Origin: Adineta ricciae
Lineage: Eukaryota > Rotifera > Eurotatoria > Adinetida > Adinetidae
Direction of reading: 5' to 3'
Assembly (NCBI GenBank): GCA_905250025.1
Contig: CAJNOJ010000190.1
Coordinates: 62,001-126,000 of the forward strand
DNA: 64,000 bases
Made by a program: the position numbers and the translations under genes. Under the pieces are notes generated by a model. It saw only the letters and a program-made list of their open reading frames with translations, was not told where the DNA came from and searched no databases. Positions 1-64,000 of this stretch are shown one piece after another; the first letter of the stretch is position 1, and each line of letters begins with the position of its first letter.

Positions 1-1382
1 TATTGGGACACCATCTTCGTCAACAACAACAACAACAATCAGTTCATCATCGGCGTCATCCGACACTACACATTTTAATTATGAAAATCTTCCACCTGCC
101 ATTCCAGCACAAATATCTGAGCAAACAACCGCAAATTCAAACAATGGCTCATTTCAATGGCCATCACAAGTTTCTCAATTTCGTCGGCAACAAAGTTTAA
201 ATATTGCCAATCAAACATCAAATCCACTTCCAACAACTCCGTATACACCCCCGCCCATGCTCAGTCCGTTTCGAAAAGGTCCAGGCCTTTATTATCAAGT
301 TTTCTCTCAGACAACACCAGCTGCAACACAACAAGCAATAACTGTACCAACACCTAGCTTACCCTTTACGCCCGTGCCCGATGAAATATCAGGACCGAAG
401 ATCAACATTGGGGAAAAATATCAAGCTGTTATTCCTAAACTTCAAGCGAATCTCGATGATAATTCTGTCGAACATGATGAGTTATTATTTTCTCCATCGG
501 AACTTGTCTCTCTCGACGAGACTGCACTTGACAAATATGAGCAATTAAGTCGAACAAATCCCCTATTATTTTCTCCGCGTCATTCACCAACATTATATCC
601 AATTGAATTAGTCTACATGCTGCTACATGAATATAAAGGTGATCTTCAACGTACACTAGCTGCCTTACTCGACGGTACAGCCTCAGATATCAAACAGTGT
701 CGACCATTACATCGCTATCATTTTCCTGAATGTGATACATGGACAAAAGAAGAAATCAATGCATTTACAAAAGCAATGGACAGTTCCGAGAAGAATTTCT
801 TAGCTATTAGTCGAGCTGTAAGTTTTCTTTTTCAGAATCACTGATATGATATCGAACTTTCGTTATTTGCATTCCAGGTTGGAACAAAAACGGTGAAACA
901 ATGTATTGAATTTCATTATATGCCTAAAGTACATTTTACGAATCGAGAAACCGGTACGAACTCTCTCGCTACAAAACGAAAACGATTACAGATGATTAAA
1001 GCGAAACAATCGCATTCGCAGAAGCAAATATACGATGATGATATATCTTCATCGCCATCATATAATGAATTCCGTATAGTAAGTTTCTCTGAAAATGATG
1101 CGTTCATCTTGACAAAACGAATGTTGCTCACTTTAGGATGATGACAACGCGACAATCATAAGTGATAATTCAACAATAACCGTATTCTCCTGTGATATCG
1201 ACGATTGTTTACAAGTAATTGAGAACTAGAGAGTTGTTGTCACTCAATATGAGATTGAATTTTCTTTTGTTTTATAGACATTTACGAGTGAACGAGCTTA
1301 TCGTGCTCATCGAAATGATCATCGTCGTATAAGAAACACAGGAACACCACCGGCGAATGTAAAAGGCAAATCAAAATCTTGA
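1..1382 (+). CDS. ELM2-SANT-zinc finger corepressor (TRERF1/MIDEAS/ZNF541 type), 5' end missing
   Basis: Nuclear scaffold protein expected to recruit class I histone deacetylase through its ELM2 and SANT domains, as in the MiDAC complex. The reading frame is open from base 2, so the gene begins outside the window. Exons read as 2-817, 878-1078, 1137-1214 and 1278-1382, all with GT/AG ends and phase 0 junctions. The first exon holds a Ser/Thr/Pro-rich linker, then an ELM2 domain starting near INIGEKYQAVIPKLQ, and the start of SANT (WTKEEINAFTKAM). Exon 2 completes SANT with GTKTVKQCIEFHY. Exons 3-4 encode a C2H2 zinc finger (C-x4-C-x12-H-x3-H) close to the C-terminus. ELM2-SANT followed by one C-terminal C2H2 finger fits TRERF1/MIDEAS/ZNF541 better than MIER, MTA or RERE. 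Which of the three vertebrate paralogues it matches best cannot be told here. Confidence 0.85.
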
Positions 1383-1935
1383 TTGAAGCAAGTGAATGAA
1401 AAACACTGTTATCTTTCGTATTTTATTGTATATAGATGTTTCCTTTTCCGTTTTCGTCTTTTTCTCAGTTTTTCTTTCTTTTTTTTTGAAACATCGACAG
1501 TGATTAACCCTGATAAAGCAGAAGAAAGACAAGAATAATATATATTATATATACACATATATATATAAGTTTGTGTGTCTTCGAACAAAACAGAAAATAT
1601 CCTCGTGCGCTCGTTAGTTTTTCCTCGGTATATATTTTGAAAAAGAATGCCTTATTACTATTTATCTGAAAGAAATAAGAACTGTGAATCGGATCTCGGT
1701 GTGTGTGTGTTTTGCGTTCTTCTAGTCAGATCATATCTTTGTTTATGTACGTTATATTTTCTTTCTCTCTCATTTCGTCTTTTTTTTTCTTGACTACATC
1801 TAAACAGTTGGATGTAGTGTATCACTGGATTTGTTTTCTTGCCAACAAGTGTGTGTGTTTATGTGTGCGTGCTTTGTTCCTTCTTTTATTGTGCGTGTGT
1901 GAAAACGTTTATGTATGAAAAAAAATCCGAAAGAA
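1383..1935. other. Intergenic, simple-sequence rich
   Basis: No supported gene. It carries the 3' flanks of two convergent genes, a TA-rich stretch near 1536-1570 and a short TG run near 1700. The small ORF at 1703-1918 is T/G-rich low complexity. Confidence 0.6.
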
Positions 1936-3741
1936 TTAAGCATCACTTCGATTGATTTCGTAATCGGCGACATCATCCATCGGTTTATCTTTTGTTTCAG
2001 GTAATAATAAAGTTAATAAAACAACAATCACGGCTAATCCAGCCGATGCATACGATGTATAAGGTTGATATTCCGCACTTATCGATGTATTGATAATTGG
2101 TGCAACGATAGCGCCTATTCGACCGAAAGCGATAAAAAATCCGTTTGCGCCACTTCGAATCGAAGTAGGAAACAGTTCGGGAACAAATATCCAAGACACA
2201 GCTATTGCACCTGATATCGAATATTTACCAAATTGAGCGATGAACACTGTTGCCTCTGGACTATGTTTTATAACGATTGGAATGAGAATGACACAAACAG
2301 TTGTGAGAGTCATCATTAGAACAAATGAACCTTTACGAGCTAATCTTGTTGATATCAGTACATTGCCTGTAATGTATCCAGCAGCTTCTACAACAGCACC
2401 GATCAATATGCCTAGATATGGAGAAATTTTCATAACAGCTAATCCATAACTGATTTTGATGTAGAGCATGAGTGATGTAAAGCCAAGCAAAGCAATCGTT
2501 AATAATTTAGTCATGATTGATCGATTGACAAGTGTTTGATGAATTTTTCGACAGAAAGGCATTTTATTTCCGTATGTAAGAGTCAATGGCTGATTTCTTA
2601 GAAATTCTTGATAGTGTGGATACCAATCGGTCTCTTTTTTTTTATTGGTTTCAGCAATTCGCCGTAAAAGTGCTTCAAGTTGATTGTATTGTCGTTTAGA
2701 ATACAAATACAACGGTGATTCAGGCATGAAATAAAGATAAGGTAGAACTAAGCCAATAAAACATGTGTTAGCCCATTTGAGTATTTGCCAATCTTTTGCC
2801 AAATAAGCGAATAGAGTTAGAATGGCTTCTCCAATTGTGAAGGAAACAAGTGTAATATTTCCGGCAAGACTTGTGTGTGCAGACGAGGTCAATTCAAGCA
2901 TTAGAATAAATATCAGACTGAACGTAGATGCAGTAAGACCAGATGCAAATTGATTAAGTAATAAAAGACCAAACCTGGAACAAAATGAAGCCTTTTTCAG
3001 CTACAGAAAACTTATTTACTTCGTATTGATTGTCATCGGTACCCATTGCATGATGACTTGTGTGATAACACATGTGATAAACAGTAAAATAGTTACAAAT
3101 GCAGTTACTTTTTTCCGACCGAACTTATCCGCAAACAAACCGATAAGTAACAATGAAAATCCACCACATTGCATTAGCGTTGCCAACCAACTCTTCAACG
3201 GTTCATGACTACAAACAAGATTTGCCTCTTCAGTGAATGTATAGCCGAATATCGATCGATCGTAAACCCAACCATTCGGACAACTGATTAATGTATCGTT
3301 CGGATTCGCAGAAGCATATCGTACACATTTCTCCCACGTTGTTCCATCTTTTGTTTTGGGGATATACGCGTTAATGATTGTTTCATGCGTTCGGTTAATT
3401 GGATAGTACTGTGTATCGTCAGGCCAAATGGAGACTGGTAAGCGACATCGATGCTCAGGTTCAGCTGCGCCGAAAACATAGTAAAAGCCAACAATAGCAC
3501 TACTCATCGAAATGAGATTAATAAAGAAATAATGTATCACATGAAATCGATTAAGATCACCACATTTTTTCAAGATACTGTCTAAAGAGATTGGCGCTGT
3601 GGCCAGAGATGATAAACTCGTATTGACATCAATTGGGTCTGCCTATCAATAGCACGTCAAGCAAACGATATTACTAATCGAACGAACGAATACACTTACA
3701 TGCAATGTTACTTTTGCGGGGTCTCCGTTTAAAGAAGCCAT
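1936..3741 (-). CDS. SLC22-type organic ion transporter (MFS)
   Basis: Plasma-membrane transporter of the SLC22 (organic cation/anion) family, about 567 residues, near the usual 550. Exons: 3741-3700, 3642-3020 and 2974-1936. The start is an ATG reading MASLNGDPAK; splitting off this 14-codon first exon keeps frame across both introns. Family marks seen: a large extracellular loop after TM1 with several cysteines and N-glycosylation sites, the MFS loop motif GLFADKFGRKK after TM2, the sugar-transporter-like PESPLYLYSKRQ after TM6, VPELFPTSIRSGANG, and LPETKDKPMDD near the end. Substrate cannot be assigned from sequence. A TTTTTGTCAG acceptor-like sequence lies 4 bases upstream of the ATG. Confidence 0.88.
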
Positions 3742-4883
3742 CTCACTGACAAAAAGTTTCATTGAATATCTTTCGAACACGTCCTTGGTCAAAGGTAACT
3801 TAGATAAGCATATAAAGATAATATTATCTCATCGTTTTCTTTCATTCCCTAGATTTCACTTGTTTTCTTTCATTGTCTATCAGTTGTTATACTCAAAAAA
3901 AAAAGAAAGAAAGCCTGCTGAAATTGTTCTTCCCGTTTTTTGTACTCAAAGAAAACAACACCATTTTCCATCACATCTATTTTCTTTTCTCACACATGAT
4001 ATAGTCAAGGTTATTTTCTTCTCAACTCTCATGGAAGAAAAGTGACTCACAATACTTCGTAGTAGAAAAAATCTGTTCGTAGACTATTTGACACTGATAG
4101 AGAATGCATAGACGTTAACAGCGTTTTTGTCAGTGAACTTATTGATTCCTATGTGTTTTTTTCAGTTTTATAGAGTAAATGCAAGCGAGAGCGATGACAA
4201 TCATACACAAAAACCTCATCGTATTTTCAATTCAGCTGTAGATCCCCAATGTATTCGCTTCTAAGTACAAGAACAGCGTGCAATCATCACTTCAGAATTC
4301 GAATAATGCTTCAAAGGATGGAAATGAACGTAATAAGATACGCTCATAGATGATGATATGTGTTCCAATATTTGGTGTACTAGTAGCTTGAGTACAGACG
4401 ATCCTTAGAGAATAACTTCATCGCCGTCTGAACCATAAATAGTTTGCATGTTCAATATTTATCTAATTTAAGTGGAAGTAAACTAATGAGTACGACATGC
4501 TTCTCAACATTAGGATATATCTTAACGAGCTGCTAACAGACCACTTGAAAACTAAATAACATGTCTCATTTTGTTGATGGAGATTATCTAAATATGATTA
4601 GGAGTCGCATTGAATAACAACAAGAAGTTCAAGTAGAGTGACAGTAATCATGGTGCCTCATGCGCAATTTATTAAAATATGTATATGTCAGTTATAATGG
4701 TATTACACAACGTTCGAGATGCGAAAATTATCGATTCCAATTTCATCCTAGATTCCGCACAATTGTTTATTGATTAACGATGCGTGACTGCTGTCAAGAA
4801 AGAAGATTTGGCTTTGATTTGTCATCACTGTATTGTCGAGAGTTTTCCACATCGGATTCAAACTTGATTTGTTTTCATGCACC
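3742..4883. other. Intergenic, no gene seen
   Basis: Upstream flank of the SLC22 gene plus spacer. Only short ORFs with no recognisable domain, for example 3785-4045. Confidence 0.5.
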
Positions 4884-5178
4884 GAAGTAAATAGCAAACG
4901 ATGTCCATATACCCAAGATAAACAGCAATGTGTAATGGCAACCAACCATCGGCATTGTACATCCAGATATCACACTCACCGACTTCCACAAACACTTTCA
5001 GCACATCGAGACGATTGTGGAGACAACAGAAATGAACGAGAGATTGTCCATGATATGTGAGATAGTTGAGATTGAGTGTAGGTAGTTGATGAAGAAGTTT
5101 GTGAATGTCGTAGATGTTGGCGTTAGACTGAATGAAATGAAAGAGTCGAGAGGTGAACTGATGATGATCAAGGATCAT
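4858..5178 (-). CDS. Small ankyrin-repeat protein, left copy
   Basis: ATG-initiated ORF of 106 residues encoding about two ankyrin units (GQSLVHFCCLHNRLDVLKVF and DGWLPLHIAVYLGYMDIVCY). The first 98 residues are identical to the ORF at 9482-9808 on the other strand. The last eight residues are unique, and the reading frame stops soon after the shared segment ends. It could be a short gene, the first exon of a longer one, or a duplicated gene fragment. The sequence around the end of the shared block (TTACTTCGGTGCATG) could act as a weak donor, but I found no convincing downstream exon. Confidence 0.45.
   Translation of the reverse strand: MILDHHQFTSRLFHFIQSNANIYDIHKLLHQLPTLNLNYLTYHGQSLVHFCCLHNRLDVLKVFVEVGECDIWMYNADGWLPLHIAVYLGYMDIVCYLLRCMKTNQV
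4884..5178 (-). repeat. Left arm of a 295-bp inverted repeat
   Basis: Reverse complement of 9482-9776. Read side by side the two arms look identical over all 295 bases, starting exactly at the ATG and ending at TTTACTTC. Flanks on both sides are different. Confidence 0.85.
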
Positions 5179-5447
5179 TTTTGAAACAAACGAAATGAAA
5201 TGGAAGAGAAAGAAAAGTGTGGTATGTTTATATAGAGGAAAGAGTGAACGAATGAAATGATTTTGTAGGTGAGAACGAGAGAAAATGAGATCAAAATGAA
5301 AGCAGCTGGTATGTCTAATGACTAGTAGAGCACATTTGTTATGGTGTAATCCATTCTATTCATCTGCGCTGAAATGAATATGCATATTCAACTAATTATA
5401 TATATGTATATTTGCTACAAATGAATCAACAAAACAAAATATCACAA
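5179..5447. other. Intergenic spacer
   Basis: Presumptive upstream region of the left ankyrin ORF, with a TATATAA-like box near 5229-5236 when read on the minus strand, and the 3' flank of the next gene. Confidence 0.4.
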
Positions 5448-7650
5448 TTAAAACATAAGATTCTTTCGTTTTAAACCTTCTTGAATAGACTGCGATTGTT
5501 TAAAATCATAAGTTATTTCCTGTTCATCCGCATCCTTTTGGTCGTATCTCAATCGATCCAATTGATTATCCGATCTCGATGTTACACCTTGATTATTTAT
5601 TGTACGCAAGTCTCTTCGTGAACGTCTTAGCGATGTTTGCGATATGGTTCGTCGTAATGTTGTCCATGACATATTTCGTCTCCATGTCCATGTTTCATCA
5701 TATTCTCGCATTTTATATTGTAAACCATTTAACAAACCCATTACAATGACGAGCAATAGAATGAAGATGCCGAAAATGACACCGAGCACTAAACTAAAAT
5801 TGTTCAATAGACCCAACCGAACAAGATTCGTCGATGGCAAGGACGAGTAATTAAATGAACACGAAAGGTAATTTCTGTCATATAATTGTCGAATTAGCGA
5901 ATTATCGAATTCGTTCGAATGATATGCAACTGTAGACGTATCATTCGTTGCATTCAAATTCGTCAAAGCTTCGATTGCTGTCTGACATTCCATTCTAATT
6001 CGATTAAAATCACATTGATTGATCAATTCATCTGTCTGATGTCGACATGGAATGAGTTGTTCATCGACTTGATCATGTTGAAACGCATACAGAAGTGGAC
6101 AATTACAAGTTGTAAAATTCGAAATGGAGAATTTCCAAGGGATCGAACGTGAAGCTGAATAAATAAGGCACGACGAGTTCGCCAGATACTTAAAATAATA
6201 TTGAATTTGATGACTAAAGACAAAGAGAAATGAAAAGACATGCCAATGATTCGTGAACTCACTTGACATTCTTGTCCTTTTCATACCATTTAACATAGCG
6301 AATGTTATCGAAAGAAAAATGACACCTTTTCTGCATGAAATTCGCATTTAATGTCGAAAGATCCACTAATGAAATACCTTTGAGATAAATATCATGAGTG
6401 AACAAATCTGTTCGTAGTGATTGTCTCTCGAAACGCACGGCAGTGATTTCCGAGAAATTCAGAAGAATCGAGCCGAGCGTTGCGCTTGAAAACGTCTCTT
6501 TGGCAAAATTTATCATTGGATTAACATCATTAAATGGATTAATCGAAAGGATTCGTAATTGATTCTGAGTATTATGCAATGAAAGATTGTGAAATGTATT
6601 AGAAAAGAAAGATAAACCACGAAGAGTATGAAAATGAAATAGAATAAGAATATTTTCACTGTTGAATTTCGTTTGTAGATTGTTGAATGAGTACGATTCG
6701 AAACATAAACAGGTTCCCAAGGTTCGAATCGTGAAATTGAAGATGGAGTGAGAGTTTAACAGCATCGAATCGAATGCGTATGATTCAAGATGCAAGCGAT
6801 TCAAAAAGATCGAATAGAAATGAAATGAACTTGATGATTGTAATTGTAACGACTGAAATGCGTAAGATTTCACATAGATATGTGAAATTAATTCGAATTG
6901 AAACGAGATGATTTGATTCGATTGAATGTTCAGGTGTGAAAACGAATAGGAATCAAAGAAAATGGTATCTGTTCGTGCAAAAAGAAAGTCAACGGATGAA
7001 TTGAAGTCATCTTCTTTAATAATATGCTTTTCAAAGTAAATCTCGGTAATGGAGGATATGTCAACAATCAAACGTGAATGTTTACCCATTTTAATACCAG
7101 AAAGAGAATTTTTATGGAAAGTAACTCCGTAAAAGAATTTGATAACGATTCGTAATGTCGAATAGGAATAAAGTTCGAGACCATTGAATGTGTTTTCTGT
7201 GATATTCAACCAAGAATTCGGTGCTGCGAATGTGATCGTTAAAGTCTTATTGGGCTTATCGATGATTAATGATTGAAATGCAAACGGATGCAATGTTAAT
7301 TTTACTTGACCATTCAAGATCATGTACGTATCACGCGAACCTAAATGAAAATTCGTAAATGATCGCGCCGGAACATCCGTTAATTGAGTTAAAATAATAT
7401 CACGATAGGATAAACAATCGTAACAATTCGATGGAATATAATCAAACACACGTGGTTCATAATCGTTCTGGTAAATTATTGTTGATTGAATATGAGAGAA
7501 AATTTGAAAGAACAGCAATAACTTGCTATTATGTAGAAAAGAAATCATCTCTAGAATGATTATTTCTCTAAAGCATAAATATATATATGAGAGTAAATCA
7601 AGAAAAGTCACTTTTTCTAATCTCCACTTCTTCGGTTGATTACGTAACAT
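5448..7650 (-). CDS. Orphan single-pass membrane protein with repeat-rich ectodomain
   Basis: Two exons (7650-6263 and 6213-5448) give 717 residues; the 49-bp intron joins phase 2 to phase 1 cleanly. The second ATG, at 7548, gives a better signal peptide (MISFLHNSKLLLFFQIFSHI), so the true start may be there. About 400 residues of extracellular domain carry degenerate repeats of roughly 20-25 residues around the theme SYAF..L.L, with many F/L/S/N, resembling a divergent leucine-rich-repeat or beta-solenoid fold. A cysteine-containing juxtamembrane region follows, then one TM segment (LVLGVIFGIFILLLVIVMGLL) and an Arg/Ser-rich cytoplasmic tail of about 90 residues (TSLRRSRRDL). I do not recognise a named family; a surface receptor or adhesion role is inference. 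Confidence 0.75.
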
Positions 7651-9394
7651 TATTGTACGCTGCAGTTCTATCCTGTTAATGGGAATGAATAAACGTTCTC
7701 TTTGTTTAATTCAGAGTTTTATTGCTCGTGTGTCTATGGTCTTGTTAACGTTCATTATGAGTTTTCCTTCGGATATTTTAAGCCTTCTCTTACCTATTCA
7801 TCACTTGAAGTCAAAAAGAAAGAAGAAAATCCAACACGAGATTAGAATAAGAAAACTCTCAAATCAAATTAGTCAGTCTGTCTTTTGTCTTGCTCTTCTT
7901 CTCCTTCTTCTTTGTATATATCTGTTTGTTGTTTAGATAGGAGTAATGTCAAGCCATAGACTAGTTGATTAGATTATTGAATTCTTCGTTCTCCGCCCAT
8001 TTTCTTCTTCTTCTTCTTCTTCTCTCAGTCTATGGTGATGCATGAAGAAACATACGCAAAAAATGGGGGAGGGAGAGAGAGAGAGATAGTGAAACACTAC
8101 TTATCTATTGGAATGGATATTTTTATGAGTTTACTGATTTCCCGAGTGATTGTATATGTAAAGAATAATATAACTAGTCAGAAAATTGCTCGACAAACTG
8201 ACCCACATGCACTTTTCTTAATCTTGACTATCTCAGTCAACTCTTCAGCGTTTCTGAGATGAAAATCAGAAAGAAATCTGACTTATGAATATGTGAAAGA
8301 ATACCGATTTTTCTTTTCTCACACGAACAACTCTCGCTGTTTATGATTTGTTTGTTTTAAAAAGGAAGAGAAGTCTCGTTTGTTTGTAATCGATAGTTGC
8401 ATTGAACTGCCATTCCTGCTCATACTCTATTCATCATTATTATTTTTATTCTTACAAAACATCAAACAAACCTCGCTGCGCAACTTCTCCTTTCCTACTT
8501 ATGATGGATTGATTAGTAAACAGAACACCGAAATGAACATCAAATAAATGTGCCTGTCTTTGCTTTTCATCTCAACTCGTCATAGACAACTGTAACCGAA
8601 TCGAAAGGAGAACTTGTATCATTATCCGGCTTTTCCTATGTCTCTTGCTCCGAGAACAGATTAATTACAATAAAGAAAGAGAGGAAGTAAATATCCGCAG
8701 ATTAAGTCGTTCCAGCTACATAAAATATGCTTCCACATGTGTTAGTTAAAATCATCAGTTCCGCTTAAATAATCGTCTTAGAGTGCATTCAAGCACAAGA
8801 AAGAAAGGAACGAAGTTTTCTCTTCTTCAAGCTTAGATATACATGCTTACATATTATTTTAAATAAGACACATGCACTTGCTCATCTTCTGTTTTCTCAT
8901 GCAATCAGTTAGATAAGAGGCACAAACATCTGAATGATCATTTCTTCGAAATAAGCATGAACTTGCCCTGAAGCCAATGCAACTAATATACACACGCACA
9001 CGTTCCAATAGTCCTTTCGTTGGCAAAAGAATAAGCAAGTTTGTGTCTGTCTACACAAAAAAGAACTATATATACAAAGCAAGCAATTATCTCTGAAACA
9101 TAACTCGTCGATGTTACTATAATTTTGTCAGAGAACGAACACGAGTCAGAAGAATAATTGTCAAACAAACAGTTTGAAGTTGCCGGGTGTGTAAAGCTAC
9201 AAATAGACATATTGATTATTCATCTAATCGATTGTTATTAAATGCCAAAAGACATAGCGGACAGATTTTTTTTCAATCAATCTGTCACAAACGACGTTGG
9301 TTCCTGATTTTTTTTTCACTTTAATGAAGTGAAAAATATTTTAATGTTTTCATATCCGACTTGAATTGTTCAAGGAGAAAAATTCTCATCACGA
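7651..9394. other. Intergenic, microsatellites
   Basis: No supported gene. Contains a TTC repeat at 8002-8023 and a GA run near 8069-8085. Short ORFs here (7679-7936, 8032-8262, 8983-9210) have no domain or splice support. Confidence 0.5.
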
Positions 9395-9808
9395 ATGAAA
9401 GAACAGAAAAAAAAATCTTCGTTCACTCTCTTCTCACATCATGTGAATGTTCATTTTCTCTCTTTCTCTCCTTCATTAGTTATGATCCTTGATCATCATC
9501 AGTTCACCTCTCGACTCTTTCATTTCATTCAGTCTAACGCCAACATCTACGACATTCACAAACTTCTTCATCAACTACCTACACTCAATCTCAACTATCT
9601 CACATATCATGGACAATCTCTCGTTCATTTCTGTTGTCTCCACAATCGTCTCGATGTGCTGAAAGTGTTTGTGGAAGTCGGTGAATGTGATATCTGGATG
9701 TACAATGCCGATGGTTGGTTGCCATTACACATTGCTGTTTATCTTGGGTATATGGACATCGTTTGCTATTTACTTCAATTACAATTGAAAAAGTCGGGTG
9801 AGATATGA
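9395..9808 (+). CDS. Small ankyrin-repeat protein, right copy
   Basis: The frame is open from an ATG at 9395, but the second ATG at 9482 coincides with the start of the shared 295-bp block and matches the start of the left copy, so 9482-9808 (108 residues) is the likelier protein. It has about two ankyrin units (LVHFCCLHNRLDVLKVF; LPLHIAVYLGYMDIVCYLL). After the shared block it ends QLQLKKSGEI. A GGGTGAGA donor-like site lies at the end, but no plus-strand exon follows before 10500. It may be a short gene, a first exon left by duplication, or a pseudogene. Confidence 0.45.
   Translation: MKEQKKKSSFTLFSHHVNVHFLSFSPSLVMILDHHQFTSRLFHFIQSNANIYDIHKLLHQLPTLNLNYLTYHGQSLVHFCCLHNRLDVLKVFVEVGECDIWMYNADGWLPLHIAVYLGYMDIVCYLLQLQLKKSGEI
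9482..9776 (+). repeat. Right arm of a 295-bp inverted repeat
   Basis: Inverted partner of 4884-5178, apparently 100 percent identical. The arms bracket about 4.3 kb holding the orphan membrane protein gene. Confidence 0.85.
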
Positions 9809-10499
9809 GAGAAACGATGGATTTTCTTTTTCGGTTTATGCAGTGATTTAAATAACCCCTTTTTTTGTTTATGTGAAGACGTGAAAGTTTTTCTTTGTTG
9901 AATAAAAGAAAAATTTATTATTATTGTTCGTGTGAATGAGAACAAGTTGTCTATTGTATCGAGTTTTTGCTCGCGGCTATAAAACAATTGAGATCAATCG
10001 AGCGAGGAAAAGATCGATAAGATGATATACACATATAAATACTTCTTTTATGTTCAAGGTGAAAATTAAAGCGAATACTGTGATTAAATTTGAATGGAAA
10101 GAGAAGAAAAAAAGTGCAATCGAGTCAATGTATTTCATTAAGTTAGAACACGACTGAGAACGAAAAGGAAATAGGAGAGAAAAAGAAAATTTTCCTTCTC
10201 TATCAAAGTTCTGATTATCATCAACACAGAAAACAGATATTCCTATCAATCCTTGGGTAATAAACTGGTTATCGATTGAAACTATCTCAAGGCCGGTACT
10301 CCATGTCGAGATTTATTTAACGTTCGAACAGCTCCATCAGTCTCCGATCTGATTCAATATTGTCAAGCATGATACATTCAAAACACATGATTGGTTTATT
10401 CGATTGTAGATTTCCGTACATAATATGTATACATGAACAAAAAAAAAAGGGCAAAAATAGATAAAACAACAACAACAACATCAGTCCTGTTTCAAAGAT
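9809..10499. other. Intergenic, no gene seen
   Basis: A/T-rich, with poly-A runs and an AATAAA-like signal on the minus strand near 10312-10318, suitable as the 3' end of the adenylyl cyclase gene. Confidence 0.45.
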
Positions 10500-13400
10500 T
10501 TACACTTTCACCGGAAGTATGTAGAGTTGGAAATACGGGGAATTCTTATTAGTTGTATTATTCGAAAATGAACGCCAATTGAGAAATGTTTGATGAGAAT
10601 AACTATCGACGGTTGTTGATTGTTCATCGGTAATGTTGTCTCCATTGATTTCATTGTTCGATGATATGCGATTGAGAACTAATGTTGGTCGAACAACACG
10701 CCGAGTTGACTGTTTTGTTCCGACTGCGGTTGGTCGACGAAGTGATTTAATCGATGAAACTTGTTTCAATTTCATTGGAATTTGTTCCGAAACTGAATGT
10801 GACCATGCATGACGCAAACATTCAATCCAGTGTGTATCGATTTTAATCGCAGTTTTCTCTGCTTCACGTAAACTTTCTTCCCAATGAAGATCATTCTTCA
10901 AAAAAAAAAGCAAATTCAAACGAATTTGTTCGTTTATTCAATTTAAAATTTACTTACATCTATGGAAAGTTTGTTTTGCCTTCGGTAATCATTGATTAAT
11001 CGATCGTAATACGCTTGATAGATCAAATATCTCGTTTTATTCCATGATAGAAATGCTTCATTATTGCTTTCATTTATGTAATTCAATATGAAATTATCTT
11101 TTGTTAAATTTTCGTCTGTATCCTTTGTGTAATACCAATGTATTAATTGTACTTCAATTAATTTTAATAGCGCACGTTGAAAACGAAAATCTGTACTCGA
11201 TAAATTCATATGATCGTATTCGATTTGAAATAATGCTTGATGAAAATGTATTTTCGATGGATTTAACAAACCTAACCGAGCATAGACTTGTGCTAACACA
11301 CAATCGCAATAGAAAAGTAGAAGATTTCTTCCATTCGGACCCGGAAATAACTTCCGACGATAAATTGTTATATTCTGCAGAATCTCCGCTGTTATCGGTA
11401 TTATCTCATAACCAAGTTCCATTGCCGCATCGATAACTAATGTATAGTACCAGAGTTTTCCGTAACAATTCATTGTTTGTTCACTTAAGTATTCTAAATG
11501 TTGTAGAATCAAATCGATATTTGACATGCGCATTTCACCAATCGATGCTAATGTTAAGTAGGTACATGTTTCAAATAGGAACGTGTTTTCATGATAATTC
11601 GTTAGGAGACGTTTGGCAAAGTAGCCCGAAGAAATCGCAGAATCGATCGAGCCGTGTTTTAACTCAACGATCAATTTCAAAGATTTCAATTTGCCGAATT
11701 CGAGTTTTTCTTGCGGAGTGATGAATGGCCACCAGAACTGAATGATTCGGTCAATTAATGTTAAACATTGTTGGTAGTCATTTTGAGAATAGAAGTATTC
11801 CACAAGAATGATTGTACATGAAAGTGAAAATGATAATGGAAATATATGATATTGTATTTTGAGCAATGTGTGAATTGACTCTGTTGATCGACGATGTGAT
11901 AATTCATACTTCAGAAGATTATATTGACATAGGAGGTATTCGAGATGATATTTGCCCTTGAAAAGTATGAATTGATCGGAATTCTAAAGATTTTTCAAAA
12001 GATTGAGTGAAATGTGAGTTTTGGTGGAAGAAACTTACGATTGTTGTGGATTGATTAATATCGAGGGACTGTTTTGAGTGACTATCTTTACTATGTTCAT
12101 ATTTATGTCGTTTTTCTGTGGCGGATGATGATTCTTCTTGTTGATTGTTTGAGATTAATTTTTCCCAACTTTTATCTTCATAAGCTTGGTTCAACTCTTT
12201 CAGATTGTCATCACAGATTTGTTTGGAATCATTCACAATCTTTGTGCGTTGTAAAACTATAGCTTCGAATAGATTGAATGTATGTTTGACAATAATCGAA
12301 TGATATTCGTACATAAAATCTGCACTGTTTTGTGTATCACTTTGGAATTTTTCTAAAAATCGCCGTCCATTTTCAACTTCAACCATTAAGCGTTGTAAAT
12401 AGTTACAATTCAATAACAATCGACAAATTTCTATCCGATAATACATAATACGATCGAATTGTTTCCAATGTGAACAGTCACGTTTGTCATCCGATGCTTT
12501 ATGATAGATATCATAAAGATTTGTATGGTATTCCACGAGTTTCAGGTAAACCGTCATGACATAATCAATACATTCACATATACGTAGATCGTTATGTACA
12601 GTAGATTCACTGAGAGAGTCATTTAAATCTTGTTCTTCTTCGATTTGCGGTTTTGTTTCATAGACATGCTGAAGTAACTTATTATATTGAGTAAAGGACT
12701 GGAAGGTATAGAATGAAAGAGATTGATCGTAGAGAATTTCAAATGATCGAGTTAAATGTTCTTCAGTATGTAGACGACTTAGATTAGTATTGATTTTGTC
12801 TATTAAGTCAGACGAAAACATTGGTTGTTCGAGTAATTCGTCTTCGGAAGGTAATGGCCGATGAATTTTATTGATGGATGGTAATATTGCTTTGCGAACT
12901 TTCTTCCAGTAAGAAAAATAATCATCGCTTCGATTCTCATTTTCCTACAAAAAAGGTTTTAATTGAGATATTAGATTCTCTATGAGCGATTTTTCTCACC
13001 TGGGAATGAACTTCGTCGGATTTAGCGGCTGACAAATCATTGTTATGATCCATTGCTTGGTCGTCTATTGATGGTGTTACCGTTACATTTGAACTAATTG
13101 GCGTAAACTGACAAAAGAGATATCGAATGAATGTAATAAACCGATTTGACCGATCGGATCTCTTTTGCTTTGATGCTTCGACGATGCCGTCCGTCTTATT
13201 CGTACGATCGTTTTTCAAGGAGCCTTGAACTGTCTTAAAGACTTCAGGTGTTGATTTCGTCTCATCTGTACTATGTCGATTGGGTAATTTGAATAGCGAA
13301 AACAATTGACTTGCTTGTGATGATGTGGTTGATGTAGTACGTTTCACTTTAAATTGAATATTGGATGGTGCGTCTGGTGAATAGAGACTAATCAGTGTTA

Positions 13401-16400
13401 AGTTTGAATTTTGTTGTTCATCTGATGGTTCAAACACTTGTGTGTCGATGACTTCGTTCGGAAAATCTTCGTCAATCTTAACTGATTCTAAAACTACTGG
13501 CGATTTTAATGGTACTGACTGAATGTTATTCACATCGATACTAAACCATCGTTTTGTTTTCTCATTATTAACACTATACAATAGAAAGAGAAAAGAATTT
13601 CCAAGGAAATCAAGAGGACATCTCAACTAGACCTGGAATTCGCATTTGGTACTGACATTGATTCCATCGGTCGGCCAGATTGTGCTCGTTCGGACGATTC
13701 GATTTGTTTGGATATCTGCTTGATTATATCATCGATTTCTTTCAATGCAGCCAATTTCACAATATCAGCAAATGCCGGTTGTTGTCGATTTTTAATAAAT
13801 TTTGCCAGACCAATATGTTCATACACAAGAAATGGACTTTCATTTTTACTTCTTCCACACGCTGAACAAACAATAGTCGCTTGTTTTTCCAAATAATCAA
13901 TCGCGTTCCGTGTCAGCGTACGCTTCAATGTATCCGTTAAGGAATTATAAATACCTTCTCGTACTGTGGAATGTGTAAATGCCATGAGACGACATTGCGA
14001 CGGGAAATTACCTGGATTCTGTAAACAATAACATTTAATCGAACGTGTCTTAACCGACTGTTCGGTACAATGAGCACATTCAATAACATTCCGTTGCATC
14101 ATTTCTAATATACATGAATTTATGTTGATCAGTGCTTTCGATGGTGGATCAACTAAATGCCAGAGAAATGTTCGAGAAAATGTATTGCCGATAACCGCTG
14201 CTGTTTTGACAAGGAGTATTTCACCTTCGGATAACCGATCGATGCGACACATGATGTAGTTTTGAAAATTTTGTTGGCAATCAGCATTAAAATCTTCATC
14301 GGTGAGATTTCGTAGTAAACAAACTCGAGAAAAGATCGGCTCTGCTTTCCGTCTCTCCGGAGTAACAATCCCTATTCGAGGAGAAAAAATGAATTTAACA
14401 AGACTATGCCTTTGCGAATGGTTGACGCAAAGTCTATCAGCATCACCTTCCACTAAATCAATGCCTTGATCCTTAACGTTTGTATTCTCCGTGATGTAAA
14501 TTTTATCTTTACCCAAGAAATCGTATAAAATTTGTTCGCAAAAGCCCGGAATGCCATTACAGCTTTCGTTGAAAACTCTAACAAGCTTTTCCGGTAGACG
14601 GTGCACAGATAAAATTTGGCAACCTAAACAAACAAACAGATGAAAGTGCACTGTCAGAAGCCCCACTTACCAAGCGTAGCTAAGTGACGTAATTCTAATC
14701 CAGGCAATCGTCGAAGATAAACACGTGAATCAGTTGTGATTGATTGTAGAATATTACAATTTGTTCGGTCGTTATTATTATTCCTCGGCGGTTTCATCGA
14801 GAGAATTAAGAGACTTTTACGATGACTACCTAATGTGAGCAAATGTTTCAATGAACTTTCATCAGCGAAGTGAATATCATCAATGATGAATATGATCTTC
14901 GAAAATGTTGGAATTGTTATAGATGAAGTTAGACTTGCTATTGAACTTGATGAGGCACGAGATTTTAGGTAAAGTGGACTAGAACAAAACGAACAATGAA
15001 CTGAAAGAGGAGGTTTCACGAAGAGATTTACCGTGAATTCATGGAGTTTATCGTGGAATTGGCCGAATATAAATCAGATATCGCACTGGGTTGATCGATG
15101 AGTTTGTTTAGGATATGTAACAATAATTCATTGATATTAGCTTCGTAGCATTTCACAAAGTTTGTATCTTGAACGTCTTCGACTTCAATTAAATTATGAT
15201 GAAACCGAACATCAAATAGATCATTTAATAAAAATAGATTTCGTCTCAAATGTAAATCATGCGATTTGTTGATATCAAACAAACGTAAGAGATGTTGTTC
15301 TCGATCGTGCTGAGTTTTTTCGCTGCTATGAAATTGTAATAATTGGTTCAGTAACGATCGAAGTAAACTAAATTCATTAAAACGTTGTTCGAATTGGCAA
15401 CGACAGTTAATCACATGAATCGATGGATGTTTAGTAACGGAACAATCACTTGAGTATTGTTTCAATGACGAAACAGTTCCATTTTGATTATCGTAATGTT
15501 GATTGGTGATTCGATGAGCGTTGTTATTGATTGTTGAATCATTCGGGATGTAAGTGTTATTATAGAACGAAGACAAGGAAGTGTCAGTGACATTCGAAGA
15601 ATTTTCAAGTGAATCAGCTATGAATTGTAATAAACGAGTGCGACCTATTTTGTCTTCGCCTACATACGAAATCTCGAAGTTGTAGAAATGTTCTGATGAA
15701 ATTCTGTGATTTTACCTTCAAATATGATTGCTGCAAGTTCTCTTCGGCGGCTTTTAGTATTTCCCGAGTCATTGAGTAACATGATTTGTGTTGCCACAAT
15801 CATTAGTTCAACTCTTCTTCCTAACAATGGAAGATCTTCATGTCGAGCATCGTTTATTTGATGATTAATGGATTTCGTCTGTTCATTTGCTTGAGGCAAA
15901 GCATGTGAATCATTATAATGCCAAATAGCTCCAACGTTATTCATTCCCTAAAGACAAACGAACATCTCTCACATCTTATTTTCTTCCGTTTCAGTTTACC
16001 TTTAAACTTTTATCAGGCAGTATTCGAAAGAATCGACTTTGTAATCGTGAATTATAATACGTTTCTTGATCACACGAGACCACATTCGGATAATTACACA
16101 TTAAACGCGCAGCCATGTTCACTTTACGGCCAATGACTGTATATTCGCAACGAGCACGATGTCCGACTACACCACAATATGTCAATCCCGTTGTCACCTA
16201 ATCTAACAATAAGATGTGTCTATTTCATAGAGAAAACTCTCGGGATGTTTGTTTACCCCAATGGAACATTTCTCAACAAATTGACATTGTTCACGGATTT
16301 GCGAGTGTATCATTTGAGCAGATTTCAACGCATTCGCAGTATCATCGCCTTGCTTGTATCCAGGTAAACCAAACACACACAGAAATGACCAACCTTTGTC

Positions 16401-17974
16401 AAATAACAGTGCCTTTGTTAGAACTCCGCCCATCATCGTAGTTAATTCATAAATCTGTACGAAAACTTTATGAATGTTCTCATGGATATTATCGAGAACA
16501 GTCTGTTCATTCGATATATCCAGATTTATGAATGAAATGGTAACACGACGTAATTCCGAAAGATAATCTAATGATTGTTTACGTTCAATACGTTGATAAA
16601 CACAATGTAATATAAACGATTTCATTAATGTATTGACTCGTGAATAAAGTTCTTGATCCGATAGATCATTTTCAGATGATTGGTCACTCATCGCATCATT
16701 GGTAATCTCTTGATTGACACTGTCCTATGCGGATAGAAGGAGAAAATCTTCACTCATATCTGATAGAAATGTTTTGTGACTGGTTAAATAATTTATGACT
16801 TTCTGTCATAACTCATTTTGTTCTTTCACTCAAGTTAATCTCTCATCTGCATTTTTTACTCATTTATCTTATTATTAACCTTGCTTTGCTATATTTACTT
16901 AAAAACCTTATCTCTTCAGTTGTATTGCTCTTCAAATCATTAATGAATATTCATTTTGTCAGAATCAAAACATACCATTCGTTCTTGAATGACCGTTGCT
17001 GTATTATTATGTTCCTCCGTCCCCGATGGTTCATCAATTGTCGATCGTCGAGATTGAGAATATTTCACCGCGATATGTTCTTGTTTAGGATCAATTTCCT
17101 CACTCACAGGAACAAAATCACAATTGAAATACGTTGAGTCAATTTTATCATAAACTGACTTCGTTATTATCACATCACCTGGTTCACATAACTGTTCACA
17201 TACATTGACATTTTTGATACAATCACCAGTTAAAAGATAATGTTTGAAGTCTTCTGTGCCTACAAATAGAGCACGAACTGGCCCGTAAGCCAATGCAACT
17301 TTCACGCGTAAAATAACGCCAACATCAGTCTCATATGCACCACAGGTTTGTTGTAAATGTATGGCGCATTTTAGAGCTTGTTGAGGACCTGTACGCTCAT
17401 TGGTCCATAAGGCAAGTATAGCATCACCTGCGAACTTGTAAATATCACCATCGTGTGTTAAAATTTCATAGACAAGTTTATCAAAATATGAATTCAATGT
17501 CCGCGTCAATTGATCAATACCTAAATGTGCATCATTGGAATATTGTTCAGTTAAAGAAGTAAAACCCGACACATCGAGAAATAATAATGTGGAATTATCA
17601 TATGTATGTTCATTCGGTATTCTGATGTTACCCTTGCGGTCAATCAAATCATTTAAATTGTTCAAAACAATATCTGGAATGTGTGCTTGAACTTCTTGTC
17701 CAATATTATATATATCGTCATCATCATTATCTAAACTATTTTGCTCGAATTCGTTAATTCGATGGTAGTTTTCTAGTGGTGCTTCATGAGCCATTTGATT
17801 ATTTATTTGCAAAGTGGCAACGAACATTTTAACAGTGTTCGTGGCTAATGATGGTAAACCATGAATCCATGTGCGTCGCAATGATCCCTTTCGTCGTCGT
17901 CTTTGAATTGAAAGTTGCGTATCTAACGAAGGTATTTGCTTTCTCGCTTGAATGCTTTCAGTTCGCTGATGCAT
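10500..17974 (-). CDS. ADCY10: Soluble adenylyl cyclase (ADCY10 type)
   Basis: Makes cAMP from ATP; in animals this enzyme is bicarbonate- and calcium-regulated and cytosolic or ciliary. Exons: 17974-16976, 16724-16257, 16197-16000, 15947-15716, 15659-15032, 14978-14671, 14623-13633, 13573-13000, 12944-12039, 11983-10958, 10895-10500; all phases agree, giving about 2241 residues (human about 1610). The C1 cyclase domain has both metal aspartates (FLDVSGFT, D134; KFAGDAILALW, D184). The C2 domain carries VFGLPG and EYTVIGRKVNMAARLM with the transition-state Asn (N516) and Arg (R520). An AAA/NACHT-like ATPase follows, with Walker B IIFIIDDIHFADESS, then a long helical, TPR-like C-terminus. The Walker A reads GEDKIGRT (633-640), with Arg for the usual Lys. 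The 13633/13573 junction uses a weak donor (AG|GTCTAG). Confidence 0.93.
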
Positions 17975-20463
17975 AATACGCTATTCTATATAGATCATGT
18001 TAATAGGTGTTCGAGTATAATACGAGGCGGTATGATTATTTCCCTTCTAAAATATAAAAACGAAATAATGATGAAGAGAAGTATTTCTTTTATTCGTAAT
18101 GTAATGAATAGAGATATAAATATGAAGTTATTTTCATATTCTTCTTCTGTCTCAAGAAATCAGAGAATCATCGCGTAGAGTCGTAAAATTTATTGTGACC
18201 TTCAAGTAATTGAAAACGATATCTGTGTGTTTGACGTCAATTCCACTCGAATTTATCAACGAAACACCTACCGTTATACACGTGTACATCGGTCTGATTT
18301 TTCATCCTTGTTCTGCTTCACTCGAATATTTTGATGCTATTGTGAATAGTAACGTGTGATGTTCGTCTTCTCTATTTTGTATGAATATGTGTTTAGGATG
18401 CGAACGTGTTTGTGTGATGATCTAATCTAATCTCATTCTCGACCAACGAATCGTATACAAAAGAAAGTATTAAAATGGCACTGTTCGTCGAACGATAAAC
18501 TGTAAAAGTTGTGTTGTATTTAAATTAAAACTAGCTGACTGAACTGGAATCTTTTTATAACGGATTACTCTCATCAGTACGACGAATGTTTTGGCATCAA
18601 TGATTTATACTATTGCTTAGCCTTGTGTTTACTCTGCGAAGAGATGATTCTACTTTGACTCTCATTGTTTTTTCTCCCTATGGAGAAAAAAAAGCAAACA
18701 TAAATCAAATCCCTCGCTGTTTTTGCAGCCAACCAACTGTTGTCAGCAATAGTGATGACATTTATCATTTTCAAGAAGACATTCGCATCATATGGATGCA
18801 TCGTTTTAATTGCAGGTAGATTTGGCCACGCATGTGCTTATATTTGATACAAGTCATAAAAAGAAGGAGAAACGATGATTATAAAGCGAAAGTCTTCCAA
18901 GAGAATCCTTATCGAGAATCAAAATTCCCTTGAAAATGATTCCATAGCTATTCAAATGAAGAAAAGAAAGAAGAAAAAGCATGATATAGTGTGATACTTT
19001 AGCACATTGACATACACGTTCTTATCAGATGATGGAATGCAATGAGACATAAGAAGAAGCTTACAAAAATACCAGCTTTGCTGGTCTATTGTCAAAAGGC
19101 AAGAAAATAAGACATTTTTATTTTGTCTCTGACGATCATCACCATTAATCATAAATATATTACAGAATAAACTCGATAAGAGACGAAAATGTATTAATCT
19201 AATATCGATTATTCTCGCTTGTTTTTTTCTTTCTTCTTAATCTATGTCCATTTGTTATTTGTCGAGAAAAACAATATACATAGATGCGTATTGCAGGAAA
19301 TGATTGACAAGAAGCACAAAAAAAACTTGTTAATTGATAGCTATTTCCTACAGATTAATTTCAGGCGAATCAGTAACTTAATAGAGACGTTTATTTACTT
19401 TCTTGAGAATAGTTTTAGATCATAGAAAGAGAAGATCTTCATACTTTACCTGACGAATGCACAATCAGAGAAGAAACGAATGTTTTCTCTCTTCTATTTG
19501 CTAATCAAGCAAACGTTTTGATAAAGCTTTAATGTGAAACTCATGTTAGATACTCGTTTCTATTGACTATCTACACATATCAACACGAGTATTCTTTCAT
19601 TTCACGAGTAGTTTTTTTTTCCTAAATCATCAACAACAATCTTAACTGGCACGTTTGTTCTATATATCAATATGTTATTCATCGCTAAAAAACATCCACA
19701 ATAAGTAAAGAAAGAATCTCGACAAATAAGGAGATTTTGTACTGAATAAATATGCTCGGAGAAAACAATCTATCTTGATCATATTTGAGTATGAAATTCG
19801 AAATAGCAATCAAGATGAAAAACGATTTCAGTGCGTAGAAGACTAATGATGTTCTTCGGGAAATTCTATCTAATTGAAACAAGTAATTATCGATTTCTGA
19901 ATTCATATCTCAAAATGCTTAAAACACGATTTTTCTCCGTAAGACTTGACAGATATAAGTTTTCACGCACCTGGATGTCATCCTAATAACTCATAGAGGT
20001 GTTGGAAGAAAGAAAGAGAACAGCAATTTACACCATTTGTTTGATTTCACGACAGCCATGTCGATGTGTTATTGCGTGCCGTTTGCATATACACTGAAAT
20101 CAGTCATAATCATCGATATATCCTTCGACTGATATAGATGAATCTCTATCCTTGTGGATAAAAGCACTGCAAGGAAGTGTCTATGACTAAATGTTTAAAC
20201 AAATCTGAAGATTATTTGCGTCTCTTTGGACTTGATCTTGTGATTACATTTTTAATAATCCATGAATTGTTTGTTCGAGCAGATCTGGATATGTATATTA
20301 TGTACCTAAGTGCTTGTCAAAGAATCTTTTGCATGCTTTTTTTTCTCGGATTTCTCCCGGTTAAAATTATATTTGTATGAATAGGATAAATACAATAACA
20401 ATAAATAAAAGAGAACCGAATGAGATCAATGTTCCTCATTTAATACCTAAAAGAAAACTGGCT
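17975..20463. other. Intergenic, no gene seen
   Basis: About 2.5 kb of A/T-rich sequence between two minus-strand genes. The ORFs at 18613-18819, 19685-19906 and 20177-20380 show no domain and no splice context. It would contain the cyclase promoter; a GAATAG acceptor-like site lies 6 bases upstream of the cyclase ATG. Confidence 0.45.
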
Positions 20464-22320
20464 TCACTCTTTCGAGTCCGTTCGTTTAACTGGTAAATAT
20501 TGACGTGTTTGTTTCAGATATCGATCAATCACAGATGGCCTATCCCTAAACGAGGTTTCAAGTTGACAAATCAACATGAAATCAAGATATGATAAATTAC
20601 CTTTGAGTGCTATCAATACTAATTGTATCCGCTCTATCGATCTGTTCTAAGACATGTTTTCTTTCATTGCCGTTTGATGACGACATATCTTTAATTCGAT
20701 GAATCGTTTCGATGTCACTTGATGACGAATGATTTGGTTCCATTCGACGTTGATGTTCGATTTCTTCAGTTAGAAATTTATATTTCAGATGATTATCAAC
20801 ATCACAGTTCTGTAAATCCTCGTCATCACTATCGTCAGGTGCAACAAAAACCACAGTTAATATAATATCTCCTTTCTAGTGAACAAAAAAAGTCATTTGA
20901 AGAATAGATTATCGATGTTTCATATACATACAACAGATGATAAGATCTGAACAGCATCTCGATGTTTGGTATCGCGTAAATCTTGTTTATTAACAGCTAA
21001 GATCGAATCACCCACATAGAGTTGTCCACACCGCCATGCTGGACCATCTTCATGAATTTCTGATATAAGAATAGGTAACCCATGTTCTTTTCCACCTGTA
21101 ATTGATATGCCTAGTGCTTCTTTAGCATCTTTATAAAGTTTAACAGTACGAACTTCTCCTACACCTTGTCGTTTTTTTAAAGTATTAAAATCCTGTTTCG
21201 AAAAAAAAAGACAAATGAATCAATTGAAATTTGCCAATGGAAGAATATTACATGTCCGGGAGGGCTCGTAAGGTTTTTATTGACTTTTTCTCGGCCGCGA
21301 CACGCGCGTATAACAGTTTTATGCCGATGTAGATGAATTTCAGCTTCCAGTTGATTCCACAGGTTTTCATGATCAGCTCCACGCAAATCACGGCCAAGTA
21401 ATTGAATTTGCTGAATCCTATTTGAAATAAACACAAAACAAAAGAGTTTATTCTACAATTCTTCTATATAATTGAGAAACTCGAAGTATTTCACTCATCA
21501 CAGATTAACATGACATTCTACTTCTAATTGAATAAATAAAACATGGAATTCTATTGGAACGAAGTTATAAATATGTGCACATGCGTAGGGTGAAACGAAC
21601 GAAACGAGATAAAATGAGAGTCAAAAGCTTATCACAATCTAAAAATATTTGTACCTTCCGGCTAATTCTTTATCGAGATATTTAGCAGCTAAACGTGACC
21701 CATATATCTCGGATTGAAGGTTAATGATTTGCGCTTTTAATTTTTCATTTTCTTTTTCAATTTCTTGTACTTTGATCTCCGGGATGGCATTCTGTTTGAA
21801 TTCCTCACGTTGTTTCGCGATTTGTTCTTCCTAAATAAGACAATCATTGTCGAATGAATTCTATCCAGAGAAAAACCACAAACCAGTTTCTTTAGAATCG
21901 TATCGGCACCTTCAATTTCTCCTTGGTTTTTCAAAACTTGACATTCTAATTGTGAGGCATGCAATTGTGCCATGATATCTTTCACTTGCTGTTCGAGCGC
22001 TTGTCGTTCTGCTTTGAATTCCACAACTTCAGTTCGAACATCGATCAATTGTGCCTAATGGAATTTAATTAAAAAACTCATTACGATCCTCGACGCGTAC
22101 ATACTTCTAATTTCGCATTTGCTTGGGAGATCGTCTGAGCTTTGTGAGCTAATTGAGCAAAACATGAACTGAGGACAGTCATTTTGGCACGACCTTCATC
22201 GGTAATTTCCGATTGATCTTGATCGATATCTCCGAGTAGTAAATCAATATCAACAAACGCTTTGTCGAATTCTTTTTCAAGAATATCAAGCCAACGAAAT
22301 GCACCGATGGACACTGACAT
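20464..22320 (-). CDS. GOPC: Golgi-associated PDZ and coiled-coil protein (GOPC/PIST/CAL)
   Basis: Trans-Golgi trafficking adaptor; in vertebrates it binds membrane-protein C-termini through its PDZ domain and Golgi partners through its coiled coil. Exons: 22320-22105, 22054-21884, 21830-21655, 21417-21252, 21192-20932, 20875-20601, 20545-20464, giving 448 residues (human 462). The N-terminus [20 protein letters not shown] matches the family's [15 protein letters not shown] start. Coiled coils follow, with the conserved [13 protein letters not shown], then [12 protein letters not shown] and [20 protein letters not shown]. The PDZ domain has the carboxylate loop [12 protein letters not shown] and continues to [13 protein letters not shown]. 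The last small exon (27 codons) is lineage-specific but splices in frame. All introns are 44-240 bp. Confidence 0.95.
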
Positions 22321-22675
22321 AGTTGACAACGGATATGGAAGATTTTTATGAAAGCATGTTTGAAAATCAGAGAAAAAAACAGAACACTGTCTTTGATGAG
22401 ACAAAATCAGTGAAATCACATATAAAAATTTCGACCAGTCACAGTCACATAGAACTAATTATGAATTTTATTGATTTATGTTGTAGAAAAATTCTATTTT
22501 TAATGAAAACTTTTGCGATAATTATTTGAAAATGCCTATTCAAAGTTCACATATGTCGTGGAATGTTTCTGCTCATGGGCGACATCTGCGCGATATGGAT
22601 TGTCGAGGAAAAAGAATCCTGGGTTCACTCTGATGACGTTGGATTTCAATAATTTGACAGAAATTGACTAGTTAA
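22321..22675. other. Intergenic spacer
   Basis: Short A/T-rich spacer between two minus-strand genes; nothing recognised beyond presumed promoter and 3' flank. Confidence 0.4.
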
Positions 22676-24068
22676 TTATTCATTAATTTTGACGAGTAGA
22701 TTTCGTCTATTCGAACTATTTTCGGATAATGACACATGATAGCGTGGAGATTCTGATTGCTGAAAGAGATGACGTCGAAATACTGAGGACGAGAGTGCAT
22801 ATATGAAAGGATTCACACAGGCTGCTGTTTTCGTGAGCAAACCAAACATGGTTGTTATGTGCGCATTTATCAAGTGATCAAACCCAACTTGAGATAAAAC
22901 GGTGAGTATCGCGTAAGGCGTCCAAGCCATACAATAAGTAGTACAGATCAATAATGCAGTACGAATGACACGAGCTTCGGTGTAAGAAATCACTCGAACT
23001 ATTTGATGGTCACTCGTTGACAAGGGGATCATTGAATAATTTCGAGACACTTCATCAAATAATGAATGATTGTTCATCATATCATATATCGTCGGGCGAA
23101 TATTAAGTTGTAATCGTAACTTTTGCTTTCGGTAAGTTCGACACAGGATGTGCTCATTACGCTTCGATAGTTGCAGCACGATATATGCATATGATACGAT
23201 AATGATTGCTAATGGGACCGAAAATCCAACAACTATCAATATCAACATAAATACTCGATTCCACACATCTTTCGACACATAATCAAATGTACAACTCGTG
23301 CCAAATCCTTCAAACACAAATCGACTCCATCCAAAGAACGGTGCGATCATCAAGATCAGACCATACAGCCAGCAGCATGCAATACATTCTATCAATATCA
23401 AACACGAACATCATAGGGCTCAGCGCCAATTAAAAATACATACTTAATGTCACAGTTGTAGTTAATTTCAATGAACTGAATGGTTGGACGACAGCGACGA
23501 GTCGAGTGAGAGCAATTGCAGCCATTGTCGCAATCGATGTGAAAGCGCAAAGACCACCGGAGAATGCATAGAAGTCACAACCTATGTATAGAAAGATAAT
23601 AAGTCACACTAAAACGTTATCCGCAACAATTTCAACTTTTCGAATTAAAGAACTTTAAGATACATGCATAATGATAATATAGTATATTCACTATCAGAAG
23701 TACTCATTTACCTATCTTTCCAAATGGCCATTGCTTATTAAACGATGCGATGGCATGCAGAATATTATTTGTCAGAAGTAGTCCCAGATCAGCCACAGCA
23801 AGATTGATCAGGAGGAAATTTCTCGGTTGTCGTAAGCTGGAACTTCTTTTCAGACAAAAATTCACAAGAGATTATTTCATATTAGAAAACAAAATGTTTA
23901 ATATGTGTTTTACCTGAGAAAGACATAGATAACTAAAGCATTCGATATTGCTCCGCATATCAAACATAAAGAAGCGAATATACCTGTAGCATTATGCCAC
24001 GTTGCTGACACGGATGCAGACATATTCAAATAGGAAAATAGATCGTTATTGAGGAATACTTGTGTCAT
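22676..24068 (-). CDS. Opsin A (retinal-binding GPCR)
   Basis: Light-sensing seven-TM receptor. Exons: 24068-23914, 23845-23712, 23581-23444, 23388-22676, giving 379 residues. The start MTQVFLNNDLFS precedes TM1. The retinal Schiff-base lysine lies in TM7 (LLTKTAACVNPFIYALSS), six residues before the N of NPxxY, the rhodopsin K296 spacing. The disulfide cysteines are present (GCDFY and GTSC). The position equivalent to rhodopsin E113 is Tyr, and the E181 position is Glu (FEGFGTSC), as in melanopsin-like and other non-vertebrate-visual opsins. The ERY motif reads TRL (IALTRLVAV), so the acidic residue is absent. The HPK tripeptide after NPxxY typical of Gq opsins is missing. The middle of the gene (23189-23581) is nearly identical to opsin B at 38746-39138, while the rest has diverged. 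Confidence 0.9.
23189..23581 (-). repeat. 393-bp near-identical tract shared with opsin B
   Basis: Pairs in inverted orientation with 38746-39138. By eye about 11 mismatches in 393 bases, seven of them in the intron. It starts exactly at the exon 3 acceptor and ends in TM5. Exon 2 just upstream is only about 77 percent identical, and the third cytoplasmic loop downstream does not align. Confidence 0.85.
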
Positions 24069-24927
24069 TTGTATGCAATTCAAACGTACTGAAAGAAGAT
24101 CAGGTTGATCTCACCTTAATATTCTAAGAACTGAGTTCACTTCACTAATGTTTCTAAAATATACAATGAATGAGAAAAGAAAGAGAAAGACGTTTTTCTT
24201 GCGTGAAACATGATATTTACGCATGCTCATATGTTCCATCATGTATGTTTCTTTATTTTTTATAAAGTGGACTATAGGATCTAATAAAACGCATCTTGAT
24301 GAGTTTCCATTATACTAGCAACATCGCCTGATTACTTTGCACAATACATTTCATGTTTAACATAATACATTAGTAAAACAATAATGAAGCAATAAATCCT
24401 TGAAAAGTTCTTTTTCATCATATCACATAGGACACACACACTTTCCTTGTGCATATCATGATACCTGTTGCACAACAAATGACTCCTACTTTATGCTACT
24501 CAAGGCCCATGTGAAACATACGATGAACTGAAAATGGCAAGCTATGCTCGCTTTATTTTGTATGCAACAAGTAGTTCAATGTGTACTACTAGAGTCAACA
24601 AGTAAAGATGATTGTTTACACGTTATGTCGCAATAAAAGGACTCGATGCTTTCATTGACACTTGCGTGTAGAACTAAGTTTTTCAGGTAAACTACATGGC
24701 AGGTGATGATTAAGTTTGTAAATGTGAAAGAATTAATGATGATTGACAACGACATGTTATAATGATCATCAAGTACTTATTATCTTGGCCGAGTGAGAGT
24801 TCATTAAGTATCGTGCCGAGTTCATTCATTGATTTTACGCTTTATTGTGTGTCGAAATTAAGCAAAAAAATAAAAATATAATTGAATATCTTTACAATCA
24901 AACAGAAATCATAAGGAACGTATAAAT
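24069..24927. other. Intergenic, no gene seen
   Basis: A/T-rich spacer between opsin A and the ankyrin gene; no coding signal. Confidence 0.45.
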
Positions 24928-26863
24928 TTAATTCGATGCGTTTATATCTAATAATTTATAAGTTTTCATCGACAGTCGTAAATCATCATCCAGCAAATGA
25001 CTGCTATTCAACGAAGGAAAATCCAGTAGTTCGTCTAGTTTCATTGGTGATGTTAACATTTTCAAAGCTAAACTTTTCATCTGATGTGCAGGCAATGATT
25101 GCAATGGATCTGCTGATTGTTCTGTTAGTGCTTGATTTGGATTGATTAATGGTGGAAGTGTTCGTTGACCCTTGAATTTATGTGTTAGCACTGACCATGT
25201 TGAATGTGAATGTTGCAAATCAACTTGTGACGCCCATTTGTTTGTCGATGATGATGTCGTTGAAAAGATCGTTGATGTTTTCCTCATTTTTTTCTCAGGA
25301 TTTTTGATTGTTTTCGAACTCTTCTGATATTTAGTTGATTGTTGCTGCTGGAGAAGTGAGATGTCGTCTAGCGATTTACCGACGGGAAGTTCGATTGAAT
25401 TTGTTTCTTGCAAACTGGGTAAATCGATCGTTGAACTTATCTGAAAGATTTCCTGCAAACCTTTCTCGAGTAAATCATGTTGCGTAGGTTGTCGTTGGTT
25501 TCGATGATAAACTACCGAATTCTTAAAACGAAGAATGCAAAGCTGACGTAGAGAAAGGACTTGATTATCATGACAACACAGACGATTTTCCGTCTGTTCA
25601 CTAATGAAAACAACATTAGCATTCGTTTTGTAATTCAACATATTCAACAGATAGATGATCGTGTTCAATTGATTCAAATAAGCCAAATCTAGTAAAGTTC
25701 GTCCGAGATAATCCTGATGCTCACGATAATCAACAAATTGTATAAAACGATAAAATAAACATATATGTCGTTTTAATACGATTGTTGATGATAGCATAGC
25801 ATGTAAACATGTTTGATCTTCATTATCTAAATGATAAGCATTTGCACCAGCACGAATTAGTACTAATGCAATATCGAGATGACCTTCGATGCAAGCATAA
25901 AATAATGGAGTTTGATTTCGATGATCACCTTGATTAAGTGCTTGCAATGTGTTGTCATCATTAGATGATGTGAGAAGTTCTTGAAGAACTGGCAATGAAC
26001 CGAGAAAAGCAGCAATGTGTAATGCTGTCATATGTCGATCATTGATTGCACAGAGGTCCGCATGATGAGAGAGCAGAAATGCGCATATTGCTGGTTGATT
26101 GCTAGCACAGGCGCACATCAGCGGTGTCCAATTTTGACTGAAAGAAAACATTCGATGTCGACAAGTTCAATCCGATCGAACTTACGCATCGGGTTTGTGC
26201 AGAATTGTCTGTTCGGGATCTTGTGTAGTTAGAAAATGTTGAACTAATCGAAGATTTCCTGTTGATACAGCCAGATGAAATGCGTTTCGACCTGTATTAT
26301 CGTGTTTAAACATATCAGCACCGTGTGATAAAAGTATCTGTACAACCTATGCATCTAGCGATAATCATATTATTTTTCTGTTCTTTCTCAAGCGAATAAT
26401 TAACCTCACTTCTTCATAGCCCATATAAGCTGCAATATGAAGTGGCGTTGATGAACTTATATCAGTTACATTGATTTGTGCACCGGCTTGAAGTAACATT
26501 TGAATAGCGCGTAGATTAGCTGATTCAACCGCAACATGTAAAGCTGTTGCTTTTGTGGAAGGATCTGGTTGGTCTGGTGGGAAACCTGAAATATGATCTC
26601 GTTGCTCTTTAACGAGTTTGGATGTTTATAACAAACATAATGTTATTCATCATGCGCTACAAACCTGTCAGCAAATATTTGTGCAATGAATCGGTATCTT
26701 TGTCTTGAGCAGCATTCACGAACGTATTTGCATCTAAGCTTGGAACAAGCGATAGAGTTGATTTTCGATCAGTACTTGACGGTCCACGAAACAAATCGCG
26801 TAGACGCTAAAATTACCCGAAAAAAGCCACCATCATTCAATGAATATTCATAGAAGTTACCAT
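24928..26863 (-). CDS. Ankyrin-repeat protein with a 3-nt first coding exon
   Basis: Exons: 26863-26861 (just the ATG), 26806-26665, 26585-26410, 26346-26186, 26137-24928, giving 563 residues in one consistent frame. Residues about 40-320 carry at least seven ankyrin repeats (TALHVAVESANLRAIQMLL; TPLHIAAYMGYEEVVQILL; TPLMCACASNQPAICAFLL; TALHIAAFLGSLPVLQELL; TPLFYACIEGHLDIALVLI). The rest is Ser/Thr-rich and disordered, ending KTYKLLDINASN. The ATG-only exon is inferred: an in-frame stop lies just upstream, reading through the donor GTAACT meets a stop within nine codons, and exon 2 has no other start. I cannot name the orthologue; ankyrin scaffold function is the limit of what can be said. 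Confidence 0.8.
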
Positions 26864-27969
26864 GTTTTATTTATGTTTGCTGGCAAAGTCGACCACGAAT
26901 GTAGGAAGAAGAATAGAAAAGTAAAGGTACGATAGTAGACTGTTGTTGACATCAAATTTTCGTTCTTTTCATTGTTCTATGACTCGGCATGACGTAGAGG
27001 AGACGAGATAGTTCATTGATATATTGGGTCTGTTCGTTTGTACTGACTGATTGTTGAAAAAGAAAGTAAAATGAAATACTAGCAGGTGATTCGTATTATT
27101 CGTGAATGAAAATCAAAAAAGGAAGAAATCGGCAGAGAAACGAATGATTTATTCTATGTAAACTAATGTTGATAGTGTGGTGATGGTGATGGTGAAAAGA
27201 ACAAGAAAAAAAGAAACAAGCAAAAATGGCATAGTGTGGAATTGGTACAATAGTAAGATGAAGAAAGAGGGAGAGGAAAGGAGAGAAGAGAAGAAGAGGA
27301 AAAAGCTTGTTCTTGTTGTTGTTGTGCGATTTAGAGACCTGGCGATGTTAGTAGACCGATAAATAAAAAAAAAGAAAAGAGCATGTGCTATGCATTGAGT
27401 AGGTTCTTTGATAACGTTAGATTAAGAAGGACAAATAGAGAAGAAAACAAAAGAATTGATGACATGGATAATTGAAAACAGAAGTTCGAATCTTGAGTTC
27501 GGTTTTTCTATTTGAATAGATTGAAGAATTGAATAAATCTTCCAAACGAACAAATATCATTTATGTACTATCGATTAAAACATCAAAGTTACATCGAATA
27601 CTTGTCAGTTCGAGTCGATATTTACTAATTTCCATTATTTTATTCAGTATCATCGATTAATTCCTCTCGTAACATTCTTTTCTTTCGTCGATGTATAATA
27701 AAAACACGAGTTGTGCAGATATTTCAACAATTTATGACCTTGTTCGGTTTTTTACTGTACATATGTATATAAATGTGATAAAAACAGGTATTTAATTATT
27801 TGGAATACACAGAAATAAAACGAACTGATTCATTTACACATGGAAGTACCTGATAATTGTTAAAAATATCTATGAATGAGTAGAAAAAAAAGGCGAAAGA
27901 AGAAAAAAACTATGCCGCTTGGTCAAATTCAAACGGAGAGACTGATAACGACAGGAATGACAAAGCCTA
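26864..27969. other. Intergenic, polypurine tract
   Basis: No supported gene. A strand-biased purine run lies at about 27240-27307 (GAAGAAAGAGGGAGAGG-like), and the rest is A/T-rich. The ORF at 27177-27362 is a product of this low complexity. Confidence 0.5.
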
Positions 27970-29175
27970 TCAACGGAACTGTCTTGATCTCAATTCGAGT
28001 ATTGTTTTCATAGCAAAAATGAACATTGCAGCAAACATAAGAACAATAAATGATAAATTGCACAAACAAAATGAGAAAGCGATATGTTTTTTCAATCGAG
28101 TCCGTCCCTCTTGTTGTTTTAATAAATGTTGTTGTACTTGAAATTGTCGGCGAGCGTCCAATTGAGCAAATGTATCTAATTGTATGTCTTCAGCGTCAAG
28201 TAAACGCCCAAGAACAAGATCACGAGTACTCATCGAAAAAACTCGTCCGTCGCGTTCAACATGAACGACTTCGCTTACAGGAATGTTTTTCAAATCGAAT
28301 CGTGTCTTCTGAGTTTTCTTTTTCGCGACTAAACCATCATCTTGTTGGCGTAGAAGATTCATCTCGCGTATGTCGAACACTTGTGCGCGAATCTTTTCAC
28401 GTAAGTTCACCCAACGTAAATCTTGCTCGAGCACTTTCATTCGTGCGTAGGAATCGCTCATCATTGCGATATCGTGTAAACGATGACGAACAATGTGCCA
28501 TTTGGAATTACGTGGTAAATGATGTGGATGTCGACGATTACGTGGAGGGTTCGTTGACGAACGAGGCGAAAGTTTTTCTGTGGAACGACGGCGACTTAAT
28601 GAACGTAAGGTTGTCGAAGATGAAAATGAGGAATGAATTCGACGACTAAAACGATGATCAAGAAGAGTTCGGCGTATATAATCGGTTGCATTTGGTTTCG
28701 TTGATTTACCATTGGTGAGTGATGGGTCAGATTGTCGGAGTTCATTTTCACGTTCTGGTGGACTCGATACTTCCGATTGACTAAGAGTAAGACCTTCGTG
28801 GACACTGGCGTTTTCATCGGGATAGAGCGTGACACGGATGTCCGATGGCGAACGTCTGGCACGCGCTGCTAGTTTTAGACGTCTTTGATGGCGAGGAAGA
28901 CGAGGCGTTTTGACGAGTGTACGATTTGTTTCGTCGAGATCGTCATCGGTGGTGTCGACTGACGATTCCTTGTTGAGGAAAATATCTACTGTTGAACGCG
29001 ATACTTGATTATGGCGTTGTTGTCGTTCAGTCTCAATCGATTGAATGATAGTTGGCGGGAGTGGTTTGAAGATTTTTGCAGGCGGACCTAACAGATAATG
29101 ATGTTCAGCTTGCGTCTGAATTATTGGTCTTGTATCGTCATCGGTCGGCGCATTATACGTGATTGTTGTAGCCAT
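27970..29175 (-). CDS. Orphan basic protein with C-terminal membrane anchor
   Basis: Intronless ORF of 401 residues from the first true ATG (MATTITYNAPTDDD); three in-frame codons upstream begin with TTG and are not used. The first 230 residues are Ser/Arg/Pro-rich and probably disordered (RRLKLAARARRSPSDIR; SRRRSTEKLSPRSS). A helical segment follows (KWHIVRHRLHDIAMMSDSYA; LEQDLRWVNLREKIRAQVFD), then a predicted coiled-coil part (DARRQFQVQQHLLKQQEGRT), and a single hydrophobic segment (FSFCLCNLSFIVLMFAAMFI) with only about 15 residues after it. The arrangement suggests a tail-anchored membrane protein. I do not recognise a family. The long clean frame and GC-rich third positions support a real gene. 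Confidence 0.7.
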   Translation of the reverse strand: MATTITYNAPTDDDTRPIIQTQAEHHYLLGPPAKIFKPLPPTIIQSIETERQQRHNQVSRSTVDIFLNKESSVDTTDDDLDETNRTLVKTPRLPRHQRRLKLAARARRSPSDIRVTLYPDENASVHEGLTLSQSEVSSPPERENELRQSDPSLTNGKSTKPNATDYIRRTLLDHRFSRRIHSSFSSSTTLRSLSRRRSTEKLSPRSSTNPPRNRRHPHHLPRNSKWHIVRHRLHDIAMMSDSYARMKVLEQDLRWVNLREKIRAQVFDIREMNLLRQQDDGLVAKKKTQKTRFDLKNIPVSEVVHVERDGRVFSMSTRDLVLGRLLDAEDIQLDTFAQLDARRQFQVQQHLLKQQEGRTRLKKHIAFSFCLCNLSFIVLMFAAMFIFAMKTILELRSRQFR

Positions 29176-32100
29176 TGGTATCAATCAATCACATTTAGAA
29201 ATCGAACATCTCGAAACAAATAAATGGTTTGTTAATATCCAATTATGTAAATTTATCAAGTATAAATTGCTTTCGATAGCATTCGGATAGGTAGCATTTG
29301 ATTTCGTAGGTGGGGAATAGAAAAAAATATATAGAGGAAAACAAGGGAATCGATCCAGATGGGTACTGTACGTGTGTAGGATTATGTGTCAAATGGCTGT
29401 CGGGTGGAATAATCTATCCGAAGAGACAGTCAATAACAATCAATTCGTTATCATTGGTGTTCGTAAATCATTATCGATTTGTCATTAAAATGTTAAAAAA
29501 CAACGCCATGAAAGAAAAGAAGAAAAAAAAAGCCTACCTGTACTGTATTCATTGTGCTGTCGCAGAACGAAATCACTTAGGCGATACACATTATCAGACA
29601 AATAAAAGAAACTCCAAAAGAAAAAGAAAACGAAAAAAGAACATTTCATGGATATCAGATTCTTAAATATCATTTCATCGAATATCTCCACGTCTGATAA
29701 AATCTTCAAGGTTATATGTATTTTCATCTTAATTGACAATCCTGACAAGATTTCTTGCATACTTAGAGGAATCCTTTCGATTATTTTCATAATGACACAT
29801 TTTTTTTTCGAATTGCTTAGACATTTAACTCGGTTAAATATTATCCTGTTTCGCCGCCTCCACTCCATGTCATTCTTCTACGGAACTGCTTGCTTTGACG
29901 TAGACAATCTCGTATGTTGAGATAAAGATTTTCGCCTTGATAAACCTGACATGTCACTAAATCTTCGTTTGTTTGACCAATTACACATGTATTTTTAAAG
30001 TGACTTCTATTAGAATTACATCACGTATTTCAATATTGATTCGTTAATGAAAACAAGTCATTGACGTCGGCGTTTGTTCTGTTCGTTTTGACGAGTTTCA
30101 CATAAAAATAACGATAATGACCGAAGGAACACCGAGAAAAATGACACACAACGTACAGATGTAACTAACTCGCATTTTTCTCTCAACTATACATCTCTCA
30201 TCCTATAAAATATCGAGTCTGTTAGACTCGTGTGTCTTCATAGAGAAAGTCAAGGCGAAATTTGTTAATCAAATTTAACAAGTCTTAGAGAGAAAAAGAA
30301 AAAGACATTTCCTCTCGCTTGTCGTTCGAGAGAAAAAACAAACTTATGCATTGATTAATTAATCAGAAAAAGTAGTAAGAAATATATACGAAGAAAACAA
30401 ATCGATTATTTTCGTTATCATGGACGAAAAAAGGGTGAATTTATCATTATACTTTGACGCTTAAATCAAGTCAACTCTCAAATTTCTATTTCCGATTCAA
30501 TATCGAAAGCGACTTGTATTAAAAGCGTAATTTGATCTGCTCGCTAAACTTATGAGAAGTACTTTGAAACATTGAATCAAACATGTTCTACTTACCGCAC
30601 TTATTATGAAATGTAAAAAAAAACCATTGACATCAACTTTTTTTCTTTTCCTTTGTTCTTATTTGGATGCTAAAAAAATTCAAATATCTCTCTCTCTCTC
30701 CCTCCGCGACATCAGTAAATAAACGTTCTCATGCTTACTGCCATAATCAATTATTAACAGGGTCTTGCTTTGCTGTATATGCACTTGAAATGAAGATTGC
30801 TCGAGAATGAAAATCAACTTGTTAGACTAGAAACATCACGAATAATAAGAAATTCAAATAGAGAAAATGTTGATTTGCAAGATGAAATTTACTTTTCAAT
30901 GTAAATACTCCGTAGGGAATTCATCACACCCGGAAACGAAGTATTTACTCAGAAGAATCAATTGCTGTGGAAGAATGAAACATGTTGCGAAAGGCAAAGA
31001 TCATTTTCAAAGTACTCGTAAACAAAGATGATTTATAAAGAGTAAATTTATGACGAAAAAAAAATCTGGAAAAGAAAACATCTGTTTGTTCTTATCAAAC
31101 GAAAAGTCATATCCGAACTGCAAGCTTCAAGTGTACTTTTATATGGTTCGAACAACCCGAAAAAGATTGGAACAGTTTGTTTATTCAGAAAAACATTCGT
31201 GAATGATGATGTAATTAACAAACTCGCATCCATTTCGGTACATGACGAGTCAACAAACGATGATTGAATGTCCAATGGATATTGATTTGTATATCTCCTC
31301 CGGCTGTTTTACATACAAATTATCTTCGCAGTAGCCGCGGAACGAGAAACAATTGCATATTAACTTTTCCTAGAAGATACATTTTTGAATAACACAAATA
31401 GAGACGAAAGATTCATCTAATTGGTACGTTTTCAAAGAACTACACCCGAACACTTTGATGAGAGTCAACTTGGAATAAACAGCTGTACTTGTTTATTCGA
31501 TTTATATTACTAAATAAGAATCTGTACCACTTTCTAATCAAGTCGCGCTTTACTACGAGAGACTCGGTGATCGTCTGTCTTAATTATAAGATGTGTAACA
31601 TAATCATACATCGCTATTTGATTTTTGTATAGACATTTCGATAAACAACTCTAAGATTACCAGCAAATTCTTTACGAACCGAGAACGAATACCACCCGTT
31701 GAGAAATAATTATTTATTAGGATGAGAAATCACGAGGTGTTACAACTCAAACGAGATGATGTTGATGTGATCTTCTTTTCGAATCAATTTTTTGATGTAC
31801 CGCTCAATTTTTCTCAAGATGGCAGTCACTGCCAATCAGAGCAAATCTGAAATGGATCATCGCCTGGATCAAGAAGTTTAAACGTGCAGATGTTGACATG
31901 ATGATTTTATAAATAAATATTTTCCTGGAACATCATCATCATCATCGAACAGAGGGAAATGTCTTCATATGTTCTTTCTTTCTCTTAATGATCGAGTTTT
32001 TCCTTCGTCCTTCGATATATCTCAAACATCTGCACTAGTCGAAGATGGTACTCTTCTATCTATGATGGTCTTTTTTTCCATATCCACATAGACATATTTT

Positions 32101-32341
32101 TTTGTATCTTTGATGCATTATGCATCTTTCTCTTCCTCCGCCTCTCTCTCTCTCTCTCTAACTTTGTGATATACACTGTCAGAAGGACTGGCACTAGCAA
32201 GAAGATTATGTCAGCATGTATTTTATCTCTCTTTTGTACTTCTATAATGTCACTGATATCTGACGTGAGTGAGCATATCTATATATCTATCTATCAAAGA
32301 AGTCAAAGAACAGTCCAATCATTTCTACTTAGTAAATCGTC
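29176..32341. other. Intergenic, 3.1 kb, no gene seen
   Basis: A/T-rich with TC runs near 30688-30702 and 32144-32160. ORFs at 29310-29666, 29648-29920 and 31048-31275 lack domains. It is the shared upstream region of two divergent genes. I checked for splice-linked exons by eye and saw none that were convincing. Confidence 0.4.
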
Positions 32342-33472
32342 ATGATTCGGTATAAGCCTACAAGTAGTTCGATTAAGAGTCATCAGTCGACGGTGAGTTT
32401 ACCAAAGGAAGAAGTGAATGTTGTTCTACTCGGCAAACAAAATGTCGGCAAATCAGCACTAGTTGTGAAGTATTTGACAAAACGTTTCATCTGTGAATAT
32501 GATCCATTTCTCGGTTAGTTAAATCAATCAATTTTCCTTTGGAATCGCCAATGAAATGTTTTCTCATTCTAGAAGATACATATTGGAAACCAGATACTGT
32601 CGATCAGCAAGAAGTGCTTGTTAAAGTCATGGATACATATGGAAAGGTAAATGAGAGATTTTTGTAAATACCAAAAACGATAAATTTGATTTTCATCAAG
32701 GATGATAAACGTTTACCTTATTATTTAAAATGGGCTGACGCCGTTTTGATCACTTACAGCATCACGCAACAGGATAGTTTCGAAATGGCTTTGGGTTATC
32801 TCGATGCAATTACGAATTATTCGAGAAGTTTAAGCATCTCATCAAACGAACTGGTTTTGATACTATTAGGTACTAAACTCGATCTTGAACGAATGAGGTA
32901 AACAGTTTCTGCCGATGGGGAGAAGATGACTCATCGTCTATTACACGTTTAGAATAATCCCGAAATGCGAAGGTGAAGCTATTGCTGCTAAATTTAGTTG
33001 CGCCTTTTATGAAACAACAGCAGCCGAAGATTATGAATGTGTCCGACAGCTTTTCCACCGAACTGTACGAGAAGTACGGAAAGAACGTGAGCGCGTTGTA
33101 GCATCGAATTCAATTAATGAAGAAGCAAGATCAACTATTCCGATTCACTCAACGATAAATTTTCCTTCTCCTTCCTCATCTTCATCATCAAGCTCATCGA
33201 TACATTTCACGATAGCAAACGAACCAGATAAACCACCATCGATCAATATCCCATTACCGCCACCTCTACCAGTAAATCTCGTACAGAAATTAGGTAAACA
33301 AGGTAAAGTCGATTTGCAATCATCGATTCATTCGTCTCACACAAATTTATTACACTCCTCAACGCCAAAAGCAGGTTCGCCTGTGACAACACACACTACA
33401 TCTCATGTAACAACACCGAAAGCAAAACGACCGCCTTCGAAAACGTCGGTCTTGTCTATGTTTTTCAAATGA
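32342..33472 (+). CDS. RASL12/RERG-like small GTPase
   Basis: Ras-superfamily GTP-binding protein. Exons: 32342-32513, 32573-32646, 32701-32897, 32953-33472; 320 residues with consistent phases. The P-loop is GKQNVGKS. The switch I region [14 protein letters not shown] closely follows RASL12 (FISEYDP.LEDTY). The DxxG motif is DTYG, followed by Lys where Ras has catalytic Gln61. The base-specificity motif is TKLD in place of NKxD, and ETTA stands for the SAx loop. After the G domain (about 190 residues) comes a 130-residue Ser/Pro/Thr-rich tail ending SVLSMFFK, with no CAAX box, so no prenylation is expected. Weak intrinsic GTP hydrolysis is inference from the missing Gln. An acceptor-like TTTCTACTTAG sits 10 bases before the ATG. 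Confidence 0.88.
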
Positions 33473-33518
33473 ATTTTGTCGTTGTATATTAATAATAAAA
33501 CTTATGCCAATATTATCA

Positions 33519-34457
33519 TCAGATAGCAGAAGAAAGTAGTTGTCCTTGATAGGTAACTCCGCTATCACTAACAAAACAATAACTAAGCGTATCACCGGTT
33601 AATTGGACTTCGTAAGGTGTTCTATTCGATGTTGACGAAGCGTCTGTTGCATTGATAACTGAATTTGCAGGTGTAGCAGAAACAATTGGTTTTGATGGCA
33701 ATACTAACGGATGATTATCAACACTGGTTTCTTTGAGGGTGTGTAATGATGTTATTTCTCTGAAGGGTAATGCTTGATTTAAATTCAAACGATAATTTGT
33801 CGTTATTAACGATGATGATCTTTGCAACGGACGATGAGATGTAGTTGGTCGTGATTTTTGTTTCGATGTTGCTGTTGGTATGGCAGGCATCGATGCTGTG
33901 TCTGTCGTTGACGCTCCAAGTGATAAGTTCGACATTGATTGGAGTGAATACGATGGTGTTTTGTTCGAATTCAATGTTATTGCTGTATCGACACTTTCTG
34001 TGCCATCTAATTCCTGTTGTTCTTGTTTACGACGTAGACGAGCTAAGGATTGTCGTCGAAGATAGGCGAGAAAATGCCCATATTGGAGATGCGGACGCGG
34101 CGGTGCCGATGAATTCAATGTAGGAAATTGTTGGGGAAGGGGTAATGGATTTGAATTTGGGTTGGGTGTTTGCGTTGATGATGTTCGATGAGAATTACCA
34201 GATGCATTAACAACGTATAAATAACGGGTATCTCGAGGATATTGTTGATGGTTAGAATAATAGGATGTTGATGAACGTGGGAGTAGTGTTGGGTAGATGA
34301 TCGAAGTTTTTGGTATTTGTGAGGCAACTGAAGGATGCGAAGGTGTTGTACGTGATTTCGGATGTGAATAATTGGTGGGAGGTAATTTTAGACGAACATC
34401 ATTTGCTTTTGGAAAAGATATGGTTATTTGTTTTGTTGACTTGTGATCTGCAGACAT
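33519..34457 (-). CDS. Orphan Ser/Pro/Thr-rich protein
   Basis: Intronless frame of 312 residues from the ATG at 34457 (MSADHKSTKQITISF); the frame runs 14 codons further upstream, but only from a TTG. Composition is Ser/Thr/Pro/Asn-rich and mostly disordered. The one structured-looking segment is YGHFLAYLRRQSLARLRRKQ, an amphipathic basic helix, and the C-terminus (VQLTGDTLSYCFVSDSGVTY) looks like a small beta hairpin. No family recognised. The gene is convergent with the RASL12-like gene, with only 46 bp between stop codons, so their 3'UTRs must overlap or be very short. Confidence 0.6.
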   Translation of the reverse strand: MSADHKSTKQITISFPKANDVRLKLPPTNYSHPKSRTTPSHPSVASQIPKTSIIYPTLLPRSSTSYYSNHQQYPRDTRYLYVVNASGNSHRTSSTQTPNPNSNPLPLPQQFPTLNSSAPPRPHLQYGHFLAYLRRQSLARLRRKQEQQELDGTESVDTAITLNSNKTPSYSLQSMSNLSLGASTTDTASMPAIPTATSKQKSRPTTSHRPLQRSSSLITTNYRLNLNQALPFREITSLHTLKETSVDNHPLVLPSKPIVSATPANSVINATDASSTSNRTPYEVQLTGDTLSYCFVSDSGVTYQGQLLSSAI

Positions 34458-35274
34458 TCGGCTGTGTTTTACTTTCGAACGAGAGCAAGAAATGATCAAC
34501 GATCCACTACTGTCGAAAGTTGAATGGTTTCATCAATGATGAATGAATAAATTATCATGGATTGTTCGTATTGGACGTTTTTTTCTTCTTCTAGTTACCG
34601 TTGTTTCGACTTTGAATTATGCGTCGGTAATGGAAAATTTTACACCTTTGCTCTGCTTTTCTACTAAAAATTGAAGAGATTCGAAGCTTTAGAAATAGTA
34701 GACAAAAGAAGTAGGAATGAAATAGAAATGAAGAATTTTTCAACGATAATTAGAATGTCAGCTTCTGTAATATATCGTTCGTTCTTCTTTAACAAAGAAA
34801 AGTAACTTTTTGACATTGTGTAATCAGTGAAATTGAAAAAAAAGAACAACGGAGAGAAAGAATGAAATCCGAGATTTTGTCAATATGTTTTAGACAAAGA
34901 AAACACGAAACAGAATACAATGGATGAACTAAGAATAACTCTGCAAAACAAAAAATTTTCAACATATGTTGTCTTGAATAGTTAATTTTCGGAAGTAGTT
35001 CTTCATTTCACTGACAGAAGAATGCGTCATTCAAAAGTTCATTACCTGAAAAGCTAAAATATTTTGTCGTGATTCCATTCAAGCACGTTGCTAATAACAA
35101 AAAGCTAACTATGCGCATCTTTAGCAGAACATTCTCGCAATTCCTGCAGATGTCGCATGTTACCATCGCGATCTGATATAATCTCATCAGTTGCTGATTG
35201 GTGAACATCTCAAATATTTATTTCTACTTGTGCTGTGTGTGTTGTTTATTTGCATATTAGAATCGATTTTGAAC
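34458..35274. other. Intergenic, no gene seen
   Basis: Shared upstream region of the divergent Ser/Pro-rich gene and selenoprotein T; A/T-rich, nothing recognised. Confidence 0.4.
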
Positions 35275-36000
35275 ATGATCGAACGAAAGATTCTGTTCGG
35301 TCTCGGTCTTGTTCTTCTATGGACATGTTACGATCTCACGCAGATATATTTGACTCCATCTACGAGCGAATCGAAATCAACTGAATCTACTTCATCAACT
35401 TTCGACAGTCATTCCGATGCATCATACGAACAATCTTCAAATATTCCAGCACCTAAAATAAAGAACCACGGTGTGCAAACCATCAAGTTTCTCTTTTGCC
35501 ATAGCTGAGGGTAACTATACATGCGAATATCTCAGATTCTCAATTGGAAATCTCTCTAATCTTCTTATAGGTACCGAAATGTGTTTGAACAGTTTGCACA
35601 ACTTGTTCGAACACATTACCCTGGCATGGAAGTGGAGGGCGAAAACTACCCACCACCGCCAACCAAAGCATTGATTGCTCGTGTATTGTCTATGGTGAAG
35701 ATGGCTTTACTCGTTTGTCTTCTTTTCAGTCAAAATCCTTTTGCACTTCTAAATATTCCTACACCAGCAGTCTATTCATGGGCATTACAAAATAAGATGT
35801 ATGCGTGTTTGATGGTCTTTTTCTTCTCAAACTCAATTGAATCATCTCTGATTTCCACGGGCGCATTTGAAATATCTGTTAATGATGTTCCACTATGGTC
35901 CAAACTTCAGACAGGTCGCTTACCATCGGCCAATGAATTCATTCAAATGTTACAAACATTTGCAACTAATTCGAACTTGAATACTGCTGTTCCTTATTAA
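35275..36000 (+). CDS. SELENOT: Selenoprotein T (Sec encoded by TGA at 35506-35508)
   Basis: ER-membrane thioredoxin-like oxidoreductase. Exons 35275-35510 and 35571-36000 give 221 residues if the in-frame TGA at codon 78 is read as selenocysteine. The redox motif is then C-H-S-U followed by GYRNVFEQF, matching the family's CxxU-GYRRVFEEY. Downstream landmarks are VEGENYPPPP, KMYACLMVFFFSNSIE, STGAFEISVNDVPLWSKL and LPSANEFIQML, all in the positions seen in SelT. The start MIERKILFGLGLVLLWTCYD gives an N-terminal signal/anchor; a second hydrophobic segment lies after the redox motif (MVKMALLVCLLF). Read conventionally the gene would be cut in two, just before the splice site. A SECIS-like hairpin lies about 100 bases after the stop. 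Confidence 0.95.
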
Positions 36001-36100
36001 TTTCTAGTCTTGCAAAGAAAAACCCCAAAGTTTCATTTCTTACTTGGTGTTTTCGATGTTTCAATTTGAAGTAATCTTTCTTATACATCACTTGATTGAT

Positions 36101-36176
36101 GATCAGATTTACTTATGACGATGCAAGTTGAAAGTGATAACATATTACAGACTTTTCATCTGACCTTCTGTTGATC
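36101..36176 (+). promoter_or_regulatory. Putative SECIS element of selenoprotein T
   Basis: 3'UTR hairpin with the kink-turn quartet ATGA at 36115-36118 and TGA at 36161-36163. The lower stem pairs GATCA (36101-36105) with TGATC (36172-36176). The upper helix pairs GATG/CATC and AAGT/ACTT around a small internal loop. An unpaired AAA begins at 36131, 12 bases after ATGA. A six-pair mini-helix GTGATA/TATTAC with an ACA loop caps it, as in form 2 SECIS elements. Folding was done by eye. Confidence 0.8.
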
Positions 36177-38085
36177 ATTAATTGAGGCAAGTGAATAAGA
36201 AACGATTAGTTAGCAAATTCGAAGTATCGAAGTCGATTGTGACAAGTGAAACTTTGGTCGAAACTTTTTTGTTGTTGTTCTCTTTGTTTTTACAGTATTT
36301 TTTCTACTATTGAATATCTTCGTTTGTCATGAATAAACCTTCTTTATGTACCACAACAAATTTCGTGAAAGATGCATCGCGTCAGCAAAATCATCTTGTA
36401 TTCTAGTGAAGATGGATTACAAGACTGCGTCATGTCTTGTATTGAATGATATTAGTGTAATTTGAGAAGATTGTAGACGTACATTTCTTCGAACGAGTGT
36501 CTCCGCGTGTCATATTACAAAGCTATCGTGATAGACAAGTGTTTTTACATGGATTTAGTTTGAGGTTGAGTGCTAAACAAAAGTGCATTTCCATACTGAA
36601 GACAATGTAGAACGAGAGTGTGATAAACGTTTGAATCATAATGTGATAAATAGGGAAAAGAAGAATCCTTAGCGAGAAACAATATTCTATAAAACTCCGA
36701 CAAGGTAATGGATTGTGAGTAGTGTAATGATTTCTGTATTTATTGTTCGTTTTTCAAAGTAGAAATCTTTACAACAGACATCTCATGATAAACAAGTCTA
36801 GTGTTCTCGGTATAAGAAGTTGGTACGTGTATTGCCTACGCTCTATCAGTGCATCTTGGATGTTAATGAATAATTATTTAGGTCACAACACGTTTACGTA
36901 GGAAACTCAACACATCATATGTTGTCATTCTTCAGTGCATAGATTTGTATATAAAATATGACTAGTGTGCCGTTAAAACCTATAATTTAGTAAGAAGTGA
37001 CAGTGTACTCTCGATATATTCATTCAGGCCACTACAATCTGTAGAAAAGCGTATATCCTTCTAGAAAAAATGCAGTTAGACGTTGTATTTTCAATTTGTT
37101 TTCACTATAGGTTGACACTGTGAAAAGAACAACCATGTACTCAGATAGCCTGTGGAGTTCTTTGTGAGCTTATATATTAAAATGTTCAAATGAACGTTTC
37201 TTTTTTCTTAACAAATTCCAGAACATTAAAAATACCTACATCGTTAAAGATTTATCTTCTGATATTAAAAATAAATTACACAGCTATAGTTCTGTAATTA
37301 ATTCGTAATATAGCATAGAAAATTTTATAAAACGAATCATAATTAAATCTTTAGAAAATCTGATGTTACGATTCTCTGCATTATAGTGTAAGTTATGACA
37401 GAGAGAAGAATACAATTTTCTATTTCTATGCATCAGTTTGTACAAAAATTCATAGTTCAGTTGAGTTCATGACTATTTTCTTCCTCGTGTCAATCTATAG
37501 CGACAATGTATAGAATACACAGAGTCTAAGTATTTTTTTCTCCGATAGATCTAATTACTTTTCCTTCAACAACAATTTACAGTGAGAAAAGGTTCAAACC
37601 ATCGAGTACAACGTTCCTTTCCTCTCAAAAACATACGTAGCGTCGTATTAGATCAGCTGTCTGCTGTTAATTATTATAGACCCAAGCGAATTTCCCTATG
37701 CATAATAACACTGTCAAGTTTAGTAATAGAAAATTCGATAACATCATTCCAATATAGTCTTTCACTTTCAACCAGATCACAGTGTGAGCAATTGTGACAA
37801 CGCACAGACATTTTTCGTTGATAGTTTTGTCATCTTCACGCGAAGGCAACATTTCTTTGAGCGATTTCACTTAGAAACATTCATTTTTCTGTGAAACCAT
37901 GCATAAATACGTCAATTTGTCTAAGGATGGGTTGATAGGAGTATCTTGTTTGATAACATGCAGACATTTTACTTTATTTGATCGCTTTATTATTGTTCGT
38001 GTCTTATAAAAGATAATAGGAAAACTTCATTCTATCTTTTCTCAGAGTGATAGAGTACAAAAGGTACAAGTTAACCAGCAAAACA
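36177..38085. other. Intergenic, no gene seen
   Basis: 1.9 kb of A/T-rich sequence upstream of opsin B; no coding or repeat structure recognised. Confidence 0.45.
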
Positions 38086-39669
38086 ATGGTATCGAATGAT
38101 AATCCATTGGCACCTTTGAATATGAACGCATCAGTATCAGATATATGGTATTATGGAACAGGCCTATTTTCTCTTCTATGCTTATTGTGTGGATCGCTAT
38201 CAAATGGTTTAGTTCTCTACGTATTCATCAGGTAAAACATATTCAGTACTTGCCGTTCTCTTTTATGAAACTGAGCGCATAATTTTGTTTGAATAGAAAT
38301 TCCAGTCTACGACAACCGAGAAATTTATTTCTTATTAATCTTGCAGTTACCGACCTTGGATTACTCCTGACAAGTAATTTGTTACATACAATTGCATCAT
38401 TTAATAAGCAATGGCCATTCGGAAAAATAGGTAATTATTTTCCCTTAAATAAATGTTAAATTATCGAGGTACTAGTAGCTTCTGCCTAGAGCGCAGCCTC
38501 CAGTTGCCCTATTTTTGCTTTGTGACCTGTTAAATTGCTTTTGATTTGATCTATGTCACATTTCACTCAGCACCGTTCAAAGAGATGATATCTCTTGAGA
38601 TAGATATTTGGTCTTCAGATAAGCGTACTTCCTCCTAAGAGTGGGACTTTCCTGACGACAGTTGAAAATATTTTCTGTTGAACCAGCCAATTGTAGATTC
38701 AAACATTGAAGTGAACTTCCTAGCATGTTATGAATCAATTCCTAGGTTGTGACTTCTATGCATTCTCCGGTGGTCTTTGCGCTTTCACATCGATTGCGAC
38801 AATGGCTGCAATTGCTCTCACTCGACTCGTCGCTGTCCTCCGACCATTCAGTTCATTGAAATTAACTACAACTGTGACATTAAGTATGTATTTTTAATTC
38901 GCATTGAGCCTCCTGATGTTCGTGTTCGATATTGATAGAATGTATTGCATGCTGCTGGCTGTATGGTCTGATCTTGATGATCGCACCGTTCTTTGGATGG
39001 AGTCGATTCGTGTTTGAAGGATTTGGCACGAGTTGTACATTTGATTATGTGTCGAAAGATGTGTGGAATCGAGTATTTATGTTGATATTGATAGTTGTTG
39101 GATTTTCGGTCCCATTAGCAATCATTATTGTATCATATTCGTTTATTCTGGTAAAATTAACGAATCGTGGTCGTCATCTCGTATACAAAAGTTATTCATG
39201 TACGGGATTTCAAAGGAAACCGAAACTAGGTAGATTGTATTTTTTTGTTCCAATTAGCTCAACTCATAATGAACCATTTTCCAATGAAGGAAAAGTCATT
39301 TTCACATTTAATGAAAGTAATCAAACAAAACGAGACATACGTCGTACTGAAATCCGAGTTACTCGCACTGCACTAGTAATTTGTGGTATCTATGTAATGT
39401 CGTGGACTCCTTATGCCTTAATGACTATTGCAGCTCAATTTGGTTTGGATCGTTTGGTGAATGTCTATTCAGCATCATTAATTACTTTATCGACAAAAAT
39501 ATCAGCCTGTATAAATCCTTTCATATACGCACTTTCATCTTCGGCGTTCCGCCGACATCTGGGTTTTTATTCGAATCTTCTTTTTGCGTGTCGAAAACGC
39601 TCCAACTCATTGTCAACATCGACTTTGAGTATACATCGGAAAACTGGAACCCCTTCTACAATTCGATGA
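38086..39669 (+). CDS. Opsin B (retinal-binding GPCR)
   Basis: Paralogue of opsin A on the opposite strand. Exons: 38086-38231, 38297-38430, 38746-38883, 38939-39669, giving 382 residues; intron positions and phases match opsin A exactly. The N-terminus has a glycosylatable NMNAS. The Schiff-base lysine is in LSTKISACINPFIYALSS, with NPxxY six residues on. As in A, the E113 position is Tyr, E181 is Glu, and the ERY motif is TRL. The third cytoplasmic loop is long and different from A (GFQRKPKLGRL), as is the Ser/Thr-rich tail (KRSNSLSTSTLS). The different cytoplasmic loops suggest the two may couple to different partners (inference). Intron 2 is the longest at 315 bp. Confidence 0.9.
38746..39138 (+). 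repeat. 393-bp near-identical tract shared with opsin A
   Basis: Inverted partner of 23189-23581. Spans exon 3, the whole 55-bp intron 3 and the first 200 bases of exon 4 (TM3 to TM5). The flanks diverge abruptly on both sides. Confidence 0.85.
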
Positions 39670-39840
39670 GTTTTTTCCAAGAAATTCAGGATAATTCTGT
39701 TTATTGTATATTATTCAAGATGAAATAAATGTGAAAAAGAATCTCAAATAATCTGTTTTTACTTTAGTTTCTTGTTTATACAACACCGGAATGTGAAAAG
39801 ATACAAAAAGCAAGTGTACGCCCATATACAAATGAAATAG

Positions 39841-42800
39841 TTAACCAATCTCATAATACTGATGATCTTCATCATGAATTTGAGTTTTTTGAAGCAATTG
39901 TTCATTCTGTTCGTGAGAGATATTAGTTTCATTTGCTGGTAGTTGATATCGAAATGTACTCAGGCGATTTGGTAATAAGTTATTCGGTATACTCGGTAAA
40001 TAAGAAGTTTCATGAACTAAACATGATCGTCTATTGTATTGATTATGAAAAGATATCGGCCGAGATAAATGAGTCGAATAATCTAAATTTTGATTGCATA
40101 AAAGCTGCTTATTGTTAAGATCGGATGAGTGTGCTGAACTGTAACCACTGCTACTTGTATTGTCTGGTAGCGAAAAATGTTCAAGTGATTTTGTATCTAG
40201 AACAGGGTTAGCTATTTGAATAAATCTTATGCAAAGTGAATTCATTGACTCTTACGCAGGTGATTTGAATTTCCATTTGATTTCATAAAACAGCGAAGCC
40301 ACTAAAGTAAAAACGCAATCATTGTTTTTCAAAAGAAATGAACATTGAATGATTACCGAGGAATGAGATTTGTTCCAACAACAAAATTTGCCGAAAGAAT
40401 TTTGAATATGTTTTTGTATCAATCCGTAAAAGATGAATATCAATAGTCCATGAAGAGAATTCAATAGAGTAAAGATATATGCAAATGATATTGTTTGACT
40501 ATAGAGATAAACTAATGCAATTATCCACGTTAAACCAAATAGAATCGATATGATCGACATATCACGCAATGAACTTCTAAAAGTTAGACATTCCATTCAG
40601 ATTCCAACATGAGATTTCCATTGACAAACCTGATTTCACTAATGTATTCCGATGGTTTCAATTTGCTACATATCGAGTAGATTGATATCATAAGAAAACA
40701 AAGATTCGCCTAGGAAAATCAATCTGAATACTTCGAAATCCATCGAACTACTGGTTACTTACAAGTATTAAAAGGATAAACGGTATTGCGAATGCCCAAA
40801 TAAATGAATTATCGTGTGATAACCAACAACTAAAAGATTTCGTAAGACAAAGAGATAAGTGAACGATCTTTTCGATATATGACGTACTATTGATTCGACT
40901 CGTTATCGAGTTTTGCTGATAATGATATGGAAAGAAACACGATTAATAACGGAAATCCATATGAATATAAAGAATAGGCAATTAAACGTATACGATCGAT
41001 TTTAAATACATGTTTTAGAGCGATTAACAATTCGATTCCATCGACGAACATCCAGGAGATACTCGCAAGGAGAAAATAATCCAATAGAATCGATATAATT
41101 CGACATCCGAACTAAAATCAAGCAAATAAATCGTTTTCCTACTTGCTCGAACTCTATTTACTTTATATCTCGTTTGATCAATACCAAACAGGAATAATAT
41201 TTGAACAATAATTAAACACAACAACATATTTGTATGAAGAATACTTCGAACAGTTGTCAAATCATCATCAACATTCGTACGGGATCTAGATAAGTAAAAT
41301 TTTGTAAAACATATGCAAGGTCAAGATGTATAAACTTATCAAAAGCTCATTTATGAAGTGTCATTAGAATCCGCTTCATCAATTCGATTGCGTAATTCAT
41401 TTCCCCGGGAAAATTCTTACCGTATGATAATCAGTAGAATGATTGTGAGTAGAAGACATAAGATGGATATTATACAGCCAAGTTTCGATATCGACAACGT
41501 CTGATTTCTAGTCCATTTGCTTATCGACTGCAATGAGAGGTGATAGAAGAAGAAGAACTCAAAGTATTTTGTCAACAAACCTTTTCAAAGTTTGTTAATA
41601 GTGCGAACGTGCTCAGATGATTACATAAACATATCGAATGGGTTGAATTTGTTGATACTAATTGACAACCATCAGTAGCCCATTGCACAACACTGCAAAG
41701 AGGGAATGAATGGGATGAGAAGAGAAAGCATTGAGATTTGTTTACTTTTCGAAAGTTTTCAAATAGGCACAAGTTGGAATTCGATCAGATGCATTCAAAT
41801 GACGAAATTCGATTTGAATATCTCCATTCACTTGACCTTTCGGTGAAGAATAAACAGTCACCAATTGACTATTTAATAAATTCGTTTGAATGGTGAAGAA
41901 TATCAATTGAAATTTGACATCGAGAATTTTCTCAGTTGGAAATGAGATTGACACAAATTGATCCGAATTTTGAAATCGAGTTTTTTTCGAATCAATAGAA
42001 AATTCTACAAATGAACACATGCTATCGAATCAGAAAACAAATGATATTTGCTTACCAAGATGAGAATGTATCGACGTGAATGATTTCGATAAGCGAAGTA
42101 TTTTCAATCCGAGATATTCCATTTGTTTAATCATTCGATAAGTCACATTCCAATTATATTCTCGCTCAACTAGTTTATCAATAAATGCAAGAAGTTTCTA
42201 GAAGAACAAAAGTACATAGTAACATTCCTGAACTGATTGATCGATCGGACAAACTTTAGCAGATTGGACTGATGAGATATTCTTCAGATATCGATCGATT
42301 CTATTCAAATTCTCATCAATCGACTGATTGATCTCGTCTAAACACTCGTCATTGAAATCATTTCTTGCTCTTGACTTCTAGAACACACGAACGAGAGAAA
42401 TTCATCAATTAATCAATTCTTCTCGCTCTTGTTTTTTTTTACATCGATGTGCAAGTGATAATGCATGAATGGATTGAAAAATGGACATTGACATATAACA
42501 TGACTAGCGTTCGAACACATTGATTGACATGCAAAAAACATATTTGTCGAACTAGATCAAACAAAATATATGATTAGAGGATGATGGGCAAGTTTGTTTC
42601 TTTGTTTTTACTCGAATTCGAATGAGAAATTCGTCGAACGATAAGCGCGACATTGATAATAATAGGAATCTGATGGCTAAAACGAGAAGGAAGATTTCAA
42701 GGTAGATGCGAAGATTTTATGCATGAAATATGTCTTTTCTTCAACAAAGATTATCTGTTTCATGTCGGACGTATGATTGATGAGTAGAAAAAGATTTTAT

Positions 42801-44409
42801 CTTTCGAATATTATTGATCAACATTCCACTGTCCCGACGAAGATCATAGGTCATAGGACAAATGAGTAGACACTCACCGGTCGCCGAAACATCACGGTCA
42901 CATTGCCTGTCTGTACTAAATTGAAATCATTTCCTTGTTCAATTAAAATAACTGATTGATTTTTCGTATCGATAACCATCATGGGTAAATTAGCATGTGA
43001 ATGTTCTTTGATAATATCCGTTCGGTCGAGAAGAATTCGATTAAATGGAATGTTACTTTCTCGATCGTAATTATTTGCTAAGAAATGAATTTGACTTTGA
43101 TTGAATTTCGGAAAGTGAATTTCAAAGATTAAATTCTGAAAATCAATTCCAAACGAACTCGTTCCCAAACACGATGAAAATGTCATTCTTTTGAAGGCAC
43201 TTAGGAGGCAATCGAATGATTGACTATTCTCATCATCATTCGTCGGTTCGTTCCAATTGACAAATGACTAGACAGAAAAGTGAAAACTAAATTCAATAGT
43301 TGATGACTAAAGGACACTACAGACAAGAATGCATAGATTCTCCTTAGGCAATAGTCGATTGATTAGCCAAAAATTACATTGAAAGACATAGCCATTGGCC
43401 TGACGATGTGTTGATAACTAATCATAAGAAACAATGAAGAAAAATCTCGATCTAAAATAAACATTACTTGATCGGATTGTTTTATCGGACATTCACAATT
43501 AGTATAATTTGCTTTTGACCACTGATGATTTGATTGACAAAAACGTGAAATTTTTCCTGAAGAAACAAATGAATACATTTCAACATTCAGATTCAATTGT
43601 TCATTGATTACCATGACAAGGAGAAGGACATGAACGAGATTGACTGGTGTTAATCGGTGTTTTAACCCAATGAAATCCTTGAAGATGTTCTTCTAAACAA
43701 ACATTTTCGACGAATCCAATTATCTGTTGATTATCTAAACACAATTGATTCAGCATTGACTTTTTCATTCGGATTAAGCAATCTACTGTATCGACATATG
43801 TTTGACGGACACGAACAAGAGAAATCTTCTTGAATTCTTTGAATACATCTAATATCTCTCGATTTGGAACAATTCGCGAACAATTTTGAACAGATTTGCT
43901 CTAGACAACAAGAAAATTCGATCACAAATTCCGTCTTTTTATCACATTTACCTTTGTCAATGCATCGGTAGTGAACTTCGAAATGTTTTGGGATGGTTGA
44001 TCCGCACGGATCTGTGAAGATCTGATTATCAATTAACATTTGACATGTCGATTTGTCTTGACAGCTAAACAGCATAATTGAAATGACAAGAACAGATAAA
44101 AAAAAGTCGTTTTTCCTACCGAAGTTTTGTTTGATACTTAGATTGTTCAATATTTGCACATGTTTTCTCAAATGTCCGACCTGTTAAATCATGATTACAT
44201 ATTCTTTGTGATGTTCGTCCATACATGGACCGTACAATTTGAATTGTTTCATTTATATTTAAACATTTAATAAAAAGTAAATCATTTTCACACACGTGTT
44301 GAATAGTTACATTGGGCAAATCGATGGAAAGTGAACTTTGATGCGAATAACAATGTTGGAAACTACTGAGTAAACTTACAAACAGCAGACAATAATAACA
44401 TTCATCCAT
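39841..44409 (-). CDS. Latrophilin-like adhesion GPCR
   Basis: Adhesion-class receptor with domain order SUEL/RBL lectin, cysteine-rich hormone-receptor-like, GAIN, GPS, 7TM. The ATG at 44409 follows an acceptor-like TACTTGTAG directly. The lectin domain spans the first two exons ([13 protein letters not shown], then [22 protein letters not shown]). The HormR region reads GFHWVKTP and [18 protein letters not shown]. The GPS at 41770-41590 has VVQWATDGC and [13 protein letters not shown], with the HL/S autocleavage site intact. TM helices follow at about 41500-40350 ([65 protein letters not shown]). The tail, 40245-39841, is cytoplasmic. There are at least 14 exons. The join between 43960 and 43740 is unclear: the frame entering from the lectin exon is not the one that reads on into HormR. 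Confidence 0.85.
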
Positions 44410-44436
44410 CTACAAGTAAAGTTTTCAAGTCGAATC

Positions 44437-44703
44437 ATGCAGATAAATGACTCACTATATGAAGATGATAAATCTATCAGTATAGACAGAGAAGCAATAA
44501 TCGCATTAGACGCTTTTATTCATGCAGAAGATGATGAATCTGATTGTATCTTATACCTTCAACAATTCTTTATCTACCTTCAAAAAAAACATCGAATTCC
44601 TTCTGAAATCAAATTAGGAAACAACAGAAGAGATGTTTCTCAAGAGAATCTGAACTTCAGAATGAATCATAACGGATGTTCCCGAAAGAAACATCGTTCC
44701 TAA
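44437..44703 (+). CDS. Possible small hypothetical protein
   Basis: ATG ORF of 88 residues divergent from the latrophilin gene by 27 bp (MQINDSLYEDDKSISIDREA; acidic N-terminus, basic C-terminus). Codon composition is not obviously non-coding and a TTTTCAAG acceptor-like site lies 7 bases upstream. There is no domain and no second exon, so this may be chance. Confidence 0.2.
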   Translation: MQINDSLYEDDKSISIDREAIIALDAFIHAEDDESDCILYLQQFFIYLQKKHRIPSEIKLGNNRRDVSQENLNFRMNHNGCSRKKHRS

Positions 44704-46573
44704 TGAAAATTCTCATTCCCGTAGGTTTGACCGATGTCGATCATTTCCGTTCGAACGAAAACTAAAGAAAACAATATAACTATTTCTATTGATAATGAAA
44801 TAAAATAAGCACAACACACACACATACTCATCAACTGATATCATTTTACATTGGTGTAAAGAGGGTAAGAGAGAATATAACGAACAAATATTTGTATATC
44901 GAGAAAGGAAAGGACTACTAGAGTGGAAAATAAACACTGAACAGAAGTAAATACATCGACAATGGATTAGAAATCTCTCTTGAATCAAAAGTTCAAGGTT
45001 TTTGCCAAGCGGATTGATCTGAGCAAATCCTCTTCACTTACTACCGTTGAGCATTGCACAAGGTTAACATTAATTTCTAAAAGGCACACAGAAGAAGAGA
45101 ANAATGAAGCCATTTTCGACACTCGGCGAGGAAATTCTATTGCGTCAATACCTTTCAAAATGATATTATATGTTGTTACTTTTTTCCCCGTACCGATACG
45201 AGAGAACAAGAAAAGAAGTAAACGCCTTCCGGAATCGATTGTCATTGTCCGCTTTATATAAATGAATGTAGACGAGAGTTTAGGTGACATAACTTTGTCT
45301 GATGAATTGGACATTCTTTTTTTTCCCCTATCAAACAAAAGAAGTGTCTAATGATAACTAAAGAGATGGCGAGGATGTTGACCGAAGTGAAAAGGTCAGT
45401 GATTGTTTGGACATTTTTTTTATGATCTAAGCCGCTCATTTCTATGTATGAAAGAATGTCCTCACTAACGATATCACATCTTATCGGTGTACGTTAAGCG
45501 AAACCTTACTAAACAAGCGTATCACCGACTGTCTCGCGTCACAAGTCAGACATTGAACATACGATGATCCATTATCTTTTTTTTAATAGATAATGGTTCT
45601 TTCATCACTCTTTCGTTTTCTTTTTTTATATTAGCCAGACATACATTTGACTTGGTCATCAAATGAATGAATGAATGAATGACTCGTCAAGTGAGTTGAA
45701 TATGACACCAAACAACATACTCAAATCTCGATTAACGGACGAGACATCGACTCCAAATGTGTTAAATGCATTTTTCTTCTTTCATTTTCTCCTCGTATCG
45801 GTAGAGAAAAAAAAAAGTAACGACATGTAAATCATTGAGAGAATTATCCTTATTCAGAGAAGTCAATGATGCGAACTAACTGGCGCGCTAAAGTATTCCA
45901 ATCTAGATGCAAAAGAAAAGAATTACTAGAATCAACTTACTTTTCGATTGTGAAATTGCTCGTCATCGACAGTCGATAATGACTGTATCGAGCAAATCTG
46001 TTTGTATATAGAACGATAGATGTGATGGGCATCTCGTTATGGTATACGAACGATTAGTTTTGTTTTGAATGCAGATGTAAACATCACTGCCGGAAGTTGT
46101 CTATCACTGGTAAACGAGTTTGATAAAGGAGAACATTATGAATTAGAAACGAACTTAACCATGAACGAAACTGTTCGGCATGCCTTAGTCGAACCTTTCG
46201 AATACAGATTATATCATCGAACGTGATTACGTAAAATCCAAAGACAATTATGTGTTACAAATGATTTAGCATATGGGAGATATCAATACGTAAACAATAG
46301 CTTCGCGAAGTTAGTTAATTATTTTCTTTTTTATACAGATCTAAAATATCTTTCTATATATCCGAAGTGATACAATAAAATTTTGATGAAGACAAAGAAG
46401 AAACGAAACAAAAAATAGACATCACTAAAGAGAAATATATCTATACAACATGAAATCAAACAGTATATAAAAAAAAAGACAAAGAGAATTTAAACAAAAA
46501 TGAGTCTTTCTTTTGTTATATATAGCAGAAGAAAGTTCGATGTTGAGCTGTAAAAAAATAGATTTTCCCGTAA
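44704..46573. other. Intergenic with displaced kinase-exon copy
   Basis: No complete gene. It holds a 68-bp copy of a protein kinase exon at 45103-45170, one N at 45102, an ATGA tetranucleotide run at about 45662-45681 and other A/T-rich sequence. Confidence 0.5.
45103..45170 (-). pseudogene. 68-bp displaced copy of a PKG kinase exon
   Basis: Matches 46973-47040 with one mismatch (ACTC against ACCC). On the minus strand it would encode [20 protein letters not shown], part of kinase subdomain X-XI. No splice sites or neighbouring exons accompany it, so it is a fragment. An ambiguous base lies immediately beside it. Confidence 0.75.
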
Positions 46574-49500
46574 TTAGAATTCTTTATCCCAGCCGGTTAA
46601 ATCATCGTCAGGTTCGGCAGAATCGTCTTCGGGAAAATAATCAAAATTTTGTGTATCAGCATCATTTTCAACCTAAGACAAATATAAAGATTTCTCTCTT
46701 TCTTTCACAAAGAAAACCTCTACCTTTGGAATATACGGTGCTGTCAATGTTCCTTTTTTCAAACATTCCCAACTAAATCCTTCGAACCATCTAAAACAGA
46801 AATTGTTTAAATATATTTGATAACTTCAACAGTGCTCTACTTGTGCTTTTGAATATCTGAGATACCGCCTTTCTGGTAGCCAATACGTTCTACAGGATTT
46901 TCTCTAAAGAACAAAACATGCAATTTCTCTTTGGAGAACAGATATGTATACCGGCATAATCGCTTGATTAGTAATGAAGCCATTTTCGACACCCGGCGAG
47001 GAAATTCTATTGCGTCAATACCTTTCAAAATGATATTATACGTTTTCATTGGATCTGAACCAGAAAACGGCGGACTATATCGAAGAAGCAATAGATTCAT
47101 GGTAGAAGTACAATTGTGTTCTTACTTTCCATTAATAAGTTCGAAAATCAAAATACCAAGTGACCAACAATCGGCAGCCATATCATGACCTTTATTCAGA
47201 ATGATTTCTGGCGCAACGTATTCTAAATACGCAAGACTCAACGATTAATTTTTCGTGATAATATTCAATCAGAACTTTCTACCTGGTGTACCACAGAATG
47301 TCCACGTTTTCCGTCCGAGACCAACTTTTTTAGCAAAACCAAAATCCACCTAGATAGTACGGATAGAATTTCGGTTGATTTGATTGAGATAAATATGATA
47401 ATTTAATCTTCGACTTACTAATTTACAGTAACCTTTGCTATCTAACAACAAATTTTCAGGCTGAAAGAAAAATGAAAATGATTTCTTGGTGTTCCGTAGA
47501 GAAACTTTTCTTACTTTTAAATCACGATAGACAATTCCTTTGCTGTGCAAATAAGCAAATGCTTCGATAACACAAGCACTATAAAAACGGACTTCTGGTT
47601 CTTCGAAAAACACTCGATTGCGCAATAATGTCCACAGTTCTCCACCTAAGCAGCATTCTAACAACATGTAGAGATATTTGCGATCTTTAAATGTCTTGTA
47701 TAATCTGAACGAACGAGAGACAACATTTTCTATCAGATATCGAAGTTCGCTAGATGATTATTTACCTGACGATGAAGTCTGATCGAGTTTCCATCATAAT
47801 GTTTCGTTCGCTCATTACATGTTCTTGTTGTTTCATAGCAACAATATGCTGTTTTTTCATCTGTTTTAAACTGTACTTTTTCGAATTGCGTGAATCATTC
47901 GCCTAAAGTACTAGCAACTGAAGAGTTTCAATGAGATCAGAATGAGTTTTACCAATTCAACACGTCCGAAGCCACCGACACCCAATGTGGAAATGATCTC
48001 AATATCAGCCAAACGTAGATTCTTCAAATCTCTTTCATCTTCACCACTAATAAACGTTGTACTACGCAAGACAATCAAAGATACTGTCGACAATACTCAA
48101 ATTTGTCGAAACATACTTTTTTCGCGCATATCGAACAGATTCTTCGCGTTTAAACCGCGATAATTCATCAGCTATCATTTCCCGATAGCTTTGTCTGTCA
48201 AGCACAAGACACGTCACACCATTTGGATCGTCAGCAATAACATTAAATGGTCGAGTTTCCTCTCTGAAATAATAAACAATGTTAGACGAAAAGATCGATC
48301 ATCTTTCGATCTTTACGATTGCAATGCCGCTTCTCCAAACGAATCCCCACGTTCCAAATGTCGAACATAGACTGCACTATCCCATTTCGACTTCGCTTGA
48401 GTGATCTGAGCTCGTCCTAGGAGAATTTTTCAATAGAATAGCTACATGATTGCTATTTAAATAGCAGTTTCACATACCTTTAGCAACAATGTAGAATGTA
48501 TCACCTTTGGCACCTTGTCTGACAATGTATTCTCCATCGGTGTAACTAACTTGATCAACAGTATCTGCGATCTTGCTGAGAATATCTTCACGAACAGTTT
48601 CAAATGTTTTGACACTAGGAAAGCAGAAAAGCAGCACATGTAGAAGATTTTCATTCGATGGAAGAGAGATACTTTTTCAATAATTCAATATGTTCAGTTT
48701 GCTTCTGCATGCCAGCTCGCATCATAATTGCTTGAAATGTTTGACGATCCACTGCCCATAGTTTACAGTGTGACAAAGCTAAAAATTTTCAGAAAAATAT
48801 TTCCAACAAGTTCACTTAGTCGTTCTACAAAAAATCTTTATTACCTTTAATCGATGCAGTACGAGTACAATTATACAGAATAGCTAATTCACCAAACACT
48901 CGACCAGGTCCCATGGTTGTCAATATTTTGTTGAGTTTACTTACTTCCACTGTACCCTCTAAAGTGTTCAAAGCGAATATTAAAAAAAAAAAGAAAGAAG
49001 AAGTTTAATTTCGCTGTTCATTACCTTCCATAATGTAGACAAGATTACCAACATCACCTTCTTTGATAATTAAACTATCATTTCTCTGTTCCAATGGATA
49101 CATGCAATCCACAATCGACATTATCTGGTCCATTTCGAGATTTTTCATGAAGTCATTATTCAATATAGCATCACGTAGGAATTCTTTGGTCCTATTGGAG
49201 AATAAGTAATGCAATCATTAGACTAATTCAATTGTTCTTCTATTTATAAATATAAAATTTGTCAGTGCAAATAGGAAACGCTGATGTTGAAAGGTCGACC
49301 TTCATGGTTAGTTATACATCGAAACTTTGATGTTTATAGCAAATGTGCTCGATGAAACGATTAGAGTACTTTTCATTTCCATCGCGAAAAAACATCTGTT
49401 TCGAAGGAAAGCATATGTAACAAATTATTGACGAGTTTCGGACTTACATGGTATGTACAATTAGTACATTGAAGAGCAAAGTATCTTACATGATCGTTGA

Positions 49501-50442
49501 GTGCACTGAGAGAAACAAATGAGAGTTGTTTTTAATCAATATTATTGATCTATTCATCGAATTTCCAGGAAAACTGATCTGGATATTATTTTTCTCGGGT
49601 CGAATTGGTTTAATCTCTATTAATGTTTATGAATTTGTTTCTTTTTTTTTATATCGTTTGGTTTCTGTTTATCATCATCGTCGAAACTATTAGACGATTG
49701 GTAACGTTTTTCCCGTAATGATAATAACAACAACAAAGAAAATCATTACTAGCGCGTACTCATGTTGATCAACCTACACACTTGCACTTGCTTTTCCATA
49801 CATCGCGAATTAGCTTAGTCCAATCGATCTATTTTATATCGAATCAAATGAGATATGTAAGCAAAGCCATGTACTACAATTGTCCTTGTATTGCAATGAT
49901 AATAATCTATTCAGAGCATAGATCGATATTTCCAGATGAAGACCTTTGTCCTTTATCTTTTTTCTTTATCGATGATCGATCTCAGTGAAGCAGATTTGTC
50001 ATGGTCAAGGCTGTATAATCCTACGAATTAGTTTCATTTCAACATACCGTTCAGATTTATCATAAGCTTGAAGAACCACGCGTAGATCTTTGGATTTTTT
50101 ATGTTGAGCAGGTTCAGCACTAATCGCTGTACGTTTCATTCGGTGTTGCTTGGTTGGAGTATCGAGGAGAGAGACGCGTGGCGATGAATTGATATTCATA
50201 CTATTATCCAAGCCAACCGATGGAACGAACGTTGGATCATATTTGAGAATTTCTTGTTCAAGTTTAGTAATATAAGCATCTTTTTCTTTGATGATGGATT
50301 CTTTCATGGAAATGACTTCGTCCTTCTTTCGAAGTTGACTTTCGTAATCGGTACGTAGCTTGTTCGTCGTATTTTCAGCATCTTCGAGTTTTTTGACACT
50401 GTCACGCAGCGCCAGCCGCAAATCATGCATTGTTTGGGTCAT
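46574..50442 (-). CDS. cGMP-dependent protein kinase (PKG)
   Basis: Ser/Thr kinase activated by cGMP. Exon 1 (50442-50048) encodes a coiled-coil dimerisation region and the autoinhibitory segment containing ISAEP, followed by DKSER as in PRKG1. After an 856-bp intron, exon 2 (49191-49025) and following exons give two cyclic-nucleotide-binding domains. CNB-A has [18 protein letters not shown], with Thr after Arg favouring cGMP. CNB-B has GDSFGEAAL. The kinase begins [13 protein letters not shown]. Landmarks are the ATP lysine in YSLKQMKK, the catalytic loop [20 protein letters not shown], the activation-loop threonine in [10 protein letters not shown], and [20 protein letters not shown]. The C-terminal tail ends in [11 protein letters not shown], with the stop at 46574. 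About 15 short exons are involved; not every junction was traced base by base. Confidence 0.92.
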
Positions 50443-53072
50443 CGACTTGCCACAATGTTCGACATGTGTAAATGATCAATTATGTGAAGAAGACGAAGAA
50501 GAAGGAGAAAGAGAAGAAGAAAAAGAAGTTTTATGTTCTACTCAGTTTTAGTTAGATTGATGAGATCGCGAAGTCGTTGTGATGCTACTGCTGTTGTTAT
50601 TGTCGCCGCGGCGTCTTGCTTCTTCATATCAACACATTGCCTTACGTCATCAAGCGAACGAATGGTGACGAAGAGAAGACAGAAAAGGAAGTAGGAGAAG
50701 AAGAAGAAGGAGAAGAAAAAAGAAGAAAATCTCCTTCCTATCGTATGTATAAGACTTGCTATCGACGTCATCGGAGCATCATCATCATCATCATCATCGT
50801 GTATTAACTAATTTTTGCGTCCATATATTTTCTTTTCTCTTCTCGTTTCCATTCTTTACGTCTGTATTCCTTCGTTTACATGTATAGATTTGCATCAGAT
50901 GGATGAAAAATACGAGCATATTCCTGATTCTTGGTATCCTGTTCGTTGAGTCTTCTCGTTTTTCTTTTACTTCCTCCTGTGCATATGTCTAGAGAGACGA
51001 TGAAGCAGATAGCAGCGATATATCTATCATAAAGCGTCTCCGGTACAACTACAGGACATCGGAAGCCAAACTAGTTTCTTCTAGCGCTCTAATGTCAACT
51101 ATTTTGTGACATCGAGATGCATAATTGTACGACCTTTTAAATATCCATCAAATAAATCTTTTTGTCAGCTAATAGAATTGTTGAAATTAGAAACCTTTAT
51201 TAAATAGCAACAACATTAGGGATATTTTCAACTGACAACGTCATTTTTCTTCTTTTTGTTTAATTACGAAGGTTTGTTCTCAGAAAAGACTTGTCTTCTG
51301 AATATTAGTCGCGATGTTGAAGATCAGTCACGTCTAGATGATCTATAGAAGATTACGCTGATAACTTCAAAACTAACGAGTCTGATTATCGTGAGACTAA
51401 TCCGAAAAGTAGCATAAAAAGAAGGATATTTCTTTTTGGGATGAGAATAGAAAGCATTTCTATTCTATCAATAGCTTCAAGAGACACATCAATTCGATAA
51501 TAAATTATTTGTATATTATTGCCAAATGACAAAATCTGTTTTCTGTTTAATATAAAAGAATATTTCTTGTTGATACATGATTATGAATGACAACAATTGT
51601 TAGAATTCGTTAGATTCCATTGACGATATGCACTCAGTATCATCTTCTCATCCAGAGTACATTTACAACTGTTTCATTACGTACGGATTGTATCGACGAC
51701 TTTTTGTCAACGTTTGCATGATTTCAGACGAAACACGTGAGTTTATTCTTTTGAATCTAATTTGATCTAACTAATTGACAGAAGTCGTCGAGGAAAAAAA
51801 CAGAAAATAATTATTTTTCTAATTGTTTGTTCACAGGAAAACACTGTGTGTTTCTACGACATTGCACATATCCAGGTCAGCGGATCTTTATCAGCTGCAT
51901 CTACTCGATAGTGAATTGTAACTGCATAACAAATTATCGCGTAACTGATAAAACCCAAGCAGAATCTCTTTTCCTATTGACAAATATTTACATGCATATA
52001 TGTATTTCAATAATCGGCTTGTCACGAGAAGAAAAAAACGAGTTTATCTCCATGATGGATGTGCTCGATTTTCTCAAGTTTGACGACTTTAATAGATGTC
52101 AAGAATAATTATTCAAAGAAAGAAATGAGAAATTATTCCAATTAGTTCATTTTCATCGAGAACTCAACACTTCAAGGGCTCTTTGTCAGAAACCTTATCA
52201 ACTCCTGTCCTACATCGCGTGCTTGAATTTAGACTAGATCCATCTGTAATATGCGAAGATATCTGCCATGATTAATGGCAAGTAAATATGTTGTACAGAC
52301 GAAAATCTATATTAATGTTACCTTGAAATCCAGATGTTTTGCGACATGATTAACTATCGAAAGAAAGTTAACGATGCTCTTTAGTATAGTTATCAAATAA
52401 ACAAGACGGAAAGTTTCGTATGGTAACAGTCTGCATTCACCGGCAAGTTCTTCGTACAATGTGGAAACTCAATCTTGTCGAATTTGATCTATAAGATCAT
52501 CTTGAAAATGAAATTAGGAATACTCCTGTGGTTGAACACTCACTTGTTGACAATCGTGTTATTCAAGTGATATAGATGGAAATGAATTCATAGATACTTG
52601 TCTTTTCTCGATAGGAAATCATGCTTTTCATCTTTGACATAGAGTATCATTCTCAATGTTTAATTTAGAAGCAGTTTTTCCTATGCACAGATATGTAAAC
52701 CATAATGAACGACGAATGTAGACTTGTTTTGTACAGACTTTTCTTCTACTCTCAATTCGCTCCTAGGAAGTTCGATGTGTTCGTCTTTGCTATCTGGTTC
52801 ATGACATACACCGTCTCTCTGGATACAAATAGGAATCGTGTTAAGTATGAATGCAAAGAAAGCAATCCCTTGCCGTCGGCCGATCGAAACTCTGGTTTGT
52901 ATAGTGTCGAGAAATCATACTTGTTTTGCGTACGTCATAGAAAGAGAAAGTATTCCTATCGGTAAAAGGGTGGGCATTTACAGCTATATAATACTCAGGA
53001 GATTTATTTTTTATACTTTCAAAATATAAACAACGTAGCCCAAGAACTTATTTAATTTAAAATCAATCGTTT
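50443..53072. other. Intergenic, no gene seen
   Basis: 2.6 kb. Contains purine-rich runs at 50484-50530 and 50680-50735, and a CAT/ATC microsatellite at 50776-50798. ORFs here (50538-50771, 51827-52108, 52705-52965) are low complexity or begin at TTG. Confidence 0.5.
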
Positions 53073-53984
53073 TTATCTGCAGCCACATTCTTCGACTTGC
53101 ATTCCTCGATGTCGTTTAATAACAAGTTCTCGTCGATCATAATAGAGTAGATCAAGTGGTCGAAGGCGAACAGGCACGCATGAAGGTTGCTGGATAGCAC
53201 TACCTCTCTCATGCAAAAGACTTAATAACATCGCATGATTTGTCGGATAATACGATCGTGATAACGGATTCGGACAATCACCACGGCAAACACCGGCATT
53301 GAATCGTTTGGGTTGGACAACCCACGTACCAAAAGATAATTGATTAAAATCAACAAATAAATCATGTCTTGAACAAGGACCAGTAATTTGCTGTTGTTTA
53401 ACAGATCGTTTCATTCGTCGAGTCGGCGATGGAAGAAGAAATGCACTTGGTGCACGAGAATAGATCACCAGTGATGCTTCTTGAAGATGTCTTCGCAGCC
53501 AGAATTGTCGTCGAATAATAATACTCTGTTGTGTAGAATGGTGAATCAAATAATCTGTAATATCGTAGGAGAGATATTCACTATCTGTGCTGGAGATTAT
53601 CAAAGGACGAATTCGTCTTCTTTGGTACAGCGAATTTCGAATAATTAATCTTAATCTTCTTTGTTTCATGCGCATTGTTAATTTCAAACGAAATTCGATT
53701 AATTTCACTTCTTCGTTCATTTGTAATTTATTTAGACTGACGTTAAATAGTAAAATGGATCGATTTGTTGACAAAGCTGTCAGAGGTACTAATCGTATGG
53801 TGTTGATTGTTTTTAATTTCAATTGAGCATCATCATTCAGCGATAATCCATCAACGAGAGAGTCTTTCTCGCTGATTTTCTTGTACAATTCAATAATCGA
53901 TTGCGTTTGTTGATCATCCAAAGCGTTCATTTGGAGAACACCTTCCAGTAGAACAATAAGAATAACACCGAAGAGAATCTGCAT
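53073..53984 (-). CDS. TGF-beta superfamily ligand lacking the inter-chain cysteine
   Basis: Secreted growth factor of BMP-like type, single exon, 303 residues. It has a signal peptide (MQILFGVILIVLLEGVLQ), a propeptide of about 170 residues, a furin-type site RMKR at residues 190-193, and a mature part of 110 residues. The cystine-knot pattern is visible: GPCSRHDLFVDF, GTWVVQPKRFNAGVCRGDCP, NHAMLLSLLHE, PSCVPVRL, VEECGCR at the very end. Where most ligands have PCC.P, this one has PSCVP, so the cysteine that links the two chains is Ser and only six mature cysteines remain. The same loss is known in GDF9, BMP15 and GDF3, which dimerise non-covalently. Subfamily cannot be fixed by eye, but the core looks BMP/GDF-like. 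Confidence 0.9.
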   Translation of the reverse strand: MQILFGVILIVLLEGVLQMNALDDQQTQSIIELYKKISEKDSLVDGLSLNDDAQLKLKTINTIRLVPLTALSTNRSILLFNVSLNKLQMNEEVKLIEFRLKLTMRMKQRRLRLIIRNSLYQRRRIRPLIISSTDSEYLSYDITDYLIHHSTQQSIIIRRQFWLRRHLQEASLVIYSRAPSAFLLPSPTRRMKRSVKQQQITGPCSRHDLFVDFNQLSFGTWVVQPKRFNAGVCRGDCPNPLSRSYYPTNHAMLLSLLHERGSAIQQPSCVPVRLRPLDLLYYDRRELVIKRHRGMQVEECGCR

Positions 53985-54399
53985 GGTTTGCTATTATTGT
54001 TTCTTTTTTACAAGAAAAAGATGAATATCCTCGAACATTTATAGTCTTCATCGAATCAGACCACCCCATACAACAAGGAAAGTCAATCGATTGATAACAT
54101 GTATACATAATGGCCACCTCGATTGGAAAGCAAGATAAGAAGCATACAATCTCGTTTGAAAGCAAATCGAGGTGGCCTAGTTGGGAAAAGAAGTCAACTG
54201 AAGTTCATGTTTTTATTTCGATTAAAATGTTGAATCACAAAAAAGAGATAAATCTAGATGCATGCTAGTAGTATGTGAGTTAGCGTAAGACTTGTATTCA
54301 TTTTGCGAAATCAAATAGAAGATTTAACTAGAACAAAGACAAATACAGTTTGTTCATTCTTATAAGAAGTACTTACCCTTCGATAGGAATCAATTTATT
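53985..54399. other. Intergenic spacer
   Basis: Upstream flank of the TGF-beta ligand and 3' flank of the bleomycin hydrolase gene. The ORF at 53914-54165 overlaps the ligand's 5' end in another frame and is not supported. Confidence 0.4.
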
Positions 54400-56697
54400 T
54401 TATTGCTCAGTTACTTGGTCATGCTAAATCGAAGAAAGTGAGCCAAATTCAGTGTGAGAATTTCACTTACAGAGCATGCTAAAGCACCCATAGGATCCCA
54501 GGCTTTTAAAGCAATTGGTTCTTGATCCATGACGTCAATCACATCTTTTGAAAGATACTTTTTATCGACAACCACTTCGTATAAATATTCATTAAACCAA
54601 TCATCACTCATGACAAGATAACCTTTATCGGCTTTATCATCGCCATGGGAATTTTCTACACGATATCGAATAAATTGCAAACCATTTGGCTGAGTACTTT
54701 CATCATCCGACGTTTTCATTTTATCCTGTTGATCATTTGCAGAACGTTTTTCAACATGCACACCCGTAAATACCATGGCATGTGTCATCAATGATTCTCC
54801 ATATTCTAATCGTGATGCTTTGTTTTGACAAGGAAACCGCAAGTCAAAATAAAGTTCAGTATCGAAAATCTTCATATCAAGTATGCCATATTTGGCATGC
54901 ATGTGTTTACCAAAGTCTACACCGAACCAAACGGCCTATTGACAAAGTAAAATGAGATTTGTCGCTCTTTATCATGCAGAAAGTCTTTTACTTCATCGGC
55001 AGCAATCGAATCGTATACGGCTTGTTTGAGAACTCGAAGCGGCTGATTATTGTAGCGAGTTTTTTCACCGCCGACAATATTTCCAAGATATTCAACTGTA
55101 TATAAACGACCATAAGCATGGGATACTCGAGGATCGTGAACAAGACAGATCTAGCGTGAGAAAAAGCGCACTTGACTACAGAGAACGTTCGGTAAGAACT
55201 ACTTTATTGTCAATATTGTAGATCGGCTTGATAATTTGTTGATAGAAATCAACTGGACTAATAGGACCGATTTTTTGGTATTGTTTCGATGAATCATAAT
55301 ATTCAAATGTGAATTGTTCCGGTGGTGATCCCAAGCATACAGTAACAATTCGATGAACCTAAGCAAAAGTCAGAATTTTGCTCGTCATCGAACATTGCAT
55401 GAAAAATGTTTTACTTCTTTCATCATTTCGGCTTCTCGTGCAATTATATCACTTTCTTTGACACCATCTTCTTCAAATGCTTCGAAGATTTCCTGAGCAT
55501 ATGCACGTAACTAGAGCAGGAAGAAATTAGCGAATAAGTAAATGCTCTTGCCGAAAGAATTACTTTAGTTCGAAGAAATTTATTCATAAGAGCTGCTGCT
55601 TCTGATGAAGAACTTTCTGGAAAAGAACTTTTTGGTACAACACCATATTTGTTTATCAAATTCACCAGCATATCCCATTGACCTAAACAAACAAAGCTAG
55701 AGAAATGCTCATCACGAACGCGATTCGATTTACCTCCGTCAATGAGTAATTCTCTCAAAAGATACTGCACAAGTCGACCGTGAACTGGCTCTTTCTTTTT
55801 AGCCAAGTCGATCATTGTCATGAGAAAATAATGGCATCGTTCAATCTATGTAATAAATTTGATATCGATGATCGGAACGAGATTGACACACACACACACA
55901 TACTTTATCAAAATAAAATAGATAGTTCTGACTTAATTCAAGTTCAGAGATTTTCAATGTTTTCATTAACTGGATACGAATGACATTCAAACAAGCGAAC
56001 ATCCAACAACGGCCTGATGCTCTTTGATTTGTCACCGGCCGACCTTCGATTGATAACTAAAACAATATCGAAGTAGAATTTCGTCTGATTCGACTCTTAA
56101 CGAAATCGTCAAATTGAAATTCATTCAAGAGGAATGTCATAATTTTCCACCAAAGAAATTTTAGACTAACAAAATTACGTATCGCGTGTTCGAGTAAGAA
56201 GGCTTGTATTTTCTCTGGAGAAATCTTATATATCCATTTGAAGAGGAACTTGTAAATATAAACAAATGTGCAGCGTCGGATTTCTTTTTGGAAATAAACG
56301 AACGCGTGGGGAAAACACACGAAAATGCAAGTTTCTTATTTCCATCAACACTCAATGACTTTCCATGCTATAGTACTTCTCTCGCTCAGACTGGGCCGGA
56401 TCTTTTTCATTCAACATTCTTCTGCTTAATATTTAGCATTGTTTACTTTCGTATTGAAAATATGCATTGACGAAAAACGTGTTTTCCGATCGACAATAAC
56501 ATCAGTGAGTGATTGTTGACAACACGCTGATTGAGCAAGACGATTATTCTTATCTTGTCGATAATTTTCATGCAGGGTTTTTAATTGTTCATATGATAAA
56601 ATAGCTAAACATAGACCGGAAAAAAGCATCTCAATAACATGTCTGGATAGTGAGTAGGAAAAATCAAGTTTCTACCTTCAGTTTTATCTTCCGTCAT
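54400..56697 (-). CDS. BLMH: Bleomycin hydrolase (C1B cysteine aminopeptidase)
   Basis: Cytosolic papain-like aminopeptidase that in other species forms a hexamer. The first exon is short (56697-56676, MTEDKTE) and the last is tiny (HDQVTEQ, stop at 54400); I count about eight exons. The catalytic triad is visible: Cys in TNQRASGRCWMFACLNVIR, His in YGESLMTHAMVFTGV, and Asn in RVENSHGDD. Family blocks also present are LSQNYLFYFDK, HGRLVQYLL, GQWDMLVNLINKYGVVPKSS, the AVWFGVDFGKH segment, GYLVMSDDWFNEYLYEVVVD and EPIALKAWDPMGALA. The Trp that normally follows the catalytic Asn (VENSWG) is His here. The C-terminus extends a few residues beyond ...MGALA, which would affect the self-trimming tail described in this family. 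Confidence 0.93.
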
Positions 56698-58244
56698 CGT
56701 TATCGTCGTTGATCGCTCTTCTCAATTAAAACAAATAAACAGCTGATCGAAATCTTCGATTCGGTCGACACCTCTACCAATGAGAAAAAAGCCAGCGCTA
56801 GTATCGCCACTGATTTTCTTTTGAATTGCACGTATCGGATTTGACACTTAAAGATGTTGATCATGGAATGAATGGTGGTAATAGTCGTGAGGAGAAATTA
56901 TTCTTATTTTTTTTTCCTTCATCGCTAAAAACCAAATCGTTACATCACAGACTGTATGTATTTTTCTTCTTCTTCTTTTTCGTCTTCATCCGTATAAGAA
57001 AAGTAAACTGAAATATCAATGAGGAGAACATAAAAAAGAATAGACGAAAAAGAGCGACGGCAAGTAAATACTGATTTTCGAAGTTGGAGTTGTAATTTGT
57101 ACATTTAAATTTTTGTTTTGTTTTTTCTTTGTTATTATTGACCTTTAGGTCTATCTTCTCTTTTTTTTTCTTTTCTTCTGTCCATTCACTTTTCAGTCTC
57201 GTAAAAACGAAACACACATCGAGCGTTTCAAATTTCGGCTCTATTCGCCTCTACTCAGACAGACAGACAGAACGAAAACGATGAACAATATATACACACA
57301 TACATATATGTGTGTATTTATATGTAGATGAAGAGAATTGGGTGGAGTAGAGAAGAGAGAGAGAGAGAAAAAAGAACACGATGCACACACACACAGTAGA
57401 GGTTCATCGTTTACTCTCGTCTGACCATTAGTAGTGTTACTACTACAACTACTGCATACACCAATCTAATCGAACAAAATATTCGTGTTGTCCGTTCGTC
57501 GCCGTTTTTCTTCTTCTCTTTTTTTCTTTTAATTTAATGATACATTGTCCTTGTTATACAGTCTTTATGTTGATAGATTTCGGCATATGGTTGCTCGTAT
57601 CAGCGATGTATCCTGCTGAAAAAAACGAAGAAAGCAAAAAACAACTAATTCTCGCGCTGTGATAGTTATTAATCTCGGTTTTTTTTCATGTTGGTAACAA
57701 CATCATGAAATACATGCGTTTGTATTCTCTTTTACGCTATATCTCCTTGCTTTCTTCCGTCCAAAAGCAAGTATGTCAACGAAACCGACCGTACGCGTAT
57801 AGATGTATATTTAACGAACATGCTACTCGATAGATTTAATTTGTGTTTCGTAAATAGACTGTCTTAGTTGTGATACGAATCAGCTGCTTATGTGTTAGAA
57901 AAAGAACCTTTATATACATCTATTTAATAATGAACCTTGCAGGACGAGGTTCATCAAAATTGATTGATGACAATCGTCGTAGGCATGATAGAACTACTAC
58001 TGTATGTCCTCTATCCAACACNTTTGTTTGTTTATAGTCGTTTCCTTCTTCATATTTGATTTACTCTTTGACGCGTTAGATAAGGCATTTTTTTGTTCAT
58101 CAAAAACATCAAAATCCATAATGCGTGTGTGAAACAAGCAAAACAAATAATACAGAATAATAACAAAGTTCTTCATTTTCTGTGATTATGAAACTATGAA
58201 TAAAAGCGATGAAGACAATGAGAGCATATTCGTTCTTTCAGATC
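56698..58244. other. Intergenic, simple repeats
   Basis: No supported gene. Contains a CA/TA/TG-rich area at 57290-57320, a GA run at 57353-57368, a CA run near 57383-57395, poly-T runs, and one ambiguous base at 58022. ORFs here are low complexity. Confidence 0.45.
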
Positions 58245-58612
58245 ATGGTATTTACGTTTGCAAGGCGAATCTCTGCGAATATACAGCGCAGAATTCAACG
58301 TGCATTGCTAGTTGAACCAGAAAAAACACCACAACGAATCGCCGTTGCCATGGCATCGATTGTATTGCTGTCGATTGTAATTACATATAATGTTCTTTTC
58401 GAAAGAGAAAAACGAAAAAAAGGTTGTTGTTCGCTTGAGTCATATCGGATCGATTGTCCAGTCTGTTTCTTTTAGATATTCAACCGCCGACAGCCATGGA
58501 TTTGTATCGTCAACGCAATGCCAAAGAAAAACTTGAACGTTTGGAATTACAGCGAAATATTTCGAAAATTTATAGAAATACGAATACTCCGACAACAAGC
58601 AAAGATTTGTGA
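58245..58612 (+). CDS. Small single-pass membrane protein, possibly mitochondrial
   Basis: Two exons, 58245-58422 and 58476-58612, give 104 residues. The ATG at 58245 is chosen because a CTTTCAG acceptor sits 3 bases before it; an in-frame ATG at 58209 upstream would then be outside the mature message. The N-terminus MVFTFARRISANIQRRIQRA is basic and amphipathic like a mitochondrial presequence. A hydrophobic segment (IAVAMASIVLLSIVITYNVL) follows, then a charged helix (MDLYRQRNAKEKLERLELQR) and a polar end. I do not recognise the family. The splice keeps frame and the helix is compositionally protein-like. Confidence 0.55.
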
Positions 58613-59303
58613 TCGAGGGCGTTTTCTGTAATTTAAAAAGAAAAGAAATCTACCTAAACAAACATGTCTGACTAATGATGGTATTTCGAATGTAGTAAAG
58701 AGAACTAACGATGGATGAGACAGTTGACATCATCGGTTGATTGAGCAATTTCGTATCAATTGTAGACGAGACATATTATATTATGATATATTTTGTATGC
58801 GACAAGAGCATGCGTCTTTATATCAAGCAATAAAATAAACTTCACATCAATATTTGACAGTTATTACGTCAATTGAAAAGATTCGACAAGTCTAGGATGA
58901 CGCATATAACGTTATCACTATGGAACCGTTTGATTTTATAGATTGACAAGCCCTTGATTGGTTTCGTAATCTGCTTATCAGCGAAAATTTAGTTGTTTTT
59001 ATAAGTAGAGTATTTTAACCCTGAGAAAAATTGTTTTTAGAGAAAAAAGTGCATGTTCCGAAGAATTACTTTGGTTACGGTTACAAAAACCTATTCACGT
59101 TTTCTTTTTCTTCTAGTCTGATATAAACGGTAGGAATTCAGTTTTCCGTTCTTTTTTTCTCGTCGTTATTATCGACGAGAAGGAAGATCAAACTTTCTCT
59201 CTGTGTCAACAAATGACACAAACAAAAAAAAATGACGACAAGAGAAGAAATTCTTTAACAGAGTTATTTGAAGAAGAAAAAATCTTATTCTAGATATTAT
59301 ATC
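58613..59303. other. Intergenic, no gene seen
   Basis: A/T-rich spacer with an AATAAA-type signal near 58829-58835 (CAATAAAATAAAC) suitable for the preceding gene. Confidence 0.45.
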
Positions 59304-59804
59304 ATGACTAAACTTACAGCAAGCCAAGAACGAGAATTGCACGACGCTTTTGATCTCTTTGATAGTGGTATGTATTGTTGTGAGATGTCAGAAGAGTGAA
59401 TAAAAGTTTGAATTTCGAAATATTTAGATCGTTCAGGAAGAATTTCGAGAAATGAGCTGAAAAAAGTATTGCACGCGTTAAACATCAAAGCAAACGAGAA
59501 GGAATTATCTCAGTTAATGGCACAAATGGATGCAGATGGAAGTGGAGAAATTGATTTTGACGAATTTAAAAAAGTCATGGCTGGTTCGTTCTTTAAAAAG
59601 TATTCTAAACAAGAACTAATGAGTGCATTTAAAAAATTCGATGCCGATGGAAATGGATACATATCCACAAAGGAATTATCGGATATTCTATCTCGTATGG
59701 GTCGACATTTAAGTCGAAGTGATGTCGAAGCAATGGTTAAATCGTTAGATACAAGCGGAGATGGTAGAATCTCGTTCGATGAATTCTGTAACTTATTTGA
59801 TTAA
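59304..59804 (+). CDS. Calmodulin-like four-EF-hand protein
   Basis: Calcium-binding regulator, exons 59304-59367 and 59428-59804, 146 residues (calmodulin 149). All four loops keep the calcium-coordinating pattern: DSDRSGRISRNE, DADGSGEIDFDE, DADGNGYISTKE and DTSGDGRISFDE. The start MTKLTASQERELHDAFDLFD resembles calmodulin/centrin. The linker MAGSFFKKYSKQELMSAFKK differs from true calmodulin, so this is a calmodulin-like protein rather than calmodulin itself. The first intron splits the first EF loop, as in many calmodulin-family genes. A TTATTCTAG acceptor-like sequence ends 10 bases before the ATG. Confidence 0.93.
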
Positions 59805-59969
59805 TTCAACAAGTTACATGTCAATTGACTTTTTCGTATTTCGTTCTTTAATGTTCTTTTCGTTTTTTTCGAGCTTTTGCAAATAGAACAAAAGAAAAAC
59901 AAAGTGTCATAAGTATGTCATCGTTTTAAAGAGTAGAATGGACGTTTATGTTAGTAAGTTTAGGTCACT

Positions 59970-61072
59970 TTATTTTCCTGATAGAGCTGAAATGCTATTT
60001 TGAATCCATGGAAGATAATAGCTAACACGAGCATATACACCTGGTTTATTCACTTTAGCACATTCGTCACCGAAACTGACCACACCGCTGACAGTCCATT
60101 GACCATTCGCTTCCGACATGAGTGGACCGCCCGAATCTCCTTGACAGGAGTCTCGGCTATATTGATAATTACCAGCACATAGTTGCTTATTTGTATCATA
60201 ATATGGATAGACATGTTTGCACACATCCATAATAACAATACTGGCTTGACGAAGAGAGTCAGGTGACACACCTTCGTATCTTGTTGTGCCCCAACCAGCT
60301 GAAAGAGAATGGGATGAAACTCTCTACAAAGTTCAAATCTACATACCAATCACAACATTATCATTGACAGCAGGTTGCTTTCCGGAAAGACATGCAACGT
60401 TAACATAACTATTGAGTGTCACAGGCGAAGCTAAACGTATGATGGCAATATCATTTTGGTTTGTCACATCACTGTAAGCAGGGTGATTGACAAGTTTAGA
60501 AATTTGTCTGCGTTGTACTCCAGCTGCATCCGTTTTGCTTCGTGCATGAAGACCAGCTACAACAGTTAAATCTGAATTAAACCATGATTGATCTTGAAGA
60601 CAGTGAGCAGCAGTCAAGACGTGATATGCATCCTAGAATCGACTCATACTATGCAAACGGGTTTCGATTCTTTTGTATGATTTACTATCAAAGTGCCACC
60701 ACAGAAATGATTGCCACGATATTGAAGAGAAACAAGCCAAGGCCATGAATGTGGCTTTGCTTCTTGTCCACCGACAATACGGGATTGTAATGGAGCAACA
60801 GCTTGGCGGCCACAGCCAGCAGGTACTGGTCCAATGGGTGCTGTCGTCCCGCCATTATATGTGCAACAAAAACGAATGATGTACACACTGTTATATACAT
60901 CCAATTCGTAACCCACACTGCTAGCACATTTCGTTGTTTCAACTTGAATTTCCGAGCCAGACATGTATTGCCATGCGCTACAGATCTTACCGTTCTCGAT
61001 ATGCTCTAGCGTTATTCCGTTAGCTGCAGCTGCACAAGCAGCAAGCACAATCGTAATACCAACGGCCAACAT
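59970..61072 (-). CDS. Secreted trypsin-like serine protease
   Basis: S1-family endopeptidase. Exons 61072-60686, 60632-60347 and 60298-59970, 333 residues. The start is the ATG reading [19 protein letters not shown], a signal peptide; the frame upstream opens only at TTG. A cysteine-containing N-terminal domain of about 80 residues ([21 protein letters not shown]) precedes the activation site [16 protein letters not shown]. The catalytic triad is present: His in LTAAHC, Asp in QNDIAIIRL, Ser in [10 protein letters not shown]. The residue six before the catalytic Ser is Asp, giving trypsin-like specificity for Lys/Arg. [13 protein letters not shown] is the usual C-terminal helix region. The N-terminal domain is not one I can name. 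Confidence 0.93.
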
Positions 61073-61983
61073 AGTTCTGTTGTAGGAAGGAATGATTTGC
61101 AATATATAAAAACATAGACTCTTATAAAGAGATTACTGACATGGACTTTTATTAATGGAATCGTTTATCAGATTCGGTCTTTTGCAAATAAAACACATAG
61201 TGAAAAATTAAAGCCTTTCGAAACTAATTTTCTTGGTACTAATTTCATAGACTAATCTGTGTAATGTGTTTGCAATGATGGTAGCGTCATTCCCCGAAAA
61301 CATTCTAAATGGAAAACAGTATGACGTTCTTCTGGTATCAAAAAGATTTAAAATATCAAGTTTCTTATTTCATTCGAACGAAAACAGTGATCATTTGTGC
61401 AATTGCAATCGACTTTCTTCCAAAAAAGATTCTGGATGAAATTGGTTGCACTATTTCTTATCCTCGCACTATCTTGACTGATAACAACTGCCCTGTCATC
61501 ATTCCTAAAAATACTTCACTCATATTCAAAAGTATTTGATATATACCCATTCCTCAACGAATAGGCGTGACATCTAGCGTCATCTATATGATTATCACGA
61601 AAAACGAATTGATTTAATTTATACAGAAAACTTAATGAATAGTCATTGTTTTAGTAAATTATTTATTCTCAGCTAGTTATTCGAGTAAATTTTTTTCTAA
61701 GTGAAATATCAAAAATAAGGTACAGTCACTCGCCAATGGATGAATTTCATTTTATTCAATTTATCGCTGCCCATCCATATTATTTACTTATTTATTTTTC
61801 CATTCTTATTCACTTTNNNNNNNNNNNNNNNNNNNNNNNNNNNNNNNNNNNNNNNNNNNNNNNNNNNNNNNTTTCTATTTCGTTAAAAGAAATAAAAAAC
61901 CGACTAGAAGATCTTAAATAACAAGAAGATGAAAATTTTCCTTTGTTTTTATAGATATGATCAGACATACTTGAGTTACTATC
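61073..61983. other. Intergenic with assembly gap
   Basis: No gene seen. The 55 Ns at 61817-61871 mark a gap; A/T-rich sequence on both sides. Confidence 0.5.
61817..61871. other. Assembly gap (55 N)
   Basis: Run of 55 undetermined bases upstream of SYS1; its true length may differ. Confidence 0.95.
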
Positions 61984-62555
61984 ATGAGCGGATTTCGTAG
62001 TCAAAAATGGGACCCATGGTTAATCATTAGTCAGATTATTGCAGTTCAAACCTTATATTATTTCGGTCTGGGATGTTGGGTTTTCTTGCTTACATTGTTT
62101 GATAACCAAGTGCCTACACTTGATTATCTATTTTCATATAAAGTAACTAAATTTGCTTGAGCATGGTTCTATATCAATTGATTTTGAATACTTTGCTTAG
62201 AAACTGAAGCTTTCCAATTGGAGTGAACAATTATTTGTTAGCATCTTTTTCATCAATGCTCTAACAAGGTAAACCTATCGGTGTTGAGATCATCGTTCAT
62301 GTTCGTGTGTTTCATTCTAGTGGATTAGCAATTGTTTATCTTGTCGGTCGATATAAACAATGCCTAGATTTTTCTTTAACAGTTCATTTCTATCATTTCT
62401 TTGCTTGTTGGATGTATAATTCTCAATATCCGAATGTTTTCTCTTGGTATGTTGTACAATTTTTCTCCGTTGTCATTATGACGATCCTCTCGGAACATTT
62501 CTCCAAAAAGCACGAGCTCCGAACAATTCCACTGAGTTCACGTGTTGATCTGTGA
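61984..62555 (+). CDS. SYS1: SYS1 Golgi trafficking protein
   Basis: Small polytopic Golgi membrane protein that in yeast and human recruits the ARL3/ARFRP1 GTPase. Exons 61984-62142, 62201-62268 and 62321-62555, 153 residues (human 156). Family blocks: MSGFRSQKWDPWLIISQIIA, TLYYFGLGCWVF, FINALTS, YLVGRYKQCLDFSLTVHFYH, FFACWMY, and the ELRTIPLSS end. Four hydrophobic segments are visible. The introns are 58 and 52 bp. Confidence 0.95.
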
Positions 62556-62837
62556 AAATAATATTGTCATGTACATCTACTTTGTTTGCTGTTCATGCAG
62601 TAAAGCAAGTTCTTTTGCATTTTCTCTGTTTGTTTGTTCGTCTTTGTGTTGGTTTTTCAATAATGTCAATAATAATTTCGGTTCACTAACTCACTCCCCC
62701 TGAGTTTGCTCAAATCAGCGAAGATATTTTTGGCTGCGTAAACATCTATGACTAAGCCAGTGCGCAAATCTAATGTTCGAAACATGACGAAATTGCTTTA
62801 CCATATGGAATAAATCGATTTTGTCAGAAAGAAGTGC

Positions 62838-62910
62838 GCCCGTGTGGCTCAGTGGCTAGAGCACTGGTCTAGTAAACCAGGGGTCGACAGTTCAATTCTG
62901 TCCTCGGGCA
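62838..62910 (+). tRNA. tRNA-Thr (anticodon AGT)
   Basis: 73 bases fold into a standard cloverleaf: acceptor stem GCCCGTG/CTCGGGC with one T-T mismatch, D stem GCTC/GAGC, anticodon stem CTGGT/ACCAG with loop CTAGTAA (anticodon AGT at 62871-62873), five-base variable loop, T stem GACAG/CTGTC with loop TTCAATT, and discriminator A. No intron; CCA not encoded, as in eukaryotes. Confidence 0.95.
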
Positions 62911-62924
62911 TAGAAAACTTATCA

Positions 62925-62933
62925 TTTTTTTTT
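62925..62933 (+). terminator. RNA polymerase III T-run
   Basis: Nine consecutive T bases 14 bases after the tRNA end, sufficient as a Pol III terminator. Confidence 0.8.
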
Positions 62934-63064
62934 CTCTCCACTATTGGAAACATATTTTGTCTGACATTCTCACTTGCGCACGGTCTCGATCGAAATCTTT
63001 CGAATACTTTCACTAGTGCGTATTACGTTCGTACGATTGTTTTTTGAACTGTCTTTTTTAGATC

Positions 63065-64000
63065 ATGTCATCAGTATTATTACGTGATTTTGTACTTCAA
63101 ATAGCTATTTGTTCCGAAAGAGCAGCTTGTATCGCTCGTTATATTCGTTTTATGCATTCAGATTTCAACAGCATTATTCAAGAGAAACAACGTAACGATT
63201 TGTTCGATTATTGTCTCGTCTTTTTATACTATGAGAGTATTCTATTTCTTTTAGTCGATGAAAACCATCAACATCTCGATGCAGATTACAAAACTCTAGC
63301 GTAAATTCAATTCTTTCAGCTGATTTATTCTGTATTTCTGTTCCATTTAAGTGATGTTATCATTCAGGAAGTCATAAAACGAGATCTAGTAAGGCTGGTA
63401 AGATAATTCAAGCATAATGTTTCCTCCCGGAAAGTCGAGTACATCTACTTTAGTATCCAAAATTGGACCAACGTATCTTTGGCGAAGAGGATGGATCTTT
63501 AAAGCTACAATCAAGCGCTGAAAAGATTATTATCGATGTTACCGGTACCGATGAAGATATTGTTACTCTTCTCAGTAAGGAATTTCACTGATTCGTTGCA
63601 ATTTTCGATTGTTTCCTTTTCATCGTATAGAACAATTGTTCAATAATAAGTCTAGTCGATCCATCGAAACATTAGCTAATATTATTTCTTCGTCTTTCGA
63701 CATCACTCTCCCAGAGCACTACCAGCATTCGCTTCGAAGAATTCCAGAAGATTTTTCCATTGATTTATCTAACATTGGTATATGGATTGATCCAGTCGAT
63801 GGCACACAACAGTATATCAATGGTACAGATGGAATTATCGATCCACACACGGGCATTACCATAGATGGTCTTCCAACAGCTTTAGTACTCATTGGTTGTT
63901 TTGATATTCGACATGGCAATGCGATTATTGGAGTTATTAACCGAGCATTTCACCAACGAATCGATGCATTTAAGTATTGTTGAAAAAGAATAAACAACGG
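63065..64000 (+). CDS. INPP1: Inositol polyphosphate 1-phosphatase, 3' end missing
   Basis: Lithium-sensitive, Mg-dependent phosphatase removing the 1-phosphate from inositol polyphosphates. The ATG at 63065 (MSSVLLRDFVLQIAICSERA) matches the INPP1 start. The first exon reads to DADYKTLA, then a GC|GTAAAT donor near 63302 joins DVIIQEVIKRD at about 63351, then LDQRIFGEEDGS, then from about 63632 QLFNNKSSRSIETL and the metal-binding motif WIDPVDGTQQYI. The last exon ends at a donor near 63973 and the gene runs out of the window. A second short intron may lie at about 63218-63254, ending TTTCTTTTAG, because INPP1 homologues lack the hydrophobic insert it encodes. An acceptor TCTTTTTTAG ends 3 bases before the ATG. 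Confidence 0.85.

Follow-up and report, generated by a model that had tools for sequence, protein, structure and literature searches.

Does the TGA that interrupts a gene for selenoprotein T (SelT) in Adineta ricciae end the protein, or is it read as selenocysteine (Sec)? The gene lies in bases 62001–126000 of contig C190, a stretch of 64,000 bases that we call the window. Its GC content is ∼35% (0.32 to 0.39 in 2-kb steps); the published value for Adineta ricciae is 35.6% (PMC5916493). The genome to which it belongs was searched as 130.46 Mb in 1033 contigs, each cited here as C with a number. We conclude that the gene is very probably functional, its UGA codon 78 most likely being decoded as Sec by means of a SECIS in the 3′ UTR. 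The features that lead to this conclusion are observed directly: the gene structure, the TGA in a homologous copy, the purifying selection after the TGA, the hairpin, and the genes of the Sec machinery.

The SelT gene and its in-frame TGA

The gene has two exons on the forward strand (window 35275–36000) and, with U at the TGA of codon 78, encodes 221 amino acids. The features of the locus are as follows.

35275..35510, + strand: SelT exon 1, with the start ATG at 35275, an N-terminal hydrophobic segment and the CHSU motif (from sequence)
35506..35508, + strand: codon 78, an in-frame TGA taken as selenocysteine (the C10 copy also has TGA, the C48 copy TGT)
35511..35570, + strand: GT-AG intron of 60 bp (at the same place in the C10 and C48 copies)
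35571..36000, + strand: SelT exon 2, the remainder of the Rdx (thioredoxin-like) domain, with stop TAA (translation, domain match)
36092..36185, + strand: SECIS-type hairpin including helix I (geometry, shuffles, Rfam)
36115..36163, + strand: SECIS core of form 2, with ATGA, helix II, AAA, apical mini-helix and TGA (geometry)
36332..36337, + strand: AATAAA, a likely poly(A) signal (read from sequence)

An earlier note on this DNA had described a SelT gene with an in-frame TGA, a CxxU redox site coded TGC CAT AGC TGA, and a fold that continues in frame across the next intron. All three points were borne out. The four codons are at 35497–35508, in the context CHSU-GYR; exon 1 ends two bases past the TGA, and the domain runs on through the intron. 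Entered in family searches with C for U, the protein matched TIGR02174 (SelT/SelW/SelH) with 89 bits (cut-off 34.2) and PF10262 (Rdx) with 59.8 bits (cut-off 22.6), and both matched stretches include residue 78. The Rdx model of 74 positions is stretched over SelT residues 69–206, so that a central insertion is present; a central hydrophobic insertion is what separates SelT from the rest of Rdx. The N-terminal hydrophobic segment is also visible. Identity to human SELENOT is 39.5% over 190 columns. Both proteins have CxxU followed by GYR, as well as the GENY, YAC, and STGAFE blocks, but the N-terminal Ser/Thr-rich stretch is longer in the window protein than in the human one. Among PDB chains, a sequence search with E up to 1 brought up no SelT but three other proteins: C17orf37, a hypothetical protein, and one related to selenoprotein W.

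An animal equipped with the Sec machinery is expected to have a SelT that contains Sec. SelT has been reported in all platyhelminths examined and in almost all sequenced animals (PMC3828610), and a table of metazoan selenoproteins gives one SelT in each of its six columns, the word rotifer being absent from that paper (PMC3473315). By title, the open-licence literature holds no selenoproteome study of rotifers or bdelloids; two Brachionus papers mention selenoproteins, and PMC8614756 is on GPx. Standard annotation would probably break SelT, SelW, GPx, and SPS2 at the TGA, and the SelT described here is an ordinary gene that is easily mis-annotated.

Selenocysteine machinery and other selenoprotein genes

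The established eukaryotic route of Sec decoding runs through SBP2, eEFSec, and Sec-tRNA(Sec). The earlier note had proposed a search for these components and had named a lack of tRNA-Sec among three results that together would refute its reading. That lack is contradicted, since tRNA-Sec with a TCA anticodon occurs at two loci, on C165 and C275 (two of the six listed matches to RF01852 pass the cut-off; the other four are tRNA-Ser). With the human protein as tblastn query, eEFSec was found on C76 in six aligned pieces, and the best PDB match of its C-terminal piece (192 aa) is to the eEFSec chains 5izk and 7zjw (E 5.4e-39). The family model TIGR00475 for eEFSec gave 28 matches in the genome, none over the cut-off; of the 16 with loci, some looked by eye like other GTPases of translation and were set aside. 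The SBP2 RNA-binding domain has its sole match on C95 (49% identical, E 1.3e-30). SepSecS, on C11, reaches 490.9 bits against a cut-off of 224.85 (two of the three PF05889 matches). A candidate for PSTK is an ORF on C130, the best family of which is TIGR03575 (E 1.7e-11; 44 bits, with the cut-off at 382.35); on C19 and C30, matches to PSTK/KTI12 looked KTI12-like by eye and were set aside. Finally, SPS2 is present at two loci, on C29 (about 82203–83074, a copy supported by PDB also) and on C10 (about 805676–806626), both with an in-frame TGA in the context KG-TGA-GCKVP.

Other genes carry a TGA of the same kind. SelW of CGAU type on C61 and C152 has TGA at the Sec site together with SECIS-type cores, and the C61 element scores 28.5 bits with Rfam SECIS_1. 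GPx on C82 and C120 (two of nine GPx matches) has TGA at the Sec site and no other stop, with SECIS_1 matches of 26.3 bits. A SelW-like gene on C90 (match 39227–39451) reads CGGU, likewise with TGA at the Sec site; the 1 kb downstream of it holds only a doubtful CC-type core ∼750 bases away, and Rfam gave no SECIS_1 within 4600–5300 of the extracted locus. In the 3′ UTRs of both SPS2 copies a form-2-like hairpin can be made out by eye; in helix II, an A-T pair of one copy is G-C in the other, and the C10 copy has GGA in place of the usual TGA. Core scans at two settings gave nothing convincing for these SPS2 hairpins, and Rfam gave no SECIS_1 for either copy. In SelT, SelW, SPS2, and GPx, the TGA falls at the site where Sec is known.

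Because the machinery genes (tRNA-Sec, eEFSec, SBP2, SepSecS, and SPS2) occur in the genome together with TGA-bearing SPS2, SelW, and GPx, the organism appears, from its sequence, to keep Sec insertion, in agreement with the earlier note. This indicates that the Sec pathway has been kept in an apparent bdelloid rotifer. For the window gene we infer expression, with an mRNA that would carry UGA at codon 78. SBP2 would bind the SECIS in its 3′ UTR, and eEFSec and Sec-tRNA(Sec), acting with SBP2, would insert Sec at that codon. The product would be a thioredoxin-like oxidoreductase of ER type, presumably located there and active through its CxxU redox center.

The SECIS-type hairpin in the 3′ UTR

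The earlier note had also placed a form-2 SECIS-like hairpin ∼100 bases past the stop. The geometry stands: the core begins 114 nt past the stop, with ATGA at 36115–36118, AAA at 36131–36133, and TGA at 36161–36163, enclosed by helix I arms at 36092–36106 and 36171–36185. The hairpin shares with eukaryotic SECIS elements of form 2 the AUGA, AAA, and UGA motifs, the 12 nt between AUGA and AAA, the apical mini-helix, the long helix I, and the location in the 3′ UTR. The likely poly(A) signal lies at 36332..36337, so the SECIS would stay in the SelT mRNA.

The element is weak. Unlike a typical SECIS_1, its helix II is interrupted, since a 1×2 internal loop replaces a C-G pair found in C10, and the core has −5.9 kcal/mol. 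It scores 14.3 bits (E 2.7) with Rfam SECIS_1 (RF00031), for which the gathering score is 35 bits, and an unrelated miRNA model stands ahead of it at 20.6 bits; for the longer stretch 35900–36400, SECIS was absent from the matches with E up to 5. By comparison, the C10 SelT hairpin has a helix II of ten pairs, a core of −10.1 kcal/mol, and SECIS_1 as its best Rfam family (21.2 bits, E 0.047). The lack of a SECIS above threshold was another of the three results named in the earlier note, and this holds in part: the window hairpin is below the gathering score, but the C10 copy scores higher, and that copy and the SelW (C61) and GPx elements are under the gathering score too. Because it falls below that score, we call the hairpin SECIS-type on its geometry and context. 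Since helix II is interrupted, Sec insertion may be less efficient in the window copy than in that of C10.

A strict core scan, with a cut of −6.0, missed the window hairpin and found that of C10. At −5.8, a cut set post hoc just under the window hairpin's own value and lenient to it, there are eight cores in the window, four per strand, and the SelT core is the best by the sum of core and helix I. None of 2000 dinucleotide shuffles of 36001–36360 reached that sum, and 21 of 2000 contained any core at the post hoc cut. In free folding of 36080–36185, another upper fold is preferred over the SECIS fold (z −1.38; a fold as good is reached by 17 of 200 shuffles). Nearest-neighbor models give no credit for the non-Watson-Crick quartet. 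MAFFT produced no useful alignment of the diverse SECIS-type elements.

The top SECIS_1 match returned by the genome search belongs to a different setting, a LINE-type 3′ UTR at C201:15675–15737 (− strand; 36.4 bits, E 6.3e-4). In that search 133 of 2992 candidates were scored, and the C201 hairpin alone is over the gathering score among the five matches listed; the list is incomplete, for it lacks the SelW element, which reaches 28.5 bits when scored alone. The ATGA lies 45 bases past the TAA that closes a LINE-type ORF; this ORF is uninterrupted and, by likeness, would encode an endonuclease and a reverse transcriptase. Because this ORF contains no in-frame TGA, the hairpin appears to be a SECIS-like element with no Sec codon to serve, perhaps a hairpin for recognition by the reverse transcriptase that imitates a SECIS, or perhaps a captured SECIS. 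It is kept in two of the three copies that reach through it. The C99 copy (78% identical) has ATGA, AAA, TGA, and the fold, with one G-C pair of helix II replaced by A-T and one pair broken; in the C72 copy, TGG stands in place of the 3′ TGA and the fold is lost. The C694 and C559 matches start within the hairpin, that on C694 at an N. By title, the open-licence literature on SECIS, retrotransposons, and selenoproteins includes no paper on a LINE SECIS-like hairpin, and the retrotransposon passages of PMC9599142 concern frameshifting.

Three SelT copies and the alternatives to Sec decoding

Six matched stretches in the genome reduce to three SelT candidates, namely the window gene and copies on C10 and C48. 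Over 9.9 kb, C10 and the window run collinear, with a DNA identity of 91.8%; the SelT of C10 keeps the TGA, and its protein is 94.1% identical to that of the window. The C48 copy (C48:451222–451923, − strand) has 60.8% amino acid identity to window SelT and reads CQGC, with TGT, hence Cys, at the Sec site. In a 7-kb stretch it is adjoined by neighbors of window type, with protein-level matches at window 33522–34418 (34.8% identity) and at about 20.6–22.3 kb. Its 3′ UTR is short, with AATAAA read ∼80 bases past the stop, and a scan of 903 bases downstream gave no credible SECIS, only one poor core ∼540 bases away inside the neighboring gene. Because of the shared neighbors, the Cys, and the short 3′ UTR without a credible SECIS, we read the C48 gene as an ohnologue that lost Sec, in which case the ancestor would have had it. 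The presence of a Cys copy in the genome qualifies the reading of the earlier note without refuting it.

Substitutions bear on whether the region beyond the TGA is translated. Between C190 and C10, the 143 codons after the TGA differ by 4 non-synonymous and 8 synonymous changes (dN/dS 0.14, dS 0.09), and the 77 codons before it by 9.5 and 8.5 (dN/dS 0.31, dS 0.18). Against C48, dS was saturated in three of four comparisons, and only C10 versus C48 after the TGA gave a value, a dN/dS of 0.096 (dS 2.08). These counts are small but fit translation beyond the TGA under purifying selection. The dS of the close pair, and the very high or saturated dS to C48, resemble the mean KS published for Adineta ricciae, 0.135 for homologs and 1.267 for ohnologs (PMC5916493).

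Might the window copy nevertheless be decaying? The absence of the C10 C-G pair from helix II, with a core of −5.9 instead of −10.1 kcal/mol, and the SECIS_1 score of 14.3 rather than 21.2 bits would suit a gene that keeps its UGA but has a SECIS too weakened for useful Sec insertion, yields mostly a 77-aa fragment, and leaves the function to C10 and C48. We consider this unlikely, as the protein after the TGA is conserved, with 4 non-synonymous differences in 143 codons relative to C10, and the ATGA, AAA, TGA, and mini-helix of the hairpin are intact.

Far less probable is that translation really ends at the TGA, with exon 2 being either a gene of its own or a relic. The frame does end at the TGA under the standard code, but exon 2 carries on the same domain in frame, an intron occurs there in all three copies, the C48 copy reads through with Cys, and dN/dS after the TGA is low. 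Two separate genes are rejected, given a single domain in frame across a shared intron. We give equally little credence to the idea that some amino acid other than Sec is inserted at the TGA, whether through general reassignment or leaky readthrough: tRNA-Sec with a TCA anticodon, eEFSec, SBP2, SepSecS, and SPS2 are present, the TGA of SelT, SelW, SPS2, and GPx lies at a known Sec site, and the long retrotransposon ORF on C201 is free of internal TGA. No point was found in favor of general reassignment, which we reject. Decoding of codon 78 as Sec thus remains the preferred reading.

A more speculative proposal, which we regard as possible but doubtful, is that the three copies represent stages of a Sec-to-Cys transition within one genome: C10 with Sec and a well-paired SECIS, the window with Sec and a weakened SECIS, and C48 with Cys and no SECIS, a series that the ancient tetraploidy of an asexual animal would have allowed. 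If so, Sec-insertion efficiency could be compared among copies in a single individual. With Sec and Cys forms and two versions of the SECIS side by side, the genome provides a natural setting in which to ask why selenium is retained or given up in animal SelT. Copies converted from Sec to Cys usually lose the SECIS. As in vertebrate conversions after duplication, of which 12 events are reported (PMC3316567), one gene copy has Cys for Sec, and the C48 copy is without a credible SECIS. Unlike in vertebrates, the rotifer Sec and Cys forms occupy apparent ohnologue blocks within a single genome, and SECIS strength differs between the Sec copies of the window and C10.

Three further observations concern the surroundings of the gene. 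The repeat TGTGGG, which we take to be the bdelloid telomere repeat, is matched as often by its reversed control because that control is the same repeat shifted, and it is therefore of no use here as a marker. SelT is flanked by an inverted duplicated stretch whose parts are ∼15 kb apart, at window 23189–23584 and about 38.7–39.7 kb; one piece of C10 matches both, with 90.4% identity over 396 bp at the first. A tRNA-Thr (AGT) gene lies at window 62838–62910.
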